Origin: Deltaproteobacteria bacterium
Lineage (GTDB): Bacteria; Myxococcota_A; UBA796; GCA-2862545
DNA: 64,000 bases
Reading direction: 5' to 3'
NCBI GenBank assembly: GCA_016938035.1
Contig: JAFGVK010000043.1
Coordinates: 1-64,000, forward strand
Shown: positions 1 to 64,000 of the stretch, piece after piece
Layout of the letters: every line of letters starts with the position of its first letter
Numbering within the stretch: position 1 is the first letter of the stretch
The notes under the pieces: model-generated
What the model was told of the DNA's origin: nothing
What the model saw: the letters and a program-made list of their open reading frames with translations, nothing else
Database searches by the model: none
Position numbers and translations under genes: made by a program

Positions 1-200
1 ATTTGTTTGAGCAGGTTGCCCGCCGGATGGTCGTCCGTCCGAGCCCCCGCCTTCTATCCGGGGGGGGCGAGGCGTCAAGGGGCGCGGCGCCGATCTCTCC
101 GCCAGTGATCCCAAGTCGAGGCTGCGGTGCTATGGTCAGCGCCTTGAACCACGAGGGGCCGCGGGCTCCCCCGTCCCCCACCCCGTCCTCTGGAGGCTCC
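1..200. other. non-coding start of window
   Basis: No convincing gene is seen here. An open frame runs through in phase with the lipoprotein that starts at 201, but this stretch looks like upstream sequence: it is G/C-homopolymer rich and the lipoprotein signal begins only at 201. A GGAGG ribosome binding site lies at about 192-196. Confidence 0.5.
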
Positions 201-1019
201 ATGCTTCTCCTCCTCGGTCTACTCGCCTGCACCCAAGATCCCGGGCCAGTCGCCCAGCGCGCCTGTCAAGCGATGCCCACCGTCGCGGTGTTCCCCAGCG
301 ATCTCCCCGCCCTTCAGGACCTGCTCGTGCCCGCCGAGCTGGCCCTCTTAGAGAAGGGTGAGGCGACCAGAGGGCTCATGGCGGTCAAGAGCGAGGGGCT
401 CGCCACCCTCCGGTCCAACACCCAGTGCGTGGTCCAGAGCACTGAGAAGCAGAAGGACGGCTCCTGGAGCGTGTCGATCAAGCGGTACAGCCCCAGGGTC
501 GAGCTGGACGGCACCTTCGGCGATCGGGAAGAGACGGAGCTCCAGTGGCAGGTGCTGTCCACGGACGGCGGCCTGCGGGTGCAGACGGGGCTCGCCAGAG
601 TCTACGGGATGCGCGAGGAGATCGGCGCAGCCACCGCCAAGGACAACTACGGGCGGGTGCTGGAGTTGCTCCAGACCATGCATGGCGTGTACCACGACCC
701 CACGCTGGTGTTCGACATCGACTGGGCCGCGCGGGAGGCCGAGCTGTCTAAATACCGCAACACCCTTATCAAGTCGCCCGCTCCCTCCCTCGACACCGCC
801 ACCGGGGAGCTGGTCACCACGGTCACCAACCACGGCGATCGGGTGGTGCAGGACGCGCTGGTGGAGACCGTCTTCGTGGTAGGGGACGAGCCCCGCATCG
901 TGGAGAGCACCCTCGCCTCGCTGCCCCCTGGCCGCGGGGTAGAGCTCCGGATTACGCCCCCTGCAGGGGAGCACGTAGCCTTCAGGGCCATGCACATCCG
1001 GCGGCTCACCCTGAAGTAG
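201..1019 (+). CDS. putative lipoprotein, unknown function (272 aa)
   Basis: The start at 201 is chosen because GGAGG lies five bases upstream and the peptide then opens directly with a very short lipoprotein signal, MLLLLGLLAC, giving a predicted lipidated Cys at residue 10. The n-region has no basic residue, which is unusual, though similar minimal signals recur in other lipoproteins in this window. The mature protein has a mixed alpha/beta middle and a C-terminal part of about 65 residues rich in Val/Thr that looks like a beta-sandwich. I recognise no family. It is the first gene of the window and has 71 bp before the next, co-oriented aminotransferase gene, so co-transcription is possible but not shown. 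Confidence 0.75.
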   Translation: MLLLLGLLACTQDPGPVAQRACQAMPTVAVFPSDLPALQDLLVPAELALLEKGEATRGLMAVKSEGLATLRSNTQCVVQSTEKQKDGSWSVSIKRYSPRVELDGTFGDREETELQWQVLSTDGGLRVQTGLARVYGMREEIGAATAKDNYGRVLELLQTMHGVYHDPTLVFDIDWAAREAELSKYRNTLIKSPAPSLDTATGELVTTVTNHGDRVVQDALVETVFVVGDEPRIVESTLASLPPGRGVELRITPPAGEHVAFRAMHIRRLTLK

Positions 1020-1090
1020 CCGCCACTCCGATCAGGGGCCGTTGACGGGATCGTCGGGAGGTGGCACATTGCCGGCTTCCCGGAGGATCC

Positions 1091-2575
1091 ATGTCCATCG
1101 ACCTCATCGCCACGCTCCAGCGCCTACGTGACCTCAGCGGCCCTGCCGACACCGTCGGCCTGTCTGACGGAGCGCTGGCTCCCTTTCTGAAGGAACCCGC
1201 GCTCCTCCAGGCTGCCGCGGAGGCGCTGGTCGCGCGCGAGGCCCTCCCCGCCGAGGCGGACGCCCTGGTCAGGGGCCCAGAGGGCGCCATGCGCGCGAAG
1301 CTGCAGGCGGGGTTCGTCAACTTCTACCCAGATGACACGGTGAACCCTTACGTGCCGCTTGCTGCCCGGGGGCCGTGGGTCGTCACCACCCACGGCGCGG
1401 TGCTCCACGACTCAGGCGGGTACGGCATGCTCGGTTTTGGGCACGCCCCCCAGGCCATCCTCGATGTGATGGCTCGCCCCTGGGTCATGGCCAACATCAT
1501 GACGCCTAGCGTCTCGCAGCAGCGGCTGGAGCAGCAGCTCCGGATCGAGATCGGACACGCCCGCGCCGGCGGGTGTCCTTTCCACGGGTTTATCGCCCTC
1601 AACAGCGGCTCCGAAGCGGTGACGCTCGCGGCCCGAATCTCGGACGTCAACGCCCGCCGCCTCACCGATCCGGGGGGACGGCACGAAGGAAAGACCGTCC
1701 GCCTGCTATCACTGGCTGGCTCCTTCCACGGGCGCACAGACCGCCCCGCCCAGCTGTCGGACTCCACCAGGGCTAAGTACCGGGCCGAGCTGCGCACCTT
1801 CCGGGACGCCTCCCCGCTAGACACCGTGCCGCCGAACGACCTCCTCGCCCTCCAGGCGGTGTTTGACCGGGCAGACGCGGAGAACGTCTTCTACGAGGCG
1901 CTCTTCATGGAGCCGGTGATGGGCGAGGGAGACCCCGGGAAGGCCATCACCAGGGAGTTCTACGACCTCGCCCGCGCGCTCACCGCCTCCCGCGGCACGC
2001 TGTTGGTCATCGACTCGGTGCAGGCCGGCATCCGGGCTCAGGGGACCCTCAGCTTCGTGGACTACCCCGGCTTTGAGGACGCGGTCATCCCCGACATGGA
2101 GACCTACTCCAAGGCCGTCAACGGCGGGCAGTTCCCCCTCTCGATCCTGTCCCTGAGCGACAAGGCGGCGGCGCTGTATGTCCGCGGCATCTACGGAAAC
2201 ACCATGACCGGGAACCCCCGCGCCATGGAGATCGCCACCACTGTGCTGGAGCAGATCACCCCCGCGCTTCGGACCAACATCCGGGAGCGCGGCGCGGAAT
2301 TTCTCGAGCGCTTCCAGGCGCTGCAGGCAGAGTTCCCCTCGCTGGTGACCGGGTCCCAGGGCACCGGCCTGCTGATCAGCATCTCCTTCGAGCCGGGCAA
2401 GCTCAAGGTGGTGGGCTACGGCGGACTAGAGGAACACTGCCGCCACACTGGGATCGGCGTGATCCACGGAGGCACCAACTCCCTGAGGTACACCCCCCAT
2501 TTCGGGATCACCTCGGCCGAGATCGCCCTGATGGTGGACAACCTGCGCGCCGCGCTGCTCCACTTCTCGGCCTGA
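1091..2575 (+). CDS. class III PLP-dependent aminotransferase (494 aa)
   Basis: This looks like a fold-type I, class III (ornithine/lysine/GABA-type) aminotransferase. Visible family marks are the NSGSEAV phosphate-binding segment, a GSFHGRT segment, Asp308 in VIDSVQAG (pyridine-nitrogen ligand), and the Schiff-base candidate Lys341 in TYSKAVNGG. The chain is longer than the usual 400-450 residues because of a helical N-terminal extension of roughly 60 residues before the YPDDTVNPYVPL segment. Translation is started at 1091, where CGGAGGATCC precedes ATG, rather than at the earlier in-frame GTG. The substrate cannot be read from the sequence; the layout is nearest to lysine-6-aminotransferase-like proteins, but that is a guess. 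It stands alone between two unrelated genes. Confidence 0.88.
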   Translation: MSIDLIATLQRLRDLSGPADTVGLSDGALAPFLKEPALLQAAAEALVAREALPAEADALVRGPEGAMRAKLQAGFVNFYPDDTVNPYVPLAARGPWVVTTHGAVLHDSGGYGMLGFGHAPQAILDVMARPWVMANIMTPSVSQQRLEQQLRIEIGHARAGGCPFHGFIALNSGSEAVTLAARISDVNARRLTDPGGRHEGKTVRLLSLAGSFHGRTDRPAQLSDSTRAKYRAELRTFRDASPLDTVPPNDLLALQAVFDRADAENVFYEALFMEPVMGEGDPGKAITREFYDLARALTASRGTLLVIDSVQAGIRAQGTLSFVDYPGFEDAVIPDMETYSKAVNGGQFPLSILSLSDKAAALYVRGIYGNTMTGNPRAMEIATTVLEQITPALRTNIRERGAEFLERFQALQAEFPSLVTGSQGTGLLISISFEPGKLKVVGYGGLEEHCRHTGIGVIHGGTNSLRYTPHFGITSAEIALMVDNLRAALLHFSA

Positions 2576-2617
2576 GTCCCGACGCACCGAGTCGCGGCCC
2601 CGCGAGCGCGACCCGGT

Positions 2618-2866
2618 TCAGGCGACGGTAGACACCTGCTGACCCACGCCCTTGTAGGCGTTCGCTCTGGACTGCTGGTCACTCACCGCCTGCTCCCTGC
2701 GCTGGACCTGCGACTGAGCCTGCGCCTGGTCGGCGCGCCGCTGGGAGGCCTGCTTCGCCTGCGCGGCCTCACCGCCCGGGTCTTTCACCGGAGGGTTCAT
2801 CTGGCTAAGGGGGTTGCTCATCGTGGACATCGGGTTGCGCTGCGCGCTGAGGACGTTGCCTGCCAT
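2618..2866 (-). CDS. small hypothetical protein, Gln/Ala-rich helix (82 aa)
   Basis: A small protein of 82 residues with an AGAGAGG-type ribosome binding site in front of its ATG. The N-terminal 30 residues are Met/Asn/Pro-rich, and residues 35-70 are a polar, Gln/Ala/Arg-rich stretch with heptad-like spacing that could form a long helix or coiled coil. There is no signal peptide or cysteine. It is convergent with the aminotransferase and divergent from the PEGA-like gene on the other side. I recognise no family; the support is the start site, the coherent composition and the lack of any competing frame. Confidence 0.55.
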   Translation of the reverse strand: MAGNVLSAQRNPMSTMSNPLSQMNPPVKDPGGEAAQAKQASQRRADQAQAQSQVQRREQAVSDQQSRANAYKGVGQQVSTVA

Positions 2867-2971
2867 GACAGACCTCTCTTGCTCTGTTCATCCAAGGTTA
2901 CGACATTTGCGCCCGCGGACTTGAGTACGCCAGCTAGTATTGCATCAGCCCACAGCCCCTCGGGGGAGCGA

Positions 2972-3769
2972 TTGTTCAAATCTGTAGTCCTGGTCCTTGG
3001 CCTGCACCTCGTGTCGCACCCGGCGTACGCGACCGAGGTGCGCATCATGTCCTCCTTTGCGGTCGCTGTCGAGTGGGACGGGCACACGGTGAGCGGCTCG
3101 ATGGGGAACCAGCGCCTGTCCCTCGCCGACCAGGCCCCTGGCCCGCACACCCTGAAGCTCTACCGGATGTTCGGGAGGCGCGAGCTCTACGCGGGCACCA
3201 TCGAGGTTCCTGCAGAGGGGATCCTGCGGGTCCAGTGGACGGGCGAAGAGGCGGTGGTGACCCGCGTCGAGGACCTGGATCTGGAGGCGCAGCCGGATGA
3301 GCCCGCCGCCGGCGAGGACACCGAGCGCTCGGGGGGAGGCGAGGCCGGCGCGCCCGCCGCTGCGCCGATAGACGAGGAAGCCGAGAGCGGCACGGTGGCG
3401 GGCGGTCCCGCGCGAGACGCGGTCCCCGCCGCTCCACCCGCAGCAGGTCCGGTGGCTGCCCCCTCCGACGCGGCCCTCGCCGCGGCGCCCTTCGCGACGC
3501 TGCAGGCGCCCCCAGGCTTCGGGGTGGCGATCTTCCTCGTCCCAGAGGGAGAGACGGCTACCGCCCACGTCGGCGGCGCGTACTCGGTTCGGATCTTGGA
3601 GCAGGGCTGGGCCCCCCTGTTCCTCCCGCCGGGGCAGCACCGCGTCAAGCTCCGCGACGGCGCGGACACCCGCGACCTCTTCGAGGGCGAGCTGAGCATC
3701 GACGAGGGCGCCCGCCTGGTCCTGTTCTTCGGTGAGCAGACCCCCCCCTCCCTGCACTACCTCCCCTGA
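2972..3769 (+). CDS. exported PEGA-like protein (265 aa)
   Basis: The chosen start is TTG at 2972. It immediately precedes a good Sec signal (LFKSVVLVLGLHLVSHPAYA, cleavage after the AYA) and follows a GGGGGAG. An ATG further upstream in the same frame would bury the signal in an unlikely 31-residue leader. The mature protein has two similar beta-rich domains of about 75 residues (near residues 22-95 and 185-262). Each contains phrases such as 'PGPHTLKLYR' and 'PGQHRVKLRDG' that resemble PEGA-type surface repeats. They are joined by an Ala/Pro/Glu-rich linker of about 85 residues. A periplasmic or surface location is inferred. The duplicated domain with a disordered linker is the only structural clue to function. 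Confidence 0.7.
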   Translation: MFKSVVLVLGLHLVSHPAYATEVRIMSSFAVAVEWDGHTVSGSMGNQRLSLADQAPGPHTLKLYRMFGRRELYAGTIEVPAEGILRVQWTGEEAVVTRVEDLDLEAQPDEPAAGEDTERSGGGEAGAPAAAPIDEEAESGTVAGGPARDAVPAAPPAAGPVAAPSDAALAAAPFATLQAPPGFGVAIFLVPEGETATAHVGGAYSVRILEQGWAPLFLPPGQHRVKLRDGADTRDLFEGELSIDEGARLVLFFGEQTPPSLHYLP

Positions 3770-3825
3770 GGGGGGGCGAACGGGATAGAGTGCGCTCCGA
3801 ATTCCTCACACAGGACGGAGAACCT

Positions 3826-4377
3826 ATGGCCCATCCCTGGCACGACCTCCCCAACAACCCCGACAAGGCCCACCTGTCGATCAACGTCGTGATCGAGATC
3901 CCACGCGGGTCCAAGCTCAAGTACGAGCTGGACAAGGTGACCGGGATGCTGCGGGTCGACCGCGTGCTCTACTCCTCGGTGATGTACCCGGCCAACTACG
4001 GCTTCATCCCCCGCTCCTACTGCGACGACGGCGACCCCCTCGACGTGCTGGTGCTCGGCTGGGAGCCGGTCCACCCGCTCTCGATCATGCAGGCGCGCGC
4101 CATCGGCGTGATGCACATGATGGACGAGGGGAAGATGGACGACAAGGTGATCGCCGTGCCCATCGGTGATCCCGCCTTCTCGGAGTACACCGACCTCGAG
4201 CAGCTCCCCTCGCACGTCCAGAAGGAGATCCAGCGCTTCTTCGAGGACTACAAGGCCCTGGAGAAGAAGGAGGTCTCGGTGGAGGCCTTCTCCGGCGCCA
4301 AGCGCGCCCTCGAGGTGGTGCGCGAGTCCTTCCGCCTGTACCGCGAGGAGGAGAGCCGCCTCCGCGGCTGGGCCTGA
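3826..4377 (+). CDS. ppa: inorganic pyrophosphatase (183 aa)
   Basis: Soluble family I inorganic pyrophosphatase, which hydrolyses PPi to two phosphates in the cytoplasm and pulls biosynthetic reactions forward. The family is clear from IEIPRGSKLKYE near the N-terminus, the PANYGFIP segment and the metal-binding DDGDPLDVLV core. Length is normal for bacterial Ppa. Start 3826 follows CGGAGA; an in-frame start 36 bases upstream would add a non-conserved leader. A GC-rich hairpin follows at 4407-4427, just before the amidase gene, and may separate the two transcriptionally. Confidence 0.97.
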   Translation: MAHPWHDLPNNPDKAHLSINVVIEIPRGSKLKYELDKVTGMLRVDRVLYSSVMYPANYGFIPRSYCDDGDPLDVLVLGWEPVHPLSIMQARAIGVMHMMDEGKMDDKVIAVPIGDPAFSEYTDLEQLPSHVQKEIQRFFEDYKALEKKEVSVEAFSGAKRALEVVRESFRLYREEESRLRGWA

Positions 4378-4406
4378 TCCCTCAGCGAGGCGCGACGCGG
4401 TAGAGT

Positions 4407-4427
4407 GGGGCCCTACGAGAGGGCCCC
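4407..4427. terminator. GC-rich hairpin between ppa and the amidase gene
   Basis: A perfect 8-bp stem (GGGGCCCT / AGGGCCCC) with a 5-base loop lies 30 bp after the ppa stop codon and 22 bp before the amidase start. It has no T-tract, so it is only a candidate terminator or attenuator. Confidence 0.35.
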
Positions 4428-4448
4428 CGCCCCTCGACGAGGCCACGC

Positions 4449-5945
4449 ATGACCACGCTCCCCCTCCCTGAATACGATGATCTCGATGGAATCGGCCTGG
4501 CCGAGGGTATCGCCGCGGGCGACTACAGCCCCGCCGAGGTGGTGGACGCCGCCATCGCGCGGATCGAGGCGCGCGACCCCGCGGTGCACGCCCTGGTGTA
4601 CGAGCAGTTCGAGGAGGCGCGGAGCTCGCTGGAGTCCCTCCCCGACGGCCCTTTCCGAGGGGTGCCGATGCTGCTCAAGGACCTCGCGGCGGAGCAGCGG
4701 GGGCACCCGAGCACCCAGTCATGTCGCGCCCTCTCCACCTGGCGCGCCAAGGCAGACGCGACCCTGGTTCAGAGGTTCCAGCGCGCGGGCGCGGTGATCC
4801 TGGGGCGGACCAACACCCCCGAATTCGGGATCATGGGCACCACCGAGCCGCTCTGGCGGGGACCCACCCACAACCCCTGGGATCTCGAGCGCTCCGCGGG
4901 GGGGTCCAGCGGCGGCTCCGGCGCCGCGGTGGCGGCGAGGATGGTCCCCCTCGCCCACGGCGGCGACGGCGGCGGATCGATCCGCATCCCGGCCTCCCAC
5001 AACGGCCTGTTCGGGCTCAAGCCCACCTCGGGGCGCAACCCCATCGGGCCCTGGGTGTCCAGGCTGTGGGGCGGGCTGGTGGCGGAGCACGTGCTCACCC
5101 GCTCCGTGAGGGACTCCGCCGGGATGCTCGACGCCCTCAGCGGGCCCGAGCTGGGCGCCCCCCTCGGCCCCCTCCCCCCAGCGCGCCCCTTCCTCTCCGA
5201 GGTAGGGACGCCCCCAGGGACCCTCCGCATCGCCTGGACCGCGGGGGCGCTCTACGGGAAGGACACCCACAAGGAGTGCGTCGCGGCCGTACAGGACGCC
5301 GCCTCCTTGGCGGCAGCGCTGGGGCACACGGTGGAGGAGGCCACCCCGGCCGTGGACCGGCAGGTGCTCGTCAGGGCCTACCTGCTAGAGGTTGCCGCGG
5401 GCACCGCCGCGACCCTGCGTGGGATCGGGCGCAAGCTGGGGCGCCCTGTCCGCAGGGCCGAGGTGGAGGCCCCCTCGTGGCTGTTCGCCAGCATCGGAGA
5501 GGCGATCACCGCCGCCGACCTGGAGGAGAGCCGCGAGCTAGCCCACCTGGAGCTGCGCAGGGTGGCGGAGTTCTTCACCCGCTACGACGTGCTGCTCACC
5601 CCGACGGTGGCCGATCTGCCGGTCCGTCTGGGCGAGCTGGCCGTCAGCGCAGGGCAGCAGCTCCTCATCGGCGCCCTGGGGACCCTCCGGTCCCGCGCCC
5701 TGCTCCTCAAGGCACTCGACAGCCTCGCCGAGGACTCCCTTGCCAAGACGCCGAACACCATGCTCTTCAACCAGACGGGCCAGCCGGCGATGTCAGTCCC
5801 CACCTGGTGGTCGGAGGGGGGCCTCCCGGTGGGCACCCAATGGGTAGGGCGCTTCGGGGACGAGGCGACCCTGCTGCGGCTCGCGTCTCAGCTGGAGGAC
5901 GCGCGTCCCTGGCGCGATCGCAGGCCCGCGCTGCTGCAGGGCTGA
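4449..5945 (+). CDS. amidase-signature family hydrolase (498 aa)
   Basis: Amidase signature (AS) enzyme, hydrolysing a carboxamide or ester. The Ser-cisSer-Lys triad is visible: Lys77 in MLLKDL, the cis-Ser at 153 in the GGSSGGSG loop and the nucleophile Ser177 in [10 protein letters not shown], with family-typical spacing (about 76 and 24). Length is normal. It is not part of GatCAB as far as the window shows: there is no gatC or gatB nearby, and a C-terminal insertion near residues 300-400 looks like aryl-acylamidase/6-aminohexanoate-type AS enzymes. The physiological substrate is unknown. The gene is convergent with the next one on the minus strand. Confidence 0.92.
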
Positions 5946-6064
5946 TCACAGGGCCGCCCCCGCGATCAGGTCGACGGCGTGGTCTACCTGAGGGGTCCCC
6001 GGTGCCGCTCCTCGTCGGACGACCGGCGCGCGTCGGTGCCTTCCTAGAGGCCGACCCGCCGCGG

Positions 6065-7150
6065 CTAGTCCTTGGGGACAGTCCCCCGCATCAGCCGCTT
6101 GTTCACCACCTGACGCTGCCGCCGCTTGTACTCGTGGTGCGCGTTCTCCCCGGCCTCATTTCGCCTGGCGGTCCACGCGTCCACCAGCTGGAACTCGACC
6201 ATCACGAAGACCACCCTCCCCATCTCCAGCGAGGTGCCGCTCAGGTAGCTGTCGGGGATCCGGATCGGGAAGTCCACGATGAAGTTGAAGGCGCGGTACG
6301 TGGCGCCAGAGAACTCGTTCTTGCCGCTCTCAGTGTGCCCAGGGAGGTGCTGCGGCACGTCCACCTGCGCCATGTCCGGGTCGTGGAGGAAGCGGACCAG
6401 GTCCTCGGGGCGGATCAGGTTGTTGTGGGACTGCCCAGGGATCACGTAATTGAAGGGGAAGAGGTTGTTCACCAGCCACTGCGTGGCGGGGATCAGGTCG
6501 GTCTGCTCCTCGACTACGATGCGGAACCGGAGCTTGTCGAACACGGTAGCGGCGATGTTCTCGCGCTTCACCAGCAGCTTGGTGATGACCGAGGTGCGGG
6601 TCTTCCGCGAGCCGTAGAAGGACACCACGGGGAGCCCCGCCGCGCGCATCTCGCGCCCGCCCTCCATGATCCGCCGGTAGGCCAGCTCCAGCAGCTGCGC
6701 CTCCGAGATCGCGGTCTGAAAGCGCAGGTCCGCCGCCTCCATGTGGTGGATGACGTGCATCAGCTTGAGCACCATACAGGCCTGCAGCTGCTTGCGGCGC
6801 ATCTTCAGGCCCCCCGGCACCCGCGAGGCCACCAGGAAGACCTCGCGCACGTCCTCAGGGTCGCGCAGCTCGGGCGGGAAGCGGGTGTGCAGGTACTCCT
6901 CCAGGTAGCTCACCGCCTCGTTGTAGACGTACCGTAGCCTGTCGGCGTCGATGGGGTCGGAGGTGCTGATCAGCTGCCGCGCCAGGAAGCGATCCACCTC
7001 CTCAATCCGTCGAAAGGCGAGCTGGATCCAGTCTACAACCGATCCGCCAGCCAGCAACAGCCGGATGGCCTCCACCTCGGCGAGGCTGAGGCGGGTCTCG
7101 CGGACGACTCTGGAGAGGGCCGTGTCCAGCTCCAGTACGTCTCTTCGCAT
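6065..7150 (-). CDS. conserved unknown with RelA/SpoT-like central region (361 aa)
   Basis: A soluble protein that I recognise only as a conserved hypothetical of the kind seen in myxobacterial genomes (I think the TIGR04552-type group; not verified). Residues about 180-245 contain 'YGSRKTRTSVITKLL' followed by 'VFDKLRFRIVVE'. This resembles the 'K-R-x-SI-x-x-K ... D-x-x-G-x-R-[IV]' order of RelA/SpoT nucleotidyltransferases, but the catalytic acidic residues cannot be confirmed by eye. The N-terminal half is helical. The start at 7150 is preferred because GAGGGGG lies just upstream; an in-frame ATG ten codons earlier lacks a site. It is divergent from rsgA, sharing a short AT-richer interval. 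Confidence 0.75.
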   Translation of the reverse strand: MRRDVLELDTALSRVVRETRLSLAEVEAIRLLLAGGSVVDWIQLAFRRIEEVDRFLARQLISTSDPIDADRLRYVYNEAVSYLEEYLHTRFPPELRDPEDVREVFLVASRVPGGLKMRRKQLQACMVLKLMHVIHHMEAADLRFQTAISEAQLLELAYRRIMEGGREMRAAGLPVVSFYGSRKTRTSVITKLLVKRENIAATVFDKLRFRIVVEEQTDLIPATQWLVNNLFPFNYVIPGQSHNNLIRPEDLVRFLHDPDMAQVDVPQHLPGHTESGKNEFSGATYRAFNFIVDFPIRIPDSYLSGTSLEMGRVVFVMVEFQLVDAWTARRNEAGENAHHEYKRRQRQVVNKRLMRGTVPKD

Positions 7151-7213
7151 GCGCCCCCTCGTAGGTGTGAATAGGATCACTATCCCACATCACCCCAACA
7201 AAGGGAGGGCCCA

Positions 7214-8116
7214 CTGGCGCCCCAAAAGAAAGCACAAGGGAATCCCGGAAGAGTCGTCGAGACCCGCGGCAGGAGAGTCCTCGTCCGCGACGAGGAGGGC
7301 GAGCGGGTGTGCTTTCTTTCCGGTAAGCGCGCGGTGATCGGAGATGAGGTGCGCTGGCGCACCGCCAAGGGGACCGGCGGCGTGCTCGACGAGGTGCTCC
7401 CCCGGCACAGCACCCTCCGGCGGCTGGACAAGACCGGCAGGGAGCAGGTGCTGGCCAGCAACCTAGAGGGGGTGGTGGTGGTGCTCAGCGCGACCTCGCC
7501 CCCGCTGGTCCCGTGGCTGATGGACCGCTACCTGGTGGCGGCGCACGCGGGGGGTATGCGGGTGGTGCTGTGCCTCAACAAGGTGGACCTGGGGCCCGAG
7601 GACAACGCGATGGAGGAGCTCCAGCACAGGACCGCGCTGGGCGTGCCGCTGCTCTCGGTGTCCGCCCACACCGGAGAGGGACTCGGCGCGCTCCGGCAGC
7701 TCATCGCCGGAGCCAGGGCGCCCTGGGCCCTGGTGGGCATGTCTGGCGTGGGAAAGACCTCGATCCTCGCGGCGCTGCTCCCGGAGCTCGACGTGGGCCC
7801 GGTGGGGGAGATCTCGGAGTACTGGGAGGCGGGCAAGCACACCACCACCGGGTCGCGGATCTTCGCCTTGAAGACGGGCGGAGAGCTGGCGGACTCGCCG
7901 GGAATCCGCAGCTTCGTGCCGGCGGGCCTCAGCCACGAGGACGTGCGACGCCACTTCCCTGGGATGGCCGAGCTACCGTGCCGGTATAGGGACTGCCTGC
8001 ACCGCCCTGGGGAGGACGGGTGCGTCGCGCCCGAGCAGATCGCCGAGCCGCTCCTCGACTCCTACCGGCGGCTGATGGCAGAGGTCGAGGAGGCCACCAA
8101 GCCGTCCTACGCCTGA
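7214..8116 (+). CDS. rsgA: small ribosomal subunit biogenesis GTPase RsgA (about 300 aa)
   Basis: Circularly permuted GTPase that assists late 30S maturation. Motifs are in the permuted order: NKVD (G4), a SAHTGEG segment (G5), GMSGVGKTS (P-loop), DSPG (G3), then a C-terminal zinc knuckle with Cys-x6-Cys-x-His and a further Cys. The OB-fold is required for function, and its first strand (GRVVETRGRRVLV) is encoded upstream of the first GTG at 7307, so a start at 7307 would cut the domain. The open frame extends back to 7175 with no ATG, GTG or TTG. The best initiator is CTG at 7214, preceded by GGGAGGG and giving MAPQKKAQGNPGRVVE. The last 10 bp overlap the convergent dCMP deaminase gene. Confidence 0.9.
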   Translation: MAPQKKAQGNPGRVVETRGRRVLVRDEEGERVCFLSGKRAVIGDEVRWRTAKGTGGVLDEVLPRHSTLRRLDKTGREQVLASNLEGVVVVLSATSPPLVPWLMDRYLVAAHAGGMRVVLCLNKVDLGPEDNAMEELQHRTALGVPLLSVSAHTGEGLGALRQLIAGARAPWALVGMSGVGKTSILAALLPELDVGPVGEISEYWEAGKHTTTGSRIFALKTGGELADSPGIRSFVPAGLSHEDVRRHFPGMAELPCRYRDCLHRPGEDGCVAPEQIAEPLLDSYRRLMAEVEEATKPSYA

Positions 8117-8586
8117 TCCTTGCGCGGGTCCCTGGGCCCCGCCTCGAACTGCACCGCTACCCCGTGCTCCCGCAGGTAGGGCACCCCGTTCTCGCCAAGG
8201 TAGCCGCCGTCGACCACGATCACCTTGGCGATCCCCGCGTGGTGGATGAGCTTGGAGCACATCAGGCACGGCTCGCCGTTGACGATCATCCAGGCACCCC
8301 GCGTCGCGACCCCGTTGGCCGCCGCGTTGGCGATGACGTTCATCTCGGCGTGGACACACCCTATCTCGATGCGGGTCCCGGACTGGATGTGCTGCGCGTC
8401 GCGCAGGCAGACATCACCACCGCAGAGGTCTCCGCCACCCCGAGGGCCGCCGTTGTACCCATCCATCAGCACCACGTTGCGCTCTGGATCCAGGAGCAGC
8501 GCGCCGAACTTCGCCCTGGGGCAGTTGGAGGCCTTAGCGAGCGACAGGGTCTGCTCGATGCGGATGCGGACGTGCTTGTCCTTCAT
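8107..8586 (-). CDS. dCMP deaminase / ComEB-family deaminase (159 aa)
   Basis: Zinc-dependent cytidine/deoxycytidylate deaminase family. The catalytic HAEMN motif and the PCLMC zinc ligands are present, and an additional Cys-rich insert between residues 55 and 75 (LCGGDVC) resembles the extra metal site of dCMP deaminases. Expected reaction is dCMP to dUMP, feeding dTMP synthesis. Start 8586 lies in an ATGA overlap with the stop of the upstream gene and has GGAGGGTGGA before it, so translation is probably coupled. It is the last of three genes in a minus-strand operon. Confidence 0.88.
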   Translation of the reverse strand: MKDKHVRIRIEQTLSLAKASNCPRAKFGALLLDPERNVVLMDGYNGGPRGGGDLCGGDVCLRDAQHIQSGTRIEIGCVHAEMNVIANAAANGVATRGAWMIVNGEPCLMCSKLIHHAGIAKVIVVDGGYLGENGVPYLREHGVAVQFEAGPRDPRKDQA

Positions 8587-9173
8587 GGCTCCACCCTCCC
8601 GCCAAAGGCCCACCCGATCCGGAGGTCGCTGCTCGGCCCGAGCCTCCCCTCCAGGGACAGGCCCCCCGGCGAGCGGTACCTGAGCCCGAACCCGCCGACA
8701 AAGGCCGCAGTCCAGTGGTAGCAGCCGGTCTCCTCGTCGGTCTCACAGGTGTCATAGAGGGCGGATCCCACGCCACCCCTGGCCGAGAAGGTCAGCGGCG
8801 CGCGGTCGCCCCACTCGAATTCGAGCGCGCCCATGAGACCGGGGCTGATCCCCAACCCGCCGCCGAGCGCGATCGGAGCCTCGCTGCCCCCCGACAGCCC
8901 GGTCGCGGCGCCGATCACCCCGACCCGGACCACCGCCTCGTCCTCTGGGATCCGCGCGAGGACTCCGATCTCACCTAGCAGATAGGGCGCCCCCTCCGCG
9001 AAGCCCCAGGCGGGGGCGAGCTGCCCAATTCCCTGGACAGGCGCCCCCTGTCCGGGGTGCCGCGCGAGCGCCACCCCCGCCCAGGGCTCTGCGACCGAGA
9101 AGTCATGACCCACCGCGCCGCTCATGGTCCAGGTGCCGCCCAGTGCCACCCCCGCGAGGGCGACCGCGATCAC
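8583..9173 (-). CDS. exported beta-rich protein, possibly outer-membrane barrel (196 aa)
   Basis: The GTG at 9173 sits in a GTGA overlap with the flavin reductase stop and starts a hydrophobic segment (VIAVALAGVALGG), so I take it as the start with a signal peptide. The rest is Gly/aromatic rich with alternating hydrophobic strands ('SLEGRLGPSSDLRIGWAFGG' at the end), as in small outer-membrane barrels. There is one CETDEETGC loop that may form a disulfide. The family is unrecognised. The gene also overlaps the downstream deaminase by ATGA, so the three genes form one tightly coupled operon although their products act in different compartments. Confidence 0.65.
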   Translation of the reverse strand: MIAVALAGVALGGTWTMSGAVGHDFSVAEPWAGVALARHPGQGAPVQGIGQLAPAWGFAEGAPYLLGEIGVLARIPEDEAVVRVGVIGAATGLSGGSEAPIALGGGLGISPGLMGALEFEWGDRAPLTFSARGGVGSALYDTCETDEETGCYHWTAAFVGGFGLRYRSPGGLSLEGRLGPSSDLRIGWAFGGRVEP

Positions 9174-9751
9174 GCCCCCGGCTCCCGGCTCAGATCCAGC
9201 TTGCCCACGATCACCTCTCGCAGCACGCCGAAGCGGCTGGCCCCAAGGTGGTGGAGCAGGGTGAGCCCCCTGTCGAACTGCCAAGCGCCGTCCCTGAAGT
9301 GGTCGACATCGGCGATCGCCCGGATGACCTGCGCCACGACGAGCGCCTGCGCCCCCATGTCGTGAACCATGGCCACCCGGCACTCGAGGTTCGCGACACA
9401 CTGGGCGACGAGCGGCGCGCGGATCGACTGTGCCGGCAGGCGGGTGAGACCAAAGCGAGAGAACTTGTCGGCCTCATTACGCCCGGACGTCCGACCACAC
9501 CCTAGCACCGCGTCTACCATCCCCTCGTCCGGGATGTTGAGCCCGAAGGTGCCGGTGCGCTCCAGGATGGGCCAGGAGTAGTGATCCTTTCCCACCAGAA
9601 TCCCCAGCAGAGGCGGGCTTACCCTAACGGGCATGCACCACTGCGCCGCGAAGAGGTTGTCCTCAGCCCCGTCGCCCACGCTGATCAGGGTGACCGGGCC
9701 AGGGTTGATCAGCCGATAGGCTTGAGCGAGATCCACGGGTTGCTTGTTCAT
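9170..9751 (-). CDS. flavin reductase-like FMN-binding protein (193 aa)
   Basis: Member of the flavin-reductase-like split-barrel family. The N-terminal half carries the typical order 'PGPVTLISV' , 'NLFAAQWCMPV', 'PPLLGILVGKDHYSWP' and 'FGLNIPD', and a conserved 'LVAQCVANLECRV' strand follows. These proteins bind FMN and reduce flavin with NAD(P)H or act as flavin-dependent oxidoreductases; the specific partner is not evident. Start 9751 has AGGA-type pairing upstream and removes a non-conserved 11-residue leader. It is the first gene of a three-gene operon ending with the dCMP deaminase and is divergent from the octahaem cytochrome operon. Confidence 0.87.
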   Translation of the reverse strand: MNKQPVDLAQAYRLINPGPVTLISVGDGAEDNLFAAQWCMPVRVSPPLLGILVGKDHYSWPILERTGTFGLNIPDEGMVDAVLGCGRTSGRNEADKFSRFGLTRLPAQSIRAPLVAQCVANLECRVAMVHDMGAQALVVAQVIRAIADVDHFRDGAWQFDRGLTLLHHLGASRFGVLREVIVGKLDLSREPGA

Positions 9752-9783
9752 TGGAGCCGTCCTCTTGGTGCGATCACACCGCA

Positions 9784-9973
9784 CCTTATTCTATCCCATC
9801 CGCCGCCGGGAGCGGAGGTGACGCGAGACCCCGCTACAGAAGAGAAACGACACAATGGCGCACCATTGACTTGATCTGCTTCATCACCGGCGATATTTCG
9901 CAGCCCCACCTCAGAAGGTGACTTCCGCTACAAAGGAAATGAGTTATATGACGCCCCTTTTATAGGAGAGGCC
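9784..9973 (+). promoter_or_regulatory. AT-richer promoter region of the multihaem cytochrome operon
   Basis: About 190 bp of clearly lower GC than the surroundings, ending in TATAGGAGAGGCC directly before the cytochrome ATG. It lies between divergent genes and must hold the promoter of the operon that follows. A TTGACTTGATC segment near 9868 and a TTATATGACG segment near 9941 are possible promoter parts, but no pair with good spacing and no clear FNR-type palindrome could be fixed by eye. Confidence 0.35.
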
Positions 9974-11506
9974 ATGATTTCCTCGAAGCCCCTGGCCGCT
10001 GGTACAGGCGTCTTGATCGCCCTGATGGGGGCGCTAATCGGTGGCTCTGCCCTCGGCGGCGACGACAACCCCAGGGCCCACCTGCCCGCCCACGCTCCAA
10101 AGACGGACCACGCCGCGCTGATCCAGGGCGCCCTGGAGAACGGCGAAGACGTCACCAGGATGTGCCTGGAGTGCCACCCCAACGCCTCAAAGGAGATGAT
10201 GGCCACCGACCACTTTACCTGGGGGGGGCAGCCGGTGCAGGTCCCCGGCAGCGACGAGGTGGTCCACATCGGCAAGCGCAACGCGCTCAACAACTTCTGC
10301 ATCGGCGTGCAGCCGAACATGGGGATGTGCGTCAAGTGTCACGTCGGCCAGGGCTGGACGGATGAGGCCCATTGGGAGCCCACCGAGGCCTCGGTGGACT
10401 GCCTGGTCTGCCACGCCGACACCAAGACCTACTGGAAGACGATCGGCGGCTGGCCGGCGGCTGACGTGGACCTGGTGGCCGCGGCCAAGTCGGTCGGTCC
10501 CACCAACCGAGACAACTGCGGGCAGTGCCACGCCACCGGCGGCGGCGGCGACGGCGTCAAGCACGGCGATCTGGACAACACCCTGCGGAACCCCAACGCG
10601 CGCATCGACGCCCACATGGGCAAGCACGGGATGCTCTGCACCGACTGCCACCAGACGGCGCACCACCAGATCCCCGGGATGAACAACGGCACCAGCATGG
10701 CGCAGTCCTCCCACGTCCAGTGCGAGGACTGTCACGATCCCCGCCCGCACCGGGACGATCGCCTGAACAACCACACCGCCACCGTGGCGTGCGAGACCTG
10801 CCACATCCCCCACATGGCGGTGGACACCCCCACCAAGATGAGCTGGGACTGGTCTACCGCGGGCAGGGACGACATCCCGGAGGATCACTACACCTATATG
10901 AAGATCAAGGGCAGCTTCGTCTACGAGACCATGGCCGTCCCTCAATACAAGTGGTACAACGGGACAAATGGACGCCACCTTGCGGGCGACATCATCGACC
11001 CCAGCGGCGGTCCCGTCCAGATGAACCCCCTGTGCGGAAACATCGCCGACCCGCAGGCGCGCATCTGGCCGGTCAAGGTCCACCGCTCCAACCAGCCCTA
11101 CGACACGGTCCACAACTACCTGTTGATCCCCAAGACCTGGGGCGAGGGCGGGTTCTGGACGGAGTTTGACTGGCAGAAGGCCCTCACCCTGGGCGAGTTG
11201 ACCTCCGGCTTGGCGTACAGCGGCCACTATGACTTCACCTGGACCGAGATGGACTGGCCCCTGGCCCACATGGTCCAGACCGAGGAGAAGGCGCTCCAGT
11301 GCACCGACTGCCACGCCGAGGGCGGCAGGATGGACTGGGAGGCGCTCGGCTACGACGGTGATCCCGCGATCCTCGGGGGACGCCTCCAGAATGACCTCGT
11401 CGCCCACCCCGAGCAGCTCCGCGAGGCGCTGGAGGGCAGCGCGCCCAAGTACAAGACCTACGACGACGGCCCCGTTCCCACCGTCTGTGAAGAGGTGACC
11501 CGATGA
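9974..11506 (+). CDS. octahaem c-type cytochrome, tetrathionate reductase (OTR) family (510 aa)
   Basis: Periplasmic octahaem cytochrome. A signal peptide (residues 1-28) is followed by eight CXXCH sites: CLECH, CVKCH, CLVCH, CGQCH, CTDCH, CEDCH, CETCH and CTDCH. The first lies at residue 64 and is preceded by 'DHAALIQGALENGEDVTRMCLECH'-type spacing typical of the Shewanella OTR family. A long haem-poor stretch of about 140 residues separates haems 7 and 8, again as in OTR. Known members reduce tetrathionate, nitrite and hydroxylamine in vitro; the natural substrate is unsettled. It heads an operon of five genes with ATGA overlaps, encoding a second multihaem cytochrome, a cytochrome b and sulfur-type transporters. 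That context favours a sulfur compound as substrate (inference). AGGAG ribosome binding site. Confidence 0.92.
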   Translation: MISSKPLAAGTGVLIALMGALIGGSALGGDDNPRAHLPAHAPKTDHAALIQGALENGEDVTRMCLECHPNASKEMMATDHFTWGGQPVQVPGSDEVVHIGKRNALNNFCIGVQPNMGMCVKCHVGQGWTDEAHWEPTEASVDCLVCHADTKTYWKTIGGWPAADVDLVAAAKSVGPTNRDNCGQCHATGGGGDGVKHGDLDNTLRNPNARIDAHMGKHGMLCTDCHQTAHHQIPGMNNGTSMAQSSHVQCEDCHDPRPHRDDRLNNHTATVACETCHIPHMAVDTPTKMSWDWSTAGRDDIPEDHYTYMKIKGSFVYETMAVPQYKWYNGTNGRHLAGDIIDPSGGPVQMNPLCGNIADPQARIWPVKVHRSNQPYDTVHNYLLIPKTWGEGGFWTEFDWQKALTLGELTSGLAYSGHYDFTWTEMDWPLAHMVQTEEKALQCTDCHAEGGRMDWEALGYDGDPAILGGRLQNDLVAHPEQLREALEGSAPKYKTYDDGPVPTVCEEVTR

Positions 11507-13407
11507 TCGCCCTGCTCCTCGCGACCGGCGCCCTCGCCGGGATGCACCCGCCCGTCACCCTGCTGGGGGCCGACTGGCTGCCGGTGGTCGAGACCGGCGC
11601 GCCGGTGTCCACCGCGGCGACCTGTGGTCAGTGCCACGACGCCGCGTGGATCGCCGGGCACTCCTACCACTCCGCGATGGACTTCGACCGACAGGTCGAG
11701 GCGGGCACCGCCCCCTCCGGGCGCCCGTGGGACCTCGGGACCGGCCCGGGCACCCGGTGGAGCCCCCTGCTGGACGAGGTGGTGCCGGGCATGGACGCGG
11801 CCACCCTCCAGGAGCGCCTCGGCCCCTATTTGGTGGGTGGCGGCTCCATCTCCCCCGACATGGAGATGAACTGCTTCCTCTGCCACACCCCCTCCCCCGA
11901 CAACGCGGCGCGGGTCGAGGACATCCAGGGCGGGCACCCAGAGTGGGCGCTGACCGCCACCCTCCAGGGCCTGGGCCTGGTCCACCACACCCCGCCAGAC
12001 CAGGTGGGCGTGGAGGTCACCGGCGAGGGCGAGGGCACCCTCACCACCGGCATCTGGTCCTACAACCTCGATCGCTTCTCGCCTGAGGGAGCGGTCGACC
12101 TGCAGCTGGGACAGCCCACCTCCGAGAATTGTGGCGTCTGCCACGGCACGGTCCACAGCGGCAACGACGCGCTGCTCCTCGACTTCGGGGGCCGCGGCAC
12201 CCGCTCCGCGGGCCGGGTGTTCTCGCCCCAGAGGATCGCCTCCTCCTCGCTCAACGTGGCCGGCAAGGAGGCCCTCGGGCGCGCCTGGGACGTGCACGCC
12301 GAGCGGATGCTGGAGTGCACCGACTGTCACTACTCGCTCAACCACCCCGCCTACTACCAGGAGTCCGACGACACCCGGCCCGCGTACCTCCGCTTTGACG
12401 GTCGGAAGCTGGCTCTGAGCGACTACCTGTACCGCCCCTCCCACGACTTCGCCAAGGGGTACTCGGCCCAGGGCCACCTCGCAGAGGGACGGGACGGATC
12501 GATGCGCGCGTGCGCCGACTGCCATGACGCCTCGGCGACCCACGAGTGGCTGCCCTACGCCGACCAGCACTTCGCGGCGCTCGCCTGCGAGTCCTGCCAC
12601 ATCCCTGAGGTCTACTCCCCCGCCCTGTCGTCGGTGGACCTGTCCCTGGTCACTGCCGCCGGCGAGCCGGTAGTCCACTGGCGCGGAGTGGAGGGCATCC
12701 CCACCGATCCCGCCTCGCTGGTCACCGGCTGGAGGCCGGTGCTCCTCCCGCGGGTGGACCGGCCGGGCGCTCGGCCCAAGCTCACCCCTCACAACCTGAT
12801 CACCTCGGTGAGCTGGATCGCTGGCGAGCCGGCGAAGCCCATCGACAGCCTGGCGCTCTCGGAGGCGCTGCTCCAGGGGCAGGGCTACCACCCCGACGTG
12901 CTCAAGGCGCTCGACGCGGACGGCAGCGGCTCCCTCAGTGAGGGCGAGCTGGTGCTGGACACAGAGGCCAAGGTCTCCGCGGTCCAAGCCCGCTTGACCG
13001 CGGCAGGCTTCGTCAACCCCACGCTGCACACCGAGGTGGAGGCCTTCGGGATCCACCACGGCGTCACCGGGAGCGGCTACGCCACCAAAGAGTGCACCAC
13101 CTGCCACGCAGAGGACGGTCGCACCGGAGTGGGCTTCCTCCTCGCCGCTGCGCTCCCGCCCGGGATGACCCCCGCGCTGGTGGGGGACAGCAACGTGCTC
13201 CTCGACGGTGAGGTCACCCGCACCGACGATGGCGCGGTGATCTACCAGTCCAACCTGTTCCGCTCAGGCTTCTATCTGTTCGGCCAGGACAGGCTCTCTC
13301 TGCTCGACATCTTCGGGCTGCTCACCGTGGTGGGCTCGGTGTTTGGTCTCGCCGGTCACGGCGGATTGCGGTACCTCGGCGCCCTCAAGAGGAGGAAGCG
13401 GTCATGA
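11503..13407 (+). CDS. heptahaem c-type cytochrome with EF-hand and C-terminal anchor (634 aa)
   Basis: Signal peptide at residues 1-13 and seven CXXCH motifs (CGQCH, CFLCH, CGVCH, CTDCH, CADCH, CESCH, CTTCH). Between haems 6 and 7, near residue 467, lies DADGSGSLSEGE, a good EF-hand calcium loop followed by a second acidic helix. The C-terminus has one hydrophobic segment (LLDIFGLLTVVGSVFGLAG) and a basic tail, so the protein should be periplasmic with a C-terminal membrane anchor, placing it to pass electrons between the cytochrome b and the octahaem enzyme. Its ATG overlaps the upstream stop (ATGA), and its last codons overlap the cytochrome b start in the same way. I know no named family with this whole architecture. 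Confidence 0.9.
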   Translation: MIALLLATGALAGMHPPVTLLGADWLPVVETGAPVSTAATCGQCHDAAWIAGHSYHSAMDFDRQVEAGTAPSGRPWDLGTGPGTRWSPLLDEVVPGMDAATLQERLGPYLVGGGSISPDMEMNCFLCHTPSPDNAARVEDIQGGHPEWALTATLQGLGLVHHTPPDQVGVEVTGEGEGTLTTGIWSYNLDRFSPEGAVDLQLGQPTSENCGVCHGTVHSGNDALLLDFGGRGTRSAGRVFSPQRIASSSLNVAGKEALGRAWDVHAERMLECTDCHYSLNHPAYYQESDDTRPAYLRFDGRKLALSDYLYRPSHDFAKGYSAQGHLAEGRDGSMRACADCHDASATHEWLPYADQHFAALACESCHIPEVYSPALSSVDLSLVTAAGEPVVHWRGVEGIPTDPASLVTGWRPVLLPRVDRPGARPKLTPHNLITSVSWIAGEPAKPIDSLALSEALLQGQGYHPDVLKALDADGSGSLSEGELVLDTEAKVSAVQARLTAAGFVNPTLHTEVEAFGIHHGVTGSGYATKECTTCHAEDGRTGVGFLLAAALPPGMTPALVGDSNVLLDGEVTRTDDGAVIYQSNLFRSGFYLFGQDRLSLLDIFGLLTVVGSVFGLAGHGGLRYLGALKRRKRS

Positions 13408-14054
13408 GCAAGAACATGGTCTACATGTACACGCCGTGGGAGCGGATCTGGCACTGGACCCAGGCTGGCTCCATCCTGACCCTGCTCGCCTCAGGGCTGG
13501 TCGTCCACATGCCGAGGACCTTCAGCTTCATCCCCTTCGACGCGGCGGTGGACGTCCACAACGCGGTCGCGATCCTGCTGCTGGTGAACGCGGTCTTCGG
13601 CTTCACCTACTACGTGATCTCCGGGAGCATCAAACAGTACTTCCCGAGGCACCTCGGCGACCACCTGCGCGATTTCTACGCGCAGGCGCTCTACTACGGC
13701 TACGGGATCTTCATGGGGGCCCCGCACCCGGTCCAGAAGACCGCGGAGCGCCGCTTCAACCCGATCCAGATGACCACCTACGCCAGCGTCATGATGGGCC
13801 TGCTGCCCATGCAGCTGGCGACCGGGGTGGCGCTCTGGCTCGCGCCCTACTTCCCCGAGACCCTTGGGGCCCCCGGCGCGATCGGCGTCCTCGCCCTGCT
13901 CCACACCGTCGGGGCGTGGAGCTTCGGGGCCTTCGTCCTGGGTCATGTCTACATGACCACCACCGGCCACACGGTGATGCAGAACATCGTCACGATGATC
14001 ACTGGCTGGGAAGAAGAAGAGCACCACGACGATCACAAGGAGGTGCAGGCATGA
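13404..14054 (+). CDS. cytochrome b561/thiosulfate-reductase-type membrane subunit (216 aa)
   Basis: Di-haem cytochrome b-type quinol dehydrogenase subunit resembling PhsC, formate dehydrogenase gamma or Ni-hydrogenase cytochrome b. Four or more membrane segments are visible (about 18-38, 52-75, 125-150, 170-195). Candidate haem ligands are the His in ERIWHWTQ, VHNAVA, LLHTVG and FVLGHVYM. The C-terminus is acidic and His-rich (EEEEHHDDHKE). Likely role: take electrons from menaquinol/ubiquinol, or deliver them, across the inner membrane to or from the periplasmic cytochromes encoded upstream. It overlaps both neighbours by ATGA, implying fixed stoichiometry. Confidence 0.9.
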   Translation: MSKNMVYMYTPWERIWHWTQAGSILTLLASGLVVHMPRTFSFIPFDAAVDVHNAVAILLLVNAVFGFTYYVISGSIKQYFPRHLGDHLRDFYAQALYYGYGIFMGAPHPVQKTAERRFNPIQMTTYASVMMGLLPMQLATGVALWLAPYFPETLGAPGAIGVLALLHTVGAWSFGAFVLGHVYMTTTGHTVMQNIVTMITGWEEEEHHDDHKEVQA

Positions 14055-14572
14055 GCGCGCCCACCAAGGACTGGAATCCGTACGTCGCGGGGGCGACCCT
14101 GGGCTTCGTGCTGTTCCTCGCCTTCGCCCTCACCGGGAACGGGATCGGCGGCTCGGGGATCATCCTCAAGCTCAGCACCGTGCTCTCCCAGTGGCTCAAC
14201 ACCGAGGGGATGATGCAGAACGCCTTCTGGGCGGGATCCGTGGACACCCCACTGCTGAGCCTGCTGAACCACCGCCTCGTATGGGGCGGGGTGGGCCTCT
14301 TCCTTGGAGGCTTGCTCGCCGGCCTGCTCCGCGGCGACGGCTTCAAGATGGTGGTGCTGCGCGGGCCGAACATCTCGGTTGGCGCCAGGATCACCCTCGC
14401 CCTGGTAGGCGGGACCATCACCGGCTGGGCCGCTCGCGTGGGCCGCGGCTGTACCTCGGGTCAGGCGCTCTCTGGGGGCAGCCTGCTCTCGGTGGGCAGC
14501 TGGGCCTTCATGCTCTCCGTCTTTGCTGGCGCCTACGCTCTCGCGTATTTCCTGCGCCGCCAGTGGAGGTAG
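14051..14572 (+). CDS. YeeE/YedE (TsuA-like) transporter, N-terminal half (173 aa)
   Basis: A membrane protein with about four helices and the conserved RGCTSGQALSGG loop holding Cys134, one of the signature cysteines of the YeeE/YedE (TsuA) thiosulfate-transporter family. Complete family members are about 330-350 residues with two such halves. This gene carries only the first half and the next gene carries the second (GGWCPGT), so the transporter is split. An ATGA overlap with the cytochrome b gene and a 3-bp gap to the following gene show strict co-expression. The transported species is inferred to be thiosulfate or another sulfane-sulfur anion. Confidence 0.87.
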   Translation: MSAPTKDWNPYVAGATLGFVLFLAFALTGNGIGGSGIILKLSTVLSQWLNTEGMMQNAFWAGSVDTPLLSLLNHRLVWGGVGLFLGGLLAGLLRGDGFKMVVLRGPNISVGARITLALVGGTITGWAARVGRGCTSGQALSGGSLLSVGSWAFMLSVFAGAYALAYFLRRQWR

Positions 14573-14575
14573 CCG

Positions 14576-15799
14576 ATGTTCCCCATGTTCTCTGCGATGG
14601 GTCTGACCCAGAACATCCTCTTCCTCATCCTGGGCGCGAGCTTCGGCTTCGCCATGGAGCGGGGGGGCTTCTCGGACTCCCGAAACCTCGCCGCTCAGTT
14701 CTACTTCGGTGATATGCGGGTCTTTAAGGTGATGTTCTCGGCGATCGTGGTGGCCTCCACCCTGATCGTCGCGGGCACCAGCCTGGGCCTCATCAACATG
14801 GACCTGGTGTGGGTCAACCCCACCTTCCTCGGCACCGCCATCATCGGCGGCGCCGCGCTGGGCTTTGGCTTCATCATCGGCGGCTGGTGCCCTGGCACCT
14901 CCCTGGTGGGGATCGCCACCGGCAAGCTCGACGCCCTGGTGTTCGTGGCCGGCCTGTTCCTGGGGACCTTCCTCTTCGGCGCGACGGTCCCGTCGTTCTG
15001 GGACGCCTACAACACCTGGGGCGCGATGGGGCAGTTTACCCTGATGGACCTGACGGGGATGAGCGCGGGGGTGGTGGTCATCTCGGTGATCGTCGTCGCA
15101 GCCATCGGCTTCTTCCTGACCGAGAAGGTCGAGGACATGATGGGCGAGCGTGCCCCGCTCACGGCTCGGCAGCTCCAGGTGGTGCTCGGCGGCACAGGGG
15201 GACTGATCCTCCTGGCGCTGGTGTCCATCGGCCTGGGCGCTCCGACGGTAGAGGATCGGATCAACCTGCAGTCCACCGAACTGGACGCCACGCTGGCAGC
15301 CCGCGAGGTGCAGATGGATCCCGGTGAGGTCCTCAAGCTGATGAGCGAATTCAAGGTCCCGGTGCGGATCGTAGACGTGCGCTCCCCCTCCGACTACAAC
15401 ATGTTCCACCTCAAGGACGCCGAGCCTCTCCCCCCGGTGGAGGAGCAGGGCGCTTGGCTGATGGGCATGAGGGCCAAGTCGGTGGTGATCCTCATCGGCA
15501 ACGACGAGGACGCCGCGACCCACGCCTGGAAGGAGCTGATGGTGCAGAAGGCGGGTAAGCCGCTCTTCACCCCCTACATCCTCGCTGGCGGAATGAACGG
15601 GTGGGTCGAGGCCTACGGGCACCACACCACTGGGCTCATCCACCAGGAGGCCGGTGAGGATCAGTTCCACTACCGCTTCAAGGCGCCGGTCGGCTCCAAC
15701 GTGGACCTGGCGAGGCCTGACCTCCACCACGCCCCTGAGCGCGAGTACGTGCCCAAGTTCAAGCAGGCCAAGTCCGGCGGCGGCGGCGGCTGCGGCTGA
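14576..15799 (+). CDS. YeeE/YedE transporter second half fused to Cys-less rhodanese-like domain (407 aa)
   Basis: Residues 1-225 form five or six membrane helices with the family loop GGWCPGTSLVG (Cys105). Residues about 250-350 form a rhodanese-like domain (IVDVRSPSDYNMFHL ... YILAGGMNGWVE), but the active-site loop that should read Cys-x-x-G-x-R reads ILIGNDEDAAT, with no Cys. The protein ends in KSGGGGGCG, with Cys406 one residue from the C-terminus. I infer a cytosolic sulfur-binding or docking domain on the transporter rather than an active sulfurtransferase; the Gly-rich Cys tail could be a mobile thiol that carries sulfur. Last gene of the operon; a strong hairpin follows at 15820. 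Confidence 0.87.
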   Translation: MFPMFSAMGLTQNILFLILGASFGFAMERGGFSDSRNLAAQFYFGDMRVFKVMFSAIVVASTLIVAGTSLGLINMDLVWVNPTFLGTAIIGGAALGFGFIIGGWCPGTSLVGIATGKLDALVFVAGLFLGTFLFGATVPSFWDAYNTWGAMGQFTLMDLTGMSAGVVVISVIVVAAIGFFLTEKVEDMMGERAPLTARQLQVVLGGTGGLILLALVSIGLGAPTVEDRINLQSTELDATLAAREVQMDPGEVLKLMSEFKVPVRIVDVRSPSDYNMFHLKDAEPLPPVEEQGAWLMGMRAKSVVILIGNDEDAATHAWKELMVQKAGKPLFTPYILAGGMNGWVEAYGHHTTGLIHQEAGEDQFHYRFKAPVGSNVDLARPDLHHAPEREYVPKFKQAKSGGGGGCG

Positions 15800-15819
15800 T
15801 CGACCCATCCACCTGCGGT

Positions 15820-15851
15820 GAGGCCGCGTCCGGGAGACCGGGCGCGGCCTC
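15820..15851. terminator. bidirectional terminator of the cytochrome/transporter operon
   Basis: A stem of about 14 bp (GAGGCCGCGTCCGG / CCGGGCGCGGCCTC, one G-T pair) with a GAGA loop, followed on the plus strand by TTGGCT. It lies 20 bp after the operon's last stop and 5 bp before the convergent thioredoxin-fold gene's stop, so it can serve both. Confidence 0.75.
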
Positions 15852-15856
15852 TTGGC

Positions 15857-16309
15857 TCAGACGTCGTAGGGGTTGACGTGGCGGTCGAGGAGCCGCTTGA
15901 GCTCCTCATAGGTCCTGAAGCCCTGCTTGCGCGCCTTGATGTCCCGGTCCTTGACCAGGTAGAGCTGCGGCACTGAGACAATGCCGAATTGCTCGTGCTT
16001 GGCGGCGTTGCGATAGGCGTCGATCTCCAGCACCATCAGGGTGCCCGTGAATTCCGCCCCCAACCGCCTGAGCACCCCCTGGAGGCGCTCGCTGCCCTCG
16101 GAGCCCTCCGCCACAAAGGCCAGCAGGAGGGGCACCGGAACCTTCTCCATCAGGCGCTCCACCTCCTCGTCCGGGAGCCGCATCGGCGCGCCAGAGGTGT
16201 CGAGATCCTCCTTGCACCTGCCGCAGCTAGGGGCGAGCTGGATGCGCTCCGAGGGAACGCGGTTCATCCCGCCACAGTGGACGCAGCGGTAGTAGCACTT
16301 GTAGCCCAT
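15857..16309 (-). CDS. zinc-ribbon/thioredoxin-fold protein without a CxxC active site (150 aa)
   Basis: The N-terminus has a zinc ribbon (CVHCGG ... CGRCKEDLD), as in TrxC-type thioredoxin 2. It is followed by a thioredoxin fold ending in the cis-proline motif VPQLYLV and 'GFRTYEELKRLLD'. At the place where thioredoxins have W-C-G-P-C this protein reads FVAEGSEGSE, so it cannot do dithiol chemistry. The start at 16309 has GGAGG eleven bases upstream and is preferred over a longer frame that would add 54 arbitrary residues. It may be a chaperone-like or metal-binding thioredoxin relative. It faces the sulfur-type operon but is on the opposite strand. Confidence 0.8.
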   Translation of the reverse strand: MGYKCYYRCVHCGGMNRVPSERIQLAPSCGRCKEDLDTSGAPMRLPDEEVERLMEKVPVPLLLAFVAEGSEGSERLQGVLRRLGAEFTGTLMVLEIDAYRNAAKHEQFGIVSVPQLYLVKDRDIKARKQGFRTYEELKRLLDRHVNPYDV

Positions 16310-16389
16310 GACAGCCTCCGACCGACATTGTGAACAACAGACAAGCGCGAGACAAGGGCTGAGGTACCATCGGCCCGCAAGGAGACCCC

Positions 16390-17583
16390 ATGACCGCGCG
16401 AATCGTAGTCCTCTCTGGCGTCCGCACCCCGATCGGGGACATCGGCGGGAGCCTCTCCCCTGTGCTGGCACTGGATCTGGCCACCCACGCCATCCGCGGA
16501 GCGATCGCAGCCGCGGACCTGGATCCGTCGGTCGTGGAGTACACCGACTTCGGCTGGGTCGCGCAGGACCCGCGCGCCACCAACCTCGCCCGGATGGCGG
16601 CGGAGCAGGCCGGGGTCCCCTACACCGCGCCGGGCACGACCTGGCACGAGAACTGTAACTCCGGTGGCGCCGCGATCCACGGCCTGGCGCGGCGCCTGGC
16701 GCTGGGCGAGCAGCAGGTCGGTGTGGCGGGGGGCGTGGAGTCCATGTCCAACGTGGGGCGCTACCTGTTCGGGGGCCGCACCGGCGGGCAGCTCTACGGC
16801 GATCTGAAGCTGGTGGACGGCCTGTTCGGGGCCCTCACCGATCCCCTGGTGGGCGGCGGGGAGCTCGCGGGGCTGATCACCGAGCGGATGGTGGACCGCT
16901 ACGGGCTGTCACGCGAGGAGCAGGACGACATCGCCTTCCGCTCCCACCAGGCCGCGCTGAGGGCCTGGGATGCCGGACACTTCCAGGGGCACGTGCTGTC
17001 GGTGGAGGTGCCCACCAAGCGCGGCAAGAGCACCCTGGTGACACGCGACGAGCACCCCCGCCCCCTGGACCGGGCGCAGTTCGCCCAGGCTCGCCCCTAC
17101 TTCAAGCCCGACGGCGGTACCATCACCGGTCTCAACGCCTCCAGCCTGAACGACGGCGCTGCCGCGCTGGTGCTGTCCACCGCCGAGTGGGCTGAGGCGC
17201 ACGGGATCCACCCCCTCGCCGAGCTGGTGGCCTGGCGCAACGTGGGCGTGGAGCGCGCCTACATGGGCGAGGGCGCGTTCAAAGTCATCCCGCCGCTGCT
17301 CGCACGGGCGGGTGTCTCTCTCCAAGACGTCGACCTCTTCGAGCTCAACGAGGCCTTCGCCGCGGTGCTCGCCGCGGCCTACCGCCACCTCCCCGGGCTC
17401 TCGCCCGACAAGGTGAACCTGTGGGGGTCTGGCATCTCCCTTGGGCACCCGGTCGGCGCCACAGGGGCCCGACAGGTGGTGGACATGGTTCACATGCTCG
17501 GGCACCGCGATCAGGAGCTCGGCGTCACCACGCGGTGCGTGGGCGGGGGCATCGGCGGTGGTGAGCTCATCCGACGACTCTGA
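16390..17583 (+). CDS. thiolase / acetyl-CoA C-acyltransferase (397 aa)
   Basis: Full-length thiolase. The nucleophilic Cys89 sits in WHENCNSGGAA, His353 in GISLGHPVGATG and the second catalytic Cys383 in TRCVGGGIG. The NEAFAA segment of the family is also present. Reaction: reversible condensation or thiolysis of acyl-CoA and acetyl-CoA, in fatty-acid breakdown or acetoacetyl-CoA formation. No hydratase or dehydrogenase partner is adjacent, so the pathway is open. AGGAGA precedes the ATG. Confidence 0.95.
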   Translation: MTARIVVLSGVRTPIGDIGGSLSPVLALDLATHAIRGAIAAADLDPSVVEYTDFGWVAQDPRATNLARMAAEQAGVPYTAPGTTWHENCNSGGAAIHGLARRLALGEQQVGVAGGVESMSNVGRYLFGGRTGGQLYGDLKLVDGLFGALTDPLVGGGELAGLITERMVDRYGLSREEQDDIAFRSHQAALRAWDAGHFQGHVLSVEVPTKRGKSTLVTRDEHPRPLDRAQFAQARPYFKPDGGTITGLNASSLNDGAAALVLSTAEWAEAHGIHPLAELVAWRNVGVERAYMGEGAFKVIPPLLARAGVSLQDVDLFELNEAFAAVLAAAYRHLPGLSPDKVNLWGSGISLGHPVGATGARQVVDMVHMLGHRDQELGVTTRCVGGGIGGGELIRRL

Positions 17584-17589
17584 CCCCAA

Positions 17590-17606
17590 ACCACACCAAT
17601 TGTGGT
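17590..17606. repeat. small hairpin between thiolase and TerB-like gene
   Basis: A 6-bp stem ACCACA / TGTGGT around CCAAT followed by AGTATT, seven bases after the thiolase stop codon. It could be a weak terminator or part of the promoter of the next gene. Confidence 0.3.
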
Positions 17607-17631
17607 AGTATTGCCACTCTCTGGAGCTACC

Positions 17632-17994
17632 ATGGAAAGCCCTAACCACGAAGATCGTCTGCGCCTGCTGCGCTTTGTATGCTCCTTTGCCTGGGCAGAT
17701 CTCGACGTCAACACGTCCGAGCGCGACTACGTACACCAGCTCACCGAGCGCCTGCACCTCACCGAGGACGAGAAGGTGCTGGTCGAGGCCTGGCTCGTCG
17801 TCCCCCCCCCCGCAGAGGACATCGACCCCTTCGACATTCCCGAGGAGCAGCGGCAGGCGGTCCTTGAGGCCGCGGCGGCGCTCATTCGGGCCGACGGCCA
17901 GGTCGCCCAGGCCGAGCTTGAGAACTTCATGCTCCTAGAGGCCCTGATCGGCGCCTTGGAGATGACCGAGATGACCGAGGAGCTCCCCAAGTAG
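17632..17994 (+). CDS. TerB-like helical protein (120 aa)
   Basis: An all-helical acidic protein resembling the TerB/tellurite-resistance-like fold: a first helical hairpin 'RLLRFVCSFAWADLDVNTSERDYVHQL' and a second equivalent 'AAAALIRADGQVAQAELENFMLLEAL', each with the Asp-containing turn (ADLDVN, RADGQV) that is typical. Such proteins often bind metal or act as adaptors; a tellurite role cannot be inferred here. The start at 17632 follows GGAG; an upstream GTG would add ten residues. Confidence 0.72.
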   Translation: MESPNHEDRLRLLRFVCSFAWADLDVNTSERDYVHQLTERLHLTEDEKVLVEAWLVVPPPAEDIDPFDIPEEQRQAVLEAAAALIRADGQVAQAELENFMLLEALIGALEMTEMTEELPK

Positions 17995-18008
17995 GGGCTG
18001 CCGCTTGG

Positions 18009-18030
18009 TCTGGCCGCGAGCGCGGCCAGA
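18009..18030. terminator. GC-rich hairpin after the TerB-like gene
   Basis: Perfect inverted repeat TCTGGCCGCG / CGCGGCCAGA starting 14 bp after the stop codon, with little loop and no T-tract. A possible factor-assisted terminator before the alr gene. Confidence 0.4.
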
Positions 18031-18111
18031 TGTCCCCTCGCCCGCCTTCGGACGGCACCCTCCCGCGCGCCCCCCCCGGGGGGACAGGGTGCTGGGTGGT
18101 AGGAGAGCACG

Positions 18112-19605
18112 ATGACTGAAAGGCAGGGCGCCTACTTGGAGATGAGCCTCTCGCCCTCTGGGGTGTTCCTCTTGGTAGCCGGCCCTCACTGCTCGCTGAG
18201 CTGGGCGTTGTCGCTCCTGGAGCGCGCCCCCTTCCCCGGTCCGTCGGTGGCGGTGCTGCTTGAGGACGCCCACCCCTCCCTCTCTGGGCTGCCACAGCTC
18301 CCCTCGGGGCAGGTGGACCGCTGGGTGGTGATCGGCGATCCGCTGGAGGGCCTCCCAGGCGACTGCTTCCCCGACATGGTGAGCGCCGCCACCCACCTGG
18401 AGCTGCTGCTCGCGCAGGGCGGGCGCGTGCTGCTCGCGGGCGCCGCCGCCGCCGACCTGGTGCGCTACGCCCCCACGCTGCGCGAGGCGCTCTCTCCGGC
18501 CCAGGCGACCGTGGACCTGGACGCGCTGCTGCGCAACGCGAATCGGTTTCGGGAGGCCACCGGCGGCGCCGCGGTGCTGCCAGTGATCAAGGCCAACGCC
18601 TACGGCCTGGGGGCCCCGGTGCTCGGCTGGACCCTCGCCGACTGGGGCGCAGAGGGCTTCGTCGTCGCCTACCCCGACGAGGGAGTGGAGCTGCGAAAGG
18701 GAGGAATCCAGCGCCCCATCCTGGTACAGAACGCCCTGGAGCCTGAGGTGGCCAAGCTGGTGCGCAACGGCCTGGAGGTGCAGGTGTCCTCGGTCGAACA
18801 GGTGGGGTGGCTCGCCGAGGAGGCCGCCCGCACTGGGCGGGTCGTAGGCGTGCACGTGAAGGTAGACACCGGGATGAGCCGGGCGGGGCTGCTCCCCGCC
18901 GAGGCGGCTGCCCTCGCCCTGCAGGTGAGCCGCACACCCGGCCTGGCGCTCGCGGGGCTGATGACCCACCTGGCCTCCGCGGACGAGCCGGCGGAGGACG
19001 GGTTCACCCAGACCCAGCTCCAGCGCTTTGAGGCCGTCCGCAGCGCGCTCAGCGCCGAGGGCGTGGTCCCCCGCTGGGTCCACGCAGCCAACTCCTCTGG
19101 AACCGCGCGCTTCCCCGAGGCGCACCTGGACGCCATCCGGGCGGGCATCGCCCTGTGGGGCTACGCCTCCGCCCTCCCGCTAGCCACTCACCCTGTCGTC
19201 CGCCTCACCACCAGGGTGGTGTCGGTGAAGTGGGTTGAGGCTGGCGAGACCGTGGGCTATGGGCGGACCTGGGCCACAGGCGACAGGCCCCGACACATCG
19301 CGGTGGTGGCCATCGGCTACTACGACGGCTACCCGCGCGCCCTGTCCAACCTCGGCTGGATGGGAGTCCACGGCACCCGCTGTCCGGTGGTGGGGCGGGT
19401 GTGCATGGACGTGACCATGATCGACGTGACCCACCTCGGGGGCGGGGTACGCGCGGGGGACGAGGTGGTGGTGTATGGAGCGGGTCCTGACGAGCCGGAC
19501 CTGGAGAGGCTCGCGGCGCTGGTAGACACCATCCCCTACGAGCTGCTCACCCGCCTGTCGCCCCGTATCCGCCGCATTTATCGCCGGAGCTGCCCGACCC
19601 TCTGA
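18112..19605 (+). CDS. alr: alanine racemase with an extra N-terminal domain (497 aa)
   Basis: Residues from about 128 on are a complete PLP-dependent alanine racemase: Lys160 in VIKANAYGLG binds PLP, Tyr383 in VGYGRTW is the opposite-face base, and GRVCMDVTMIDV is the classical C-terminal motif. It makes D-Ala for peptidoglycan. PLP-Lys in ordinary Alr is near residue 35-40, so about 122 residues are added in front. That segment ('DRWVVIGDPLEG ... FPDMVSAATHLELLLAQGGRVLLAGAAA') resembles the end of a MurF C-terminal domain, as in the MurF-Alr fusions of Bacteroidetes, but is truncated. TAGGAG precedes the ATG, so the extension is part of the gene as annotated. Confidence 0.92.
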   Translation: MTERQGAYLEMSLSPSGVFLLVAGPHCSLSWALSLLERAPFPGPSVAVLLEDAHPSLSGLPQLPSGQVDRWVVIGDPLEGLPGDCFPDMVSAATHLELLLAQGGRVLLAGAAAADLVRYAPTLREALSPAQATVDLDALLRNANRFREATGGAAVLPVIKANAYGLGAPVLGWTLADWGAEGFVVAYPDEGVELRKGGIQRPILVQNALEPEVAKLVRNGLEVQVSSVEQVGWLAEEAARTGRVVGVHVKVDTGMSRAGLLPAEAAALALQVSRTPGLALAGLMTHLASADEPAEDGFTQTQLQRFEAVRSALSAEGVVPRWVHAANSSGTARFPEAHLDAIRAGIALWGYASALPLATHPVVRLTTRVVSVKWVEAGETVGYGRTWATGDRPRHIAVVAIGYYDGYPRALSNLGWMGVHGTRCPVVGRVCMDVTMIDVTHLGGGVRAGDEVVVYGAGPDEPDLERLAALVDTIPYELLTRLSPRIRRIYRRSCPTL

Positions 19606-19662
19606 GCGAAGCGGGGCGCCAGGTCACCCTGACGCCCCCCGAGGCCCCAGGGGCCCAGCGCC

Positions 19663-20748
19663 TTAGTAGGACTCGGGCTCGTTCAGCATCTCGTCGGACA
19701 CCGGGTGCCGGAAGACCCAGCTCACCCACACCTGGTAGCCAATGACGACGGGCACCGCGACGGCCGCCACACCGAGCATGATCTGCATGGTGAGGAGGCT
19801 GGAGGCGGTCCCCGAGGCGGTGAGGGAGTGGACGATGTTCTGCCCATCCCAGGTGGCCGCGGTGTCGAGGGTGGAGCGCATGGTGTAGGGGAACATGCCC
19901 GCCACTCCGAAGCCCGCCGCCATCGCGATGGTCAGCGCGGAGCCGGCCCAGGCGAGCCAGTAGCTCTTCTTGAGCTGCATCCCGATGTTGAGGAGCAGAC
20001 CGCCCACGGCGAGGGCCGGGAAGATCAGCGTCCACAGGCGCGCGAAGTGCGCGGTCCACAGCTCGGTGTAGGCGAAGGACAGGCCCAGGAAGGCCACCGC
20101 CAGCACCAGCGAGGCCACCCAGGCCTGCTTGGCCACCGCGGCGAGGCGGTCGCGGAGACCGCCCTCCTCGGCGTGGACGACGCCCCACAGCGCCCCGTGC
20201 TCGACGAACAGGGCGACGAAGAGCAGCCCGCCGGCGAGGCCGTAGGGGTTCAGCAGCGTGAACAGGTTCCCCTGGAGGTTCCACTGGGCGAACTTGTCGT
20301 TGTCGAGCATCTCAAACGGGACGCCCATGAACAGGTTCGCGAAGAACACCCCGAAGAGCAGCGCCAGCGCGAAGGAGCTGACGGTGTGGACCCAGTCCCA
20401 CAGCGAGCGCCAGCCGTCCGAGTCCACCTTGCCGCGGAACTCGAAGGTGGCCCCGCGGAGGATGAGCATGAACAGCACCAGCATCAGCGGGGTGTAGAGG
20501 GCCGAGAACATCGCGGCGTAGGTCTTGGGCAGCGCGGCGAAGGTCACGCCGCCCGCGGTGAGCAGCCACACCTCGTTGCCGTCCCAGAACGGGCCCTGCG
20601 CGTTGTAGATGACGCGCTTGTCCCTGTCTGACTTGGACACGAGGGGGAGGAGGGTCCCCAACCCCAGGTCGTACCCATCGGTGATGAAATACACCGCCCA
20701 GAGCACGCCCCAGAGGATGAACCACACATTGGCGAGAATCTCTTCCAT
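19663..20748 (-). CDS. cydB: cytochrome bd ubiquinol oxidase subunit II (361 aa)
   Basis: Polytopic CydB with nine or so hydrophobic segments. The N-terminus 'FILWGVLWAVYFITDGYDLGLG' and 'NEVWLLTAGG' followed by 'FAALPKTYA' are family hallmarks. With CydA it forms the quinol:O2 oxidoreductase that reduces oxygen at low concentration and without proton pumping. The ATG lies 3 bp beyond the cydA stop, with GGAGG inside the end of cydA, so the two are co-translated. The small subunit CydX was not recognised next to it. Confidence 0.96.
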   Translation of the reverse strand: MEEILANVWFILWGVLWAVYFITDGYDLGLGTLLPLVSKSDRDKRVIYNAQGPFWDGNEVWLLTAGGVTFAALPKTYAAMFSALYTPLMLVLFMLILRGATFEFRGKVDSDGWRSLWDWVHTVSSFALALLFGVFFANLFMGVPFEMLDNDKFAQWNLQGNLFTLLNPYGLAGGLLFVALFVEHGALWGVVHAEEGGLRDRLAAVAKQAWVASLVLAVAFLGLSFAYTELWTAHFARLWTLIFPALAVGGLLLNIGMQLKKSYWLAWAGSALTIAMAAGFGVAGMFPYTMRSTLDTAATWDGQNIVHSLTASGTASSLLTMQIMLGVAAVAVPVVIGYQVWVSWVFRHPVSDEMLNEPESY

Positions 20749-20751
20749 AGC

Positions 20752-22062
20752 CTAGGCCTCCTTCACTGCGTCGGGGCCCTTGCGCGCGTACTTCGCGAGC
20801 AGGTACCAGTCGACGGCGCCGAGCAGGGAGTAGATGAGCACGAAGCCGACGAGGGTTGAGCCGACCTGGCCCACCGACAGGTGGGAGACAGCGTCCTCAG
20901 TGCGGAGGAGGTTGGTGACGATCCAGGGCTGACGCCCCAGCTCGGTGACGGTCCACCCAAGCAGGATGGCGATCCAGGGGATCGGGATCATGTAGAGCAG
21001 CACCTTGAGGAGCAACGGGTTCTCCTCGGGGTTCTTGCGCTTCCACACCGCCCAGGCGCCCACCAGGATCATCAGCGCCCCCAGCCCGACCATCAGCCGG
21101 AAGGAGAGGTAGACCGGCAGGACGGGGGGCCGATCCTCGACCGGCACCTCGTTGAGGCCCTTGACCACGAAGTTGGGATCCAGCCCGGCCATGAGCGAGA
21201 GGAGGCTCGGCACGGGCAGCGCCTCGAAGGTGTTGCCCTCCTGAGTCGGCCAGGCCAGCAGATACATCGGCGCGTGATCCGTGGTCTCCCAGTGGGCCTC
21301 CATCGCCGCCAGCTTCATCGGCTGCTCGTGCGCGACGTGCTCACCGTGGAAGTGGCCCATCCCCGCGACCCCCAGCGAGAAGAGCAGGGCAAAGGCCGCG
21401 CCCACCCGGAAGGACTTCTGGAAGAAGGTCACCTCGTTCTTCCTGAGCAGGTGATAGGCCGAGATGCCCAACACCAAGAAGCCACCGAGCGCCCACGAGG
21501 CGAACTCCACGTGCAGCCACTGGACCCAGGCCGAGGGCTGAAGCACCGCGAAGAAGTCCGTGAGCTCGTAGCGGTTCTTGACCTCGTTGAACTGGTAGCC
21601 CACCGGGTGCTGCATCCAACCGCTCGCCATCAGGATCCAGAAGGCGGAGAGGTTGGTGCCCAGCGCCACCATGATCCCGGTGAAGAGGTGCATCTTCTTG
21701 GAGAGCTTGTTCCACCCAAAGGTCCAGAACCCGATGAAGGTGGACTCCATGAAGAAGGCCACCGTCGCCTCGACGGCGAGCAGCGGCCCAAAGATGTCAC
21801 CTACCGCGTGTGAGTAGCCCGACCAGTTGGTTCCAAACTGGAACTCCTGGGTGATACCGGTCACTACGCCCACCGCGAAGTTGATAAGAAACAGCTTGCC
21901 CCAGAACTGCGCCATCCGCTTGTAGTCCTGGTCATCCGTCTTCACATAGAGAAACTCCATGTAGGCGACGATCAGGGACATCCCCAGTGTCACGGGGACA
22001 AAGAGGAAATGGAAGTAGATGGTGGCGGCGAACTGCAGGCGGGAGAGTATGAGTACGTCCAC
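20752..22062 (-). CDS. cydA: cytochrome bd ubiquinol oxidase subunit I (436 aa)
   Basis: CydA carries haems b558, b595 and d. The N-terminal 'LSRLQFAATIYFHFLFVPVTLGMS' contains the haem His, and GRQPWIV near the C-terminal third is the conserved GRxPW-type segment. At 436 residues it lacks the long insertion of the Q-loop found in the E. coli enzyme (522 residues), so it belongs to the short-Q-loop class. The start is taken at GTG 22062, five bases after GGAGG; earlier in-frame residues do not look like CydA. An AT-rich region upstream probably holds the promoter. Confidence 0.95.
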   Translation of the reverse strand: MDVLILSRLQFAATIYFHFLFVPVTLGMSLIVAYMEFLYVKTDDQDYKRMAQFWGKLFLINFAVGVVTGITQEFQFGTNWSGYSHAVGDIFGPLLAVEATVAFFMESTFIGFWTFGWNKLSKKMHLFTGIMVALGTNLSAFWILMASGWMQHPVGYQFNEVKNRYELTDFFAVLQPSAWVQWLHVEFASWALGGFLVLGISAYHLLRKNEVTFFQKSFRVGAAFALLFSLGVAGMGHFHGEHVAHEQPMKLAAMEAHWETTDHAPMYLLAWPTQEGNTFEALPVPSLLSLMAGLDPNFVVKGLNEVPVEDRPPVLPVYLSFRLMVGLGALMILVGAWAVWKRKNPEENPLLLKVLLYMIPIPWIAILLGWTVTELGRQPWIVTNLLRTEDAVSHLSVGQVGSTLVGFVLIYSLLGAVDWYLLAKYARKGPDAVKEA

Positions 22063-22189
22063 ATGCGCCTCCTGTGTTGAAGATGTCCAACGAGGATGAG
22101 GATCGATCCTGTCCCCAAGCGACGCCCTGATCGGGCGTTGAGTGGGCTTATGACACACCCTCCAGGCTCGTGCAGTAGCTCTCGTTACA

Positions 22190-22262
22190 AGTTAATTCAG
22201 AACAGCAAAGTTCCAGCTACAACAAGGCTTTTCAAACGCCAGCCATCGGTGGAAATAATGCC
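22190..22262 (-). promoter_or_regulatory. AT-rich presumed promoter region of cydAB
   Basis: A stretch of about 70 bp upstream of cydA that is much more AT-rich than anything nearby (TTGAAAAGCC, TTAATTCAG and similar segments). No canonical -35/-10 pair or FNR palindrome could be assigned with confidence. Confidence 0.35.
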
Positions 22263-22353
22263 GGACCTGACCCGCCCGAGGATCGGCCGCGGATCATTGG
22301 CGCCGGTTGCAGGCCGCGTTTGGCGCGCGCGGGCGCGCTGAGCGCGCCCTGGT

Positions 22354-25300
22354 TCAGCGCTCCAGCCGGACCTCCCCCACCTCCCGCGCGGGCAAGGTCT
22401 GCTTGGTCCCATAGGGATCGGCGAGGCCCAGGGAGACGGTCCAGGTGTCTGGCCTCAGCCGCTGCGGGGGACGGATGGCGTGGCTGTCCCGGTAGATCAC
22501 CCCCTGCTGCCACCGGTCCATAGGCCAAGCCCAGTCACAGGGCTGGTGATCACTCACCCACCGCTGGTCTCCGCTGCTGGGCTCCAGGCGCGCGTTGATC
22601 AACCAATCCCTCGTGGGCACCTCTGCCCCCGCTCTCAGGCGCCAGAAGGACTCCACGGTCACCAGCTCCCGCCCGCTCAGCCGTTCTGGGGCGTAGCGCA
22701 CCCCCAGCAGCGTGACGGGCCCCATGTCCACCTCGATCCGCCGCGCGTCCTCTGGCAGCGCCTCCACCACACAGGCCGGGGGAGGAGAGGCCAGGGGCGG
22801 CGTCCGCACAGGATCCGAAGCCGGCGCGCGCGCTGGAGCCGGCGCCGGCAAACCCAGCTCCAGGATCACCCTCCCCCCCTCGGTGACCTGCCAGCGGGTC
22901 CCCAGCGCCTCGCTCCTAGCGCGGAGGGTCTGGACGATCCGGGCGAGGTCCGCCCCCTCGGCCAACTCGGTGCGACCGTGGCGCAGCACCACAGGCCACG
23001 CCTCGATCCCCGTCACCCCATCGCGCCCCAGGTGCAGGGTGAAGACCGCGCTCTGGGCGCCCTCCCCCATATTGCTGGAGTCGAAGAGGAGGTTGCCCGT
23101 GTCAAAGAGCACAGGGACGCCCTCTATCACCTCGACCCCATGGAGCAGGTGCGAGGAGCTCCCGATCACCGCGTCGACGCCAGTGCCGGCCAGCGCCCGC
23201 GCCAGCGCGCGCACCTGGGGCGTGGGCGCCTGGACGTTGTTGGGCCCCCAGTGCACCCCCACCAGCACGTGATCGGCCCATGCCCGCGCCGCAGCCACCC
23301 GAGGCTCAAAGTGGGCGGTCCACCCGGCGGGGTCGTCCTCGGAGAGGTAGCAGGTGCCGGGCGCGTCCGCCTCGGCAGCGAACTGCTGCTTGGTAGCGTC
23401 CACCGAGAACAGCGCCAGGACCTTCCCGGCGACCTCCACCCTGGCGGGCGCGCAGGCCTCCTCCCAGGTGGAACCAGCGCCAGCGTGATGGATGCCGGCC
23501 GCATCCAAGAGCCGGCTCTGGTCCAGCAGCGCCTCGGGCCCGTAGTCCCCCGCGTGGTTGTTCGCGTTGGACACCACGTCGACGCCCGCGGCGGTCAGGG
23601 TGTCAAGCAGCTCGGGGCGACCGCGATAGTAGTAGGGGCCGCGCTCCCCCTTCTCCGCGCCCGCATCGCCGAGACCCGAGACCACGCTCTCCAGGTTCAC
23701 CCACGACAGGTCCGCCTCCCGCAGGGGGGTGAGGCCGCCGAGGGCAGCCTCAGCGCCCTGCCGGGCGAAGACCGCGTTCTGGCGCCGCCCCAGCATGGTG
23801 TCCCCCCCCACCGCCAGGGTGAGGCCCCCCTGCGCTCCCCCTGTCCCCACGGGCGGCCTCACCGGCAGGTGGAGCGCCCGCAGCGCCTCGGGGTCGGTCT
23901 GAGGCACGCGGGCAGGGTCCCACCAAGACCGCTCATCGACCCGGGTGCGACCCAAGGGGACCCAGCCGTCCGCCGAGCCCTCGATCCCCACCGGCCGCCC
24001 GCTCCTCCCATCGACCATCCGCCAAGCGATCTCATAGTCTCCGACCACAGCGTTGTCTGGGATCAGGAGGAGCACCTGGTCGCGCACCACCTCCCCCGCC
24101 CGCCACTGATCCGCCCGCCACAGCCAGTCTCCCGGCACGTGACGCTCCAGCAGCGCGGGGCGGGTCGCGCCGTCGCGCAGCAACCTGATCTCCACCAGGG
24201 TCTCCTCCGCGCGGGGCCCCGGCGTGGAGAACAAGCTCTCCACCGTCAGCTCTCCGCCCACGAAGGCCTCCTCCTGCACCCAGCTCTGGAGAAAGACCAC
24301 GCCGTTGCTCAGGTGAGGGAGGAGCGGCGAGTCCGGGACCGCCTGGCGCACCCGCACCTCCGGCGCCTCCCCCAGGTCTCTCCGCCGCCACAGGGTCAGC
24401 CAGTAGCCGCTCGCGCGGGGCCAGGAGCGCACGTACGCGTAGCGCTCCCTGAAGGCCGGCTCCCGCGCCCAGCCGTAGTAGAAGGTCACGTCTCCCAGGT
24501 ACTTGTCCACCGGGTTCTCCCATGGACGCCGGCCCAAGAGCTTCCTCGCCGCGCTGCCAGCCACCGCGTCAGGGCGGGCCACATACACCACCCAGTCCGG
24601 ATCCCGCGACATCAGGTAGTCGCGCCCGGCCCTGTAGAAGCGCTGCAGGTGCCTGCGCCCTTCCGGTGTGGCCCGGTAGTGGTCCTTGACGAAGGGGTTG
24701 ACCTTCATGTCGTGGTGGAGGTGCGCCATGTGGCGGTCCACCAGCCCGATCGTGTCGACGAAATAGAGGTCTGGCGCGTGAAAGGGGGTGGAGCCCATGT
24801 CCTGGAAGGCCACCGTGGCCCCCGGCGCCGCGTGCCGGGTGAGGTATTTGCCCACGGCGGCGTGGTTGTTGCGGGTGGACACCACATACCCCTGGTGGCG
24901 CGGCAGCAGCTCTGAGCTCTCCCAGAGGGAGAGGCCGAGCTGAGCGGCGAGCGCGGCCATCGCGAGCCCGCCCGCCCAGCGGCGGCGCCCCCACAGCTCG
25001 CTGATCGCCACCCCCGCCAGGGCGGCCACCGCGGGCCAGACGGGCAAGAAGAGGCGATACCAGCGCAGCTCGTCCCCCCCCACCTTGATCAGGTAGGCGA
25101 TGAAGAACAGGGGCAGCGCCGCGAGGATGGCGCGCAACCAGCGGGCGCTCCGCGCGCTGGCCGTCCCCACCGCCCCCAGCGCGAGGGCGAGGGTCAGGCC
25201 CAGCCCCCCGAAGAGGACCATCTCCCACACGTAGTCGAGCCCGATCCGCCAGAAGAGGAACCCGCTCCCGCCCTTCACATAGAAGGTGTTGGGCAGGGGA

Positions 25301-25989
25301 TCACCGAAGAACCACAGGCGCCAGGCGTGGTAGGGCAGCACGATCCCGCCCAGCACCAGCCACATGGGCCACACCGCGCGCCGGGCGCGGGCCGCCCCCG
25401 CGAGCGCGAGGAAGAGCGCGATGGCGTGAGGCTCGGGGCGGGTCAGGCACGACAGCGCCGCGCCCAGGCCCGCGAGCGCCCACCAGCCTCTGGCGTCGGG
25501 CTCGCTCCAGGCGCGGATGAAGGCGAGCAGAGTCCAGGCCGCGGTGAGCTCCACCAGCCCCATCTCCATGCCCGACACCGACCAGATGGACACCGCCGGC
25601 CAGAGCCCGAAGGCGAGGGCCGCCGCCAGCGCCGCCCAGGGCGCCGCGCCGAGGGCCACCGCCGCGCGCCTGGTGAGGACCCCCGCCGCGGCCGACAGGA
25701 GCAGGCCCAGGGCCGCCGCGAAGGGCAGCGGGTCCGCGCCACTGGCCACCACCGGCACCATCAGGACGGTCCAGAGGAAGTTGGTGTAGCCCTCTACCGC
25801 CTCACCGGCGTTGAAGACGAGGCCGAGCCCCTCGGCGGCGTTGCGAGCGTAGCGGAAGGTGATGTAGGAGTCGTCCTTGACGTAGCCCCAGGCCTGAGCG
25901 CCCACCGCCCCGGTTACGAGGGCCACCGCAGTGTCCGCCAGCAGCCCCTGCGCGCGCGCTCCTCTCAGCCAGCTCATCCATCGCTTCAT
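22354..25989 (-). CDS. polytopic glycosyltransferase-like protein fused to a CapA-type domain (1211 aa)
   Basis: The N-terminal 360 residues or so contain about ten membrane segments and the early 'DDSYITFRYARN' and 'GYTNFLW' signatures of lipid-linked-sugar (GT39/ArnT-like) glycosyltransferases of the kind also found in mycobacterial and myxobacterial envelope proteins. Residues about 360-700 are a soluble region, unrecognised and partly beta-rich. Residues about 720-1000 are a CapA/PgsA (PGA_cap) metallophosphoesterase-like domain: GGDTMLGR, VNLESV, NANNHAGD, HWGPN and GSSSHLLHG. A final beta-domain of about 110 residues (1095-1205) resembles the part near 570-690. The start is 25989, after GAGGGGA. 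Inferred role: assembly or modification of a surface polymer. The fusion itself is unusual. Confidence 0.82.
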   Translation of the reverse strand: MKRWMSWLRGARAQGLLADTAVALVTGAVGAQAWGYVKDDSYITFRYARNAAEGLGLVFNAGEAVEGYTNFLWTVLMVPVVASGADPLPFAAALGLLLSAAAGVLTRRAAVALGAAPWAALAAALAFGLWPAVSIWSVSGMEMGLVELTAAWTLLAFIRAWSEPDARGWWALAGLGAALSCLTRPEPHAIALFLALAGAARARRAVWPMWLVLGGIVLPYHAWRLWFFGDPLPNTFYVKGGSGFLFWRIGLDYVWEMVLFGGLGLTLALALGAVGTASARSARWLRAILAALPLFFIAYLIKVGGDELRWYRLFLPVWPAVAALAGVAISELWGRRRWAGGLAMAALAAQLGLSLWESSELLPRHQGYVVSTRNNHAAVGKYLTRHAAPGATVAFQDMGSTPFHAPDLYFVDTIGLVDRHMAHLHHDMKVNPFVKDHYRATPEGRRHLQRFYRAGRDYLMSRDPDWVVYVARPDAVAGSAARKLLGRRPWENPVDKYLGDVTFYYGWAREPAFRERYAYVRSWPRASGYWLTLWRRRDLGEAPEVRVRQAVPDSPLLPHLSNGVVFLQSWVQEEAFVGGELTVESLFSTPGPRAEETLVEIRLLRDGATRPALLERHVPGDWLWRADQWRAGEVVRDQVLLLIPDNAVVGDYEIAWRMVDGRSGRPVGIEGSADGWVPLGRTRVDERSWWDPARVPQTDPEALRALHLPVRPPVGTGGAQGGLTLAVGGDTMLGRRQNAVFARQGAEAALGGLTPLREADLSWVNLESVVSGLGDAGAEKGERGPYYYRGRPELLDTLTAAGVDVVSNANNHAGDYGPEALLDQSRLLDAAGIHHAGAGSTWEEACAPARVEVAGKVLALFSVDATKQQFAAEADAPGTCYLSEDDPAGWTAHFEPRVAAARAWADHVLVGVHWGPNNVQAPTPQVRALARALAGTGVDAVIGSSSHLLHGVEVIEGVPVLFDTGNLLFDSSNMGEGAQSAVFTLHLGRDGVTGIEAWPVVLRHGRTELAEGADLARIVQTLRARSEALGTRWQVTEGGRVILELGLPAPAPARAPASDPVRTPPLASPPPACVVEALPEDARRIEVDMGPVTLLGVRYAPERLSGRELVTVESFWRLRAGAEVPTRDWLINARLEPSSGDQRWVSDHQPCDWAWPMDRWQQGVIYRDSHAIRPPQRLRPDTWTVSLGLADPYGTKQTLPAREVGEVRLER

Positions 25990-26308
25990 CGTGTCCCCTC
26001 GCCGCCACGGCGCAGCATGCTGTTCGCGAGCGACCTCAGGGGGAGGCACGCCGACCATCCTCCTCTAACGACGCGCCACCAGCTCCACCACCGGGGGAGA
26101 GCGGCGGGTCCCCGGGGGGGGACGCTCATCGCTCGGCCGGGTCGTCCCTCGCGGCGAGCGCCACCGCGCCAATGGAACCGTCCCCTGAAGGGCAGCGGCG
26201 CGGGCTGGCGCCGGTGCGCCGAGCCCCACGGCAGGTGCCCGCGACCCGCCACCTAGCGCGCTCCTGTCTGGGTCGAGCGCCGCACCTGGACCGCGTGTGG
26301 AGAGCCTC
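25990..26308. other. non-coding stretch upstream of the CapA-fusion gene
   Basis: Nothing with gene-like support was seen here. Open frames are shadows in GC-rich sequence. It should contain the promoter of the minus-strand CapA-fusion gene and abuts a dispersed repeat block at 26309. Confidence 0.4.
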
Positions 26309-26530
26309 GCGGGCACCGATCCGCTGGCCTCTCGACGCGTGTCCTTGTTCCTACGCTCGTCGCGTACAGAAGTACGCTTCCTCCCTAGGGAACGGCGGCC
26401 ACACGCCGATATGCCTAGCGACTCGGCGCCCATTTACAGTTTGGAAGATGCGACGAGCAACTTCATCTGATGATTCCTGTGGAATGATGTAGCGCTTCCT
26501 GTGAGACTGTGCGGCTGATTGACCAGTGCC
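26309..26530 (-). repeat. dispersed repeat block, copy B (about 220 bp)
   Basis: Read on the minus strand, this block aligns over its full length with plus-strand 43095-43315 (for example shared GGCACTGGTC, TTCCACAGGAA, CATCAGATGAAGTTGCTCGTC, GGCGCC, ATATCGGCGTGTG, CGCGACGAGCG, GTCGAGAGGCCAGCGG). Its 5' half also matches 63721-63829. Local GC content is lower than in the neighbouring genes. One frame (QESSDEVARRIFQTVNGRR) is conserved between copies. It lies between the stop of the lipoprotein at 26556 and the CapA-fusion gene. Confidence 0.8.
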
Positions 26531-26555
26531 GCCTCGCGCCCCGCTGCCAGGCGAC

Positions 26556-27806
26556 CTACCACCTCGCGCTGCCACCCCTGGTGATCGTCTCCCAGCGGGG
26601 CTCCGCCGGATCGATCGCCTGCCGGGCCCACCCCACCCGCGCCCCGGCCCGGCTCGACAGCTCCCAGGTGCCCGAGGTGAAGAGGTCGGAAGCGTCGACG
26701 TCCTCGGGCAGCGCGGGCAGCTCCAGCCGGGTCTGGTGGGTGAACACCTCCCAGGCGAGCGCCTCCCCCTCATACAGGGCGAGGCGGTAGTCCTCCGCCC
26801 CCGCGGCGGCGTGCCAGGCCAGGGGGTCCCCAAGACTCCACGCGCCGATCGCCACGTCGGGGCCGTCCAGCAGGGCGACGCCTCCCTCTGCGGCCGCCAG
26901 GGGCAGATCGGCCAGGGCACGGTGCCCCGTCGCGTAGGTGCGGGAGAGGTCGAGGGAGACCCGCTCGGTCGCCGCGCGCACGCCGAGGTATGGGAGGCTG
27001 ATCACCAGCTCCTCGCCCACCACCTCCACCGCACGAGCGCGCCCCGAGAGGGTGAGGGTAGCGCCGGGCCGCTGGAAGTCCTGCAGGTGGACCGAGGCGG
27101 CGCGATCGCGGTGGTACGCGTCCACCGAGTCCAGCGGGGCGTCAGCCACCTCGGGCTGGTTGGTGCGGACGGTGAGGGTGCGCACCTCGGCGGCGGAGAG
27201 CTCCACCTGCTTGCGCGTGTCGCTGGGGAGCCACACCAGGCTCGCGCCCGCCTGCACCTCGCCGTGGGCCACAGACTCCTGCACCACCACCAGCCCTACC
27301 CGCGCCACGTCAGGCGCGACCTGCACCTCGAAGCTCAGGTCGAGGGGGTCGTTGCCCGGGGAATTGACGCAGTGCTCCCCCACGATCCCGGACCACCTGG
27401 CGCAGACCCTGGTGCCGGCCTCCTGCCCGTCCACCACCAGGTGCACCGGCAGCGTGAGGTGGGGCGCGTCCCATGGGGAGCGCCAGGCGAGGGGGAAGAC
27501 CAGCGACTGGGAGCGCGGCTCCTCCGCGAGCCCCGCGTAGCTCACCGCGGTGCGTCCCTCCGCAAACACCGTCACCATCGAGGGCTCCACCACCGAGAGC
27601 GCGAAGGCCCCGTCGGCGTCCGTCTCGCCGATCGCCGCCCCGCGCTGCCCCTGAAGCACCACGCGCGCACCGACCAGGGGCGCCCCGTCATCAGGCGACA
27701 CCGCCACCCCCCGCACCTCAACCGGCGCGGGTCCCTCCCCGGTGTCCGCCGTGTCGGCGGGTGTTTCCGGCGAATTGCAGGCCAAGAGCCAGATCAGGAA
27801 CCCCAT
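26556..27806 (-). CDS. lipoprotein with carboxypeptidase-regulatory-like domain (416 aa)
   Basis: Begins MGFLIWLLAC, a minimal lipoprotein signal with Cys10, followed by the Asp/Thr-rich linker NSPETPADTADTGEG. Residues about 30-90 are a beta-sandwich of the carboxypeptidase-regulatory type ('GVAVSPDDGAPLVGARVVLQG ... TDADGAFALSV'). The remaining 320 residues are unrecognised beta-rich sequence. GGGAGG lies upstream of the ATG. The last 10 or so residues fall close to the repeat block at 26530, so the 3' end may have been altered by insertion nearby. It is divergent from a small gene at 27926. Confidence 0.78.
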   Translation of the reverse strand: MGFLIWLLACNSPETPADTADTGEGPAPVEVRGVAVSPDDGAPLVGARVVLQGQRGAAIGETDADGAFALSVVEPSMVTVFAEGRTAVSYAGLAEEPRSQSLVFPLAWRSPWDAPHLTLPVHLVVDGQEAGTRVCARWSGIVGEHCVNSPGNDPLDLSFEVQVAPDVARVGLVVVQESVAHGEVQAGASLVWLPSDTRKQVELSAAEVRTLTVRTNQPEVADAPLDSVDAYHRDRAASVHLQDFQRPGATLTLSGRARAVEVVGEELVISLPYLGVRAATERVSLDLSRTYATGHRALADLPLAAAEGGVALLDGPDVAIGAWSLGDPLAWHAAAGAEDYRLALYEGEALAWEVFTHQTRLELPALPEDVDASDLFTSGTWELSSRAGARVGWARQAIDPAEPRWETITRGGSARW

Positions 27807-27925
27807 GTCAGCCTCCCTTCCCCCCGCTGTATCCCGAGGTCGCCCCAGCGGCCCTGCGCGGTCCCCTGGGATTCCCCCTGTACGGACGCGCCCCCTGTGC
27901 CGATGAGGGGGGGAGGAGGTTCCCC

Positions 27926-28144
27926 ATGGGCATCGACGGACTCTCTCCAGCGCTCCAGGCGGGCTTCCTCGGGCTCCAGCGCGCCAGCGCGCGCCTGGAC
28001 CAGGCCTCTGACGCGGTGGCAGCGGGCGCGGTGATGGACGGGCTGCTGATGAGCAAGGACGCCAGCGTCGCCCTGGAGGCCGGCGCCGCGATCACTCGCT
28101 CGGCGGAGGAGCAGCTCCAGACGCTGGTGGATCTGCTGACCTGA
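27926..28144 (+). CDS. small helical protein, rod-protein-like N-terminal pattern (72 aa)
   Basis: 72 residues starting MGIDGLSPALQAGFLGLQRA after a strong GGGAGGAGG. The pattern 'SPALQAGFLGLQRASARLDQASDAVAAG' resembles the N-terminal helix of flagellar rod/hook proteins, and the remainder 'LLMSKDASVALEAGAAITRSAEEQLQTLVDLL' is helical with no cysteine or signal. No flagellar gene is near, so the similarity may be only structural. The 3' end overlaps the convergent rhodanese-like gene by 53 bp. Confidence 0.6.
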   Translation: MGIDGLSPALQAGFLGLQRASARLDQASDAVAAGAVMDGLLMSKDASVALEAGAAITRSAEEQLQTLVDLLT

Positions 28145-28544
28145 TCGGGGCCTCCCACGGCAGCCCCTGCCCCTGCCAGGCCACCGCGCCGCCCTCGACG
28201 AGCTGAGCCCGATAGCCCGCCGCCGCGAGGAGCTGGGCCGCGACGGCCCCGTAGCGGTTGCGCTCAGACATCACCAGCAGCGGTAGGTCCTTGGACCACC
28301 CGGTCACCGGCGGCTGGTAGGGGTCCAGCCCGGAGAACGGGAGGCTCACCGCCCCGGGGACATGACCCGCCGCAAAATCCGCTGCGGGCCGCACGTCCAC
28401 CAGCAGCCCCGGTCGCCCCTGCGCCTCGGCGGGGGTGATCACCGTGGGAACCAGCGCCGTTGGCTCAGCGGGGGTGGACCGGGGCGGCGCGGGCGGCGCG
28501 CCGCCGCAGGCGAGGAGCAGGCTCAGGGCGATCACGGACACCAT
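28092..28544 (-). CDS. rhodanese-like lipoprotein lacking the catalytic Cys (150 aa)
   Basis: Lipoprotein signal VIALSLLLAC (Cys13), Pro-rich linker, then a single rhodanese domain ('LLVDVRPAADFAAGHVPGAVSLPF', C-terminal 'YRAQLVEGGAVAWQGQGLPWE'). The active-site loop, normally C-x-x-G-x-R-[ST], reads MSERNRYGA: Ser replaces Cys, so sulfur transfer is unlikely and a binding function is inferred. The ATG follows GGAGG and overlaps the end of the upstream UbiA-type gene by 13 bp, suggesting an operon with it. Confidence 0.8.
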   Translation of the reverse strand: MVSVIALSLLLACGGAPPAPPRSTPAEPTALVPTVITPAEAQGRPGLLVDVRPAADFAAGHVPGAVSLPFSGLDPYQPPVTGWSKDLPLLVMSERNRYGAVAAQLLAAAGYRAQLVEGGAVAWQGQGLPWEAPIRSADPPASGAAPPPSE

Positions 28545-29524
28545 CGGTCCTCCCAGGGGTCATGGGCCCGCTCCCAGGCGCGCATCGCGCGCGGGGGCCA
28601 GGCGGGCCGGTCGTCGGGTAGCCCGTCCGCGGTCGCGAGGCCCGCCACCGGGCCGCCTCCCTGACACTCCCAGGCGTACCAGGCCAGGTTGACCACCAGG
28701 GCGACCAGCGCCAGCGCCAGCAAGCGACGGACCGCGGCCAGCGCCTCAGCGGGGCTGGCGTCGGGCAGGCGCTGGCCCCACCGCCACAGCCCCCAGCTGT
28801 TCCACACCCCCAGCGGCAGGAGCACCAGCGAGACCCTCGGCAGCCACCCCAGCGCGGTCAGCCCCACCCCGCCCAGCACCCCTGCCCCCAGCAGCAGGTG
28901 CCCTACCGCGAGGGTGAGAGCGGGTCCGTGGGTGGCCACCAGCGTCCTGTACCCCCTGGCGCGATCCTCCTCCTGCTGGAACACCTGCGCGAGAAAATAC
29001 ACCCCCAGCACCCCCAGCGAGCCGAACAGCCAGGCCAGCAGGGTGCGCGGATCGGGCGAGACCCTGACCACCGCCCACCCCACCAGGGGGGACAGCAGCC
29101 CATAGCCCACCCAATTCACCAGCGGCCCCAGCACCTGGTGCCCCTTCCAGGGGCGCTCAGGGCGCGAATAGAGCACCGCCAGCGCCGCCGCGATCCCCGC
29201 GGCGACCCCCTCGACGCACCCCGCCCACGCGCCCAGGCCGACGGACAGGGCCAGCGCCACCAGCCCGGGGGTGCGGATCCACCGGGGGACCGGTACAGGC
29301 TCGCCGAACAGCACCGGCCCCTCATCTCGGTCGAGGCCAGCGTTGAGCCACAGGGTGCCCGCGTGGAGCGCCCCCCACGCGAGGAGCACGGCCACCAGCC
29401 CCTCACCCCCCCGAAAGGTGAGGGCCCTGTCCCAGTGGGCCCACCCGTACCCGGCAAGGACCAGCAACCAGAGGTAGGGCAACATCGCAGGGCGAGCCAG
29501 CACCCACAGCGGGTGGCGCGTCAC
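28532..29524 (-). CDS. UbiA-family prenyltransferase (330 aa)
   Basis: Polytopic membrane protein with about eight hydrophobic helices. Two Asp-rich motifs are in family position: NAGLDRDEG in the first half, and 'QVFQQEEDRARGYRTL' in the second as a degenerate DxxxD-type site. UbiA enzymes attach isoprenoid chains to aromatic acceptors or related substrates; the acceptor here is unknown. The C-terminus after the last helix is a soluble Trp/Pro-rich tail of about 45 residues. GTG start without a strong ribosome binding site, so the true start may differ. It is divergent from the histidine kinase gene at 29680. Confidence 0.77.
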   Translation of the reverse strand: MTRHPLWVLARPAMLPYLWLLVLAGYGWAHWDRALTFRGGEGLVAVLLAWGALHAGTLWLNAGLDRDEGPVLFGEPVPVPRWIRTPGLVALALSVGLGAWAGCVEGVAAGIAAALAVLYSRPERPWKGHQVLGPLVNWVGYGLLSPLVGWAVVRVSPDPRTLLAWLFGSLGVLGVYFLAQVFQQEEDRARGYRTLVATHGPALTLAVGHLLLGAGVLGGVGLTALGWLPRVSLVLLPLGVWNSWGLWRWGQRLPDASPAEALAAVRRLLALALVALVVNLAWYAWECQGGGPVAGLATADGLPDDRPAWPPRAMRAWERAHDPWEDRWCP

Positions 29525-29679
29525 CTGCGCCGCTCGGGCTGAGGGCTGCGCGGCGCGCCAGGGCGCCCGCTCCGATCAGAGCGCTGGTCGCTGCCTGTGC
29601 CCATCACCTCGCGCTCCCGCAATTGGCCTCCCGAACTCACACCGGTTGCTTTATCATGGCCCTCTATGCAGGAGGCCTC

Positions 29680-30741
29680 GTGCAGGCTATCGGTCGCGTC
29701 CTCTTCGCGGGGCTCTCGCCTCAGGAATCCGAGCTGGCCTACGCCGCCCTCGGTGATGACTTTCACACCCTCCTCACGGTACGGGACGGGGCTGAGCTGC
29801 TGGAGCTGTGCGAGGGAGATCCCCCGGACGTGGTGCTGGTGGGGGAGCACGGGGCGGACGACCCCGGCGCGCTCTGTCGCCAGGTCCGCGCCCGGACTCA
29901 GCTCCGCACCGCGATCATCGCGGTGGCCCGCAGCTTCAGCGACTACTCCGAGCTCCTGGAGGGCCCCCTCGACGACGTCATCTGCGATCCGGTCGACGGC
30001 GCCCAGCTCCTCGCGAGGGTCCGAGCGCGCCGACAGGGGCTCCACGCGGTGCAGGGCGGCGGCGCTGTGCTCCATCAGCGGAGCGTCGCGGTGCGGCACC
30101 TGGCCCACGACGTCCGCTCGCCGCTCAACGCCATCTTCCTCCTCGCCGAGATGCTGGCCCAGGAGGACATCAACCCCGACATCACCCAGGACGCGCGCGA
30201 CATCCTCGAGTCCGCCGACATGGCCTCGGGGCTGCTGGAGGGGCTCTCGGGCCTGATGCGCCTGGACTCTGAGGACGATCAGCTCTCTCGCCTCCGGCTG
30301 GATCTCTCGGCAGCGGTCCACAAGATCTGCGGCCGCCCCTTCCTGCGCAACCACACCCTGGTGGATCCTGGCGGCCAGGTGGTGCTGTTGGGCGACCAGC
30401 GCGCCATCAGCCAGGCGCTGGGGGACATCCTCATCAACGCCTTCTTCCTCTCCGAGCGCAAGGGCCGGCTCAGGGTGCGGGTCAGCGAGGAGGGGCCGTT
30501 CGCGGTGGTGCGGGTCGCCCACCCGGGGATCACCGCGGGTCAGGACGTGTTCCGCAAGCTGCTCGACAGCACCGGCACCGGCACGGTGGACCTGCGCCAG
30601 GCCCACATGAGCGTCTCGGCGGTGGGACTCTCCTACGCGGCCCACGTCGCCAGGATGCACGGCGGAGACCTCTCCTGGGTCGCCCTCCCCGAGGGCGGAC
30701 ACGCGGCGGTGCTCCGCTTGGTCCGCTCGCCTGCTCCCTGA
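29680..30741 (+). CDS. histidine kinase-like protein with N-terminal receiver-like domain (353 aa)
   Basis: The N-terminal 110 residues look like a receiver-type alpha/beta domain ('VLFAGLSPQESELAYAALGD ... PPDVVLVGEHGADDPGALCRQVRA'), but the acidic pocket is weak. Then comes a dimerisation/phosphoacceptor segment with His143 in LAHDVRSPLNA. The ATPase part keeps an N-box-like 'DILINAFFLSERKGRL', while the usual D-x-G-x-G and G-x-G-L-G-L boxes are poorly kept ('STGTGTVDLRQAHMSVSAVGLSYAA'), so catalytic competence is uncertain. GTG 29680 is chosen because GGAGG lies four bases upstream; earlier starts at 29623 or 29656 lack one. No cognate regulator gene is adjacent. Confidence 0.72.
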   Translation: MQAIGRVLFAGLSPQESELAYAALGDDFHTLLTVRDGAELLELCEGDPPDVVLVGEHGADDPGALCRQVRARTQLRTAIIAVARSFSDYSELLEGPLDDVICDPVDGAQLLARVRARRQGLHAVQGGGAVLHQRSVAVRHLAHDVRSPLNAIFLLAEMLAQEDINPDITQDARDILESADMASGLLEGLSGLMRLDSEDDQLSRLRLDLSAAVHKICGRPFLRNHTLVDPGGQVVLLGDQRAISQALGDILINAFFLSERKGRLRVRVSEEGPFAVVRVAHPGITAGQDVFRKLLDSTGTGTVDLRQAHMSVSAVGLSYAAHVARMHGGDLSWVALPEGGHAAVLRLVRSPAP

Positions 30742-30799
30742 TCGCTCGCCGCTCCAGGGGGGCTGGCGCCCAGGGCGCCTCCACCGGGCGCGCTGGCGC

Positions 30800-32947
30800 C
30801 TAGAGCGGCCCGGTCTCTCGGCGCGATCTGCTTGACGGCGTCGCGTTCCCAGCGCCCTCCTCATAGGGAAGAAGCGCGGGCAGGCGGACGGTGAAGGTGC
30901 TCCCCTTCCCCGGGACGGACTGGAGCTCCAGCCTGCCCTGGTGCGCCAGGACGATCCGCTGGCAGATCGCCAGCCCCAGCCCTGTACCCTGCGCCTTGGT
31001 GGTAAAGAAAGGGGTGTAGAGCTGATCGCGCACCTCGCGCGCGATGCCGGTGCCGGTGTCGGAGACCGACAGCTCCACCCAGCCGCGCTCCTCATGGCTC
31101 ACCCCCCTGCCCCCGATCCGCAACACCCCCCCAGCCGGCATGGCCTGGAGCGCGTTCTGCACCAGGTTGAGCAGCACCTGAGACAGGCGCCCCCCGTCAC
31201 CCCACACCTCCGGCAGGTCGGCGTCCACCTCCAAGGTCATCGCCACCTGTGGAGGGAGCCCCTGCGCCCGAATCAGCGCCGCCACCCTGTCGATCAGCGC
31301 GCCCAGCGCCACGCGCTGCTGGTGATGCCCCGAAGGGCGGGCGTAGTCCAGGAACTGGGTGACGACCCGGTTGAGGCGATCGGTCTCGTCCACCACCACC
31401 TGGAGCATCTCCGCGGCGTCCTCCGGCAGCTCCCCCCCCTGGAGAAACTGCGCGGCGCCCTTGATCCCCGCCAGGGGGTTGCGGATCTCGTGCGCCAGCC
31501 CCGCCGCCATGGCCCCCAGCGCGGCGAGTCGCTGCCCCTCCTCCCGCTTCTGCATCTCCGCGAGGTTTCGCAGCACCGCGGAGGCGAGGTTGGCGACCCC
31601 CGAGATGCGCTCCAGCTCCTCGGCGGAGAAGCCCTCGGACCACTCCTCGTCCCGCAGGTGCAGCCAGCCGAGCACGGTGGAGCCCGTCATGAAGGGCACG
31701 GTCAGCTCGGCGTCCATCGCCCGCATCAGCGCCACCAGCTCGCCCCGCTCGGGGTCCTCTGCCCTCCGGCGAGCGAGGGTCTCGCGCAGGTACCAGCGCT
31801 CCCCCCGCTGGAAGCCTTGCACGAAGGGGCTCGCGGCGACGGTCTCGAGGGTCCCCACCTCCTCCCCTCCCTCGCGCCCGGCGCAGGTGAAGGCGTCCTG
31901 AAGCGGATCCCACAGGTAGACCGAGGTGGAGTGGACCCGCCCAGAGGCGTGCAGGCGCCCCAGCAGGGCCCTCACCAGGGCGTCGGCGGTCATCAGGGTG
32001 GGCAGCTCATCGTGGAGCGCTCTGAGGCTCTCGGCCAGCAGCAGGCCGCGGCGGTTGATCAGGCGGTCGGTCCACCCTGTGACGTGGACGTTGATCAGGT
32101 CGTACAAGGCCAAGAAGGCCATAGATCCAAGAAAGATCTGGAAAGTGGAGTGGAGGGGGTAGTCGACGAAGGTACCGACCCACACCACCGTCACGCCGTT
32201 CATCACCACCAGGATCACCGCCAGCACCATCAGCGCGGCGATGCGAGAGAGCAGCTCGCGCAGGTCGATCAGGCGGTAGAGCACCATCGTCTTGTAGAGG
32301 AAATACAGGGCCAGCGCGATGACCAGCACCGAGAGCGGGGGCACGGTGCCCTGCAGCGCGACCCCTCGGGACGAGAGGCCGCTCGCCACCGGCTCCACCA
32401 GGGGGATGCTGAGCCTCCCGAGCTGCTCGGCGAGGGTTAGGAGCACGCCCGCCCCGAAGATGACGAGCAGATAGCGCACTCGCGCCTTGTCCACCGGGAG
32501 CCTGGTGGCCTCGTGGGCGTCCCATAGACGCCACAGCACCAGCGCGAAGGAGGCGTAGGCGAAGACCCCTCCCAGCAGGGTGGGAGGGGAGTTCTTGGGG
32601 GTGTCACTGAAGAAGACGAGGTGGATCGCCCCGGTCAGGAGCACCGCCACCACCGTGGCCCACCCCAGGCGCCCCACGCCCCGGTGCCAGCGCCGGCCGC
32701 CGGGAAAGAGCCGATCGAGGGTCCAGAGGGCGAAGGCGGGGATGGTCATGAAGGCCACGACGTAGAGGGGCCGCAGCACCTCCAGCCCGGGGATCAGCGA
32801 CAGGGCGAAGGAGGCGTAGGCCACCGCCACCGCCCACCCGAGGCCCAGAAAGGCCTGCCGCACCAGCTCCCCCGGCTCCGCGGCCCAGGCTCTGGTGGCG
32901 AGCACCGCGGCGAGCACCGCGACGATGAAATACAGGAGCGCTGTCAT
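30800..32947 (-). CDS. membrane-bound sensor histidine kinase (715 aa)
   Basis: About eight N-terminal membrane helices (residues 1-270, 7TM/MASE-like), then a GAF-type region (about 310-460). The catalytic core has His in GLAHEIRNPLAGIKG, N-box NLVQNALQAMP, SDTGTGI and GTGLGLAICQRIV, all NtrB-like. It should autophosphorylate and signal to a response regulator that is not in the window. The start at 32947 has GAGAGGA upstream and leads directly into the first helix. It is divergent from selA with 45 bp between the starts. Confidence 0.93.
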   Translation of the reverse strand: MTALLYFIVAVLAAVLATRAWAAEPGELVRQAFLGLGWAVAVAYASFALSLIPGLEVLRPLYVVAFMTIPAFALWTLDRLFPGGRRWHRGVGRLGWATVVAVLLTGAIHLVFFSDTPKNSPPTLLGGVFAYASFALVLWRLWDAHEATRLPVDKARVRYLLVIFGAGVLLTLAEQLGRLSIPLVEPVASGLSSRGVALQGTVPPLSVLVIALALYFLYKTMVLYRLIDLRELLSRIAALMVLAVILVVMNGVTVVWVGTFVDYPLHSTFQIFLGSMAFLALYDLINVHVTGWTDRLINRRGLLLAESLRALHDELPTLMTADALVRALLGRLHASGRVHSTSVYLWDPLQDAFTCAGREGGEEVGTLETVAASPFVQGFQRGERWYLRETLARRRAEDPERGELVALMRAMDAELTVPFMTGSTVLGWLHLRDEEWSEGFSAEELERISGVANLASAVLRNLAEMQKREEGQRLAALGAMAAGLAHEIRNPLAGIKGAAQFLQGGELPEDAAEMLQVVVDETDRLNRVVTQFLDYARPSGHHQQRVALGALIDRVAALIRAQGLPPQVAMTLEVDADLPEVWGDGGRLSQVLLNLVQNALQAMPAGGVLRIGGRGVSHEERGWVELSVSDTGTGIAREVRDQLYTPFFTTKAQGTGLGLAICQRIVLAHQGRLELQSVPGKGSTFTVRLPALLPYEEGAGNATPSSRSRRETGPL

Positions 32948-32992
32948 GTCGTCCTCTCCCGGCAACCTAGCCGATCCCAGCGAGTCCATCCC

Positions 32993-34327
32993 ATGTCCCT
33001 GAGCCCCGCCGCGCTCCCGTCAGTCGACGCCCTGCTGCGCGACCCCCTGCTCGCCGACCTCCCCAGAGAGGCGGTACTGCCCCTCGCGCGCGCCCACCTG
33101 GAGCGCGCCCGCGCCGCGCTGCTCGCGGGGGAGCTCGACGCGCTGCCGCCCTTGCCAGAGGCCATCGCCAGCGAGGCGCGCGCCCTGCTGGCCGGCGCCC
33201 TGCGGCCCGTACTGAACGCGACGGGGGTGGTGATCCACACCAACCTGGGGCGAGCCCCTTGGAGCGAGGGGGCGGTGGCCCACGCGGCTGCGGTGGCGAG
33301 GGGCTACACCAACCTGGAGCTGCTCCTCCCCTCCGGTGCGCGGGGAGGGAGGGGCGAGGGGGTGATCCGCGCCCTGCGCCACCTGACCGGGGCACAGGAC
33401 GCCCTGGTGGTCAACAACGGCGCCGCGGCGGTGCTGCTGACCCTCGCCGCCCTCGCCAGGGGGCGCGAGGTGCTGGTGTCCCGCGGGGAGCTGGTGGAGA
33501 TTGGAGGCTCCTTTCGGGTCCCTGCGGTGATCGCCTCTGGGGGCGCCGCCCTGCGCGAGGTGGGGGCCACCAACCGCACCCACCTCCGGGACTACGCCGA
33601 CGCCATCGGGCAGGACACCGCCCTGATCCTCAAGGTGCACAGGTCCAACTTCCGCATGAGCGGCTTCGTCTCCTCGCCGCCCAGGCGGGCGCTGGCGGCG
33701 CTGGCGCGGGAGCGGGGGCTGCCGATGGTCGAGGACCTGGGGAGCGGCAGCCTGCTCCGCCTGGGCGAGGAGCCCTCGGTCCGCGAGGTGCTCGAGGAGG
33801 GGGCGGACGCGGTGATCTTCTCGGGAGACAAGCTGCTCGGAGGGCCTCAGGCCGGGCTGATCGCGGGGTCAGAGGCGCTGGTCGCCCGGCTGCGGGCCCA
33901 CCCCATGTACCGGGCGCTGCGGGTGGACAAGGTGATCCTCGCGGCGCTGGAGGCCACCCTGGGGGAGTGGGCCGCGGGGGCGATCCCCCCCGCCCAAGCG
34001 ATGCTGCGCGAGGACCCCGCCGCGATCCTCGCCAGGGCCGAGCGCCTCGCGCACACCCTCAGGGCTGAGGGCGTCCCCTGTGCGGTGATCGCGACTGAGG
34101 GCGCCTCTGGCGGGGGGGCGCTGCCCGACCAGCCGCTCCCCAGCTGGGCGGTCACGCCCCTGCTGCCCAGGCTGGAGGCGCTCGCGCAGGCGCTGCGGAC
34201 CGGCGATCCGGCGGTGGTGCCCCGCCTGCACAGCGGGCGCCTGCTGCTGGACGCGCGCACCCTGTCTGAGGGAGACTGCACCGCGGTGGCGGGGCGATTG
34301 GCCGACCTCGCGCGACAGGGGTATTGA
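32993..34327 (+). CDS. selA: L-seryl-tRNA(Sec) selenium transferase (444 aa)
   Basis: SelA, a PLP enzyme that converts Ser-tRNA(Sec) to Sec-tRNA(Sec) with selenophosphate. Family segments: 'VLNATGVVIHTNLGRAP', 'GARGGRGEGV', 'VNNGAAAVLL', 'KVHRSNFRMSGF', 'VEDLGSGSL' and the PLP Lys in FSGDKLLGGPQAG. Length is standard. Neither selB, selD, tRNA(Sec) nor a selenoprotein was recognised in the window. Its stop is followed after 6 bp by the J-domain/HTH gene and then rluD, so the three plus-strand genes may be one unit. Confidence 0.96.
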   Translation: MSLSPAALPSVDALLRDPLLADLPREAVLPLARAHLERARAALLAGELDALPPLPEAIASEARALLAGALRPVLNATGVVIHTNLGRAPWSEGAVAHAAAVARGYTNLELLLPSGARGGRGEGVIRALRHLTGAQDALVVNNGAAAVLLTLAALARGREVLVSRGELVEIGGSFRVPAVIASGGAALREVGATNRTHLRDYADAIGQDTALILKVHRSNFRMSGFVSSPPRRALAALARERGLPMVEDLGSGSLLRLGEEPSVREVLEEGADAVIFSGDKLLGGPQAGLIAGSEALVARLRAHPMYRALRVDKVILAALEATLGEWAAGAIPPAQAMLREDPAAILARAERLAHTLRAEGVPCAVIATEGASGGGALPDQPLPSWAVTPLLPRLEALAQALRTGDPAVVPRLHSGRLLLDARTLSEGDCTAVAGRLADLARQGY

Positions 34328-34333
34328 CCACCT

Positions 34334-35170
34334 ATGCGTACTGGCTTCTACAAGCTCCTGGAGGCGGACCCCGGCGCACCCCACGCCGAGCTCCGCGCTG
34401 CCTACACCCGCGCCGCCGCCGAGCTCAACCGGCGCAGGCGCTTCATCACCGATAACCGCGGCGACCCCTCAGAGGTGGATCTCACCCGAGAGGCCCTCGA
34501 CGAGGCCTGGGCGGTGCTCTCTGATCCGGTGCTGCGCCGACACTACGACGCGCTGGTGGTGCTCTCGGGCGAGGCCGAGTTCCCAGGGCCCAAGCAGGTC
34601 TGGAAGCGGGTCTCTGGGGCGATGGTGCACCCCCACGCGGGGGCCGCGGCGGACCTGCTGCGCATCACCACCACCCTCAAGATCGGGCCCCTGCCCCCAG
34701 TGCCCCGCCCTGAGGGCGCGACGCGGCCCCAGGCGGTCCCCGACGAGGAGGCCACCTGGGTCACTGGCCCCGCCTCCCCCACCCCCGCGACGAGGCGCCA
34801 CGCGGCCCCGCCGCCGATCACCCTACCGCCTCCGCCGGCCGACCCACCCTCCCGGGTCACCCTGGCACCGCTCCCCACCCCCGAGCCGGCACCGCGCCGC
34901 ATGGCGGTGGAGGCGATGATCGACCGCTACGGCTACACCGGCCTGCTGCTCAAGAAGCTGCGCGAAGCGAGAGGCCTGAGCCTGGAGGCGCTCTCGGCGC
35001 GCACGAGGATCACGGTCCGCTTCCTGGAGGCCTTCGAGCAGGACGACTTCTCCCACTTGCCCAGCAGCACCCAGTTCATCCGCTCCTTCCTGATCCAGCT
35101 CGCAGAGGAGCTGGGGATCTCGCCCGAGGCGCTGGCAGAGAGCTACCTCCGCCGCATCCACCAGGACTGA
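34334..35170 (+). CDS. J-domain-like / RodZ-type HTH protein (278 aa)
   Basis: Residues 1-75 have the helix pattern of a DnaJ J-domain ('FYKLLEADPGAPHAELRAAYTRAA ... LDEAWAVLSDPVLRRHYDAL'), but the HPD tripeptide needed to stimulate DnaK is absent; the loop reads RRRRFITDNRGD. A Pro-rich linker (about 110-190) leads to a HTH_25/RodZ-type domain (about 205-278: 'LLKKLREARGLSLEALSARTRI ... FLEAFEQDDFSHLPS'). There is no membrane segment, unlike RodZ. Its role is unknown, perhaps a scaffold in cell shape or division. It lies between selA and rluD with tiny gaps. Confidence 0.82.
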   Translation: MRTGFYKLLEADPGAPHAELRAAYTRAAAELNRRRRFITDNRGDPSEVDLTREALDEAWAVLSDPVLRRHYDALVVLSGEAEFPGPKQVWKRVSGAMVHPHAGAAADLLRITTTLKIGPLPPVPRPEGATRPQAVPDEEATWVTGPASPTPATRRHAAPPPITLPPPPADPPSRVTLAPLPTPEPAPRRMAVEAMIDRYGYTGLLLKKLREARGLSLEALSARTRITVRFLEAFEQDDFSHLPSSTQFIRSFLIQLAEELGISPEALAESYLRRIHQD

Positions 35171-35173
35171 GCC

Positions 35174-36136
35174 GTGGCCGAACACCTCACCACCCGGCAG
35201 GCGGGGCGGATCGACGCGGTCCTCGCCGACCTGCTCGAAGGGCTCTCGCGCTCGCGCCTGGCCGCGCTCATCAAGGAGGGCAGGGTCGAGGTGGAGGGCG
35301 AGCGGATCACCCGCCCCGCCGCGAAGATCCCGGCGGGAGCCAGGGTGGTGGTAGACCTCCCCCCTCCCAGACCCGCCACCGCCCCGCCCCAGGACCTGCC
35401 GCTGGACATCGTGTATCAGGACGCGGACATCGCGGTGATCAACAAGGCGCCCGGCATGGTGGTCCACCCCTCCGCCGGTCACGAGGAGGGCACGCTGGTC
35501 AACGCGCTGCTCCACCACCTCGACGACCTCTCCGGGGTGGGCGGGGTGGAGCGCCCAGGGATCGTGCACCGCTTGGATCGCGGCACCTCCGGGCTGATCG
35601 TGGTAGCCAAGCGCGACGAGGCCCACTGGAGCCTCGCGGACCAATTCGCGGTCCACAGCGCCGGACGCCGCTACCTCGCCCTCACCCTAGGGGCGCCCCA
35701 CAGCGACTCCGGGACCATTCGCTCCCGCCTCGCCCGGCACCCCACCGATCGCCTCCGCTGGGCCAGCACCGACCGGGAGGAGGAGGGCAAGGAGGCGATC
35801 ACCCACTGGCGGGTGGTGGGCAGGGGCGCGCTCACCCTGGTGGAGTGCGTGCTGGAGACGGGGCGCACCCACCAGATCCGGGTCCACCTGACCGAGGCCG
35901 GCTGGCCACTGGCCGGCGATCCAGTCTATAAGCGCCGCGGCCACAGGGTCCCGCCTCAGCTCGTCGACCTGATCGGAGACGACCGCCCGATGCTCCACGC
36001 CTGGCAGCTCCAGCTCGATCACCCCCTGGATGGGGTCAGGCGGACCTACTACGCCGATCCCCCCCAGGACTTCACCGCTCTCGCGCGGGCGGCGGGGCTG
36101 TTCGAGGCGCTCGACGCCCTGCTCGCGCACAGGTAG
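35174..36136 (+). CDS. rluD: RluD-type 23S rRNA pseudouridine synthase (320 aa)
   Basis: RluA/RluD family: N-terminal S4 domain (about 10-70), then the catalytic domain with Asp135 in VHRLDRGTSGL, 'GRTHQIRVHL' and 'AGDPVYK'. It isomerises specific uridines in 23S rRNA (positions near helix 69 in E. coli RluD; the exact target here is inferred). GTG start 3 bp after the previous stop, so translational coupling is likely. Confidence 0.9.
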   Translation: MAEHLTTRQAGRIDAVLADLLEGLSRSRLAALIKEGRVEVEGERITRPAAKIPAGARVVVDLPPPRPATAPPQDLPLDIVYQDADIAVINKAPGMVVHPSAGHEEGTLVNALLHHLDDLSGVGGVERPGIVHRLDRGTSGLIVVAKRDEAHWSLADQFAVHSAGRRYLALTLGAPHSDSGTIRSRLARHPTDRLRWASTDREEEGKEAITHWRVVGRGALTLVECVLETGRTHQIRVHLTEAGWPLAGDPVYKRRGHRVPPQLVDLIGDDRPMLHAWQLQLDHPLDGVRRTYYADPPQDFTALARAAGLFEALDALLAHR

Positions 36137-36556
36137 CGCGCCCCGCGATCCCTCCGGGACCGCGTCGTTCCCCTGGAGCGTCGAACGGCTCCTCCGGGCC
36201 GTATACATCGGGGCAGGTTCGTCCTCAGATACCGCAGGGCGACGCAGGGGATTGGGGGGCGGGAGCTGTTGGAGCAGCGGACCGACGACGGGGGACCCCA
36301 CGGGCAGGCCGCCCGATGGGCGCCCGGAGCAGCGACCAGATCGGCGCCTTGGTGCCCTGACACACCTAGCGAGAGGTACGGCGGCGACGAGCGCATCGAG
36401 GAGCGCAGCCAAAGCCCCCCCGCAGCCAGGCCGCCCGGCGAAGCCCTCGAAGGTCGAGCCCGCGTGATCCGATCCATCTGGCCCGAATTGGGCGGAATTC
36501 CCACTCCAGGTCCAGCGCGTTGGCGGGCCGCGCCACGGAGGCTGCCCGAGTCCGAG
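36137..36556. other. non-coding stretch between rluD and the lipoprotein gene
   Basis: About 420 bp between convergent genes. I see no gene, tRNA or clear repeat; short open frames have no ribosome binding site or conserved pattern. Confidence 0.5.
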
Positions 36557-36587
36557 CAAAACAAAAGGCCGACGCGCGCGTCGGCCT
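36557..36587 (-). terminator. rho-independent terminator of the lipoprotein gene
   Basis: On the minus strand a perfect 9-bp stem GGCCGACGC / GCGTCGGCC is followed by TTTTGTTTT, 20 bp after the stop codon of the gene at 36607. Confidence 0.88.
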
Positions 36588-36606
36588 CAGGTCCTCCGAG
36601 AGGAGC

Positions 36607-37596
36607 CTACTTGGCGGCGGGCTCCTCGCACTCGGCGGGGACCTCGTCGATCTGCACCAGGGTCAGGCCAGCGACCTGCGCCGCGGACATGGAGTCGACC
36701 TCGATGGAGAGGCAGTACGGCTCGCCATCACCGCACTCCTCGCAGCTGATGCCCATCGCGCCGGCCAGATCGCAGATGGTGCCGGGGGCGCCCTCGGGAT
36801 CGACCAGCGGGACGAGGGGGCGGGTGTCGATGATGCCCGCCAGGGTGGCGCCGGCGATGTAGGACCCGTCGGGAGCGAAGGCGCCAGAGACGAACAGGTC
36901 CTCGATGGTCACCGAGTAGGAGGACACGGTGAGGGTGGTGGTCTCAGGACCGACCTCGAAGTAGGGGTTGGCCGTGAAGTCGGCCACGGGGAACGGGATC
37001 GTGGGGACGCAGGCGTCCTGCTCCGCGGGATCCGCGCCGTCGACGCCCATCGCGCCCATCATGTTGATGGTGGTGGCGTCGGAGCCCTGCACACCCAGGA
37101 GGATCACGGTGTCGGCCATGTACTGGCCGAGGATCGAGCCCACACCCTCGGGCTTGATGAAGCGGCCGGAGGCGAGGTCGAGGTTGTAGGTCTTCTCGAG
37201 CAGCGCCGAGGCTTCGAGCGCGGTGCCGACCTCGGAGGTGGTGAACGACACCGTGGGGTCGCCACAGGAGAAGTGGATGTTCATGGTGTAGCTGGTGGAC
37301 GCGGCGAGGGGCGCGTTGGGTGTGAAGACGAGGGTCTCGTCGATCCACATGGTGGTGCCGGCCACCTCGCCATCAGGGCCGGTGACGGTCATGGTGGCGG
37401 TGTCGTCCACCTCGGAGAAGGTGGCCTCCACCGTGGTGCGGTAGTAGACGCCGGTGGCGTCCGCGGCGGGGAAGGTCGAGGCGACGCTGATGTCACAGGT
37501 GACGGCGGTATCTTCCGGAATTCCGGTCTCCTTGTTGCCACATGCGGTGAGTCCGACGATACCCGCGAGAGCAAGGCCAATAGCGAAGCGATTCAT
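36607..37596 (-). CDS. lipoprotein with Ig-like domain (329 aa)
   Basis: Start 37596 follows AGGAGG and gives MNRFAIGLALAGIVGLTAC, a classic lipoprotein signal with Cys19. After the linker GNKETGIPEDTAV comes a bacterial Ig-like (Big_5 type) domain of about 100 residues ('FPAADATGVYYRTTVEATFSE ... APLAASTSYTMNI'). The C-terminal 200 residues have paired cysteines (SCEECGDGEPYC) and no family I know. It has its own terminator. Outer-membrane or surface location is inferred. Confidence 0.83.
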   Translation of the reverse strand: MNRFAIGLALAGIVGLTACGNKETGIPEDTAVTCDISVASTFPAADATGVYYRTTVEATFSEVDDTATMTVTGPDGEVAGTTMWIDETLVFTPNAPLAASTSYTMNIHFSCGDPTVSFTTSEVGTALEASALLEKTYNLDLASGRFIKPEGVGSILGQYMADTVILLGVQGSDATTINMMGAMGVDGADPAEQDACVPTIPFPVADFTANPYFEVGPETTTLTVSSYSVTIEDLFVSGAFAPDGSYIAGATLAGIIDTRPLVPLVDPEGAPGTICDLAGAMGISCEECGDGEPYCLSIEVDSMSAAQVAGLTLVQIDEVPAECEEPAAK

Positions 37597-37717
37597 GCGC
37601 GTCCTCCTAGAGATGCAGTTCAAGTGATGGGTGTGTACCCGGTCCTTGCGGCGACCGTCAACGAGTTGACGAGGAAATCCTGCCGCAATGTGTCACGCGG
37701 CCGCCAGCCCTACAGAA

Positions 37718-38593
37718 CTACATCCCCATCCCGGGCATCCCGGTGGTGGAGATCCGGTGGGGCCTGACGAAGATCTCGTCCTCCGCTGGCTGCCCTGGCT
37801 CCCGCTCCAGGGCCCTGCGCACCCGGGGGATCCACGCAGATCCCGGGTGGCCGGACTCCAGGGCGGCCAAGGCCGCCGCCGCGCCCTGGAGGTCCCCAGA
37901 GGCGTGCTGTGCCTCGGCGAGCAGGGCGAGCGCCTCGGGGACGTGGGCGCTCTCGGGATAGAGTCGGACCATCCCCTGAGCGCGGTCGATCACCGCGCGC
38001 CAGACCCCGCGCTCCGCATAGAACCTGGCCACCACCAGCTCCTTCTCGGCGAGGCGGTCCAGCCCCTTGGCCTGGAGCGCCTGCACCTCGGCGAGGTAGG
38101 CGGACTCTGGGAAGCACTGATCATAGCCCCGGGCCCCGCCCTCCTGGCGCCCCGGTGGGCACCAGGACCACGTCGCCAGCGAGCTCCTGGTGGCGGTCTG
38201 GTCGCGGCCTGGGATCTTGGAGGCCCGCTTGAACATCGACAGACCCTCGCGGTAGACCACGAAGTCCATCCCCCGCCCTGGCTCCCCGTCCTCCCCCACC
38301 ACGTAGACGGGGTAGAGGGGGTGCAGCCGCCGGAAGTCCTCGTAGGACATTCTGGCCTGCTCATAGTCCGCCTTCTTGAAGTAGATCTCCGCGATCACAA
38401 GCTCAGCCTTCAGGGCCTCTGGCTGGTCGCGGTAGTAGTTGCGGACCCTGTTACAGCTCTCTAGGGCCTTGGTGTAGTAGGAGCGGTGAGAGTAGCGCTC
38501 GCACAGCTCGTAGGCCTTCTCCGCGTCCTCGCGCGCCGAGGCGACGGGCGCGTAGAGCAGGGTGACGAGGCCCAACAGGGCGAGGATCTTCAT
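37718..38593 (-). CDS. BamD-like TPR protein (291 aa)
   Basis: Sec signal with cleavage after APVASA (residue 20) and no lipobox Cys, unlike authentic BamD. TPR-like helical pairs are visible at about 22-80 ('AEKAYELCERYSHRSYYTKALESCNRVR' and 'ALKAELVIAEIYFKKADYEQARMSYEDFRRLHP') and about 165-265. This resembles the BamD/YfiO arrangement of outer-membrane assembly factors. A middle stretch (115-165) with two Cys is not TPR. Inferred periplasmic scaffold. The start has GGAGGT-type pairing upstream. It is divergent from the DUF1844 gene. Confidence 0.8.
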   Translation of the reverse strand: MKILALLGLVTLLYAPVASAREDAEKAYELCERYSHRSYYTKALESCNRVRNYYRDQPEALKAELVIAEIYFKKADYEQARMSYEDFRRLHPLYPVYVVGEDGEPGRGMDFVVYREGLSMFKRASKIPGRDQTATRSSLATWSWCPPGRQEGGARGYDQCFPESAYLAEVQALQAKGLDRLAEKELVVARFYAERGVWRAVIDRAQGMVRLYPESAHVPEALALLAEAQHASGDLQGAAAALAALESGHPGSAWIPRVRRALEREPGQPAEDEIFVRPHRISTTGMPGMGM

Positions 38594-38710
38594 CGGACCT
38601 CCGGTAGTCGCACCGCTTACCCGAGGCGTCCCGATCCCGCCACCTGCCCGCTGTCTCCCCTTGTCACCCTACCCCAGGCGACTACTGTTGGGCATCCCCT
38701 CGGAGCGAGC

Positions 38711-38980
38711 ATGAGTGATAGCCAGCGCGCCCTCCCGGCCGTAGATTTCTCGTCCTTCATCGTGTCCCTGGCCTCCTCCGGGCTGGTCGCCCTGGGCGAG
38801 CAGCCTGACCCCTCGGCGAAGATCCACCGCGCCAACCTCGCGATGGCCAGGCACACCATCGACGTGCTGGGTGTCATCGAGGAGAAGACCAAGGGAAATT
38901 TGAACAAGGACGAGGCGCACCTGCTGGAGACCCTCACCTATGAGCTGCGGATGAAGTACCTGGAGCACGCCAAGGCCTGA
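38711..38980 (+). CDS. DUF1844 family protein (89 aa)
   Basis: Small cytosolic protein with the DUF1844 pattern: 'VDFSSFIVSLASSGLVALGE', then 'ANLAMARHTIDVLGVIEEKTKGNL' and 'EAHLLETLTYELRMKYLE'. The family is conserved in deltaproteobacteria and Planctomycetes with no known function. The ATG at 38711 follows GGAGCGAGC. Confidence 0.9.
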   Translation: MSDSQRALPAVDFSSFIVSLASSGLVALGEQPDPSAKIHRANLAMARHTIDVLGVIEEKTKGNLNKDEAHLLETLTYELRMKYLEHAKA

Positions 38981-39443
38981 TCCCGCGAGGGCTCGGTGCG
39001 CCCCCCAACGACCTCCGGGCGCGCGCCCCCCAGGGCCTTCCGGCTAGCAGCCCACGCGGGCGGTGTCCCCCCAGCGCCAGGCAGCGCGCGACGCGCCCAC
39101 GCCGGAGGCGCCCCGGCCTCGCACGGTGCCGAGGACAGGCCGATCGTTGGGCGCTCCGGGCGATCGCTCCCCGCGGCCCTCACCGCCCCGCCCCGACCGT
39201 TCCCGAGGGACTGGAGCACCACACCGCGCTCTCCCTACCGGCGAGGGCTCGGGCCCCGAGCGGGCCATCCGTCCCGAGCAGATCGAGGCAGGTTCGCCCG
39301 TTGAGTCCTAAGGGAGGAGCGCGGCTCCGGAGGACGGAGCATCGTGGAGCGTGTCACCGGCGACGGGCGGACGGGCGCGCCCGATGGCGACGGAGTGGTC
39401 CCCAGATCTCCGCCCGGGCGGCGAGGACCCCGGTCCTGCCGCC
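38981..39443. other. non-coding stretch before the SDR gene
   Basis: About 460 bp of very GC-rich sequence between convergent genes. No gene, RNA or clear terminator was identified; several short GC hairpins can be drawn but none is followed by T residues. Confidence 0.45.
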
Positions 39444-40207
39444 TCAGAGCCTGAGGCCGCCGTCCACGTCGAGGCAGGTGCCGGTGAGGTAGTCGCACTC
39501 CACCGCGAAGCGCACCGCCCGGTAGATCTCCTCCGGCTCCCCCACGCGCCCGAGCGGCACCCGCTTGACCGCGGCCTGGAGCACGTCCTCCCGCATCCCG
39601 GCCAGTATGGGGGTGTTCACGAAGCCAGGGGCGATCGCCACCACCCTGACCCCGTACCTGGCGAGCTCCTGGGCCCAGAGCCTGGTGTCGGCCACCAGCC
39701 CGGCCTTCGCAGCAGAGTAGTTGGACTGCCCCTGGTTCCCGTGGCGCGAGATCGAGGCCATGTTCACCACCAGCGCCGGGCCTCCCCCCGCCTCGATCCG
39801 CTTGGCGGCGAATTCCCTGGTGCAGAGGAAGGGTCCGGTGAGGTCCACGTCGATCACCCGCTGCCAGTCAGCGAGGGACAGGCGGTGCACCTCCCCGTCC
39901 CGCCCCTTGCGGACCAGGAGCCCGTCCCGGAACAGGCCCGCGTTGTTGATCCACAGGTTCAGGCCCCCCAGCGCGGCCCATGCCTCGTCGACCAGCCGCA
40001 CCACCTGCGCCTCGTCCGCCACGTCCGCGACAAAGCCGCGCAGCTCCAGGCCCTCAGCCCGAGCCTCTGCCTCCACCGCCTCCACGGCGGCGGCGTCCAG
40101 GTCGCAGAAGGCCACCGCCGCGCCGTCCCGCGCCAGGGAGCGCGCGAAGGTGCGCCCCATCCCCGACGCGCCGCCGGTCACCAGCGCCCTGACCTGCGAG
40201 AGCTCCA

Positions 40208-40208
<1 letters not shown>
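39444..40208 (-). CDS. short-chain dehydrogenase/reductase (254 aa)
   Basis: Classical SDR: TGGASGMG nucleotide-binding loop, NNAG, catalytic Ser in VNMASISR, and the YSAAK Tyr/Lys pair. C-terminal 'DYLTGTCLDVDGGLRL' is the usual FabG-like ending. Reaction: NAD(P)-dependent oxidoreduction of an alcohol/ketone; the substrate is not predictable. The start overlaps the alaS stop by one base (TGATG), so it is probably translated from the alaS mRNA. Confidence 0.93.
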
Positions 40209-42835
<2,627 letters not shown>

Positions 42836-42967
42836 GGGACTCTCCTCGCGGTCAAGGGACGTGGGCGGCTCTCATAACCGGGGCACCACCTCACGGGGAG
42901 CGCCACCGGCGCGCGGCGACACCGAATGGCGAGGCACCCGCCCCGCTCCAGACCGCCCCTCCGCCCG

Positions 42968-43450
42968 GCGTTGATCATCGTGTCGCCCAGGTGGACCATG
43001 CCGGGGGGCTTCCAACACCAACGCGGCGCCCGATCACCTTGGGGGAGAGGGGCCGCTCCACCCCTACGGTGGGGGACGCTGGGAGGCCCGCAGTGGCACT
43101 GGTCCATCAGCCGGACACTCTCACAAGGAGCGCCTCATCCTTCCACAGGAACCATCAGATGAAGTTGCTCGTCAAATTTTCCGGACTGAAAGCGGGCGCA
43201 GGGTCGCCAGGCGTATCGGCGTGTGACCGCCCTTCCTCTGGGAGAACGCGCTCTTTGGGGCGCGACGAGCGCAGGGACAAGGACACGGGTCGAGAGGCCA
43301 GCGGCTCGGCGCCCACGCAGTCCCCGGCGAAGGAGGGCGCCCCCCTGCGCCCCAAAGGCCCTCGACAACCGGGAACACAGCGCGCTGGCGGCACCATGCA
43401 CCGGCGGTGCGAGCGCTGAGCACACCTTGGGCCAGACGATGATCATGGCC
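42968..43450 (+). mobile_element. non-coding TIR element, copy A (483 bp)
   Basis: Bounded by imperfect 23-bp terminal inverted repeats: left GGCGTTGATCATCGTGTCGC and on, at 42968-42990; right, reverse-complemented, GGCCATGATCATCGTCTGGC and on, at 43428-43450 (about 19 of 23 match). It lies between the alaS start and the recA stop. Inside are a CCCGATCACCTTGGGGGAGA segment, the dispersed block 43095-43315, and a CAGCGCGCTGG segment near the right end. The outer segments are shared with copy C at 63090-63372. No transposase gene is present, so it would be a non-autonomous (MITE-like) element. Confidence 0.6.
43095..43315 (+). repeat. dispersed repeat block, copy A (about 220 bp)
   Basis: Central block of TIR element A, matching 26309-26530 (inverted) from GGCACTGGTC to the GCCAGCGG..CGG..GCCC end with scattered substitutions. 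It includes CAGATGAAGTTGCTCGTC preceded by CAGGAA. A second frame reads QEPSDEVARQIFRTESGRR up to a stop at 43224-43226. Confidence 0.8.
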
Positions 43451-43544
43451 CGCGCGACCGAGCTCACCGCACGAGGCTGCCCACGCGACGGACTCGGCAC
43501 ACCTGCGACGCGAGCACCTCCTCTCGCCGAGCGAGGAGCGCCGC

Positions 43545-44573
43545 TCAGTCGGCGTCCTCGTCGTCGGGCACCGACCCCTTGGCGATGCCCACCTTGCCCC
43601 TGAATTCCTCCCGGATCTTCCCCAGCACCTCGGGGTTGTCGAGGAGGAAGTTGCGGGAGTTCTCCTTGCCCTGCCCCAGGCGGGTCTCGCCATAGGAGTA
43701 CCAGGCCCCGCTCTTCTTCACGATCTTCTCCTCCACCCCCAGATCGATGAGCTCCGCGGCGGGGCAGACCCCCCGGCCGTAGTAGATGTCGAATTCGACC
43801 TGCCGGAAGGGCGGCGCCACCTTGTTCTTCTGCACCTTGACCCTGGTGCGGTTCCCGATCACCTCATCGCCCTTGGTGAGCGAGCCGATGCGGGACACCT
43901 CCATGCGTATCGAGGCGTAGAACTTGAGGGCTTGGCCGCCGGAGGTGGTCTTGGGCGAGCCGAACATCACCCCGATCTTCATCCGGATCTGGTTGATGAA
44001 GATCGCGATAGAGTCGGACTTGTGGATCGATCCGGTCAGCTTGCGCATCGCCTGAGACATGAGCCGCGCCTGCGCGCCAGGCTGCACGTCGCCCATGTCG
44101 CCCGCCAGCTCTGACTTTGGCACCAGCGCGGCCACGGAGTCCACCACCACCACCGACACCGCGCCTGAGCGGACCAGGGTCTCGGTGATCTCCAGCGCCT
44201 GCTCGCCGTTGTCCGGCTGGGAGATCAGCAGCTCCTCGACGTTCACCCCCAGCGCCCTGGCGTAGTTCACGTCCAGCGCGTGCTCTGCGTCGATAAAGGC
44301 GGCCACGCCCCCCTCGCGCTGGGCCTCGGCGATGATGTGGAGGGCCATGGTGGTCTTGCCGGAGGACTCCGCCCCGTAGATCTCGATGATGCGCCCCTTG
44401 GGCACTCCCCCTACGCCGAGCGCCATGTCCAGTCCCACGCTCCCGGTGGAGATCACCGACACCGCTGGGGTCTTCGCCTGTCCGTAGCGCATGATGGCGC
44501 CCTGCCCGAACTGGCGCTCGATCGACGCCATCGCTGCTTCAATTGCCTGGTTCCGGTTGGGATCTATGGCCAT
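43545..44573 (-). CDS. recA: RecA recombinase (342 aa)
   Basis: Canonical RecA: Walker [10 protein letters not shown], '[11 protein letters not shown]', '[11 protein letters not shown]', '[14 protein letters not shown]' and an acidic C-terminus (DDEDAD). It is the DNA strand-exchange ATPase and SOS co-protease. GAGGAGGAAGAGG precedes the ATG. It lies 32 bp after the cinA stop, and both probably share the LexA-like controlled promoter at 45849-45886. No intein. Confidence 0.98.
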
Positions 44574-44605
44574 GGCCTCTTCCTCCTCGCTTGTGTGTGT
44601 CTTGA

Positions 44606-45835
44606 CTAGAGTGCTCGCCGCAGCAGATCAAGCGCTGCCGCTGACGCGATCTGTTGAATCTCCTCTCGGGTACCCGAGAGCGTGAGGCGGCGCGAGCGCG
44701 CCCCCTCGGGGCCCGCCACCGCAATCCACACCGTGCCCACCGGACACGCTGGCGTGCCTCCGTCTGGCCCCGCGACCCCGGTGGTGGCCAAGCCCCAGCT
44801 CGCGCCAGCGGCCTCGCGGGCACCGGAGGCCATCGCCTCCGCCACCTCGCCTGACACCGCCCCATGCCCGGCGATCAGCGCGTCAGGGACGCCCAACTGC
44901 CGGGTCTTGGCCGCGTTGGAGTAGGTGATCATCCCCTCGGAGAACCACCAGCTCGCGCCGGGAACCGCGGTGCAGCGCCCAGCCAGCTGGCCCCCGGTGC
45001 AGGACTCCGCCACCGCGAGCCGCTCCCCTCTCTCCCGCAGGCGATCGCCCACCACCTGCGCTAGGCTGGGCAGGGGCTCGTCCCGGAGCGTCCAGGCATA
45101 GACCCACGGCCCCAGGCGCTCCACCACCCCACCCGCGACGCGCTCCACCTGCTCGGTGGGCATGGACGCGGGGCCGCGCAGCTTCACCTGCACCCCCCCG
45201 ATCTTTGCCCGATAGTGGAGACTCATCCCCTCCAGCGGGGCGTCCGTGAGACGCTCCTGCACCTTGGACTCCCAGCCCCCTGTGGTCTCGATCACCACCA
45301 GCCGCGAGGGCCCCTCGCCCCGCGCCACCAGCCGCTGGTGCAGCTCCTGATCGTACATGGCCCTCATCTCGGAGGGCACCCCGGGGAGGAAGGCGTACAG
45401 CGTCCCCTCGCGCTCCAGGGTGAAGCCAGGGGCCACCCCCACCGGGTTGCGTAGCAGCCGGGCGCCTGCTGGCCACAGGGCCATCCGCTGCGCGAGGCTG
45501 GACAGCGGCCTGCCCCTGCGGGCCGCCACCTGCTCCAGCGCCTCCAGCGCCTCTGGCGCCAGGCCCATTGGGAGCGAGAAGGCAGCCCCCACCGCGCTAG
45601 CGGTGAGGTCATCGGTGGTGGGGCCCAGGCCACCAGAGCACAGCACCACCTCACCCCACTCCCCCGCGCGGCGGAGCACCGCAGCGATCTCCGCCTCGTC
45701 GTCTCGCGCGGTGACCCTGCAGACCACGGTGTGCCCCGCCGCCTGGACCCGGGCAGAGAGCCAGGCCGCGTTGGTGTCAACCACCTGCCCGCTGATCACC
45801 TCGTCCCCCTGGGATACGATTACCACCCGTGCCAT
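44606..45835 (-). CDS. cinA: CinA family protein (409 aa)
   Basis: Two-domain CinA: an N-terminal MoCF/COG1058 domain (about 1-170; '[22 protein letters not shown]', '[12 protein letters not shown]') and a C-terminal NMN deamidase-type domain (about 250-409; '[13 protein letters not shown]', '[20 protein letters not shown]', '[11 protein letters not shown]'). It acts in pyridine-nucleotide repair and is often next to recA, as here. Start 45835 is chosen for its GGAGAG. An upstream frame of 20 codons would run into the LexA-like site. Confidence 0.94.
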
Positions 45836-45848
45836 GTTCTCTCCGCGC

Positions 45849-45886
45849 TCTGAACAGGTGTCCAGACTATCGCACACCCGTTCAGG
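45849..45886. promoter_or_regulatory. two divergent LexA-like (SOS) boxes between cinA-recA and ruvX
   Basis: Plus-strand 45870-45886 reads TCGCACACCCGTTCAGG; minus-strand 45865-45849 reads CTGGACACCTGTTCAGA. Each matches the motif reported for Myxococcus xanthus LexA (as I recall it, CTRHAMRYBYGTTCAGS) at 15 of 17 positions. Together they make CTGAAC-N24-GTTCAG. They lie just upstream of cinA-recA on one side and about 100 bp before ruvX on the other. Confidence 0.6.
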
Positions 45887-45986
45887 TGTCCACACGATTC
45901 ACCCAGTTATTGACCAATCGCCACCGGACGTGGCCACCGCTCACCTCCTCCCCATAAGAGGTGGAGCACAGCTCCTGGGAGGAAAT

Positions 45987-46415
45987 ATGGGACGGGTAAT
46001 GGCCCTCGACGTAGGCACCAAGACCATCGGGGTAGCGGTCAGCGATCCGCTGCGCCTGTTCGCGCGTCCCCTCTACACCCTGTCCCGCCAGGGAGTGCGG
46101 CGGGACTGTGAAGAGCTCCACAAGCACGTCACCGCCCAGGACGTCGATCACCTCGTGGTAGGCCTCCCGCTAGAGCTCGACGGGAGCGAGGGCCGCTCGA
46201 CGCGGCTCGCGCGGCAGATCGGCGCGGTGATGGTGGAGCTCACCGGGCTCCCGCTCACCTACATCGACGAGCGCTACTCCTCAGTGGAGGCGGAGCGGCA
46301 CCTGCTCCACGCAGACGTGTCCCGGGCGAGGCGCAAGGAGGTGATCGATCAGGCCGCGGCGGTGGTCATCCTCCAGTCCTTTCTAGAGCACGGGGACTGG
46401 ACGCAGGACGGATAG
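45987..46415 (+). CDS. ruvX: YqgF/RuvX family putative Holliday junction resolvase (142 aa)
   Basis: RNase H-like fold of the YqgF family: ALDVGTKTIGVAVSD with the first catalytic Asp, 'HLVVGLPLELDGSEGRST', 'YIDERYSSVEAER' and 'IDQAAAVVILQSFL' with the last Asp. Members process pre-16S rRNA ends and have been proposed as anti-termination or resolvase proteins. The start at 45987 has GGGAGGA; the longer upstream frame is a shadow of cinA. Confidence 0.93.
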   Translation: MGRVMALDVGTKTIGVAVSDPLRLFARPLYTLSRQGVRRDCEELHKHVTAQDVDHLVVGLPLELDGSEGRSTRLARQIGAVMVELTGLPLTYIDERYSSVEAERHLLHADVSRARRKEVIDQAAAVVILQSFLEHGDWTQDG

Positions 46416-46444
46416 GCAGCCGCGCCAGGCGTCAACGCTGGCAA

Positions 46445-46475
46445 CAAAAAGGGCCCCCCCCTCGCGGGAGGAGCC
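46445..46475 (-). terminator. rho-independent terminator of the (Asp-Thr)n lipoprotein gene
   Basis: On the minus strand GGGGCTCCTCCC / GGGGGGGCCC with a short GCG loop is followed by TTTTTG, 32 bp after the stop codon at 46507. It may also end ruvX from the other side. Confidence 0.78.
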
Positions 46476-46506
46476 CCGTGCGCGGCCGACGCCGCACCAG
46501 GTGCCG

Positions 46507-47754
46507 CTACTCCGCGAAGGAGACGGTCGCGGTACCAGTGGAGAGGTAGGAGTAGGCCTTTTCGACGGTCAGGCCCACGCTGTCCGCCAACACCACCAGG
46601 CCAGGATCGACCTCGCCCATGTTGACGATCAGGCTGTACTCAGCAGGCAGGATGTTGCCCGCGCCGTCGTCCACCACGTCGCCGTCGGGCCCGCAGCCAT
46701 CGAAGCCCATGACAACCACGGTGTAGGTCCCGTCCGCCGGGAGGTCCAGCTCGAAGGCCGGGCACTGGTAGGAGGAGGGATAGGTACAGTCGAAGGCGTC
46801 GTCAGACTCGGCCACGACACAGGAGTCGGGACCGCTCAGCCACATCTTCGGGTCGAACGCGCTCTCGGCCGCCACGGTGTCGAGGGCGATCTGCACGTGG
46901 ACGCCCGCGGTGCCGGTGAAGGTGAACACGTCGCCCACGGACGCGTCGCAGAGGATGTCCCCGGCGTAGGTGTAGTCCGAGGCGAAGGAGTCCTCGGAGC
47001 TGCCCACCGGCTCATCGGCGCTGCAGTCATCGTAGTACAGCTTGCTGGAGTCGGTGCCCTCGAGCAGGGTGGACCAGGCCAGGGCGTCACCGTCGAGGGA
47101 CCAAGAGATGGTCTCAGGGGCGTCCCAGGTCTCGGAGCCGTAGTACGACACGTAGGCGCCCGAGTCATAGGCGAGGTTGAACACGCCGTTGTAGACCTTG
47201 GGGCTGCCGTACTGGTCCTCATAGGCGTAGGAGAAGCCCACCCCAAAGACGTTGTAGTAGTAGGCGTAGCCGAACCAGCCCGGCGACACCTGCTCGTCGA
47301 TCTGCACCAGGGCCAGGTCATACAGCTCGTCGCTCTCGACGAAGCTGAACAGATCGCCCAGGATGCCCACGGAGCTCTCAACGCAGCCGACGTCGGAGGT
47401 CAGGGTAGAGGCGATGTCAAAGCCGAAGCCACAGTCAGCGCATGCGCCGGTGTAGGCGGAGCCCACCAGGTCGACGGTCCTGTCGCAGGAGGGTTCACCC
47501 TCGTAGGTGTAGTTGAAGGTGGTGGTACCGGTCAGGGTGCCGGTCCGGGTCTCGACGTCGGTGTCGGTATCGGTGTCCGTGTCCGTGTCGGTGTCCGTGT
47601 CGGTGTCCGTGTCGGTGTCGGTGTCCGTGTCGGTGTCCGTGTCCGTGTCGGTGTCGGTGTCGGTGTCGGCCACCGAGGTATCCTCGGGATCCTTGCCGCA
47701 GCCGGTAGAGATGACAGCGGCGATAGCCAGCAGCGAGAACAGGTGAATGCGCAT
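46507..47754 (-). CDS. lipoprotein with a long (Asp-Thr)n stalk (415 aa)
   Basis: Start 47754 follows AGAGGAGA and gives MRIHLFSLLAIAAVISTGC, a lipoprotein signal. After the Cys comes GKDPEDTSVA and then about 19 Asp-Thr repeats (residues about 29-66) coded by a hexanucleotide tandem array at 47556-47669, then ETRTGTLTGTTTF. The rest is a beta-rich, Tyr/Asp-rich, low-charge domain with six Cys ('ACADCGFGF', 'DCSADEPV'). The C-terminal 130 residues look like a pre-peptidase/C-terminal beta-sandwich ('GDVFTFTGTAGVHVQIALD ... DGTYTVVVMGFDGCGPDG'). Surface exposure is inferred. Confidence 0.85.
   Translation of the reverse strand: MRIHLFSLLAIAAVISTGCGKDPEDTSVADTDTDTDTDTDTDTDTDTDTDTDTDTDTDTDTDTDTDVETRTGTLTGTTTFNYTYEGEPSCDRTVDLVGSAYTGACADCGFGFDIASTLTSDVGCVESSVGILGDLFSFVESDELYDLALVQIDEQVSPGWFGYAYYYNVFGVGFSYAYEDQYGSPKVYNGVFNLAYDSGAYVSYYGSETWDAPETISWSLDGDALAWSTLLEGTDSSKLYYDDCSADEPVGSSEDSFASDYTYAGDILCDASVGDVFTFTGTAGVHVQIALDTVAAESAFDPKMWLSGPDSCVVAESDDAFDCTYPSSYQCPAFELDLPADGTYTVVVMGFDGCGPDGDVVDDGAGNILPAEYSLIVNMGEVDPGLVVLADSVGLTVEKAYSYLSTGTATVSFAE
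47556..47669 (-). repeat. hexanucleotide tandem repeat coding (Asp-Thr)n
   Basis: About 19 copies of GAYACS (minus strand, GACACG/GACACC) in a continuous array inside the lipoprotein gene. Because the unit is 6 bp, copy-number changes leave the frame intact. On the plus strand it makes a spurious Val/Arg/Gly-type frame. Confidence 0.92.
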
Positions 47755-47864
47755 GTGGGTCTCCTCTTGCAGTTGAGCTGCGACGCACAGATTACGCGGT
47801 TTTCGCCACACCAGCAAGCACTAGCGCGACAGACAGCGACAACCGCCCCAACGCGACCGCAGGG

Positions 47865-48854
47865 TCAATCCGGGATCGCGCGCAGCTCCACGATGTCCAC
47901 GGCAGCCTCGATGAAGTCACCGCTCTTCATCGCCACCTCCACCCCTTCCTTGTACCGGAGGGCAAGCTCTGGGTCGGTGGCCGCCAGCTCCTCGAAGGTG
48001 AACCTGGTCAGCAGGCGCTTGTCCCCCCCCCTGCGGGCCGGCTCCAGGGTGCCTACCGCGGTGCTCCCCCTGGCCGGGATGCGCCCCTCAACCGGGATCT
48101 CCACCCGCTCCAGCTCATTGCCACGGGAGTCCTTGATGGTGGCGCGGAGCACGAGATCGGTCATCTCGAAGCCAGACTGGTTGCTGAGCGAGAACTCAAA
48201 CACCGTCAGGTGTGCCTGACGCTCGTCCAGGGCCATCCAGGAGGCGTTGGTGACGATCACATAGCGGTCGGGGTTGTAGAGCGGGTCCACCTCGGCACGG
48301 GCCTGGCCCTCTGCGAGGAGGTAGAGGGGGAACACCTCCGAGGTGTGCAGCCAGCCCTCGCCACCGGAGGGGACGCGCACCTTGTAGTACTCGCCGCGCT
48401 TGGCGAGCAGGGCCAGGGACTGATCCTTCTCGACCCGGCCTCCCTCCGGCGAGCGCTCCGATGGCCCTGCCCTGAGCGCGGCGCCGCGCTTCACCAACAC
48501 CTGGGAGTACGCGTCCTCGGCGCCGAGCAGGGTGGGACCGTCCGCCTGAAGCACCGCCCAGCCAGCGGCCAGCCCCCCCAGCCCCAGAAACAGGGACAGG
48601 ATCAGGGCGGCGACCACCCACCGGCCCGACAGGGGGCGAGGAGGCTCCCAGTCGTCCGCGTCCTGCGCCAAGCTGTCCTCGGGGAACACCTCGGCAAGCT
48701 GCGGGATCTCTCCGGCGTACACCCAGTCGGTCGCCCCCGGCGGCTGCACCATATCCCCTGGGCTCAGCCTGCCGGCCCGCGCCAGCGAGACGAGGTCTGA
48801 GAGGGAGTCCACCCCCATCTGTACCTCGTCTTGGTTGACCAGCCAGCGCGCCAT
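47865..48854 (-). CDS. membrane protein with GYF_2-like and SH3-like domains (329 aa)
   Basis: N-terminal 55 residues resemble GYF_2 domains ('ARWLVNQDEVQMGVDSLSDLVSLARAGRLSPGDMV ... WVYAGEIPQLAEVF'). One membrane helix lies at about 78-98 (VVAALILSLFLGLGGLAAG). An SH3b-like beta domain spans about 113-175 ('LVKRGAALRAGPS ... YYKVRVPSGGEGWLHTSEV'), and a C-terminal DUF2393-like beta-sandwich follows ('ERQAHLTVFEFSLSNQSGFEMTDLVLRATI'). Topology: short cytosolic GYF part, most of the protein periplasmic. The GYF-to-SH3 arrangement recurs in deltaproteobacterial lineages; function unknown. Confidence 0.75.
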   Translation of the reverse strand: MARWLVNQDEVQMGVDSLSDLVSLARAGRLSPGDMVQPPGATDWVYAGEIPQLAEVFPEDSLAQDADDWEPPRPLSGRWVVAALILSLFLGLGGLAAGWAVLQADGPTLLGAEDAYSQVLVKRGAALRAGPSERSPEGGRVEKDQSLALLAKRGEYYKVRVPSGGEGWLHTSEVFPLYLLAEGQARAEVDPLYNPDRYVIVTNASWMALDERQAHLTVFEFSLSNQSGFEMTDLVLRATIKDSRGNELERVEIPVEGRIPARGSTAVGTLEPARRGGDKRLLTRFTFEELAATDPELALRYKEGVEVAMKSGDFIEAAVDIVELRAIPD

Positions 48855-48964
48855 GCACCCCCCGGGGACACCAGGGATGTAGCGCGCCCGCTCAGCATCT
48901 CACGGGCGCAAGTGAGCATTTGACGCACTCTACACACCACACCCCTCGCCCCCTCGGCCCCCGT

Positions 48965-51646
48965 TTACCAGCTGAGATCGGCCCAGACGGAGGTGTTGAG
49001 GCCCGCTTGATACGGGTCCCCCCAGCCGTCAGGGTAGTGATCGCAGTAGTAGGTGCTCCCACCGCAGAAGCCAGCCCCGAAGCCCAGCGAGAGGGTGTCC
49101 AGGGCCAGGTCCATCGAGGTGAGATCCAGGCGCAGCAGCACCGTCTCCTGATCGAGCACGGTGAGGCTCGGCTCCGAGAGCCTGGTGAACACCCCGTCGT
49201 CGTACCCGCGCAGCACCCCGTAGCCCGACTGGAACACCCCCTGGAACCAGGTCCAGGGCGAGCCCACCGACGAGGCCCACAGCTCGATGAACAGGGTCTC
49301 CGGGTCCACCGGAGCCCAGGCGCGCAGCTCCAGCTCCAGGGTGTCTCCTACCACCCGCCAGCGCCCGCCCCGCAGATCCGCGCCGCTAGCGCTGTCCCCG
49401 AGGCGGTCCTCGCCAAGCGTCAGGTCCTCCCAGGGGCGCTCCCCCAGCGCAAAGCGGACCGGCACCAGGAAGCCCCCGCGGTCGTCGGCGCAGGAGAGGC
49501 TGAGCTCCAGCGCGCTGCCGCCCGGAGCGCCAGGATCCGCGCGCACCACAAAATCGTCCTCTGTCGCCGCGTCCCCCGGTGCGAGGCTGCCCAGGTCCCC
49601 CTCCCCCTGGATCACCGACAGCGGGCCGCTGTCAGCGCTGAGAGCGCAGCGCACCGGGCCCTGAGTGCCACGCGCGCCGCGGTTCACCACCGTCAGCTCC
49701 AGGTTGGCCTGCTCCCCCTCCGACAGGAGCCCGTCGTTGTTCCCGTCGGCCCAGTCGTCCACCGCGAGCCTGGTCAGGGCCAGCGCGGGCCAGGGGACCT
49801 CCAGCGAGGTGCCAACCGCGAACCCCTCCACCTCGTCGCGGAGCGCGATCGAGACGGAGATCGGCGCCGAGTCCACCTTGTCGAAGGCGATGGTCGGGGA
49901 CAGGGTCCAGCTCACCTGCTCCCCTGCGCCCCAGGGCCCCTCGGATACCAGCAGCTCACCGACAGGGAGACCGCTCACCGCCGGGTCCTCGCTGCGGATC
50001 GTCGCCACGGTCCGCCCGGTGGTGGCCGCCCCCCGGTTGATCAGGGTCAGCTCCCATGAGGCGTCCATCCCCGGCTCTAGCAGGGCGGGCGCGGTCACCG
50101 AGCTGAGCAGCTCCGGGGAGGGAGGCGGGGGGAGCCACAGCACCAGGCCCTCCGCCGGCAAGGTCGCCAGCGGCTGCTGCGTCCAGCTCTCCCCATCCCA
50201 AGCGATCGAGAAGTCCTGCACCGTGGTGCCAGCCTGCCCCCGCAGCCTCGCCCACCAGCGGTCTGCACCAGGTCCTGGCGGCAGGGCGCCGCCAGCGTCG
50301 GTGAGGTCCACCTCGATCACCTGGGGTCCAGCGGGCCACAGCCCCGCCTCGGAGGCAGCCACCCATTCAGGGGCGTCCAGCGGCCCGACCCCCACCTCCA
50401 CCGAGGCCCAAGCGCTCTGCCAGAAGATCAGGCTCAGGGAGGCGGTGGAGGGGGCGCCCACCACGATCCGCTCGGCGGCGGACCACTCGCGCTCCCCCTC
50501 GCGGAGCGTCACCGCTACCGGGAGCCAGGCGTTGTCGGGGTAGTCGGGCGAGACCACGACCTGCCCTGACAGCAGGGTCGAGGCCCCTGCCCCGAGCGAC
50601 ACCCCCGACATGCCCGTGGCGGTCCCCGCGCTGGGATCCACCGCCAGCGCCAGCTCCAGGTCCTCCGCCCCCACCGAGGAGCGGTTCTCGACCGTCAGGT
50701 AGACCGTCGAGGAGCCTCCGGGGTCTACCTCGGTCCAGGTCCAGTCGACCACCTGGAGGTCCGGCCCCAGCGGCCCCACCGCTACGTCGTCCACATACCA
50801 AGCGTCCGCATACTGCCCCCTGTAGACCCAGGCCAGCCAGGCGGTGCGCTCCCCAGCCCACGGGCTCAGATCCGCCAGGGCGGTGCGCCCCCACGCGTCC
50901 TCCGGCGGGGGGCCCAGCACCGTCACCTCCTCCCACCCCTCCGCGTCGGGATCGCCAGAGGCGGTGTGAATGAGCAGGGCGTGGTCACCGAGGTCCGCGT
51001 AGTCCCCCTGCTCCCACCAAGTGAGCTGGATAGCGCTCTCACCGCTCAGATCGAGGGGGGGCGCGATCAGCCAGTCCTCCAGCGGGTCCACCCCCTCAGC
51101 CCCCCTGCGGTGGGTCGCTGCCTGGGTGGGGGAGTGGGACTGATCCGACCGCAGCTCCCAGGGGGCCCCCTCAAAGCCGCGCGAGACCTGGTCCCAGCCC
51201 AGGCGGTACAGCGCACCGCTCCCCTCCGCCGCCTCGAAGTCCTCCGAGAAGGGCAGGCTCAGGCCCCTGGCCCCCACTGGGAGGGCGAAGGGGGCCTCCT
51301 CCCCCGCTGCGGGGAGGCTGGCGCTCATCGCCATCTGCGAGGCGTCCACCGCGCGGAACCAGTACTCCAGCCCCGGCTCCGAGAGGGCCAGGGCGCCGCT
51401 CCACCCCCCCTCGGCCTCCTCCAGCTCCAGCGCTGCCCAGATCGGGGCGCCCGCGTCGCGGTAGTAGAGGGTAAGCCCGGCCACCCCGTCGGGGTCCACC
51501 GCCTGCACGGTGAGGACCGCCGTGTCCCCGTCGATCCAGTCCCCCTCCGGAGCCTGGTGAGCGAGGACTGGGCCAGCGAGCACCACAGGGTCACCGGTGT
51601 CCACCGGGGCCCCCTGACAGGCGAGGAGCAGGAGCACCGGGGTCAT
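48965..51646 (-). CDS. large lipoprotein with CARDB-like repeats (893 aa)
   Basis: Minimal signal MTPVLLLLAC. The mature part has a fibronectin-like region (40-100), a MAM/cleaved-adhesin-like jelly roll (130-290; 'SLPFSEDFEAAEGSG', 'WLIAPPLDLSGESAIQLTWWEQ', 'DAWYVDDVAVG'), then two CARDB-type repeats ('LQVVDWTWTEVDPGGSSTVYLTVENRSSVGA' near 298 and 'LTRLAVDDWADGNNDGLLSEGEQANLELTVVNRG' near 630). The last contains an EF-like DGNNDGLLSEGE calcium loop. Last gene of a five-gene minus-strand operon; ATGA overlap with the Cys-rich gene before it. Likely a surface adhesion or matrix protein (inference). Confidence 0.82.
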   Translation of the reverse strand: MTPVLLLLACQGAPVDTGDPVVLAGPVLAHQAPEGDWIDGDTAVLTVQAVDPDGVAGLTLYYRDAGAPIWAALELEEAEGGWSGALALSEPGLEYWFRAVDASQMAMSASLPAAGEEAPFALPVGARGLSLPFSEDFEAAEGSGALYRLGWDQVSRGFEGAPWELRSDQSHSPTQAATHRRGAEGVDPLEDWLIAPPLDLSGESAIQLTWWEQGDYADLGDHALLIHTASGDPDAEGWEEVTVLGPPPEDAWGRTALADLSPWAGERTAWLAWVYRGQYADAWYVDDVAVGPLGPDLQVVDWTWTEVDPGGSSTVYLTVENRSSVGAEDLELALAVDPSAGTATGMSGVSLGAGASTLLSGQVVVSPDYPDNAWLPVAVTLREGEREWSAAERIVVGAPSTASLSLIFWQSAWASVEVGVGPLDAPEWVAASEAGLWPAGPQVIEVDLTDAGGALPPGPGADRWWARLRGQAGTTVQDFSIAWDGESWTQQPLATLPAEGLVLWLPPPPSPELLSSVTAPALLEPGMDASWELTLINRGAATTGRTVATIRSEDPAVSGLPVGELLVSEGPWGAGEQVSWTLSPTIAFDKVDSAPISVSIALRDEVEGFAVGTSLEVPWPALALTRLAVDDWADGNNDGLLSEGEQANLELTVVNRGARGTQGPVRCALSADSGPLSVIQGEGDLGSLAPGDAATEDDFVVRADPGAPGGSALELSLSCADDRGGFLVPVRFALGERPWEDLTLGEDRLGDSASGADLRGGRWRVVGDTLELELRAWAPVDPETLFIELWASSVGSPWTWFQGVFQSGYGVLRGYDDGVFTRLSEPSLTVLDQETVLLRLDLTSMDLALDTLSLGFGAGFCGGSTYYCDHYPDGWGDPYQAGLNTSVWADLSW

Positions 51647-52206
51647 GGGGTCACCGGGGAGCTGAAGGCGTCAGGGTCGTAGCTGTCGTAGAGCCAGCAG
51701 TAGGTGAAGCAGCCGAGGAAGACGACGTTGCCCGCGCCGTCATCGAAGGGGTAGCACTCGAAGGCCGCTGGGCACTCCCGCCCCCCCGAGCAGTCCTGCA
51801 GGCAGTAGCCGAGGAAGCACTCGTTGCCGTCCGCGCAGTCGGAGGCGTCGCCGCAGGGGCGGCAGTAGTCCCCGCCCGCGTCGTAGCACTCGCCGGTCAG
51901 CGGGTTGCAGAATTCCTTGAAGCCGCAATCTACCGCGGTCTCCTCGCAGGCCGCCTCGGCGCAAGCGTGCTCCTCGCAGGTGAAGCCGGGGTAGCAGTCG
52001 TCCGCGTTGTCGCAGCCAGGGACGCAGGCACGGTCCACGCAGCGCTCCTCCACCCCGCACTGGTCGGAGCTGGCGCAGGTCGCGGGCACGCAGGCACCGG
52101 ACACACAGTCCTCCCCGAAGGGGCAGGGGGTCTCGGCGTCACACGCAGGGGCGGCCCCACCACAGCCCGCGAGTGAGAGGGCAAAGCCCAGCAGCAGGGT
52201 CTTCAC
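51643..52206 (-). CDS. Cys-rich lipoprotein (187 aa)
   Basis: Signal MKTLLLGFALSLAGC with Cys15, then at least 20 further cysteines in repeating modules such as CVSGACVPATC, CVDRACVPGC, CEEHACAEAAC and CRPCGDASDC. They look like short EGF/disintegrin-type disulfide units of the 'Dickkopf/stigma' repeat class common in Myxococcota lipoproteins. Both ends overlap neighbours by ATGA (52203-52206 and 51643-51646), so it is tightly coupled to the vWA and CARDB lipoproteins. Likely an extracytoplasmic disulfide-stabilised stalk or binding module. Confidence 0.83.
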   Translation of the reverse strand: MKTLLLGFALSLAGCGGAAPACDAETPCPFGEDCVSGACVPATCASSDQCGVEERCVDRACVPGCDNADDCYPGFTCEEHACAEAACEETAVDCGFKEFCNPLTGECYDAGGDYCRPCGDASDCADGNECFLGYCLQDCSGGRECPAAFECYPFDDGAGNVVFLGCFTYCWLYDSYDPDAFSSPVTP

Positions 52207-53741
52207 AGCGCCACCTCCACCGCGGCCTCAGTGTATTTCGCCACCACGAACTGCCCCGCGGGCGGCAGGTGCGCCTCGTCGAAATGGAGCTTGTTGCCGT
52301 CCGCGACGTAGGTGTAGTCCTCGCCCAGGACAAGCTCACGGATCAGGCCGTCGTCGTCCTCGCTCTCGTAGAGCGAGACCACCAGGGTCCCGGGCTTGGG
52401 CCACGACGAGAGGCTGAAATCCAGCTGCAGCTCGGTGAAGGTGAGGCTGAGCCGCTCGGCGATCGCGGCGAAGTCCTCCTCGCAGATCGACTCCACCGCC
52501 CCGTCCGTGAGGGCCGCGGCCTCCAGGTACCTGCGCCCGTACCACGCGACCCCGCTCTCGGACTCGCAGGATGGCAGGTCGTCCCGCGGCGGGGGCTCGA
52601 TCCCCACCACCGCCGAGAGGCGCACGCTGTGAGGGTCGCGATACCCCAGATCGCCCTTCAGCCCCATAAAGTAGCGGGCGTAGGCGTCCACCGGCCAGGG
52701 CGAGAGGTCATCCTCGTCCGAGACAAAGAGCACCGCGAACAGGGCGTCGTCGCGCAGGAAGCCGGTCTCGGCGTTGGACTCGCTCCACGTGGGCTCCTCA
52801 AACACCAGCCTGGCGCCCTCCAGGCCCATCTCGATGCCGCCCCCGTTGATCCCCTGGGCGACGTTCTCGACGAAGCGGTCGCGCGCGTCCGCGGTGGCCG
52901 CGGTGATCACCCGCACGTCATCGTGGAGCACCAGCGCCTCGCCAGCCCCCACCGGGATCTCGTAGCCGCAGGAGCTCCCCGCCTCGCGCCCCACCGCGAT
53001 CGCCCCCCAAGGAGCAACGCTCAGGCCCTCTGGCAGCACAAAGTAGTCCCTGCCCAGATCCGAGAGGCTCACCCCGTCCAGCGAGAGGGTGTCGTCGGAG
53101 AGGTTGGAGAGCTCTAGCCACTCGCAGCGCCGGTCCTCCCCCGCGCTCAGGGGCATCAGCTCGGTGATCAGCAGCTCCCCCACCCTGGGCGCGCGGGGCC
53201 CCAGGTCCTCCCCGGGCGCCGGGCGCTCCACCGCCACCCCCTGACAGGTGGGGTTTGCCTGCCCAGGCGTCCCGAGGAGCTCATCGCCCAGGACAGCGGT
53301 GGCGGGGCACCAATTCTCCAGGTGATCGTTGTCCGCGGTGGAGGCGTGCTCGGGGTCGAGTTGCAGCGCCACACCAGCCTGGAAGCCCCAGCTCCGATCC
53401 CAAACCACCCGGTCCAACTCCCCAGAGGGGCCGCGCAGCACCACCTCGTCGTCCCCCCCCACCAGCAGCCCCCTGGTGGGACCGTCCACGTCGGTGGTGG
53501 CCACCCCGATCTGCCACGACACGTTGGCAGCCTCAAACGAGGCGATGAGGGCGTCGAAATTGCGCGCCAGGCTCTCCTGCTCCTCGATCATCGAGCCCGA
53601 ATTGTCTATGACGATGAGCAGGTCCACCGCGCGCTCGAGGTTCTGGCGGAACACGTCGGTCCGCAGGTGCTCCTGATAGCCATAGTCCTGGGAGCAGGCC
53701 CCCAGCAGGGCGAGGGGAAGCAGGCTACTCGTCCAGCGCAT
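52203..53741 (-). CDS. vWA-type lipoprotein with inserted lamin-tail domain (512 aa)
   Basis: Lipoprotein signal ending LLPLALLGAC. A von Willebrand A-type start 'VDLLIVIDNSGSMIEEQ' with the MIDAS D-x-S-x-S motif at about 43-47 begins the domain ('WQIGVATTDVDGP'). About residues 185-280 form a lamin-tail (LTD) domain ('GELLITELMPL ... CEWLELSNLSDDTLSLDGVSL'), after which vWA-like strands resume ('ALFAVLFVSDEDDLSPWPVDAYARYF'). So the LTD is inserted into the vWA. Overlaps: 17 bp with the gene before and ATGA with the Cys-rich gene after. Metal-dependent ligand binding at the surface is inferred. Confidence 0.85.
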   Translation of the reverse strand: MRWTSSLLPLALLGACSQDYGYQEHLRTDVFRQNLERAVDLLIVIDNSGSMIEEQESLARNFDALIASFEAANVSWQIGVATTDVDGPTRGLLVGGDDEVVLRGPSGELDRVVWDRSWGFQAGVALQLDPEHASTADNDHLENWCPATAVLGDELLGTPGQANPTCQGVAVERPAPGEDLGPRAPRVGELLITELMPLSAGEDRRCEWLELSNLSDDTLSLDGVSLSDLGRDYFVLPEGLSVAPWGAIAVGREAGSSCGYEIPVGAGEALVLHDDVRVITAATADARDRFVENVAQGINGGGIEMGLEGARLVFEEPTWSESNAETGFLRDDALFAVLFVSDEDDLSPWPVDAYARYFMGLKGDLGYRDPHSVRLSAVVGIEPPPRDDLPSCESESGVAWYGRRYLEAAALTDGAVESICEEDFAAIAERLSLTFTELQLDFSLSSWPKPGTLVVSLYESEDDDGLIRELVLGEDYTYVADGNKLHFDEAHLPPAGQFVVAKYTEAAVEVAL

Positions 53742-54570
53742 AGGTCTGTGCCTCCGTGGGGCGCAGATCGCCCAGGATCTCCATCAGCATCGCGTCCACG
53801 AACCCGTCCCGCTGCGCGTCGAGGTGGAAGGACGACACCACCACCCCCCCCAGCGCGGACTCCCGCGAGACCAGGAGGGGGGCGCCGGTGAGCACCAGCT
53901 CCTCGCCGGTGCCGGCGAACACGCAGCGCACGTCGCCCTCGATCCACACCGTCGCCTCGTCCCCCGCCGCCTCCATCACCGCCCAATTCGAGAAGTTGAA
54001 GGAGAGCGCCACCGTGTCGGTCCCCAGCGCCTGCACCAGCCGCGCGTCCACCACCCTCCCGGTGACCTCACCGATCTGCCCGCACTGCGCCCGGTCGGGG
54101 ACGCTGTCCTCCCCCGCGAAGTCGACCAGCTCCGGCCAGGCCGCCTCGACCAGGTCGTAGGCCCAGTCGGTCACCAGCAGGCCGTGCCCCCTGTCGCCAT
54201 AGGAGCGGACCCTGTCGATCACGTCGCTGTCGGTGAGGAAGAAGCTGTCGTCCGCGACCCCGTTGTACTGGCGCAGCCCCAGCCCCCTGGTGCCCGAGGC
54301 CAACAGCACCGCGTCGTAGGCGTCCAGGGCGTCGGCGCTCGCGAGCAGCCCCTCGGCGGTGAGGGTGCGGTCGGGGTTGTAGTCCTCGTCCCAGGTGGCG
54401 GTGGAGATCAGCCCGTCGAACAGGTCGTGCCGGATCACCAGCCGCTTGAGCGGCTCGCGCACGTCGTCAAAGTCCCCGGTGATCACCGCAACCTGATCCA
54501 TCGGCTTGCGGGTGAGGCCGTTGTCCTGGGTGCACGCCGCCAGGGCCAGCAGGGGGAGCAGGCGCCTCAC
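53725..54570 (-). CDS. lipoprotein, unknown (281 aa)
   Basis: GTG at 54570 overlaps the previous stop (GTGA) and starts VRRLLPLLALAAC, a lipoprotein signal; a start 107 codons earlier would lie inside the preceding gene. The mature protein is alpha/beta: 'VAVITGDFDDVREPLKRLVIRHDLFDGLI', 'ALDAYDAVLLASGTRG', 'GHGLLVTDWAYDLVEAAWP'. This looks like a GATase1/ThuA-like Rossmann fold, with no catalytic Cys in the expected place. Second gene of the five-gene lipoprotein operon. Confidence 0.75.
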   Translation of the reverse strand: MRRLLPLLALAACTQDNGLTRKPMDQVAVITGDFDDVREPLKRLVIRHDLFDGLISTATWDEDYNPDRTLTAEGLLASADALDAYDAVLLASGTRGLGLRQYNGVADDSFFLTDSDVIDRVRSYGDRGHGLLVTDWAYDLVEAAWPELVDFAGEDSVPDRAQCGQIGEVTGRVVDARLVQALGTDTVALSFNFSNWAVMEAAGDEATVWIEGDVRCVFAGTGEELVLTGAPLLVSRESALGGVVVSSFHLDAQRDGFVDAMLMEILGDLRPTEAQTYALDE

Positions 54571-56282
54571 TCGAGCACCATCGAGGCGGTCAGCTGGAGC
54601 GCCGAAGAGGACTGGTTCTCCTGGTAGATCGAGAAGGGCAGGCCGAAGTACGGGCCCTTGATGTACGAGAAGGCGACGAAGCTCACGGATCCGGGTCTGA
54701 GGCTGAGCAGCTCGCCAGGGGCGTAGGTGTGCTGCCCGTCGTCCCAGGGGATCGCGCCGGCGTACCCGCTGTCCCCGGTCGCGTCGAGCGTCCCGTGGAT
54801 CTTGGTGACGAAGAAGGCGTCGGGGTAGGTGCGGGCCGGGCTCCAGCTGTAGCTGAAGGGCTCGGCGCGCGGGACCCTGCGGTCCCCCCACAGCTCGGGG
54901 GTCTGGATGTGCCAGTCGGCCGGCACCGTGGGCTGCACCCCCTCCAACAGCACCTCGGGGATAGCGGCGGGATCCCCCTGTGTGTGCAGGTCGTAGGTCT
55001 GGCCGAAGCGGTAGTCCGAGAGCAGCAGGTTCTGCCCGATGTAGAGGATCTGGCCCGTGGAGGGCCTGGTGGATTTGGCCATGGTGATGATGTTCTCGTC
55101 CGACTCAAACCACACCACGTCCCCCGCGGGGAGGGTGCGGGGGTAGGGGCAGTCCACAGGCTCGGGCTCTGGGGGATCAGGGAACACGCCGTTCAGATCG
55201 TAGGGCTTGGGGCTGTCCGTCATCGCCTGCGGCGGGCCGCAGGGGGGGTCGAGCGGCACGTAGAACATCGCGTAGGCCTGGACCCGCTCGTAGAGCTCGC
55301 CGGTGGCGTTGTCGCGCTCCCGAAACACGTCGAGGCCGATGTTGACCGCCACATGGGAGAGGTCGATCGGGCCCTCCAGCACCTCCATCGCGTCGGGGAT
55401 GAGCAGCGCCTCGCCGGTACCGGCGCGGACAAGCACATCGCGCTCCCCCAGCCTGGCGGCGTTGGAGAGGCGAAGGCGGCCAAATGCGTGCTCTCCGTCC
55501 ACCACCGTGAGCTGCGTGATGGCGATGTCGGGGTTGGGGCCCCCCTCGTCCCAGAACTGCAGGGCCGTGCCGCTGTCCCACGAGGTGTCCACCCCGTCGA
55601 GCACGAAGTCCACCGTGTCGCCCTGCTCCGCCTCTGGCGGGTCGAAGACCGCGGTGATCACCTGCCGGTCGACCAAGAAGCCGTCGGTGAGGGTGACCAC
55701 TGAGGGGCCGCTCTCCACCGAGACGTCGCGGTAGCCAGGGCGCGCGTCGGGGTGCACGGCGAGCAGGGCGGTGGCGTGATCCGGGGCGTCGATCTCCAAC
55801 TCGAGCACGTCGATCCCCGCCCCGAACGAGGCCCAGGTGTAGCCGGTCTCCCAAGCCGTCGCCGCGCCGGCCAGCTCCACCTCCACCAGCGCCCCCATCT
55901 TCCCGCTCGCCGGGGTGGCGGTGAGGGACTGCTCCACCACCTGCACCACCTCGGGAAGGGTCCACACCCGCCCGTCCACCTCCAGCCGCAGGTCGCGGGG
56001 GCCGAGCGGCGCGTCAGCGTCGACCACCAGATCGAGGGTCGCGGCGTAGCTGTCCCTGACGGTGATCGACTCGACGAAGACCCCCTCGCCCAGGGTGGCG
56101 TAGGTCTGCCCGAAGGCAAAGGTGGGCGCGGCCGCGGTGAGGTCCGCCTCGACGCGCACCCCCTGCCCCAGCAGCGCGGGGTGTACCGCAAACGAGACGA
56201 TCGCCTCGTCGGGCGCGGTGTCCCCCGTGTCCGCCTTGGGGCAGGCGGCGAGGAGGATCAGGGCGAGGGGGGCGTGTCGCAT
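54567..56282 (-). CDS. lipoprotein with IPT/TIG-like repeats (571 aa)
   Basis: Signal MRHAPLALILLAAC, then PKADTGDTAPDE linker. Residues about 30-310 contain three or more IPT/TIG-type Ig repeats with the recurring phrase 'GQTYATLGEGVFVESITV', 'GYTWASFGAGIDVLELEI' and 'GTALQFWDEGGPNPDIAITQLTV'. These are like repeats in 'Calx-beta/IPT' surface proteins. Residues 310-571 are a separate beta-rich domain with four Cys. First gene of the operon; its promoter must lie in 56283-56445. Confidence 0.83.
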   Translation of the reverse strand: MRHAPLALILLAACPKADTGDTAPDEAIVSFAVHPALLGQGVRVEADLTAAAPTFAFGQTYATLGEGVFVESITVRDSYAATLDLVVDADAPLGPRDLRLEVDGRVWTLPEVVQVVEQSLTATPASGKMGALVEVELAGAATAWETGYTWASFGAGIDVLELEIDAPDHATALLAVHPDARPGYRDVSVESGPSVVTLTDGFLVDRQVITAVFDPPEAEQGDTVDFVLDGVDTSWDSGTALQFWDEGGPNPDIAITQLTVVDGEHAFGRLRLSNAARLGERDVLVRAGTGEALLIPDAMEVLEGPIDLSHVAVNIGLDVFRERDNATGELYERVQAYAMFYVPLDPPCGPPQAMTDSPKPYDLNGVFPDPPEPEPVDCPYPRTLPAGDVVWFESDENIITMAKSTRPSTGQILYIGQNLLLSDYRFGQTYDLHTQGDPAAIPEVLLEGVQPTVPADWHIQTPELWGDRRVPRAEPFSYSWSPARTYPDAFFVTKIHGTLDATGDSGYAGAIPWDDGQHTYAPGELLSLRPGSVSFVAFSYIKGPYFGLPFSIYQENQSSSALQLTASMVLE

Positions 56283-56445
56283 CGGAGCTCCGGGTACATC
56301 ACCGCGGGATTATAGCCGGGGGCGGCGCCTGCGCGTGAGGAAGTCTATCGGGCGCAGTGGGGCAGCGACCCCTCTCACCACCGCGCGACGCGCCCCCGAC
56401 GGGCGGATACCCTGTCGGCGGGGCGAGCCCCCGACGAGGTCCCCG
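56283..56445. promoter_or_regulatory. divergent intergenic region of the lipoprotein operon
   Basis: 163 bp between two divergent starts; the only place for a promoter of the five-gene operon. No canonical promoter elements are recognised. Confidence 0.3.
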
Positions 56446-57156
56446 ATGTGGTTCGCTCTGTACGCTGTGATCTCCGCGCAGGCGGCGCCCGACCCCGCCG
56501 CCCTAGCCCCCACCCCCCGTGACCTGCACCAGCACCTCGACACGCTGGACCGCGAGCTGCTGGTGGCGTCTGCGCTAGAGGAGACCGTGGCGCGCCTGCA
56601 GAACGGGTGGGTGGAGACCGGCGCCGCCGACCGCTCCAGCTGCGCCGATCCCGACGCTGCCTCCCTCGCGGCGCGGATGGTGGCCTTTGGGGCGAGTTGG
56701 AGGGACGCCGCGCAGCGCGCGTTGGGAGCGCGAGACCGGGTCGCGCAGCTCTGGGACGGCCCCACCCTGACCCCCCTGATCACCGACGCGGACCGGCAGC
56801 GCTTCGACCAGGCGCTCACGGCGGTCGAAGCGGCGCAGGCCACCTATCTTGAGGCAGCGGCCTGGCACCAGCGCTACGCCGAGCCCTACGTCCTGCGCTG
56901 CGCGCCGGCGCTCACCGAGGCGAGCGGCCTGCCGCGGCGCGAGCACCGCCCCGCCGAGGAGCGCCCGCGCGCCACCGCGATCGCGACCCTCCAGCCCGGC
57001 TTCCTGTGCGCCGGCGCCGACGCTGTGCCGGTGAGCGGGGTGGCGGTGGTGGAGGGCGAGCGCGCCTGCTACTCCACCGCGCCCTGCGCCTGCACCCCCG
57101 TGCCGGTCTCGCCCGGGGCGGTGCTGGGCCCAGCGGGGACGAACGGGGGCCCCTGA
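56446..57156 (+). CDS. exported helical protein, unknown (236 aa)
   Basis: ATG at 56446 after a GAGG gives MWFALYAVISAQAAPD, a short signal with cleavage near AQA. Residues 25-170 are helical with Ala/Arg/Glu spacing ('LHQHLDTLDRELLVASALEETVARLQ', 'DRQRFDQALTAVEAAQATYLEAAAWHQRY'). The C-terminal 60 residues contain four Cys (CAGADAV..., CYSTAPCACTP). No family is recognised. It overlaps the convergent TPR-lipoprotein gene by 88 bp, mostly in that gene's low-complexity tail. Confidence 0.6.
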   Translation: MWFALYAVISAQAAPDPAALAPTPRDLHQHLDTLDRELLVASALEETVARLQNGWVETGAADRSSCADPDAASLAARMVAFGASWRDAAQRALGARDRVAQLWDGPTLTPLITDADRQRFDQALTAVEAAQATYLEAAAWHQRYAEPYVLRCAPALTEASGLPRREHRPAEERPRATAIATLQPGFLCAGADAVPVSGVAVVEGERACYSTAPCACTPVPVSPGAVLGPAGTNGGP

Positions 57157-58703
57157 GGCTGAAGCCGTGCCGCGCGCGCCAGGCTGTCGGCGCCCTCCTC
57201 GCTCCCCTGGGCCTCCCCGAGGAGTTGATAGGCCTCGGCGTCGCGCGGGGCGCCGAGCAGCGCCTGCCTGCTCAGGGCGATCGCCTCGGCGCTGCGCCCC
57301 TCGTCGAGGGCGGCGCGGGCCAGCAGCAGCTGGGCGGCGGGGCTGGGATCGTCACGGAGCCCCGCCAGCTCGACGGGCCTGCCCTCCTGCAGCGCCGCTC
57401 TGGCCCTGATCCTCCCCGCCCCCAGCCCCTGCGCCTCGGCCCTGGAGGCTGCCTCCTCCCAGCGCCCCAGCGCCGCAGCGAGCGCGAGCTCGATCTGCGC
57501 CGCCTGCTCGGGCCTCCCCCTGCGCGCCAGGTCGTCTACGAGGCTCTCGGCGTCCTGGTAGCGCCCCGCGTCCAACCGGAGCTGGATGCGCCGCTGGACC
57601 GGCGCAGGGTCCCTGGGCACGGCCCGCTGCCACGCGGAGAGCAGCTCGTCAAAGGCCGGGTTGTCGCCCAGCGCCTCCGCCACCCTGACCCGCAGGGCCG
57701 CCACCCCGGGGTCCCCCTCCACCTCCGCCGGTAGCGCGATGAGCCGGGACCAGGCCTCGGCCACCTCACCAGCCTCCAGCGCCGCGGTGGCCAGGGGCAG
57801 CACGAAGCGCAGATCCCCCGGCGCTCGCAGATCCACCTCGCGCCACAGGCGCCAGGCGAGCGCCGGCTTCCCGTCGAGGAGGGTGACCGTCGCCTCGTCC
57901 GCGAGCAGCACGACGCTCCCCGGCCGGGCCACCCCGGCCCGGCCGAAGCCCTGCCGCGCGTCGAGCAGCTCCCCCCGCCGCGCGTCCCGCCGGGCGCCCA
58001 GCCAGCTCGCCACCGGGAGGCCGGGGTCCACATACACCGCCCGCCGGACAGGATCGGCCCGCTTGTCGCCCACCACCGCGTCCGGCGGCCCCTCGCGCAG
58101 CCCGTACACCACCGCCGCGCTGCGCCCTGCGAGCAGCGCGGCGTAGGGGTCCCCGGTGCCGGTGCTGGGCCACGCCTCGGCGCTGCGAGCCGAGGGCGCC
58201 CGCCCCATGCGCGCGGACACCGCCTGGAGCAGCCCGGCCACCGCTGGCGCGGGCTCCTCTGCGCTCCCGCCGTCGACGAGGTGATCCTCACAGTACTGGT
58301 GGTCGTCACAGAGCCTGAGCCGCAGCGCGAGCGGCTCCCAGGAGAGCACCGCCAGCGCCCCGGTCCACGACTCCGCCCCGGTCCTCACCGCACCGGAGAG
58401 CCCCGGTGACACCACCGCGTCCCCCACCGAGGGCACCACCCCAGCCAGATCGGTGAGCCCCAGCTCCAGCAGCCCCAGGAGCAGGCCCGTCCGATCCGCG
58501 AGCCGGCCCCCTCGCTCCACCTCCGGGAGGCTCAAGCTCACCGTCGCGATCATCGACGGCGCGAGGGCAACGGGTGAAGGAGCCTCCGGCGCGATGATCT
58601 GCTCCACCTCCACCCGAGAATCCTCACAAGCCATGAGCCCCAGACCAAAGAAGAGGATCCAGCGACGGCCGGGGGCCGCTCCCTGGATCGCGGCGGGCGC
58701 CAT
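57069..58703 (-). CDS. TPR lipoprotein, unknown (544 aa)
   Basis: Predicted lipoprotein: 'RRWILFFGLGLMAC' with Cys 26 when started at 58703 (ATG); a start at 58634 would begin MACEDS and lack a signal. Residues about 350-520 are TPR-like helical repeats ('AEAWSRLIALPAEVEGDPGVAALRVRVAEALGD', 'RRIQLRLDAGRYQDAESLVDDLARRGRPEQAAQIELALAAAL'). The N-terminal 300 residues are an unrecognised alpha/beta domain with a CDDHQYC loop. Its start region overlaps the divergent PBP gene by 71 bp. Confidence 0.68.
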   Translation of the reverse strand: MAPAAIQGAAPGRRWILFFGLGLMACEDSRVEVEQIIAPEAPSPVALAPSMIATVSLSLPEVERGGRLADRTGLLLGLLELGLTDLAGVVPSVGDAVVSPGLSGAVRTGAESWTGALAVLSWEPLALRLRLCDDHQYCEDHLVDGGSAEEPAPAVAGLLQAVSARMGRAPSARSAEAWPSTGTGDPYAALLAGRSAAVVYGLREGPPDAVVGDKRADPVRRAVYVDPGLPVASWLGARRDARRGELLDARQGFGRAGVARPGSVVLLADEATVTLLDGKPALAWRLWREVDLRAPGDLRFVLPLATAALEAGEVAEAWSRLIALPAEVEGDPGVAALRVRVAEALGDNPAFDELLSAWQRAVPRDPAPVQRRIQLRLDAGRYQDAESLVDDLARRGRPEQAAQIELALAAALGRWEEAASRAEAQGLGAGRIRARAALQEGRPVELAGLRDDPSPAAQLLLARAALDEGRSAEAIALSRQALLGAPRDAEAYQLLGEAQGSEEGADSLARAARLQPQGPPFVPAGPSTAPGETGTGVQAQGAVE

Positions 58704-60987
58704 GCTCGGCCTAGTGCTGGGCGTGGCCTTCAACGGGCTGGTGTGGTTCGACAGGGACATCTTGCAGTCGCTCCCGGAGGACCTCTCCCTCTACCGCGCG
58801 TGGCGCCCACTTACGAGCTGCCGCGTCTTTGACGGAGGCGACAGGCTGATCGACGAGTTCTATGTGGAGCGGCGGGTGTGGGTGGACCTGGACGACCTGC
58901 CGCCCCACGTCTGGCAGTCCTTTGTGGTGGCCGAGGACCGGCGCTTCTTCGAACACCCCGGCTTCGACCTCGCGGGCATCGCGCGGGCGGTGGTGATCAA
59001 CCTCCAGTCGGGCACCTCCAGCCAGGGCGCCTCCACCCTCACCCAGCAGCTGGTGAAGAACCTGATGGTGGGGAAGGAGCGCTCCTACAGGCGCAAGCTC
59101 AAAGAGGCGGTGCTGGCCTACCGCCTCGAACAGGAGCTGGACAAGCGGGCGATCCTGGAGCTGTACCTGAACTACATCGCGCTGGGAGCGGGCAACTACG
59201 GGGTGGAGGCCGCCTCGCAGACCTATTTCGGGATCTCTGCTCGCGACCTCGATCCAGGGCAGGCGGCCATGCTGGCGGGGCTGGTGCCCGCGCCCTCCCG
59301 CTACTCCCCAAGGACCGCCCCAGAGACCGCGGCGCAGCGGCGCAGGCTCGTGCTCCGGGGGATGGTGGAGGAGGGGCTGCTGACAGGCGAGCAGGCGGAG
59401 AGTTACCTCGACGATCCGGTGATGATTCCGCGCGAGACCCTGCCCAGGGCGGCGGAGGAGCTGGCCTACGTGACCCAGGTGCGGCGTGAGGTCCGGCGCT
59501 TGTTCGGTGACACCGCCCCCTTTGAGGACGGGCTCCAGGTCCACGTCGCCCTGGACCCCGAGCTGCAGGCCGTCGCCTACCGGGCGGTGCGGCAGGCGCT
59601 CCGCGACCACGGTGAGCGCCAGGGGAGGCTGCACAGCCTGGACCACACCGCGACCCCCGAGGCCTTCCTCGCCAAGGGCAAGGGGCTCACGCGGGGGGAG
59701 GACGGGGCCCTCGCCGCGCCGGTGGTGGGGCAGTGTTTCGAGGTGATGGTGCCGGAGGACCGGTCCCTCGACAGGCTACAGGCGGGGAGCTTCACCTTCT
59801 CGCTCCGTGCGGAAGACCGCGGCGCGGGGGTGGCGAGCCCTTCGCGCGGGCCGGTGCCGCTCTCCTCGCGGGCCGCGGCCCACGACGTGCTCACCGCCTG
59901 TCTGCAGGAGGACGGGAGGGTCCGCCTCCCCGATCGCCCATGGGCCGAGGGCGGCGCGGTGGTGTTGGAGAATGACACCGGCAGAGTGCTGGCCCTGGTG
60001 GGCGGGTGGGACGTGGGCCTGGAGGGCTTCGTGCGCGCGACCCAGGCTCGCCGGCAGCCGGGCAGCAGCTTCAAGCCCTATGTGTACGCCACGGCCCTGC
60101 TCGGCGGCCACTCACAGCTCGACGTGGTGCTCGACGGCCCGCTCTCTCTGGCGGGGGGCAGCGGCGCGTGGTCGCCCAAGAACTACGGCGGGGGCTACGC
60201 GGGGCCGATGACCTTGCGCAGGGCCCTCACCACCAGCACCAACACCGTCGCGGTGCGGCTGATCCTCGAAGCGGGCTCCATCCAGGTCGCCAACCTCGCC
60301 GCGCGGATGGGCGTCCGCACCCCGATCCGGCACGATCCCACCATCGCCCTGGGCTCCAGCGAGGTCACCCCGATGGACCAGGCGCTGGGCTACGCCACCA
60401 TCGCCCGAGGGGGCGTGCGTACAGAGCCCGTCTACATCGACAGGCTCACGGACGTCCACGGGATCCAGTCCCTCGCGGGCGACACCCTCCAGGTGGACGA
60501 GGACCAGGTGACGCTCCCCGGAGGACCTGGCACCAGGGCGCTGCCTCCGGGGGTGTCCTACGAGCTCGCCGACATGATGCGCCAGGTGGTCCGCTCCGGC
60601 ACCGCCAGGAGGGCCTACCAGCAGGGGCTGGACCGCGCGGGCAAGACCGGCACCACCAACGACTGCGTGGACGCCTGGTTCGTTGGGTTCACCCCCGCCC
60701 ACACCGTCGCGGTGTGGATAGGGACCGACGGGGTGACCACCCTCGGAGACCGGGAGACCGGCGGAAAGACCGCCCTCCCCGCCTGGGTCACCATCGCCGA
60801 CGCCCTGGGGCCGGTCCAGGGGGAGCGGCTCCCGGTGCCGCCTGAGGCGATCTTCGTCCAGGTGGAGGGGGACTGGGTCGCGCTGGACAGAGGGACGGTC
60901 CCGGACCGGCTGCTGGCCCCGGCGCCCCACAGGCCCAGCGACCCCCTGCCGCCGTTCTCTGGGGGGCCCGCGGGCGCCAGGTGGTAG
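58633..60987 (+). CDS. class A penicillin-binding protein, PBP1A type (784 aa)
   Basis: Bifunctional peptidoglycan polymerase/crosslinker. Short basic cytosolic tail, membrane anchor (about 16-40), then a GT51 transglycosylase domain (Glu101 in VAEDRRFFEHPGFD; 'GASTLTQQLVKNLMVGKERSYRRK'). The transpeptidase domain has Ser478 in SSFK (SxxK), STN in TTSTNTVA (SxN) and KTGT at 671. Length is typical. No strong ribosome binding site is seen at 58633; the start is placed so the anchor is intact. Next downstream is a UbiB-type gene. Confidence 0.93.
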   Translation: MSPRPKKRIQRRPGAAPWIAAGAMLGLVLGVAFNGLVWFDRDILQSLPEDLSLYRAWRPLTSCRVFDGGDRLIDEFYVERRVWVDLDDLPPHVWQSFVVAEDRRFFEHPGFDLAGIARAVVINLQSGTSSQGASTLTQQLVKNLMVGKERSYRRKLKEAVLAYRLEQELDKRAILELYLNYIALGAGNYGVEAASQTYFGISARDLDPGQAAMLAGLVPAPSRYSPRTAPETAAQRRRLVLRGMVEEGLLTGEQAESYLDDPVMIPRETLPRAAEELAYVTQVRREVRRLFGDTAPFEDGLQVHVALDPELQAVAYRAVRQALRDHGERQGRLHSLDHTATPEAFLAKGKGLTRGEDGALAAPVVGQCFEVMVPEDRSLDRLQAGSFTFSLRAEDRGAGVASPSRGPVPLSSRAAAHDVLTACLQEDGRVRLPDRPWAEGGAVVLENDTGRVLALVGGWDVGLEGFVRATQARRQPGSSFKPYVYATALLGGHSQLDVVLDGPLSLAGGSGAWSPKNYGGGYAGPMTLRRALTTSTNTVAVRLILEAGSIQVANLAARMGVRTPIRHDPTIALGSSEVTPMDQALGYATIARGGVRTEPVYIDRLTDVHGIQSLAGDTLQVDEDQVTLPGGPGTRALPPGVSYELADMMRQVVRSGTARRAYQQGLDRAGKTGTTNDCVDAWFVGFTPAHTVAVWIGTDGVTTLGDRETGGKTALPAWVTIADALGPVQGERLPVPPEAIFVQVEGDWVALDRGTVPDRLLAPAPHRPSDPLPPFSGGPAGARW

Positions 60988-61110
60988 GCACGGAGGGCGC
61001 CGCCCCACCCCGCGCCTGTGGTAGCCTCGGCCACCTGGGGGTACGCATGTCCCACGCCGCCGCTACCGCATCGCAGACCGCCCTCTCCCTCCCACGCCCG
61101 AGGTCGCGCC

Positions 61111-62370
61111 GTGGGTGAGCCCCTCCGCACCGGGCGCCTCTCGCGCCTGGGGCGCCTGGCGACCCTCGGGCCCCGCACCGCGGTGGCCGCGCTCAGACAG
61201 GGCCTGGGGGCCGAGGACAGCGAGGCGGTGGGGCAGGTGCTGGAGGAGACCCTCGGGCAGCTCAAGGCCGGCTCCCTCAAGCTGGGACAGATCTTCGCAC
61301 AGGTGGCGGACGACCTCCCCGCCGCCTCCCGCGCCAGACTGGGGCGCCTCTACGCCCAGGCGCCCCCCATGCCCGGGGCCCTGGCGGTCCTGGACAGCCT
61401 GCCGCCCGGCGCCTTCTCCTCCTTCGAGCCGGAGCCCTTCGCCGCCGCCTCCCTGGGGCAGGTCCACGCCGCCCGGCTGGTGGACGGGACCGAGGTGGCG
61501 GTCAAGCTCCAGTACCCAGGGGTGGGGGAGGCCCTGCGCGCAGACCTCGATCTGCTGGGGAGGGCAGCCACCACCGTCACCGGAGGCGGCGCCCTGGTCG
61601 ACGTGAGCACCTACCTCACCGCGATCTGCCAGGACCTCATGGGGGAGCTGGACTACCTCGCGGAGGCGGACCGGCGCGATCTCCTGGCGGAGACCCTGGC
61701 GGCGTGGGACGACCTGGTGGTGCCCAGGGTCCACCGCGATCTGTCCGGCCCCACCGCGCTGACCCTCGACCTGCTAGGCGGGCCGACCCTGCACCAATGG
61801 TGCGACAGCGGGGCGTCCCCCGCGGCGCGGCAGCGGGTCGCGGAGCGGCTGCTCCGGGCGGTGGTGGGTCCGCCCCTGGCGGGGGTGGTGAACGCCGACG
61901 CCCACCCGGGCAATTTCGTAGTGCGCGAGGGCTCGCTGGGGCTCCTCGACTTCGGCGCGGTGCGCCCCTATGCCCACGCCGACGGGCTCAGGGCCCTGCT
62001 GGAGGGCCTGCTGATCACCCCAGCCCCCACAGGCTGCGCCGATCGCCTCGCGGCAGCGGGCTTCGTGCTCGACCTCCCCACAGCGCGGCGGGCGCGGTTC
62101 GCCCAGCAGGTCGCGGACGTGCTCCGCCCTCTCTTCGCTGGTCCCTACAATTTCGAGCAGCGCTCTGCGATGAAGGGCCTTGGGCTCATCAAGCAGCGGC
62201 ACCCGCTCGACACCCTCCACCTGCACCTCAGCTCCGACGCCATCGCCCTGATGCGGGCGCTGCTCGGGCTCCACCACGGCCTGCGGCGCCTCGCCGTGCC
62301 GGTAGACCTCGCGCCGGCGCTGCGCCAGGTGCTAGAGTGCGCGCCACCGCGCGCGCTGTCCCCTCGCTGA
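61111..62370 (+). CDS. ABC1/UbiB-family atypical kinase (419 aa)
   Basis: UbiB/ABC1 fold: KLGQ instead of the usual KPGQ, Ala-rich loop 'EPFAAASLGQVHAA', ATP Lys in VAVKLQYPGV, catalytic 'NADAHPGNF' and metal-binding LLDFGAV. Members support ubiquinone/quinone biosynthesis or membrane-lipid traffic; no quinone gene is adjacent. GTG at 61111 after AGGTC is chosen; an upstream GTG would add about 31 non-conserved residues. Confidence 0.88.
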   Translation: MGEPLRTGRLSRLGRLATLGPRTAVAALRQGLGAEDSEAVGQVLEETLGQLKAGSLKLGQIFAQVADDLPAASRARLGRLYAQAPPMPGALAVLDSLPPGAFSSFEPEPFAAASLGQVHAARLVDGTEVAVKLQYPGVGEALRADLDLLGRAATTVTGGGALVDVSTYLTAICQDLMGELDYLAEADRRDLLAETLAAWDDLVVPRVHRDLSGPTALTLDLLGGPTLHQWCDSGASPAARQRVAERLLRAVVGPPLAGVVNADAHPGNFVVREGSLGLLDFGAVRPYAHADGLRALLEGLLITPAPTGCADRLAAAGFVLDLPTARRARFAQQVADVLRPLFAGPYNFEQRSAMKGLGLIKQRHPLDTLHLHLSSDAIALMRALLGLHHGLRRLAVPVDLAPALRQVLECAPPRALSPR

Positions 62371-62413
62371 ACAGACCCACGGCCCCACGATCGACAACTC
62401 CAGGGAGTCAACC

Positions 62414-63067
62414 ATGATGAAATCAGGCAACGGTACTTGCGCGCGGTGTGGACAGACCCTGTCCAAGGGTGGCATGTCCCGCCACCTGCTGGCCACCCTC
62501 GGCCAGGGCGAGCACACGCTCCTCTCAGTGTCCTCCCCGGAGGGCCCCTGGTGGATCCTCGCGGTGGCCTCGCCAGAGGCCCTCCTGAGCGACCTGGACA
62601 AGCTGCTGCGCGAGACCTGGTTCGAGGCCGCTGGACACCAGAGCGACTTCACCATCAAGGGCGTCCACTTCGAGGACAGCCCCCTGAGCGGCTGGATGGC
62701 CTCGTCCCGGTCGGCGGACGTGGAGATCGAGAGCGTGCTGCCCACCGGCACCGTGCTCACCTACCGCTACGATTTCACCAACACCACCCACCTCCACGGC
62801 AAGGCGCTAGGCCTGGTCAACGGGGGCAACGACCACCTCACCATCCTCGCGCGCAACGACGACGTGGCCTGGCCCTGCAGGGCCTGTGACAACGAGGCGA
62901 ACGCGGTCTGCTCGGCCTGCGGCGCCTTCTCGTGCGGCTGCACCGACGCCTGCCCCGCGTGCGGCGCCTCCCTCGATCAGGTCGCGATCCCGGTGATCAA
63001 CTCGCCGAGGATGGGCATCGGCGGCTTCCGCGGCCCCGGCGAGGTCCCCTCCGGCGAGGAGGCCTAG
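62414..63067 (+). CDS. pRiA4b ORF-3-like domain with zinc ribbons (217 aa)
   Basis: N-terminal zinc-finger-like CARCGQTLSKGG. The middle 'LSDLDKLLRETWFEAAGHQSDFTIKGVHF' and 'YRYDFTNTTHLHGKALG' resemble the pRiA4b ORF-3-like domain (PF07929) in its stand-alone bacterial form with the FLRDIWLECCGHLSAF motif; here the pair CC is AA. The C-terminus has more ribbons: CRACDNEANAVCSACGAFSCGC and CPACGA. Start ATG at 62414 follows AGGGAG. Possibly nucleic-acid related (inference). Confidence 0.72.
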   Translation: MMKSGNGTCARCGQTLSKGGMSRHLLATLGQGEHTLLSVSSPEGPWWILAVASPEALLSDLDKLLRETWFEAAGHQSDFTIKGVHFEDSPLSGWMASSRSADVEIESVLPTGTVLTYRYDFTNTTHLHGKALGLVNGGNDHLTILARNDDVAWPCRACDNEANAVCSACGAFSCGCTDACPACGASLDQVAIPVINSPRMGIGGFRGPGEVPSGEEA

Positions 63068-63089
63068 GGCCCCGGGCGGGCGCCTGTCC
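63068..63089. other. short spacer before TIR element C
   Basis: Spacer between the pRiA4b-like gene's stop and the left inverted repeat at 63090. Confidence 0.3.
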
Positions 63090-63372
63090 GGCCATGGTCA
63101 TCGTTTGGGCCAAGGCCTGCTCACCGCTGGCCGTGCTGGCGGAGGGAGAGGGTGCTGCCAGCGCGCTGAGATCCTGTTTACCGACGGCCCTAGGGCCGCC
63201 GCCCAGGGGGCTCCGCCATCCTTCGTAGCCCCCGGTGAGGTCGGGGACTGCTGCCCCCCCAATCCCCCCTGCTGGGGGCCTGCCGCCCCCTCTCCCCCTG
63301 CGTGATCGGGCGCGACCTCCCGTGCCGGAGGCCCGCCGCAGGCCCCATCTGGGCGAGACGATGGTCAAGGCC
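63090..63372 (-). mobile_element. non-coding TIR element, copy C (283 bp)
   Basis: Ends are imperfect 23-bp inverted repeats: GGCCATGGTCATCGTTTGGG and on (63090-63112), and the complement of GGCCTTGACCATCGTCTCGC and on (63350-63372). On the minus strand it shares with copy A the CGCCCGATCAC...GGGGGAGAGGG segment and the CAGCGCGCTGGC...CACC segment, in the same order, but it lacks the 220-bp central block. No coding gene is present. Confidence 0.58.
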
Positions 63373-63540
63373 CACCGGCAGGAAATCAGGTCCGAGCCCC
63401 CAAAGTCGTGGAACCACCGGCATGTCCGAGGCTCGGAATGCCCCAGCGCCCGGCGTGGAGCGCGAGGCCAGCGCCGATAATGGTGGTTCGTTCGTGATAG
63501 CACCCTGCCGGGACGCTCCCCGGGCGTGGCGGGGGCGGCA

Positions 63541-63596
63541 AGGGGCCGCAAGGGGCCGCAAGGGGCCGCAAGGGGCCGCAAGGGGCCGCAAGGGGC
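63541..63596. repeat. 10-bp tandem repeat (AGGGGCCGCA)n
   Basis: Five perfect copies of AGGGGCCGCA plus AGGGGC, between the TIR element and the repeat fragment. Not CRISPR-like: there are no spacers and the unit is too short. Confidence 0.95.
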
Positions 63597-63720
63597 TACT
63601 GAGCGCGAGCCCAACGATCACGATGCCCACAGTGTCCTCTATAGGACAGGAGCTATCCACTCAATCGGAAGTCGGCGTGACCCAATGGCGGACGCATGGG
63701 CCGGATCTCCTAACAGGACC

Positions 63721-63829
63721 TTCAGCCGGACAGTCTCACAGGACGCGCGTCATCCTTCGAGAGGAACAGCAAGATGAAGTTGCCCATCGAACCTTGCAGA
63801 CTGCAGACGGGCGCTACCGGACCAGGTAG
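63721..63829 (+). repeat. dispersed repeat block, partial copy C
   Basis: Matches the first half of the block at 43095-43315 and 26530-26309: CAGCCGGACAGTCTCACAGGA, CGC.TCATCCTT, CAAGATGAAGTTGC, ACTGCAGACGGGCGC. It overlaps the end of the partial gene on the minus strand that stops at 63814. Confidence 0.72.
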
Positions 63830-64000
63830 CGCCGGGCGAACTTGCCGTCGTCGCGCAGGATCTTGAGCCCCTCGACCGTGCGGTCCTCCCCAGCGCAGCC
63901 CCCGAGGGAGGCCGGCCGCGCACACCAGCCAGGGTCGGTCGCCCAGGCCCTCTGGAGCCGGGCCTCCGCCAGCGCCAGCACCGGCGCCCCCAGGGCGGTC
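63814..64000 (-). CDS. C-terminal part of an unidentified gene, cut by the window edge
   Basis: A minus-strand frame open from the window end to a TAG at 63814-63816 (62 codons). The peptide ends 'DRTVEGLKILRDDGKFARRYLVR' and contains the pair of Cys in 'DPGWCARPASLGGCAGED', suggesting an extracytoplasmic disulfide. No start is in the window. Unrecognised; called because the frame is coherent and uninterrupted. Confidence 0.5.
   Translation of the reverse strand, partial: TALGAPVLALAEARLQRAWATDPGWCARPASLGGCAGEDRTVEGLKILRDDGKFARRYLVR

Follow-up and report, generated by a model that had tools for sequence, protein, structure and literature searches.

A recurrent gene set joining an OTR-family octahaem cytochrome to a split YeeE/YedE channel, with a predicted role in respiratory sulfur handling

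The octahaem cytochromes of the OTR family have had a known structure since 2004, and yet OTR is still termed an enzyme of cryptic function (PMC11024163). The window analysed here (64,000 nucleotides from a Deltaproteobacteria genome of 5.19 Mb, 89% complete) contains an OTR gene that heads an operon with a second multihaem cytochrome, a cytochrome b and the two halves of a YeeE/YedE-type channel. The question that the locus raises is what a predicted periplasmic reductase has to do with a sulfur-anion channel. The features concerned are as follows.

9974..11506, + strand: OTR-family octahaem c-type cytochrome, predicted periplasmic terminal reductase (510 aa, signal peptide, 8 CXXCH)
11503..13407, + strand: heptahaem c-type cytochrome, predicted electron conduit (634 aa, 7 CXXCH, one C-terminal helix at 599-633)
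13404..14054, + strand: b561-type cytochrome b, predicted dihaem quinol oxidase (216 aa; PF01292, 81.9 bits)
14051..14572, + strand: YeeE/YedE C-terminal half, PmpA-like (173 aa; PF04143 positions 174-309; pore motif RGCTSGQ with Cys134)
14576..15799, + strand: YeeE/YedE N-terminal half, PmpB-like, with extra helices, a rhodanese-like domain and a GGGGGCG tail (PF04143 positions 3-186, PF00581; pore motif GGWCPGT with Cys105; tail Cys406)
15820..15856, no strand: strong hairpin 3' of the operon, no T-run

The original prediction, made from the letters of the window, had described these five genes as a respiratory module. On rechecking, its coordinates and reading frames all hold, and so do the haem counts of 8 and 7 and the tight junctions: three are ATGA overlaps, and the fourth, between the two YeeE halves, is a 3-bp gap. 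The strong hairpin said to end the operon is there as well (region 15800-15875, minimum free energy -43.9 kcal/mol, z = -3.7); without a T-run, however, it departs from the textbook form of an intrinsic terminator, and the converging gene at 15857-16471 may share it.

Relatives of the operon were found in two ways: the heptahaem protein was searched against 284 genomes from the phylum of the window (Myxococcota), and an OTR alignment against the GTDB species genomes; the DNA around each relative was then scanned with profiles built in this analysis. This neighbourhood search, which had been proposed along with the prediction, found all five genes in the order OTR, heptahaem protein, cytochrome b, YeeE, YeeE in 73 of 88 related loci, and a gene order that is not conserved is thereby excluded. 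Thirteen of the 15 incomplete loci stop at a contig edge. The other two are L044, where OTR and the heptahaem protein are fused into a single 15-haem protein and the cytochrome b is absent, and L066, a Latescibacterota genome in one chromosome, where the OTR, heptahaem and cytochrome b genes lie together and the YeeE pair is found about 750 kb away, still with its rhodanese-like domain and GGCG tail. Because the order recurs in this way, and all but two of the other loci are cut by a contig end, the five-gene set is real and not a product of chance.

The set is also more general than could be known from the window. Going by the labels of the records, full sets span at least 11 phyla (Myxococcota, Chloroflexota, Planctomycetota, Gemmatimonadota, Actinomycetota, KSB1, Neomarinimicrobiota, Eisenbacteria, Kiritimatiellota, Spirochaetota and Pseudomonadota); since nearly all carrier records are metagenome-assembled, an individual label could be in error, though an error in every one is improbable. 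Of 249 genomes sampled from one Chloroflexota class, 50 gave matches to the heptahaem marker, about 40 of them long and strong, so the module may matter for sulfur cycling by bacteria that are not counted among the sulfur microbes. The earlier remark that no described system with this set was known to its author agrees with our search of the open-licence literature, which returned no account of the gene set (octaheme with YeeE, YedE or rhodanese); as far as could be found, it is undescribed.

The first gene belongs to the OTR family, as predicted: it scores 501 bits against TIGR04315 (cut-off 375), carries eight CXXCH motifs and matches PDB 1SP3 with E=3.9e-128 at 48% identity. The catalytic haem of OTR is haem 2, which is Lys-ligated (PMC11024163). 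In the window protein, K196 and C109 correspond to Lys153 and Cys64 of 1SP3 and are invariant across 89 aligned sequences, so that the catalytic Lys and Cys64 are common to it and the Shewanella OTR (SO_4144, 1SP3). Judged by its sequence, the protein would be a periplasmic terminal reductase, for which a substrate has to be assumed.

In a midpoint-rooted ‘quick’ tree of 105 OTRs, those linked to YeeE form one clade (SH-aLRT 96), and the Shewanella OTR falls outside it, unlike the window OTR. The sole member of the clade scored as having no YeeE lies at the end of its contig. Outside the clade, OTR copies are accompanied by a cytochrome b alone or by neither partner. Thus the gammaproteobacterial two-gene unit shares the octahaem family and a b561-type cytochrome b with the window operon but has neither the heptahaem protein nor the YeeE pair: among 18 gammaproteobacterial OTR neighbourhoods, a cytochrome b directly follows OTR in 16, and a YeeE half or heptahaem protein occurs in none. 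The second OTR copy of the window's own genome is such a plain OTR-cytochrome b pair, and Thermosulfurimonas dismutans has one likewise (PMC4911364).

The second protein had been called a heptahaem cytochrome with a membrane anchor, and its seven CXXCH motifs and single C-terminal helix agree with that. In its AlphaFold model (pLDDT 84.6), the only significant fold match in the PDB is again OTR (1SP3, E=7.4e-8). In a profile comparison, five of its haem sites align with OTR haems 3-7 (probability 98.9), and the first and last sites have OTR-like spacing, as haems 1 and 8; the absent haem is therefore most likely haem 2. The Lys motif of OTR is absent too. From the alignment and the spacing, the protein appears to be an OTR paralogue without the catalytic haem 2 and its Lys. 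A precedent is MmcA, the heptahaem protein of Methanosarcina, an OTR relative that has lost catalytic haem 2 along with its Lys and is a proposed electron conduit (PMC11024163). The window protein resembles it in its OTR-like fold and missing catalytic site, but it has a membrane helix of its own, and its relatives are often fused to the cytochrome b rather than encoded in an rnf operon. Scoring 36.6 bits where the MmcA model TIGR04314 requires 250, it falls outside that family, and no NCBIfam model matches it above cut-off; it would thus be a separate line that works like MmcA, as an electron conduit.

The third protein is a cytochrome b, as stated, and its ‘quinol-type’ label can be refined to PF01292 (b561/Ni-hydrogenase type); His17, 52, 167 and 181 are 97-100% conserved among 80 relatives. 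Most relatives encode the heptahaem protein and the cytochrome b as a single fused chain, evidence in favour of electrons passing directly between the two. In four Myxococcota loci, both are absent, and next after OTR-YeeE-YeeE comes a nonahaem protein that weakly matches b561-type cytochromes; the OTRs of these loci lie within the YeeE-linked clade. OTR and the YeeE pair therefore make up the fixed core, while the means of electron supply can be exchanged, so the loci offer a natural series of exchanged electron modules (heptahaem protein with cytochrome b, nonahaem protein, fusions) around that core. Since the order is conserved across phyla, the OTRs form a distinct clade and the YeeE pair is retained even when unlinked, the parts belong together and very probably act together. 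To that extent the idea of a respiratory module holds; its electron path and its link to sulfur we infer.

The two YeeE proteins, whose PF04143 matches cover both pseudo-repeat halves with one pore cysteine each, are two halves of one channel with the gene order swapped, and they are the sole PF04143 matches in the window's genome. Cys134 of the first is present in all 77 relatives (100%); in the second, Cys105 is kept in 73 of 74 relatives and the tail cysteine in 65 of 74. The two pore residues are the equivalents of Cys293 (first half) and Cys91 (second half) in the thiosulfate transporter YeeE of Spirochaeta thermophila, which requires both (PMC11582611, PMC11073785); PmpA and PmpB show the same correspondence (PMC11582611). 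The third cysteine position of YeeE is Ser here. The pair thus resembles PmpA/PmpB of Serratia and others in its half-size proteins, its pore cysteines and the missing third cysteine. It differs in being encoded with multihaem cytochromes, and the N-terminal half differs from PmpB in its length of about 400 aa, its extra helices, a rhodanese-like domain without cysteine and a Gly-Gly-Cys/Sec-Gly tail.

In the AlphaFold model of the second half (pLDDT 85.9), six predicted long helices are followed by the rhodanese-like domain. The six-helix model and the positive-inside rule would place this domain and the tail in the periplasm, with moderate confidence, since the last two loops are equally charged. 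An active sulfurtransferase rhodanese is ruled out, as the domain has no cysteine in any of the 74 relatives. The C-terminus ends in GGCG or close variants.

In two distant relatives the tail cysteine codon is replaced by UGA. The genes from L053 (Chloroflexota) and L090 (Neomarinimicrobiota) end in GGG-UGA-G-stop, where others read GGG-C-G-stop; at 54% identity, the two proteins have diverged for long, and the UGA has persisted throughout. In each gene a GC-rich hairpin begins some 15 nt past the UGA; its stems are altered between the two yet still paired, and both genomes have SelB above cut-off and a tRNA-Sec confirmed by ARAGORN. An in-frame UGA at a cysteine site, a stem-loop, tRNA-Sec and SelB were found together only for these two tails. 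Selenocysteine in place of cysteine usually marks a redox-active or nucleophilic residue, so the tail is very likely to be chemically active, and its Gly-Gly-Cys-Gly end probably presents a reactive thiol or selenol. The cryptic role of OTR becomes testable through a distinct clade that comes with a sulfur-anion channel and such a tail.

Comparison with known sulfur importers limits how the channel could work. TsuA-TsuB (YeeE-YeeD) shares the pore cysteines and the PF04143 family with the pair, but here the channel is split, the third cysteine is Ser and the operon has no TusA/YeeD gene, so the pair does not fall in with the TsuA-TsuB type. A TusA-family protein is absent from 14 of 28 carrier genomes, the window's included; with half of the tested carriers lacking it, the YeeE pair is probably unlike TsuA-TsuB in its working, and a partnership with TusA of that kind is weakened as a candidate. 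Within Myxococcota, the frequency of TusA does not differ significantly in either direction between carriers (7 of 14) and the genomes compared with them (77 of 270, p=0.13). The YTD-type cluster of sulfur disproportionators likewise has a YedE-type permease tied to sulfur metabolism (PMC5276818), but its carriers are the cytoplasmic TusA/DsrE proteins, whereas the operon has periplasmic haem enzymes. Sirohaem sulfite/nitrite reductases are fewer among Myxococcota carriers (3 of 14 against 160 of 270, p=0.01, with kinship uncorrected and the comparison confounded, since the window's own family mostly lacks these enzymes anyway). Such a pattern would be consistent with carriers depending on an external supply of reduced sulfur.

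An ArsR-family regulator is encoded directly upstream of the operon in about 40 loci. One of the Myxococcota regulators has its best PDB matches in 6o8l and other ArsR structures, which we take to be SqrR, and shares the first SqrR cysteine; in the SqrR-like Myxococcota proteins, the second cysteine is about one helical turn off. Most Chloroflexota neighbours have a different single cysteine. As only a few Myxococcota regulators share the first SqrR cysteine, SqrR-type dithiol sensing throughout is ruled out. The window operon has no ArsR gene alongside, and a search for an operator upstream of it gave a single imperfect 12-nt inverted pair with a 95-nt gap, which is uninformative. Taken together, the retained pore cysteines, the rhodanese-like domain and the SqrR-like character of some ArsR neighbours suggest a link to sulfur.

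The reading that we prefer, and put at about one chance in two, is a periplasmic reductase that is driven by quinol and linked to a sulfur relay in the membrane; its substrate and direction are assumed, and we infer its electron path and the side of the tail. Electrons would pass from quinol through the dihaem cytochrome b and the heptahaem conduit to the Lys-ligated haem 2 of OTR, where a sulfur compound containing an S-S or S-SO3 bond would be reduced; tetrathionate or another polythionate is the most plausible candidate. In the membrane, the YeeE halves would form one channel with two cysteines in line, and outside it the second half would offer a catalytically dead rhodanese-like platform with a flexible Gly-Gly-Cys (or Sec)-Gly tail. 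The tail would take a sulfur species made at OTR and pass it to the channel, most likely for import. Such a set points to an unstudied coupling of respiration to the handling of sulfur (or selenium). Import rather than export is a guess, helped only by the weak depletion of sirohaem reductases in carriers; with the TusA-family acceptor missing in half of the tested carriers, the known import route would need another acceptor. In a stronger version, the quinol-fed OTR loads the periplasmic Cys/Sec tail, so that reduction and uptake of sulfur (or selenium) are one process. We hold this only tentatively, with the odds somewhat against it; if true, it would be a widespread, unnamed module with a Cys/Sec swinging arm.

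The same parts could handle selenium instead, with OTR reducing selenite with quinol electrons and the YeeE pair importing the product for selenoprotein synthesis or detoxification. The predicted Sec tails of two lineages would suit this, as would SelB, which passes its cut-off in 14 of the 16 operon genomes tested and in 2 of 14 control genomes that are not kin-matched, but in two operon-bearing genomes (G284 and G298) the SelB match stays below cut-off. The best NCBIfam match of the first YeeE half is the selenium protein YedE/FdhT, but at 32 bits against a cut-off of 350, and neither of the two NCBIfam selenium YedE models comes near its cut-off. With no Sec-synthesis gene recognised among the recurrent operon neighbours, and some regulators resembling the persulfide sensor SqrR, we consider selenium import a live rival but an unlikely one. 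It is similarly improbable that the flow is outward, the YeeE pair exporting or presenting cytoplasmic sulfane sulfur or reducing equivalents and OTR clearing persulfide or S-sulfonate from the tail with quinol electrons, as a disposal of reactive sulfur. The absence of the cytoplasmic acceptor TusA from half of the carriers, the ArsR-family regulators, some of them SqrR-like, and a Cys/Sec tail suited to a redox-cycled thiol or selenol all speak for it; however, the characterised YeeE, SoxT and YedE proteins are importers (PMC11073785, PMC11582611), and the membrane side of the tail is a prediction.

The direction of the electrons could also be reversed, because b561-type cytochromes can run both ways, as in the cytochrome b of Ni-hydrogenase. 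OTR and its cytochromes would then oxidise thiosulfate or sulfane sulfur and reduce quinone, with the YeeE pair supplying or removing substrate. The reported activities of OTR are reductions, though, plain OTR-cytochrome b pairs are interpreted as reductases in the literature, and Sox or TsdA genes were not recognised among the recurrent operon neighbours, which leaves this a rather remote prospect. We give still less credence to a nitrite or hydroxylamine reductase beside which the YeeE pair would be linked but unrelated sulfur genes. The Shewanella OTR does interact with STC and, in vitro, reduce both nitrite and hydroxylamine (PMC4484225), and this reductase activity of the S. oneidensis enzyme counts against reading a sulfur substrate; but OTR and the YeeE pair are the part that is kept when electron modules are swapped, the pair is conserved across the phyla listed above with its Cys/Sec tail, and the YeeE-linked OTRs are a separate clade.

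UGA also occurs at a pore cysteine, in a Latescibacterota locus (L212) that reads GGY-UGA-PGT; in that genome no tRNA-Sec scores over cut-off, and the best candidate is a tRNA-Trp. A 2026 review gives predicted selenoproteins within both PF04143 (motif GUxSG) and TIGR04315, and its PF04143 motif lies at the pore, not at the Gly-Gly-Cys/Sec-Gly tail described here.

In two relatives, an in-frame UGA stands at the Cys of the C-terminal tail in the YeeE-rhodanese protein, the last product of the five-gene operon:

L053:10181-11437, YeeE-rhodanese protein with UGA at the tail Cys (Chloroflexota)
L090:14544-15830, YeeE-rhodanese protein with UGA at the tail Cys (Neomarinimicrobiota)

In both cases the UGA is accompanied by a conserved hairpin, and both genomes contain tRNA-Sec and SelB; judged from sequence, these two tails are probably selenoprotein forms. 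The GGGC-type tail itself seems to be distributed more widely than the OTR operon, since three further split YeeE pairs (loci L213, L214 and L215), with a similarly long second half ending in this tail, have none of the operon's multihaem genes adjoining.

At L212:6357-7618 (Latescibacterota, genome G288), the YeeE N-half has UGA in place of its pore Cys (GGY-UGA-PGT), and the rhodanese part is encoded by its own ORF, apart from the N-half. This UGA may specify Sec, although no tRNA-Sec over the cut-off was found in G288; it may instead be a sequencing error or the sign of a broken gene.

Two features of the window lie downstream of the operon:

15857-16471, minus strand, thioredoxin-like protein that matches a zinc ribbon, its gene convergent with the end of the operon
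19663-22158, minus strand, gene pair resembling cytochrome bd oxidase (CydA/CydB judged by eye)

The bd oxidase-like pair, about 4 kb from the operon, shows no sign of linkage to it.

The window's genome has a second OTR:

L157:1966-4209, contig C64, plain OTR-cytochrome b pair without YeeE

In four Myxococcota loci (L158-L161), OTR and the two YeeE genes (order OTR-YeeE-YeeE) precede a gene for a nonahaem protein that weakly resembles b561, and the heptahaem protein and separate cytochrome b are absent. OTR-related 15- and 12-haem proteins occur near the five-gene operon (L058:5014-7227, L087:5381-7696 and L085:1388-4666) in some Chloroflexota and one unclassified bacterium.
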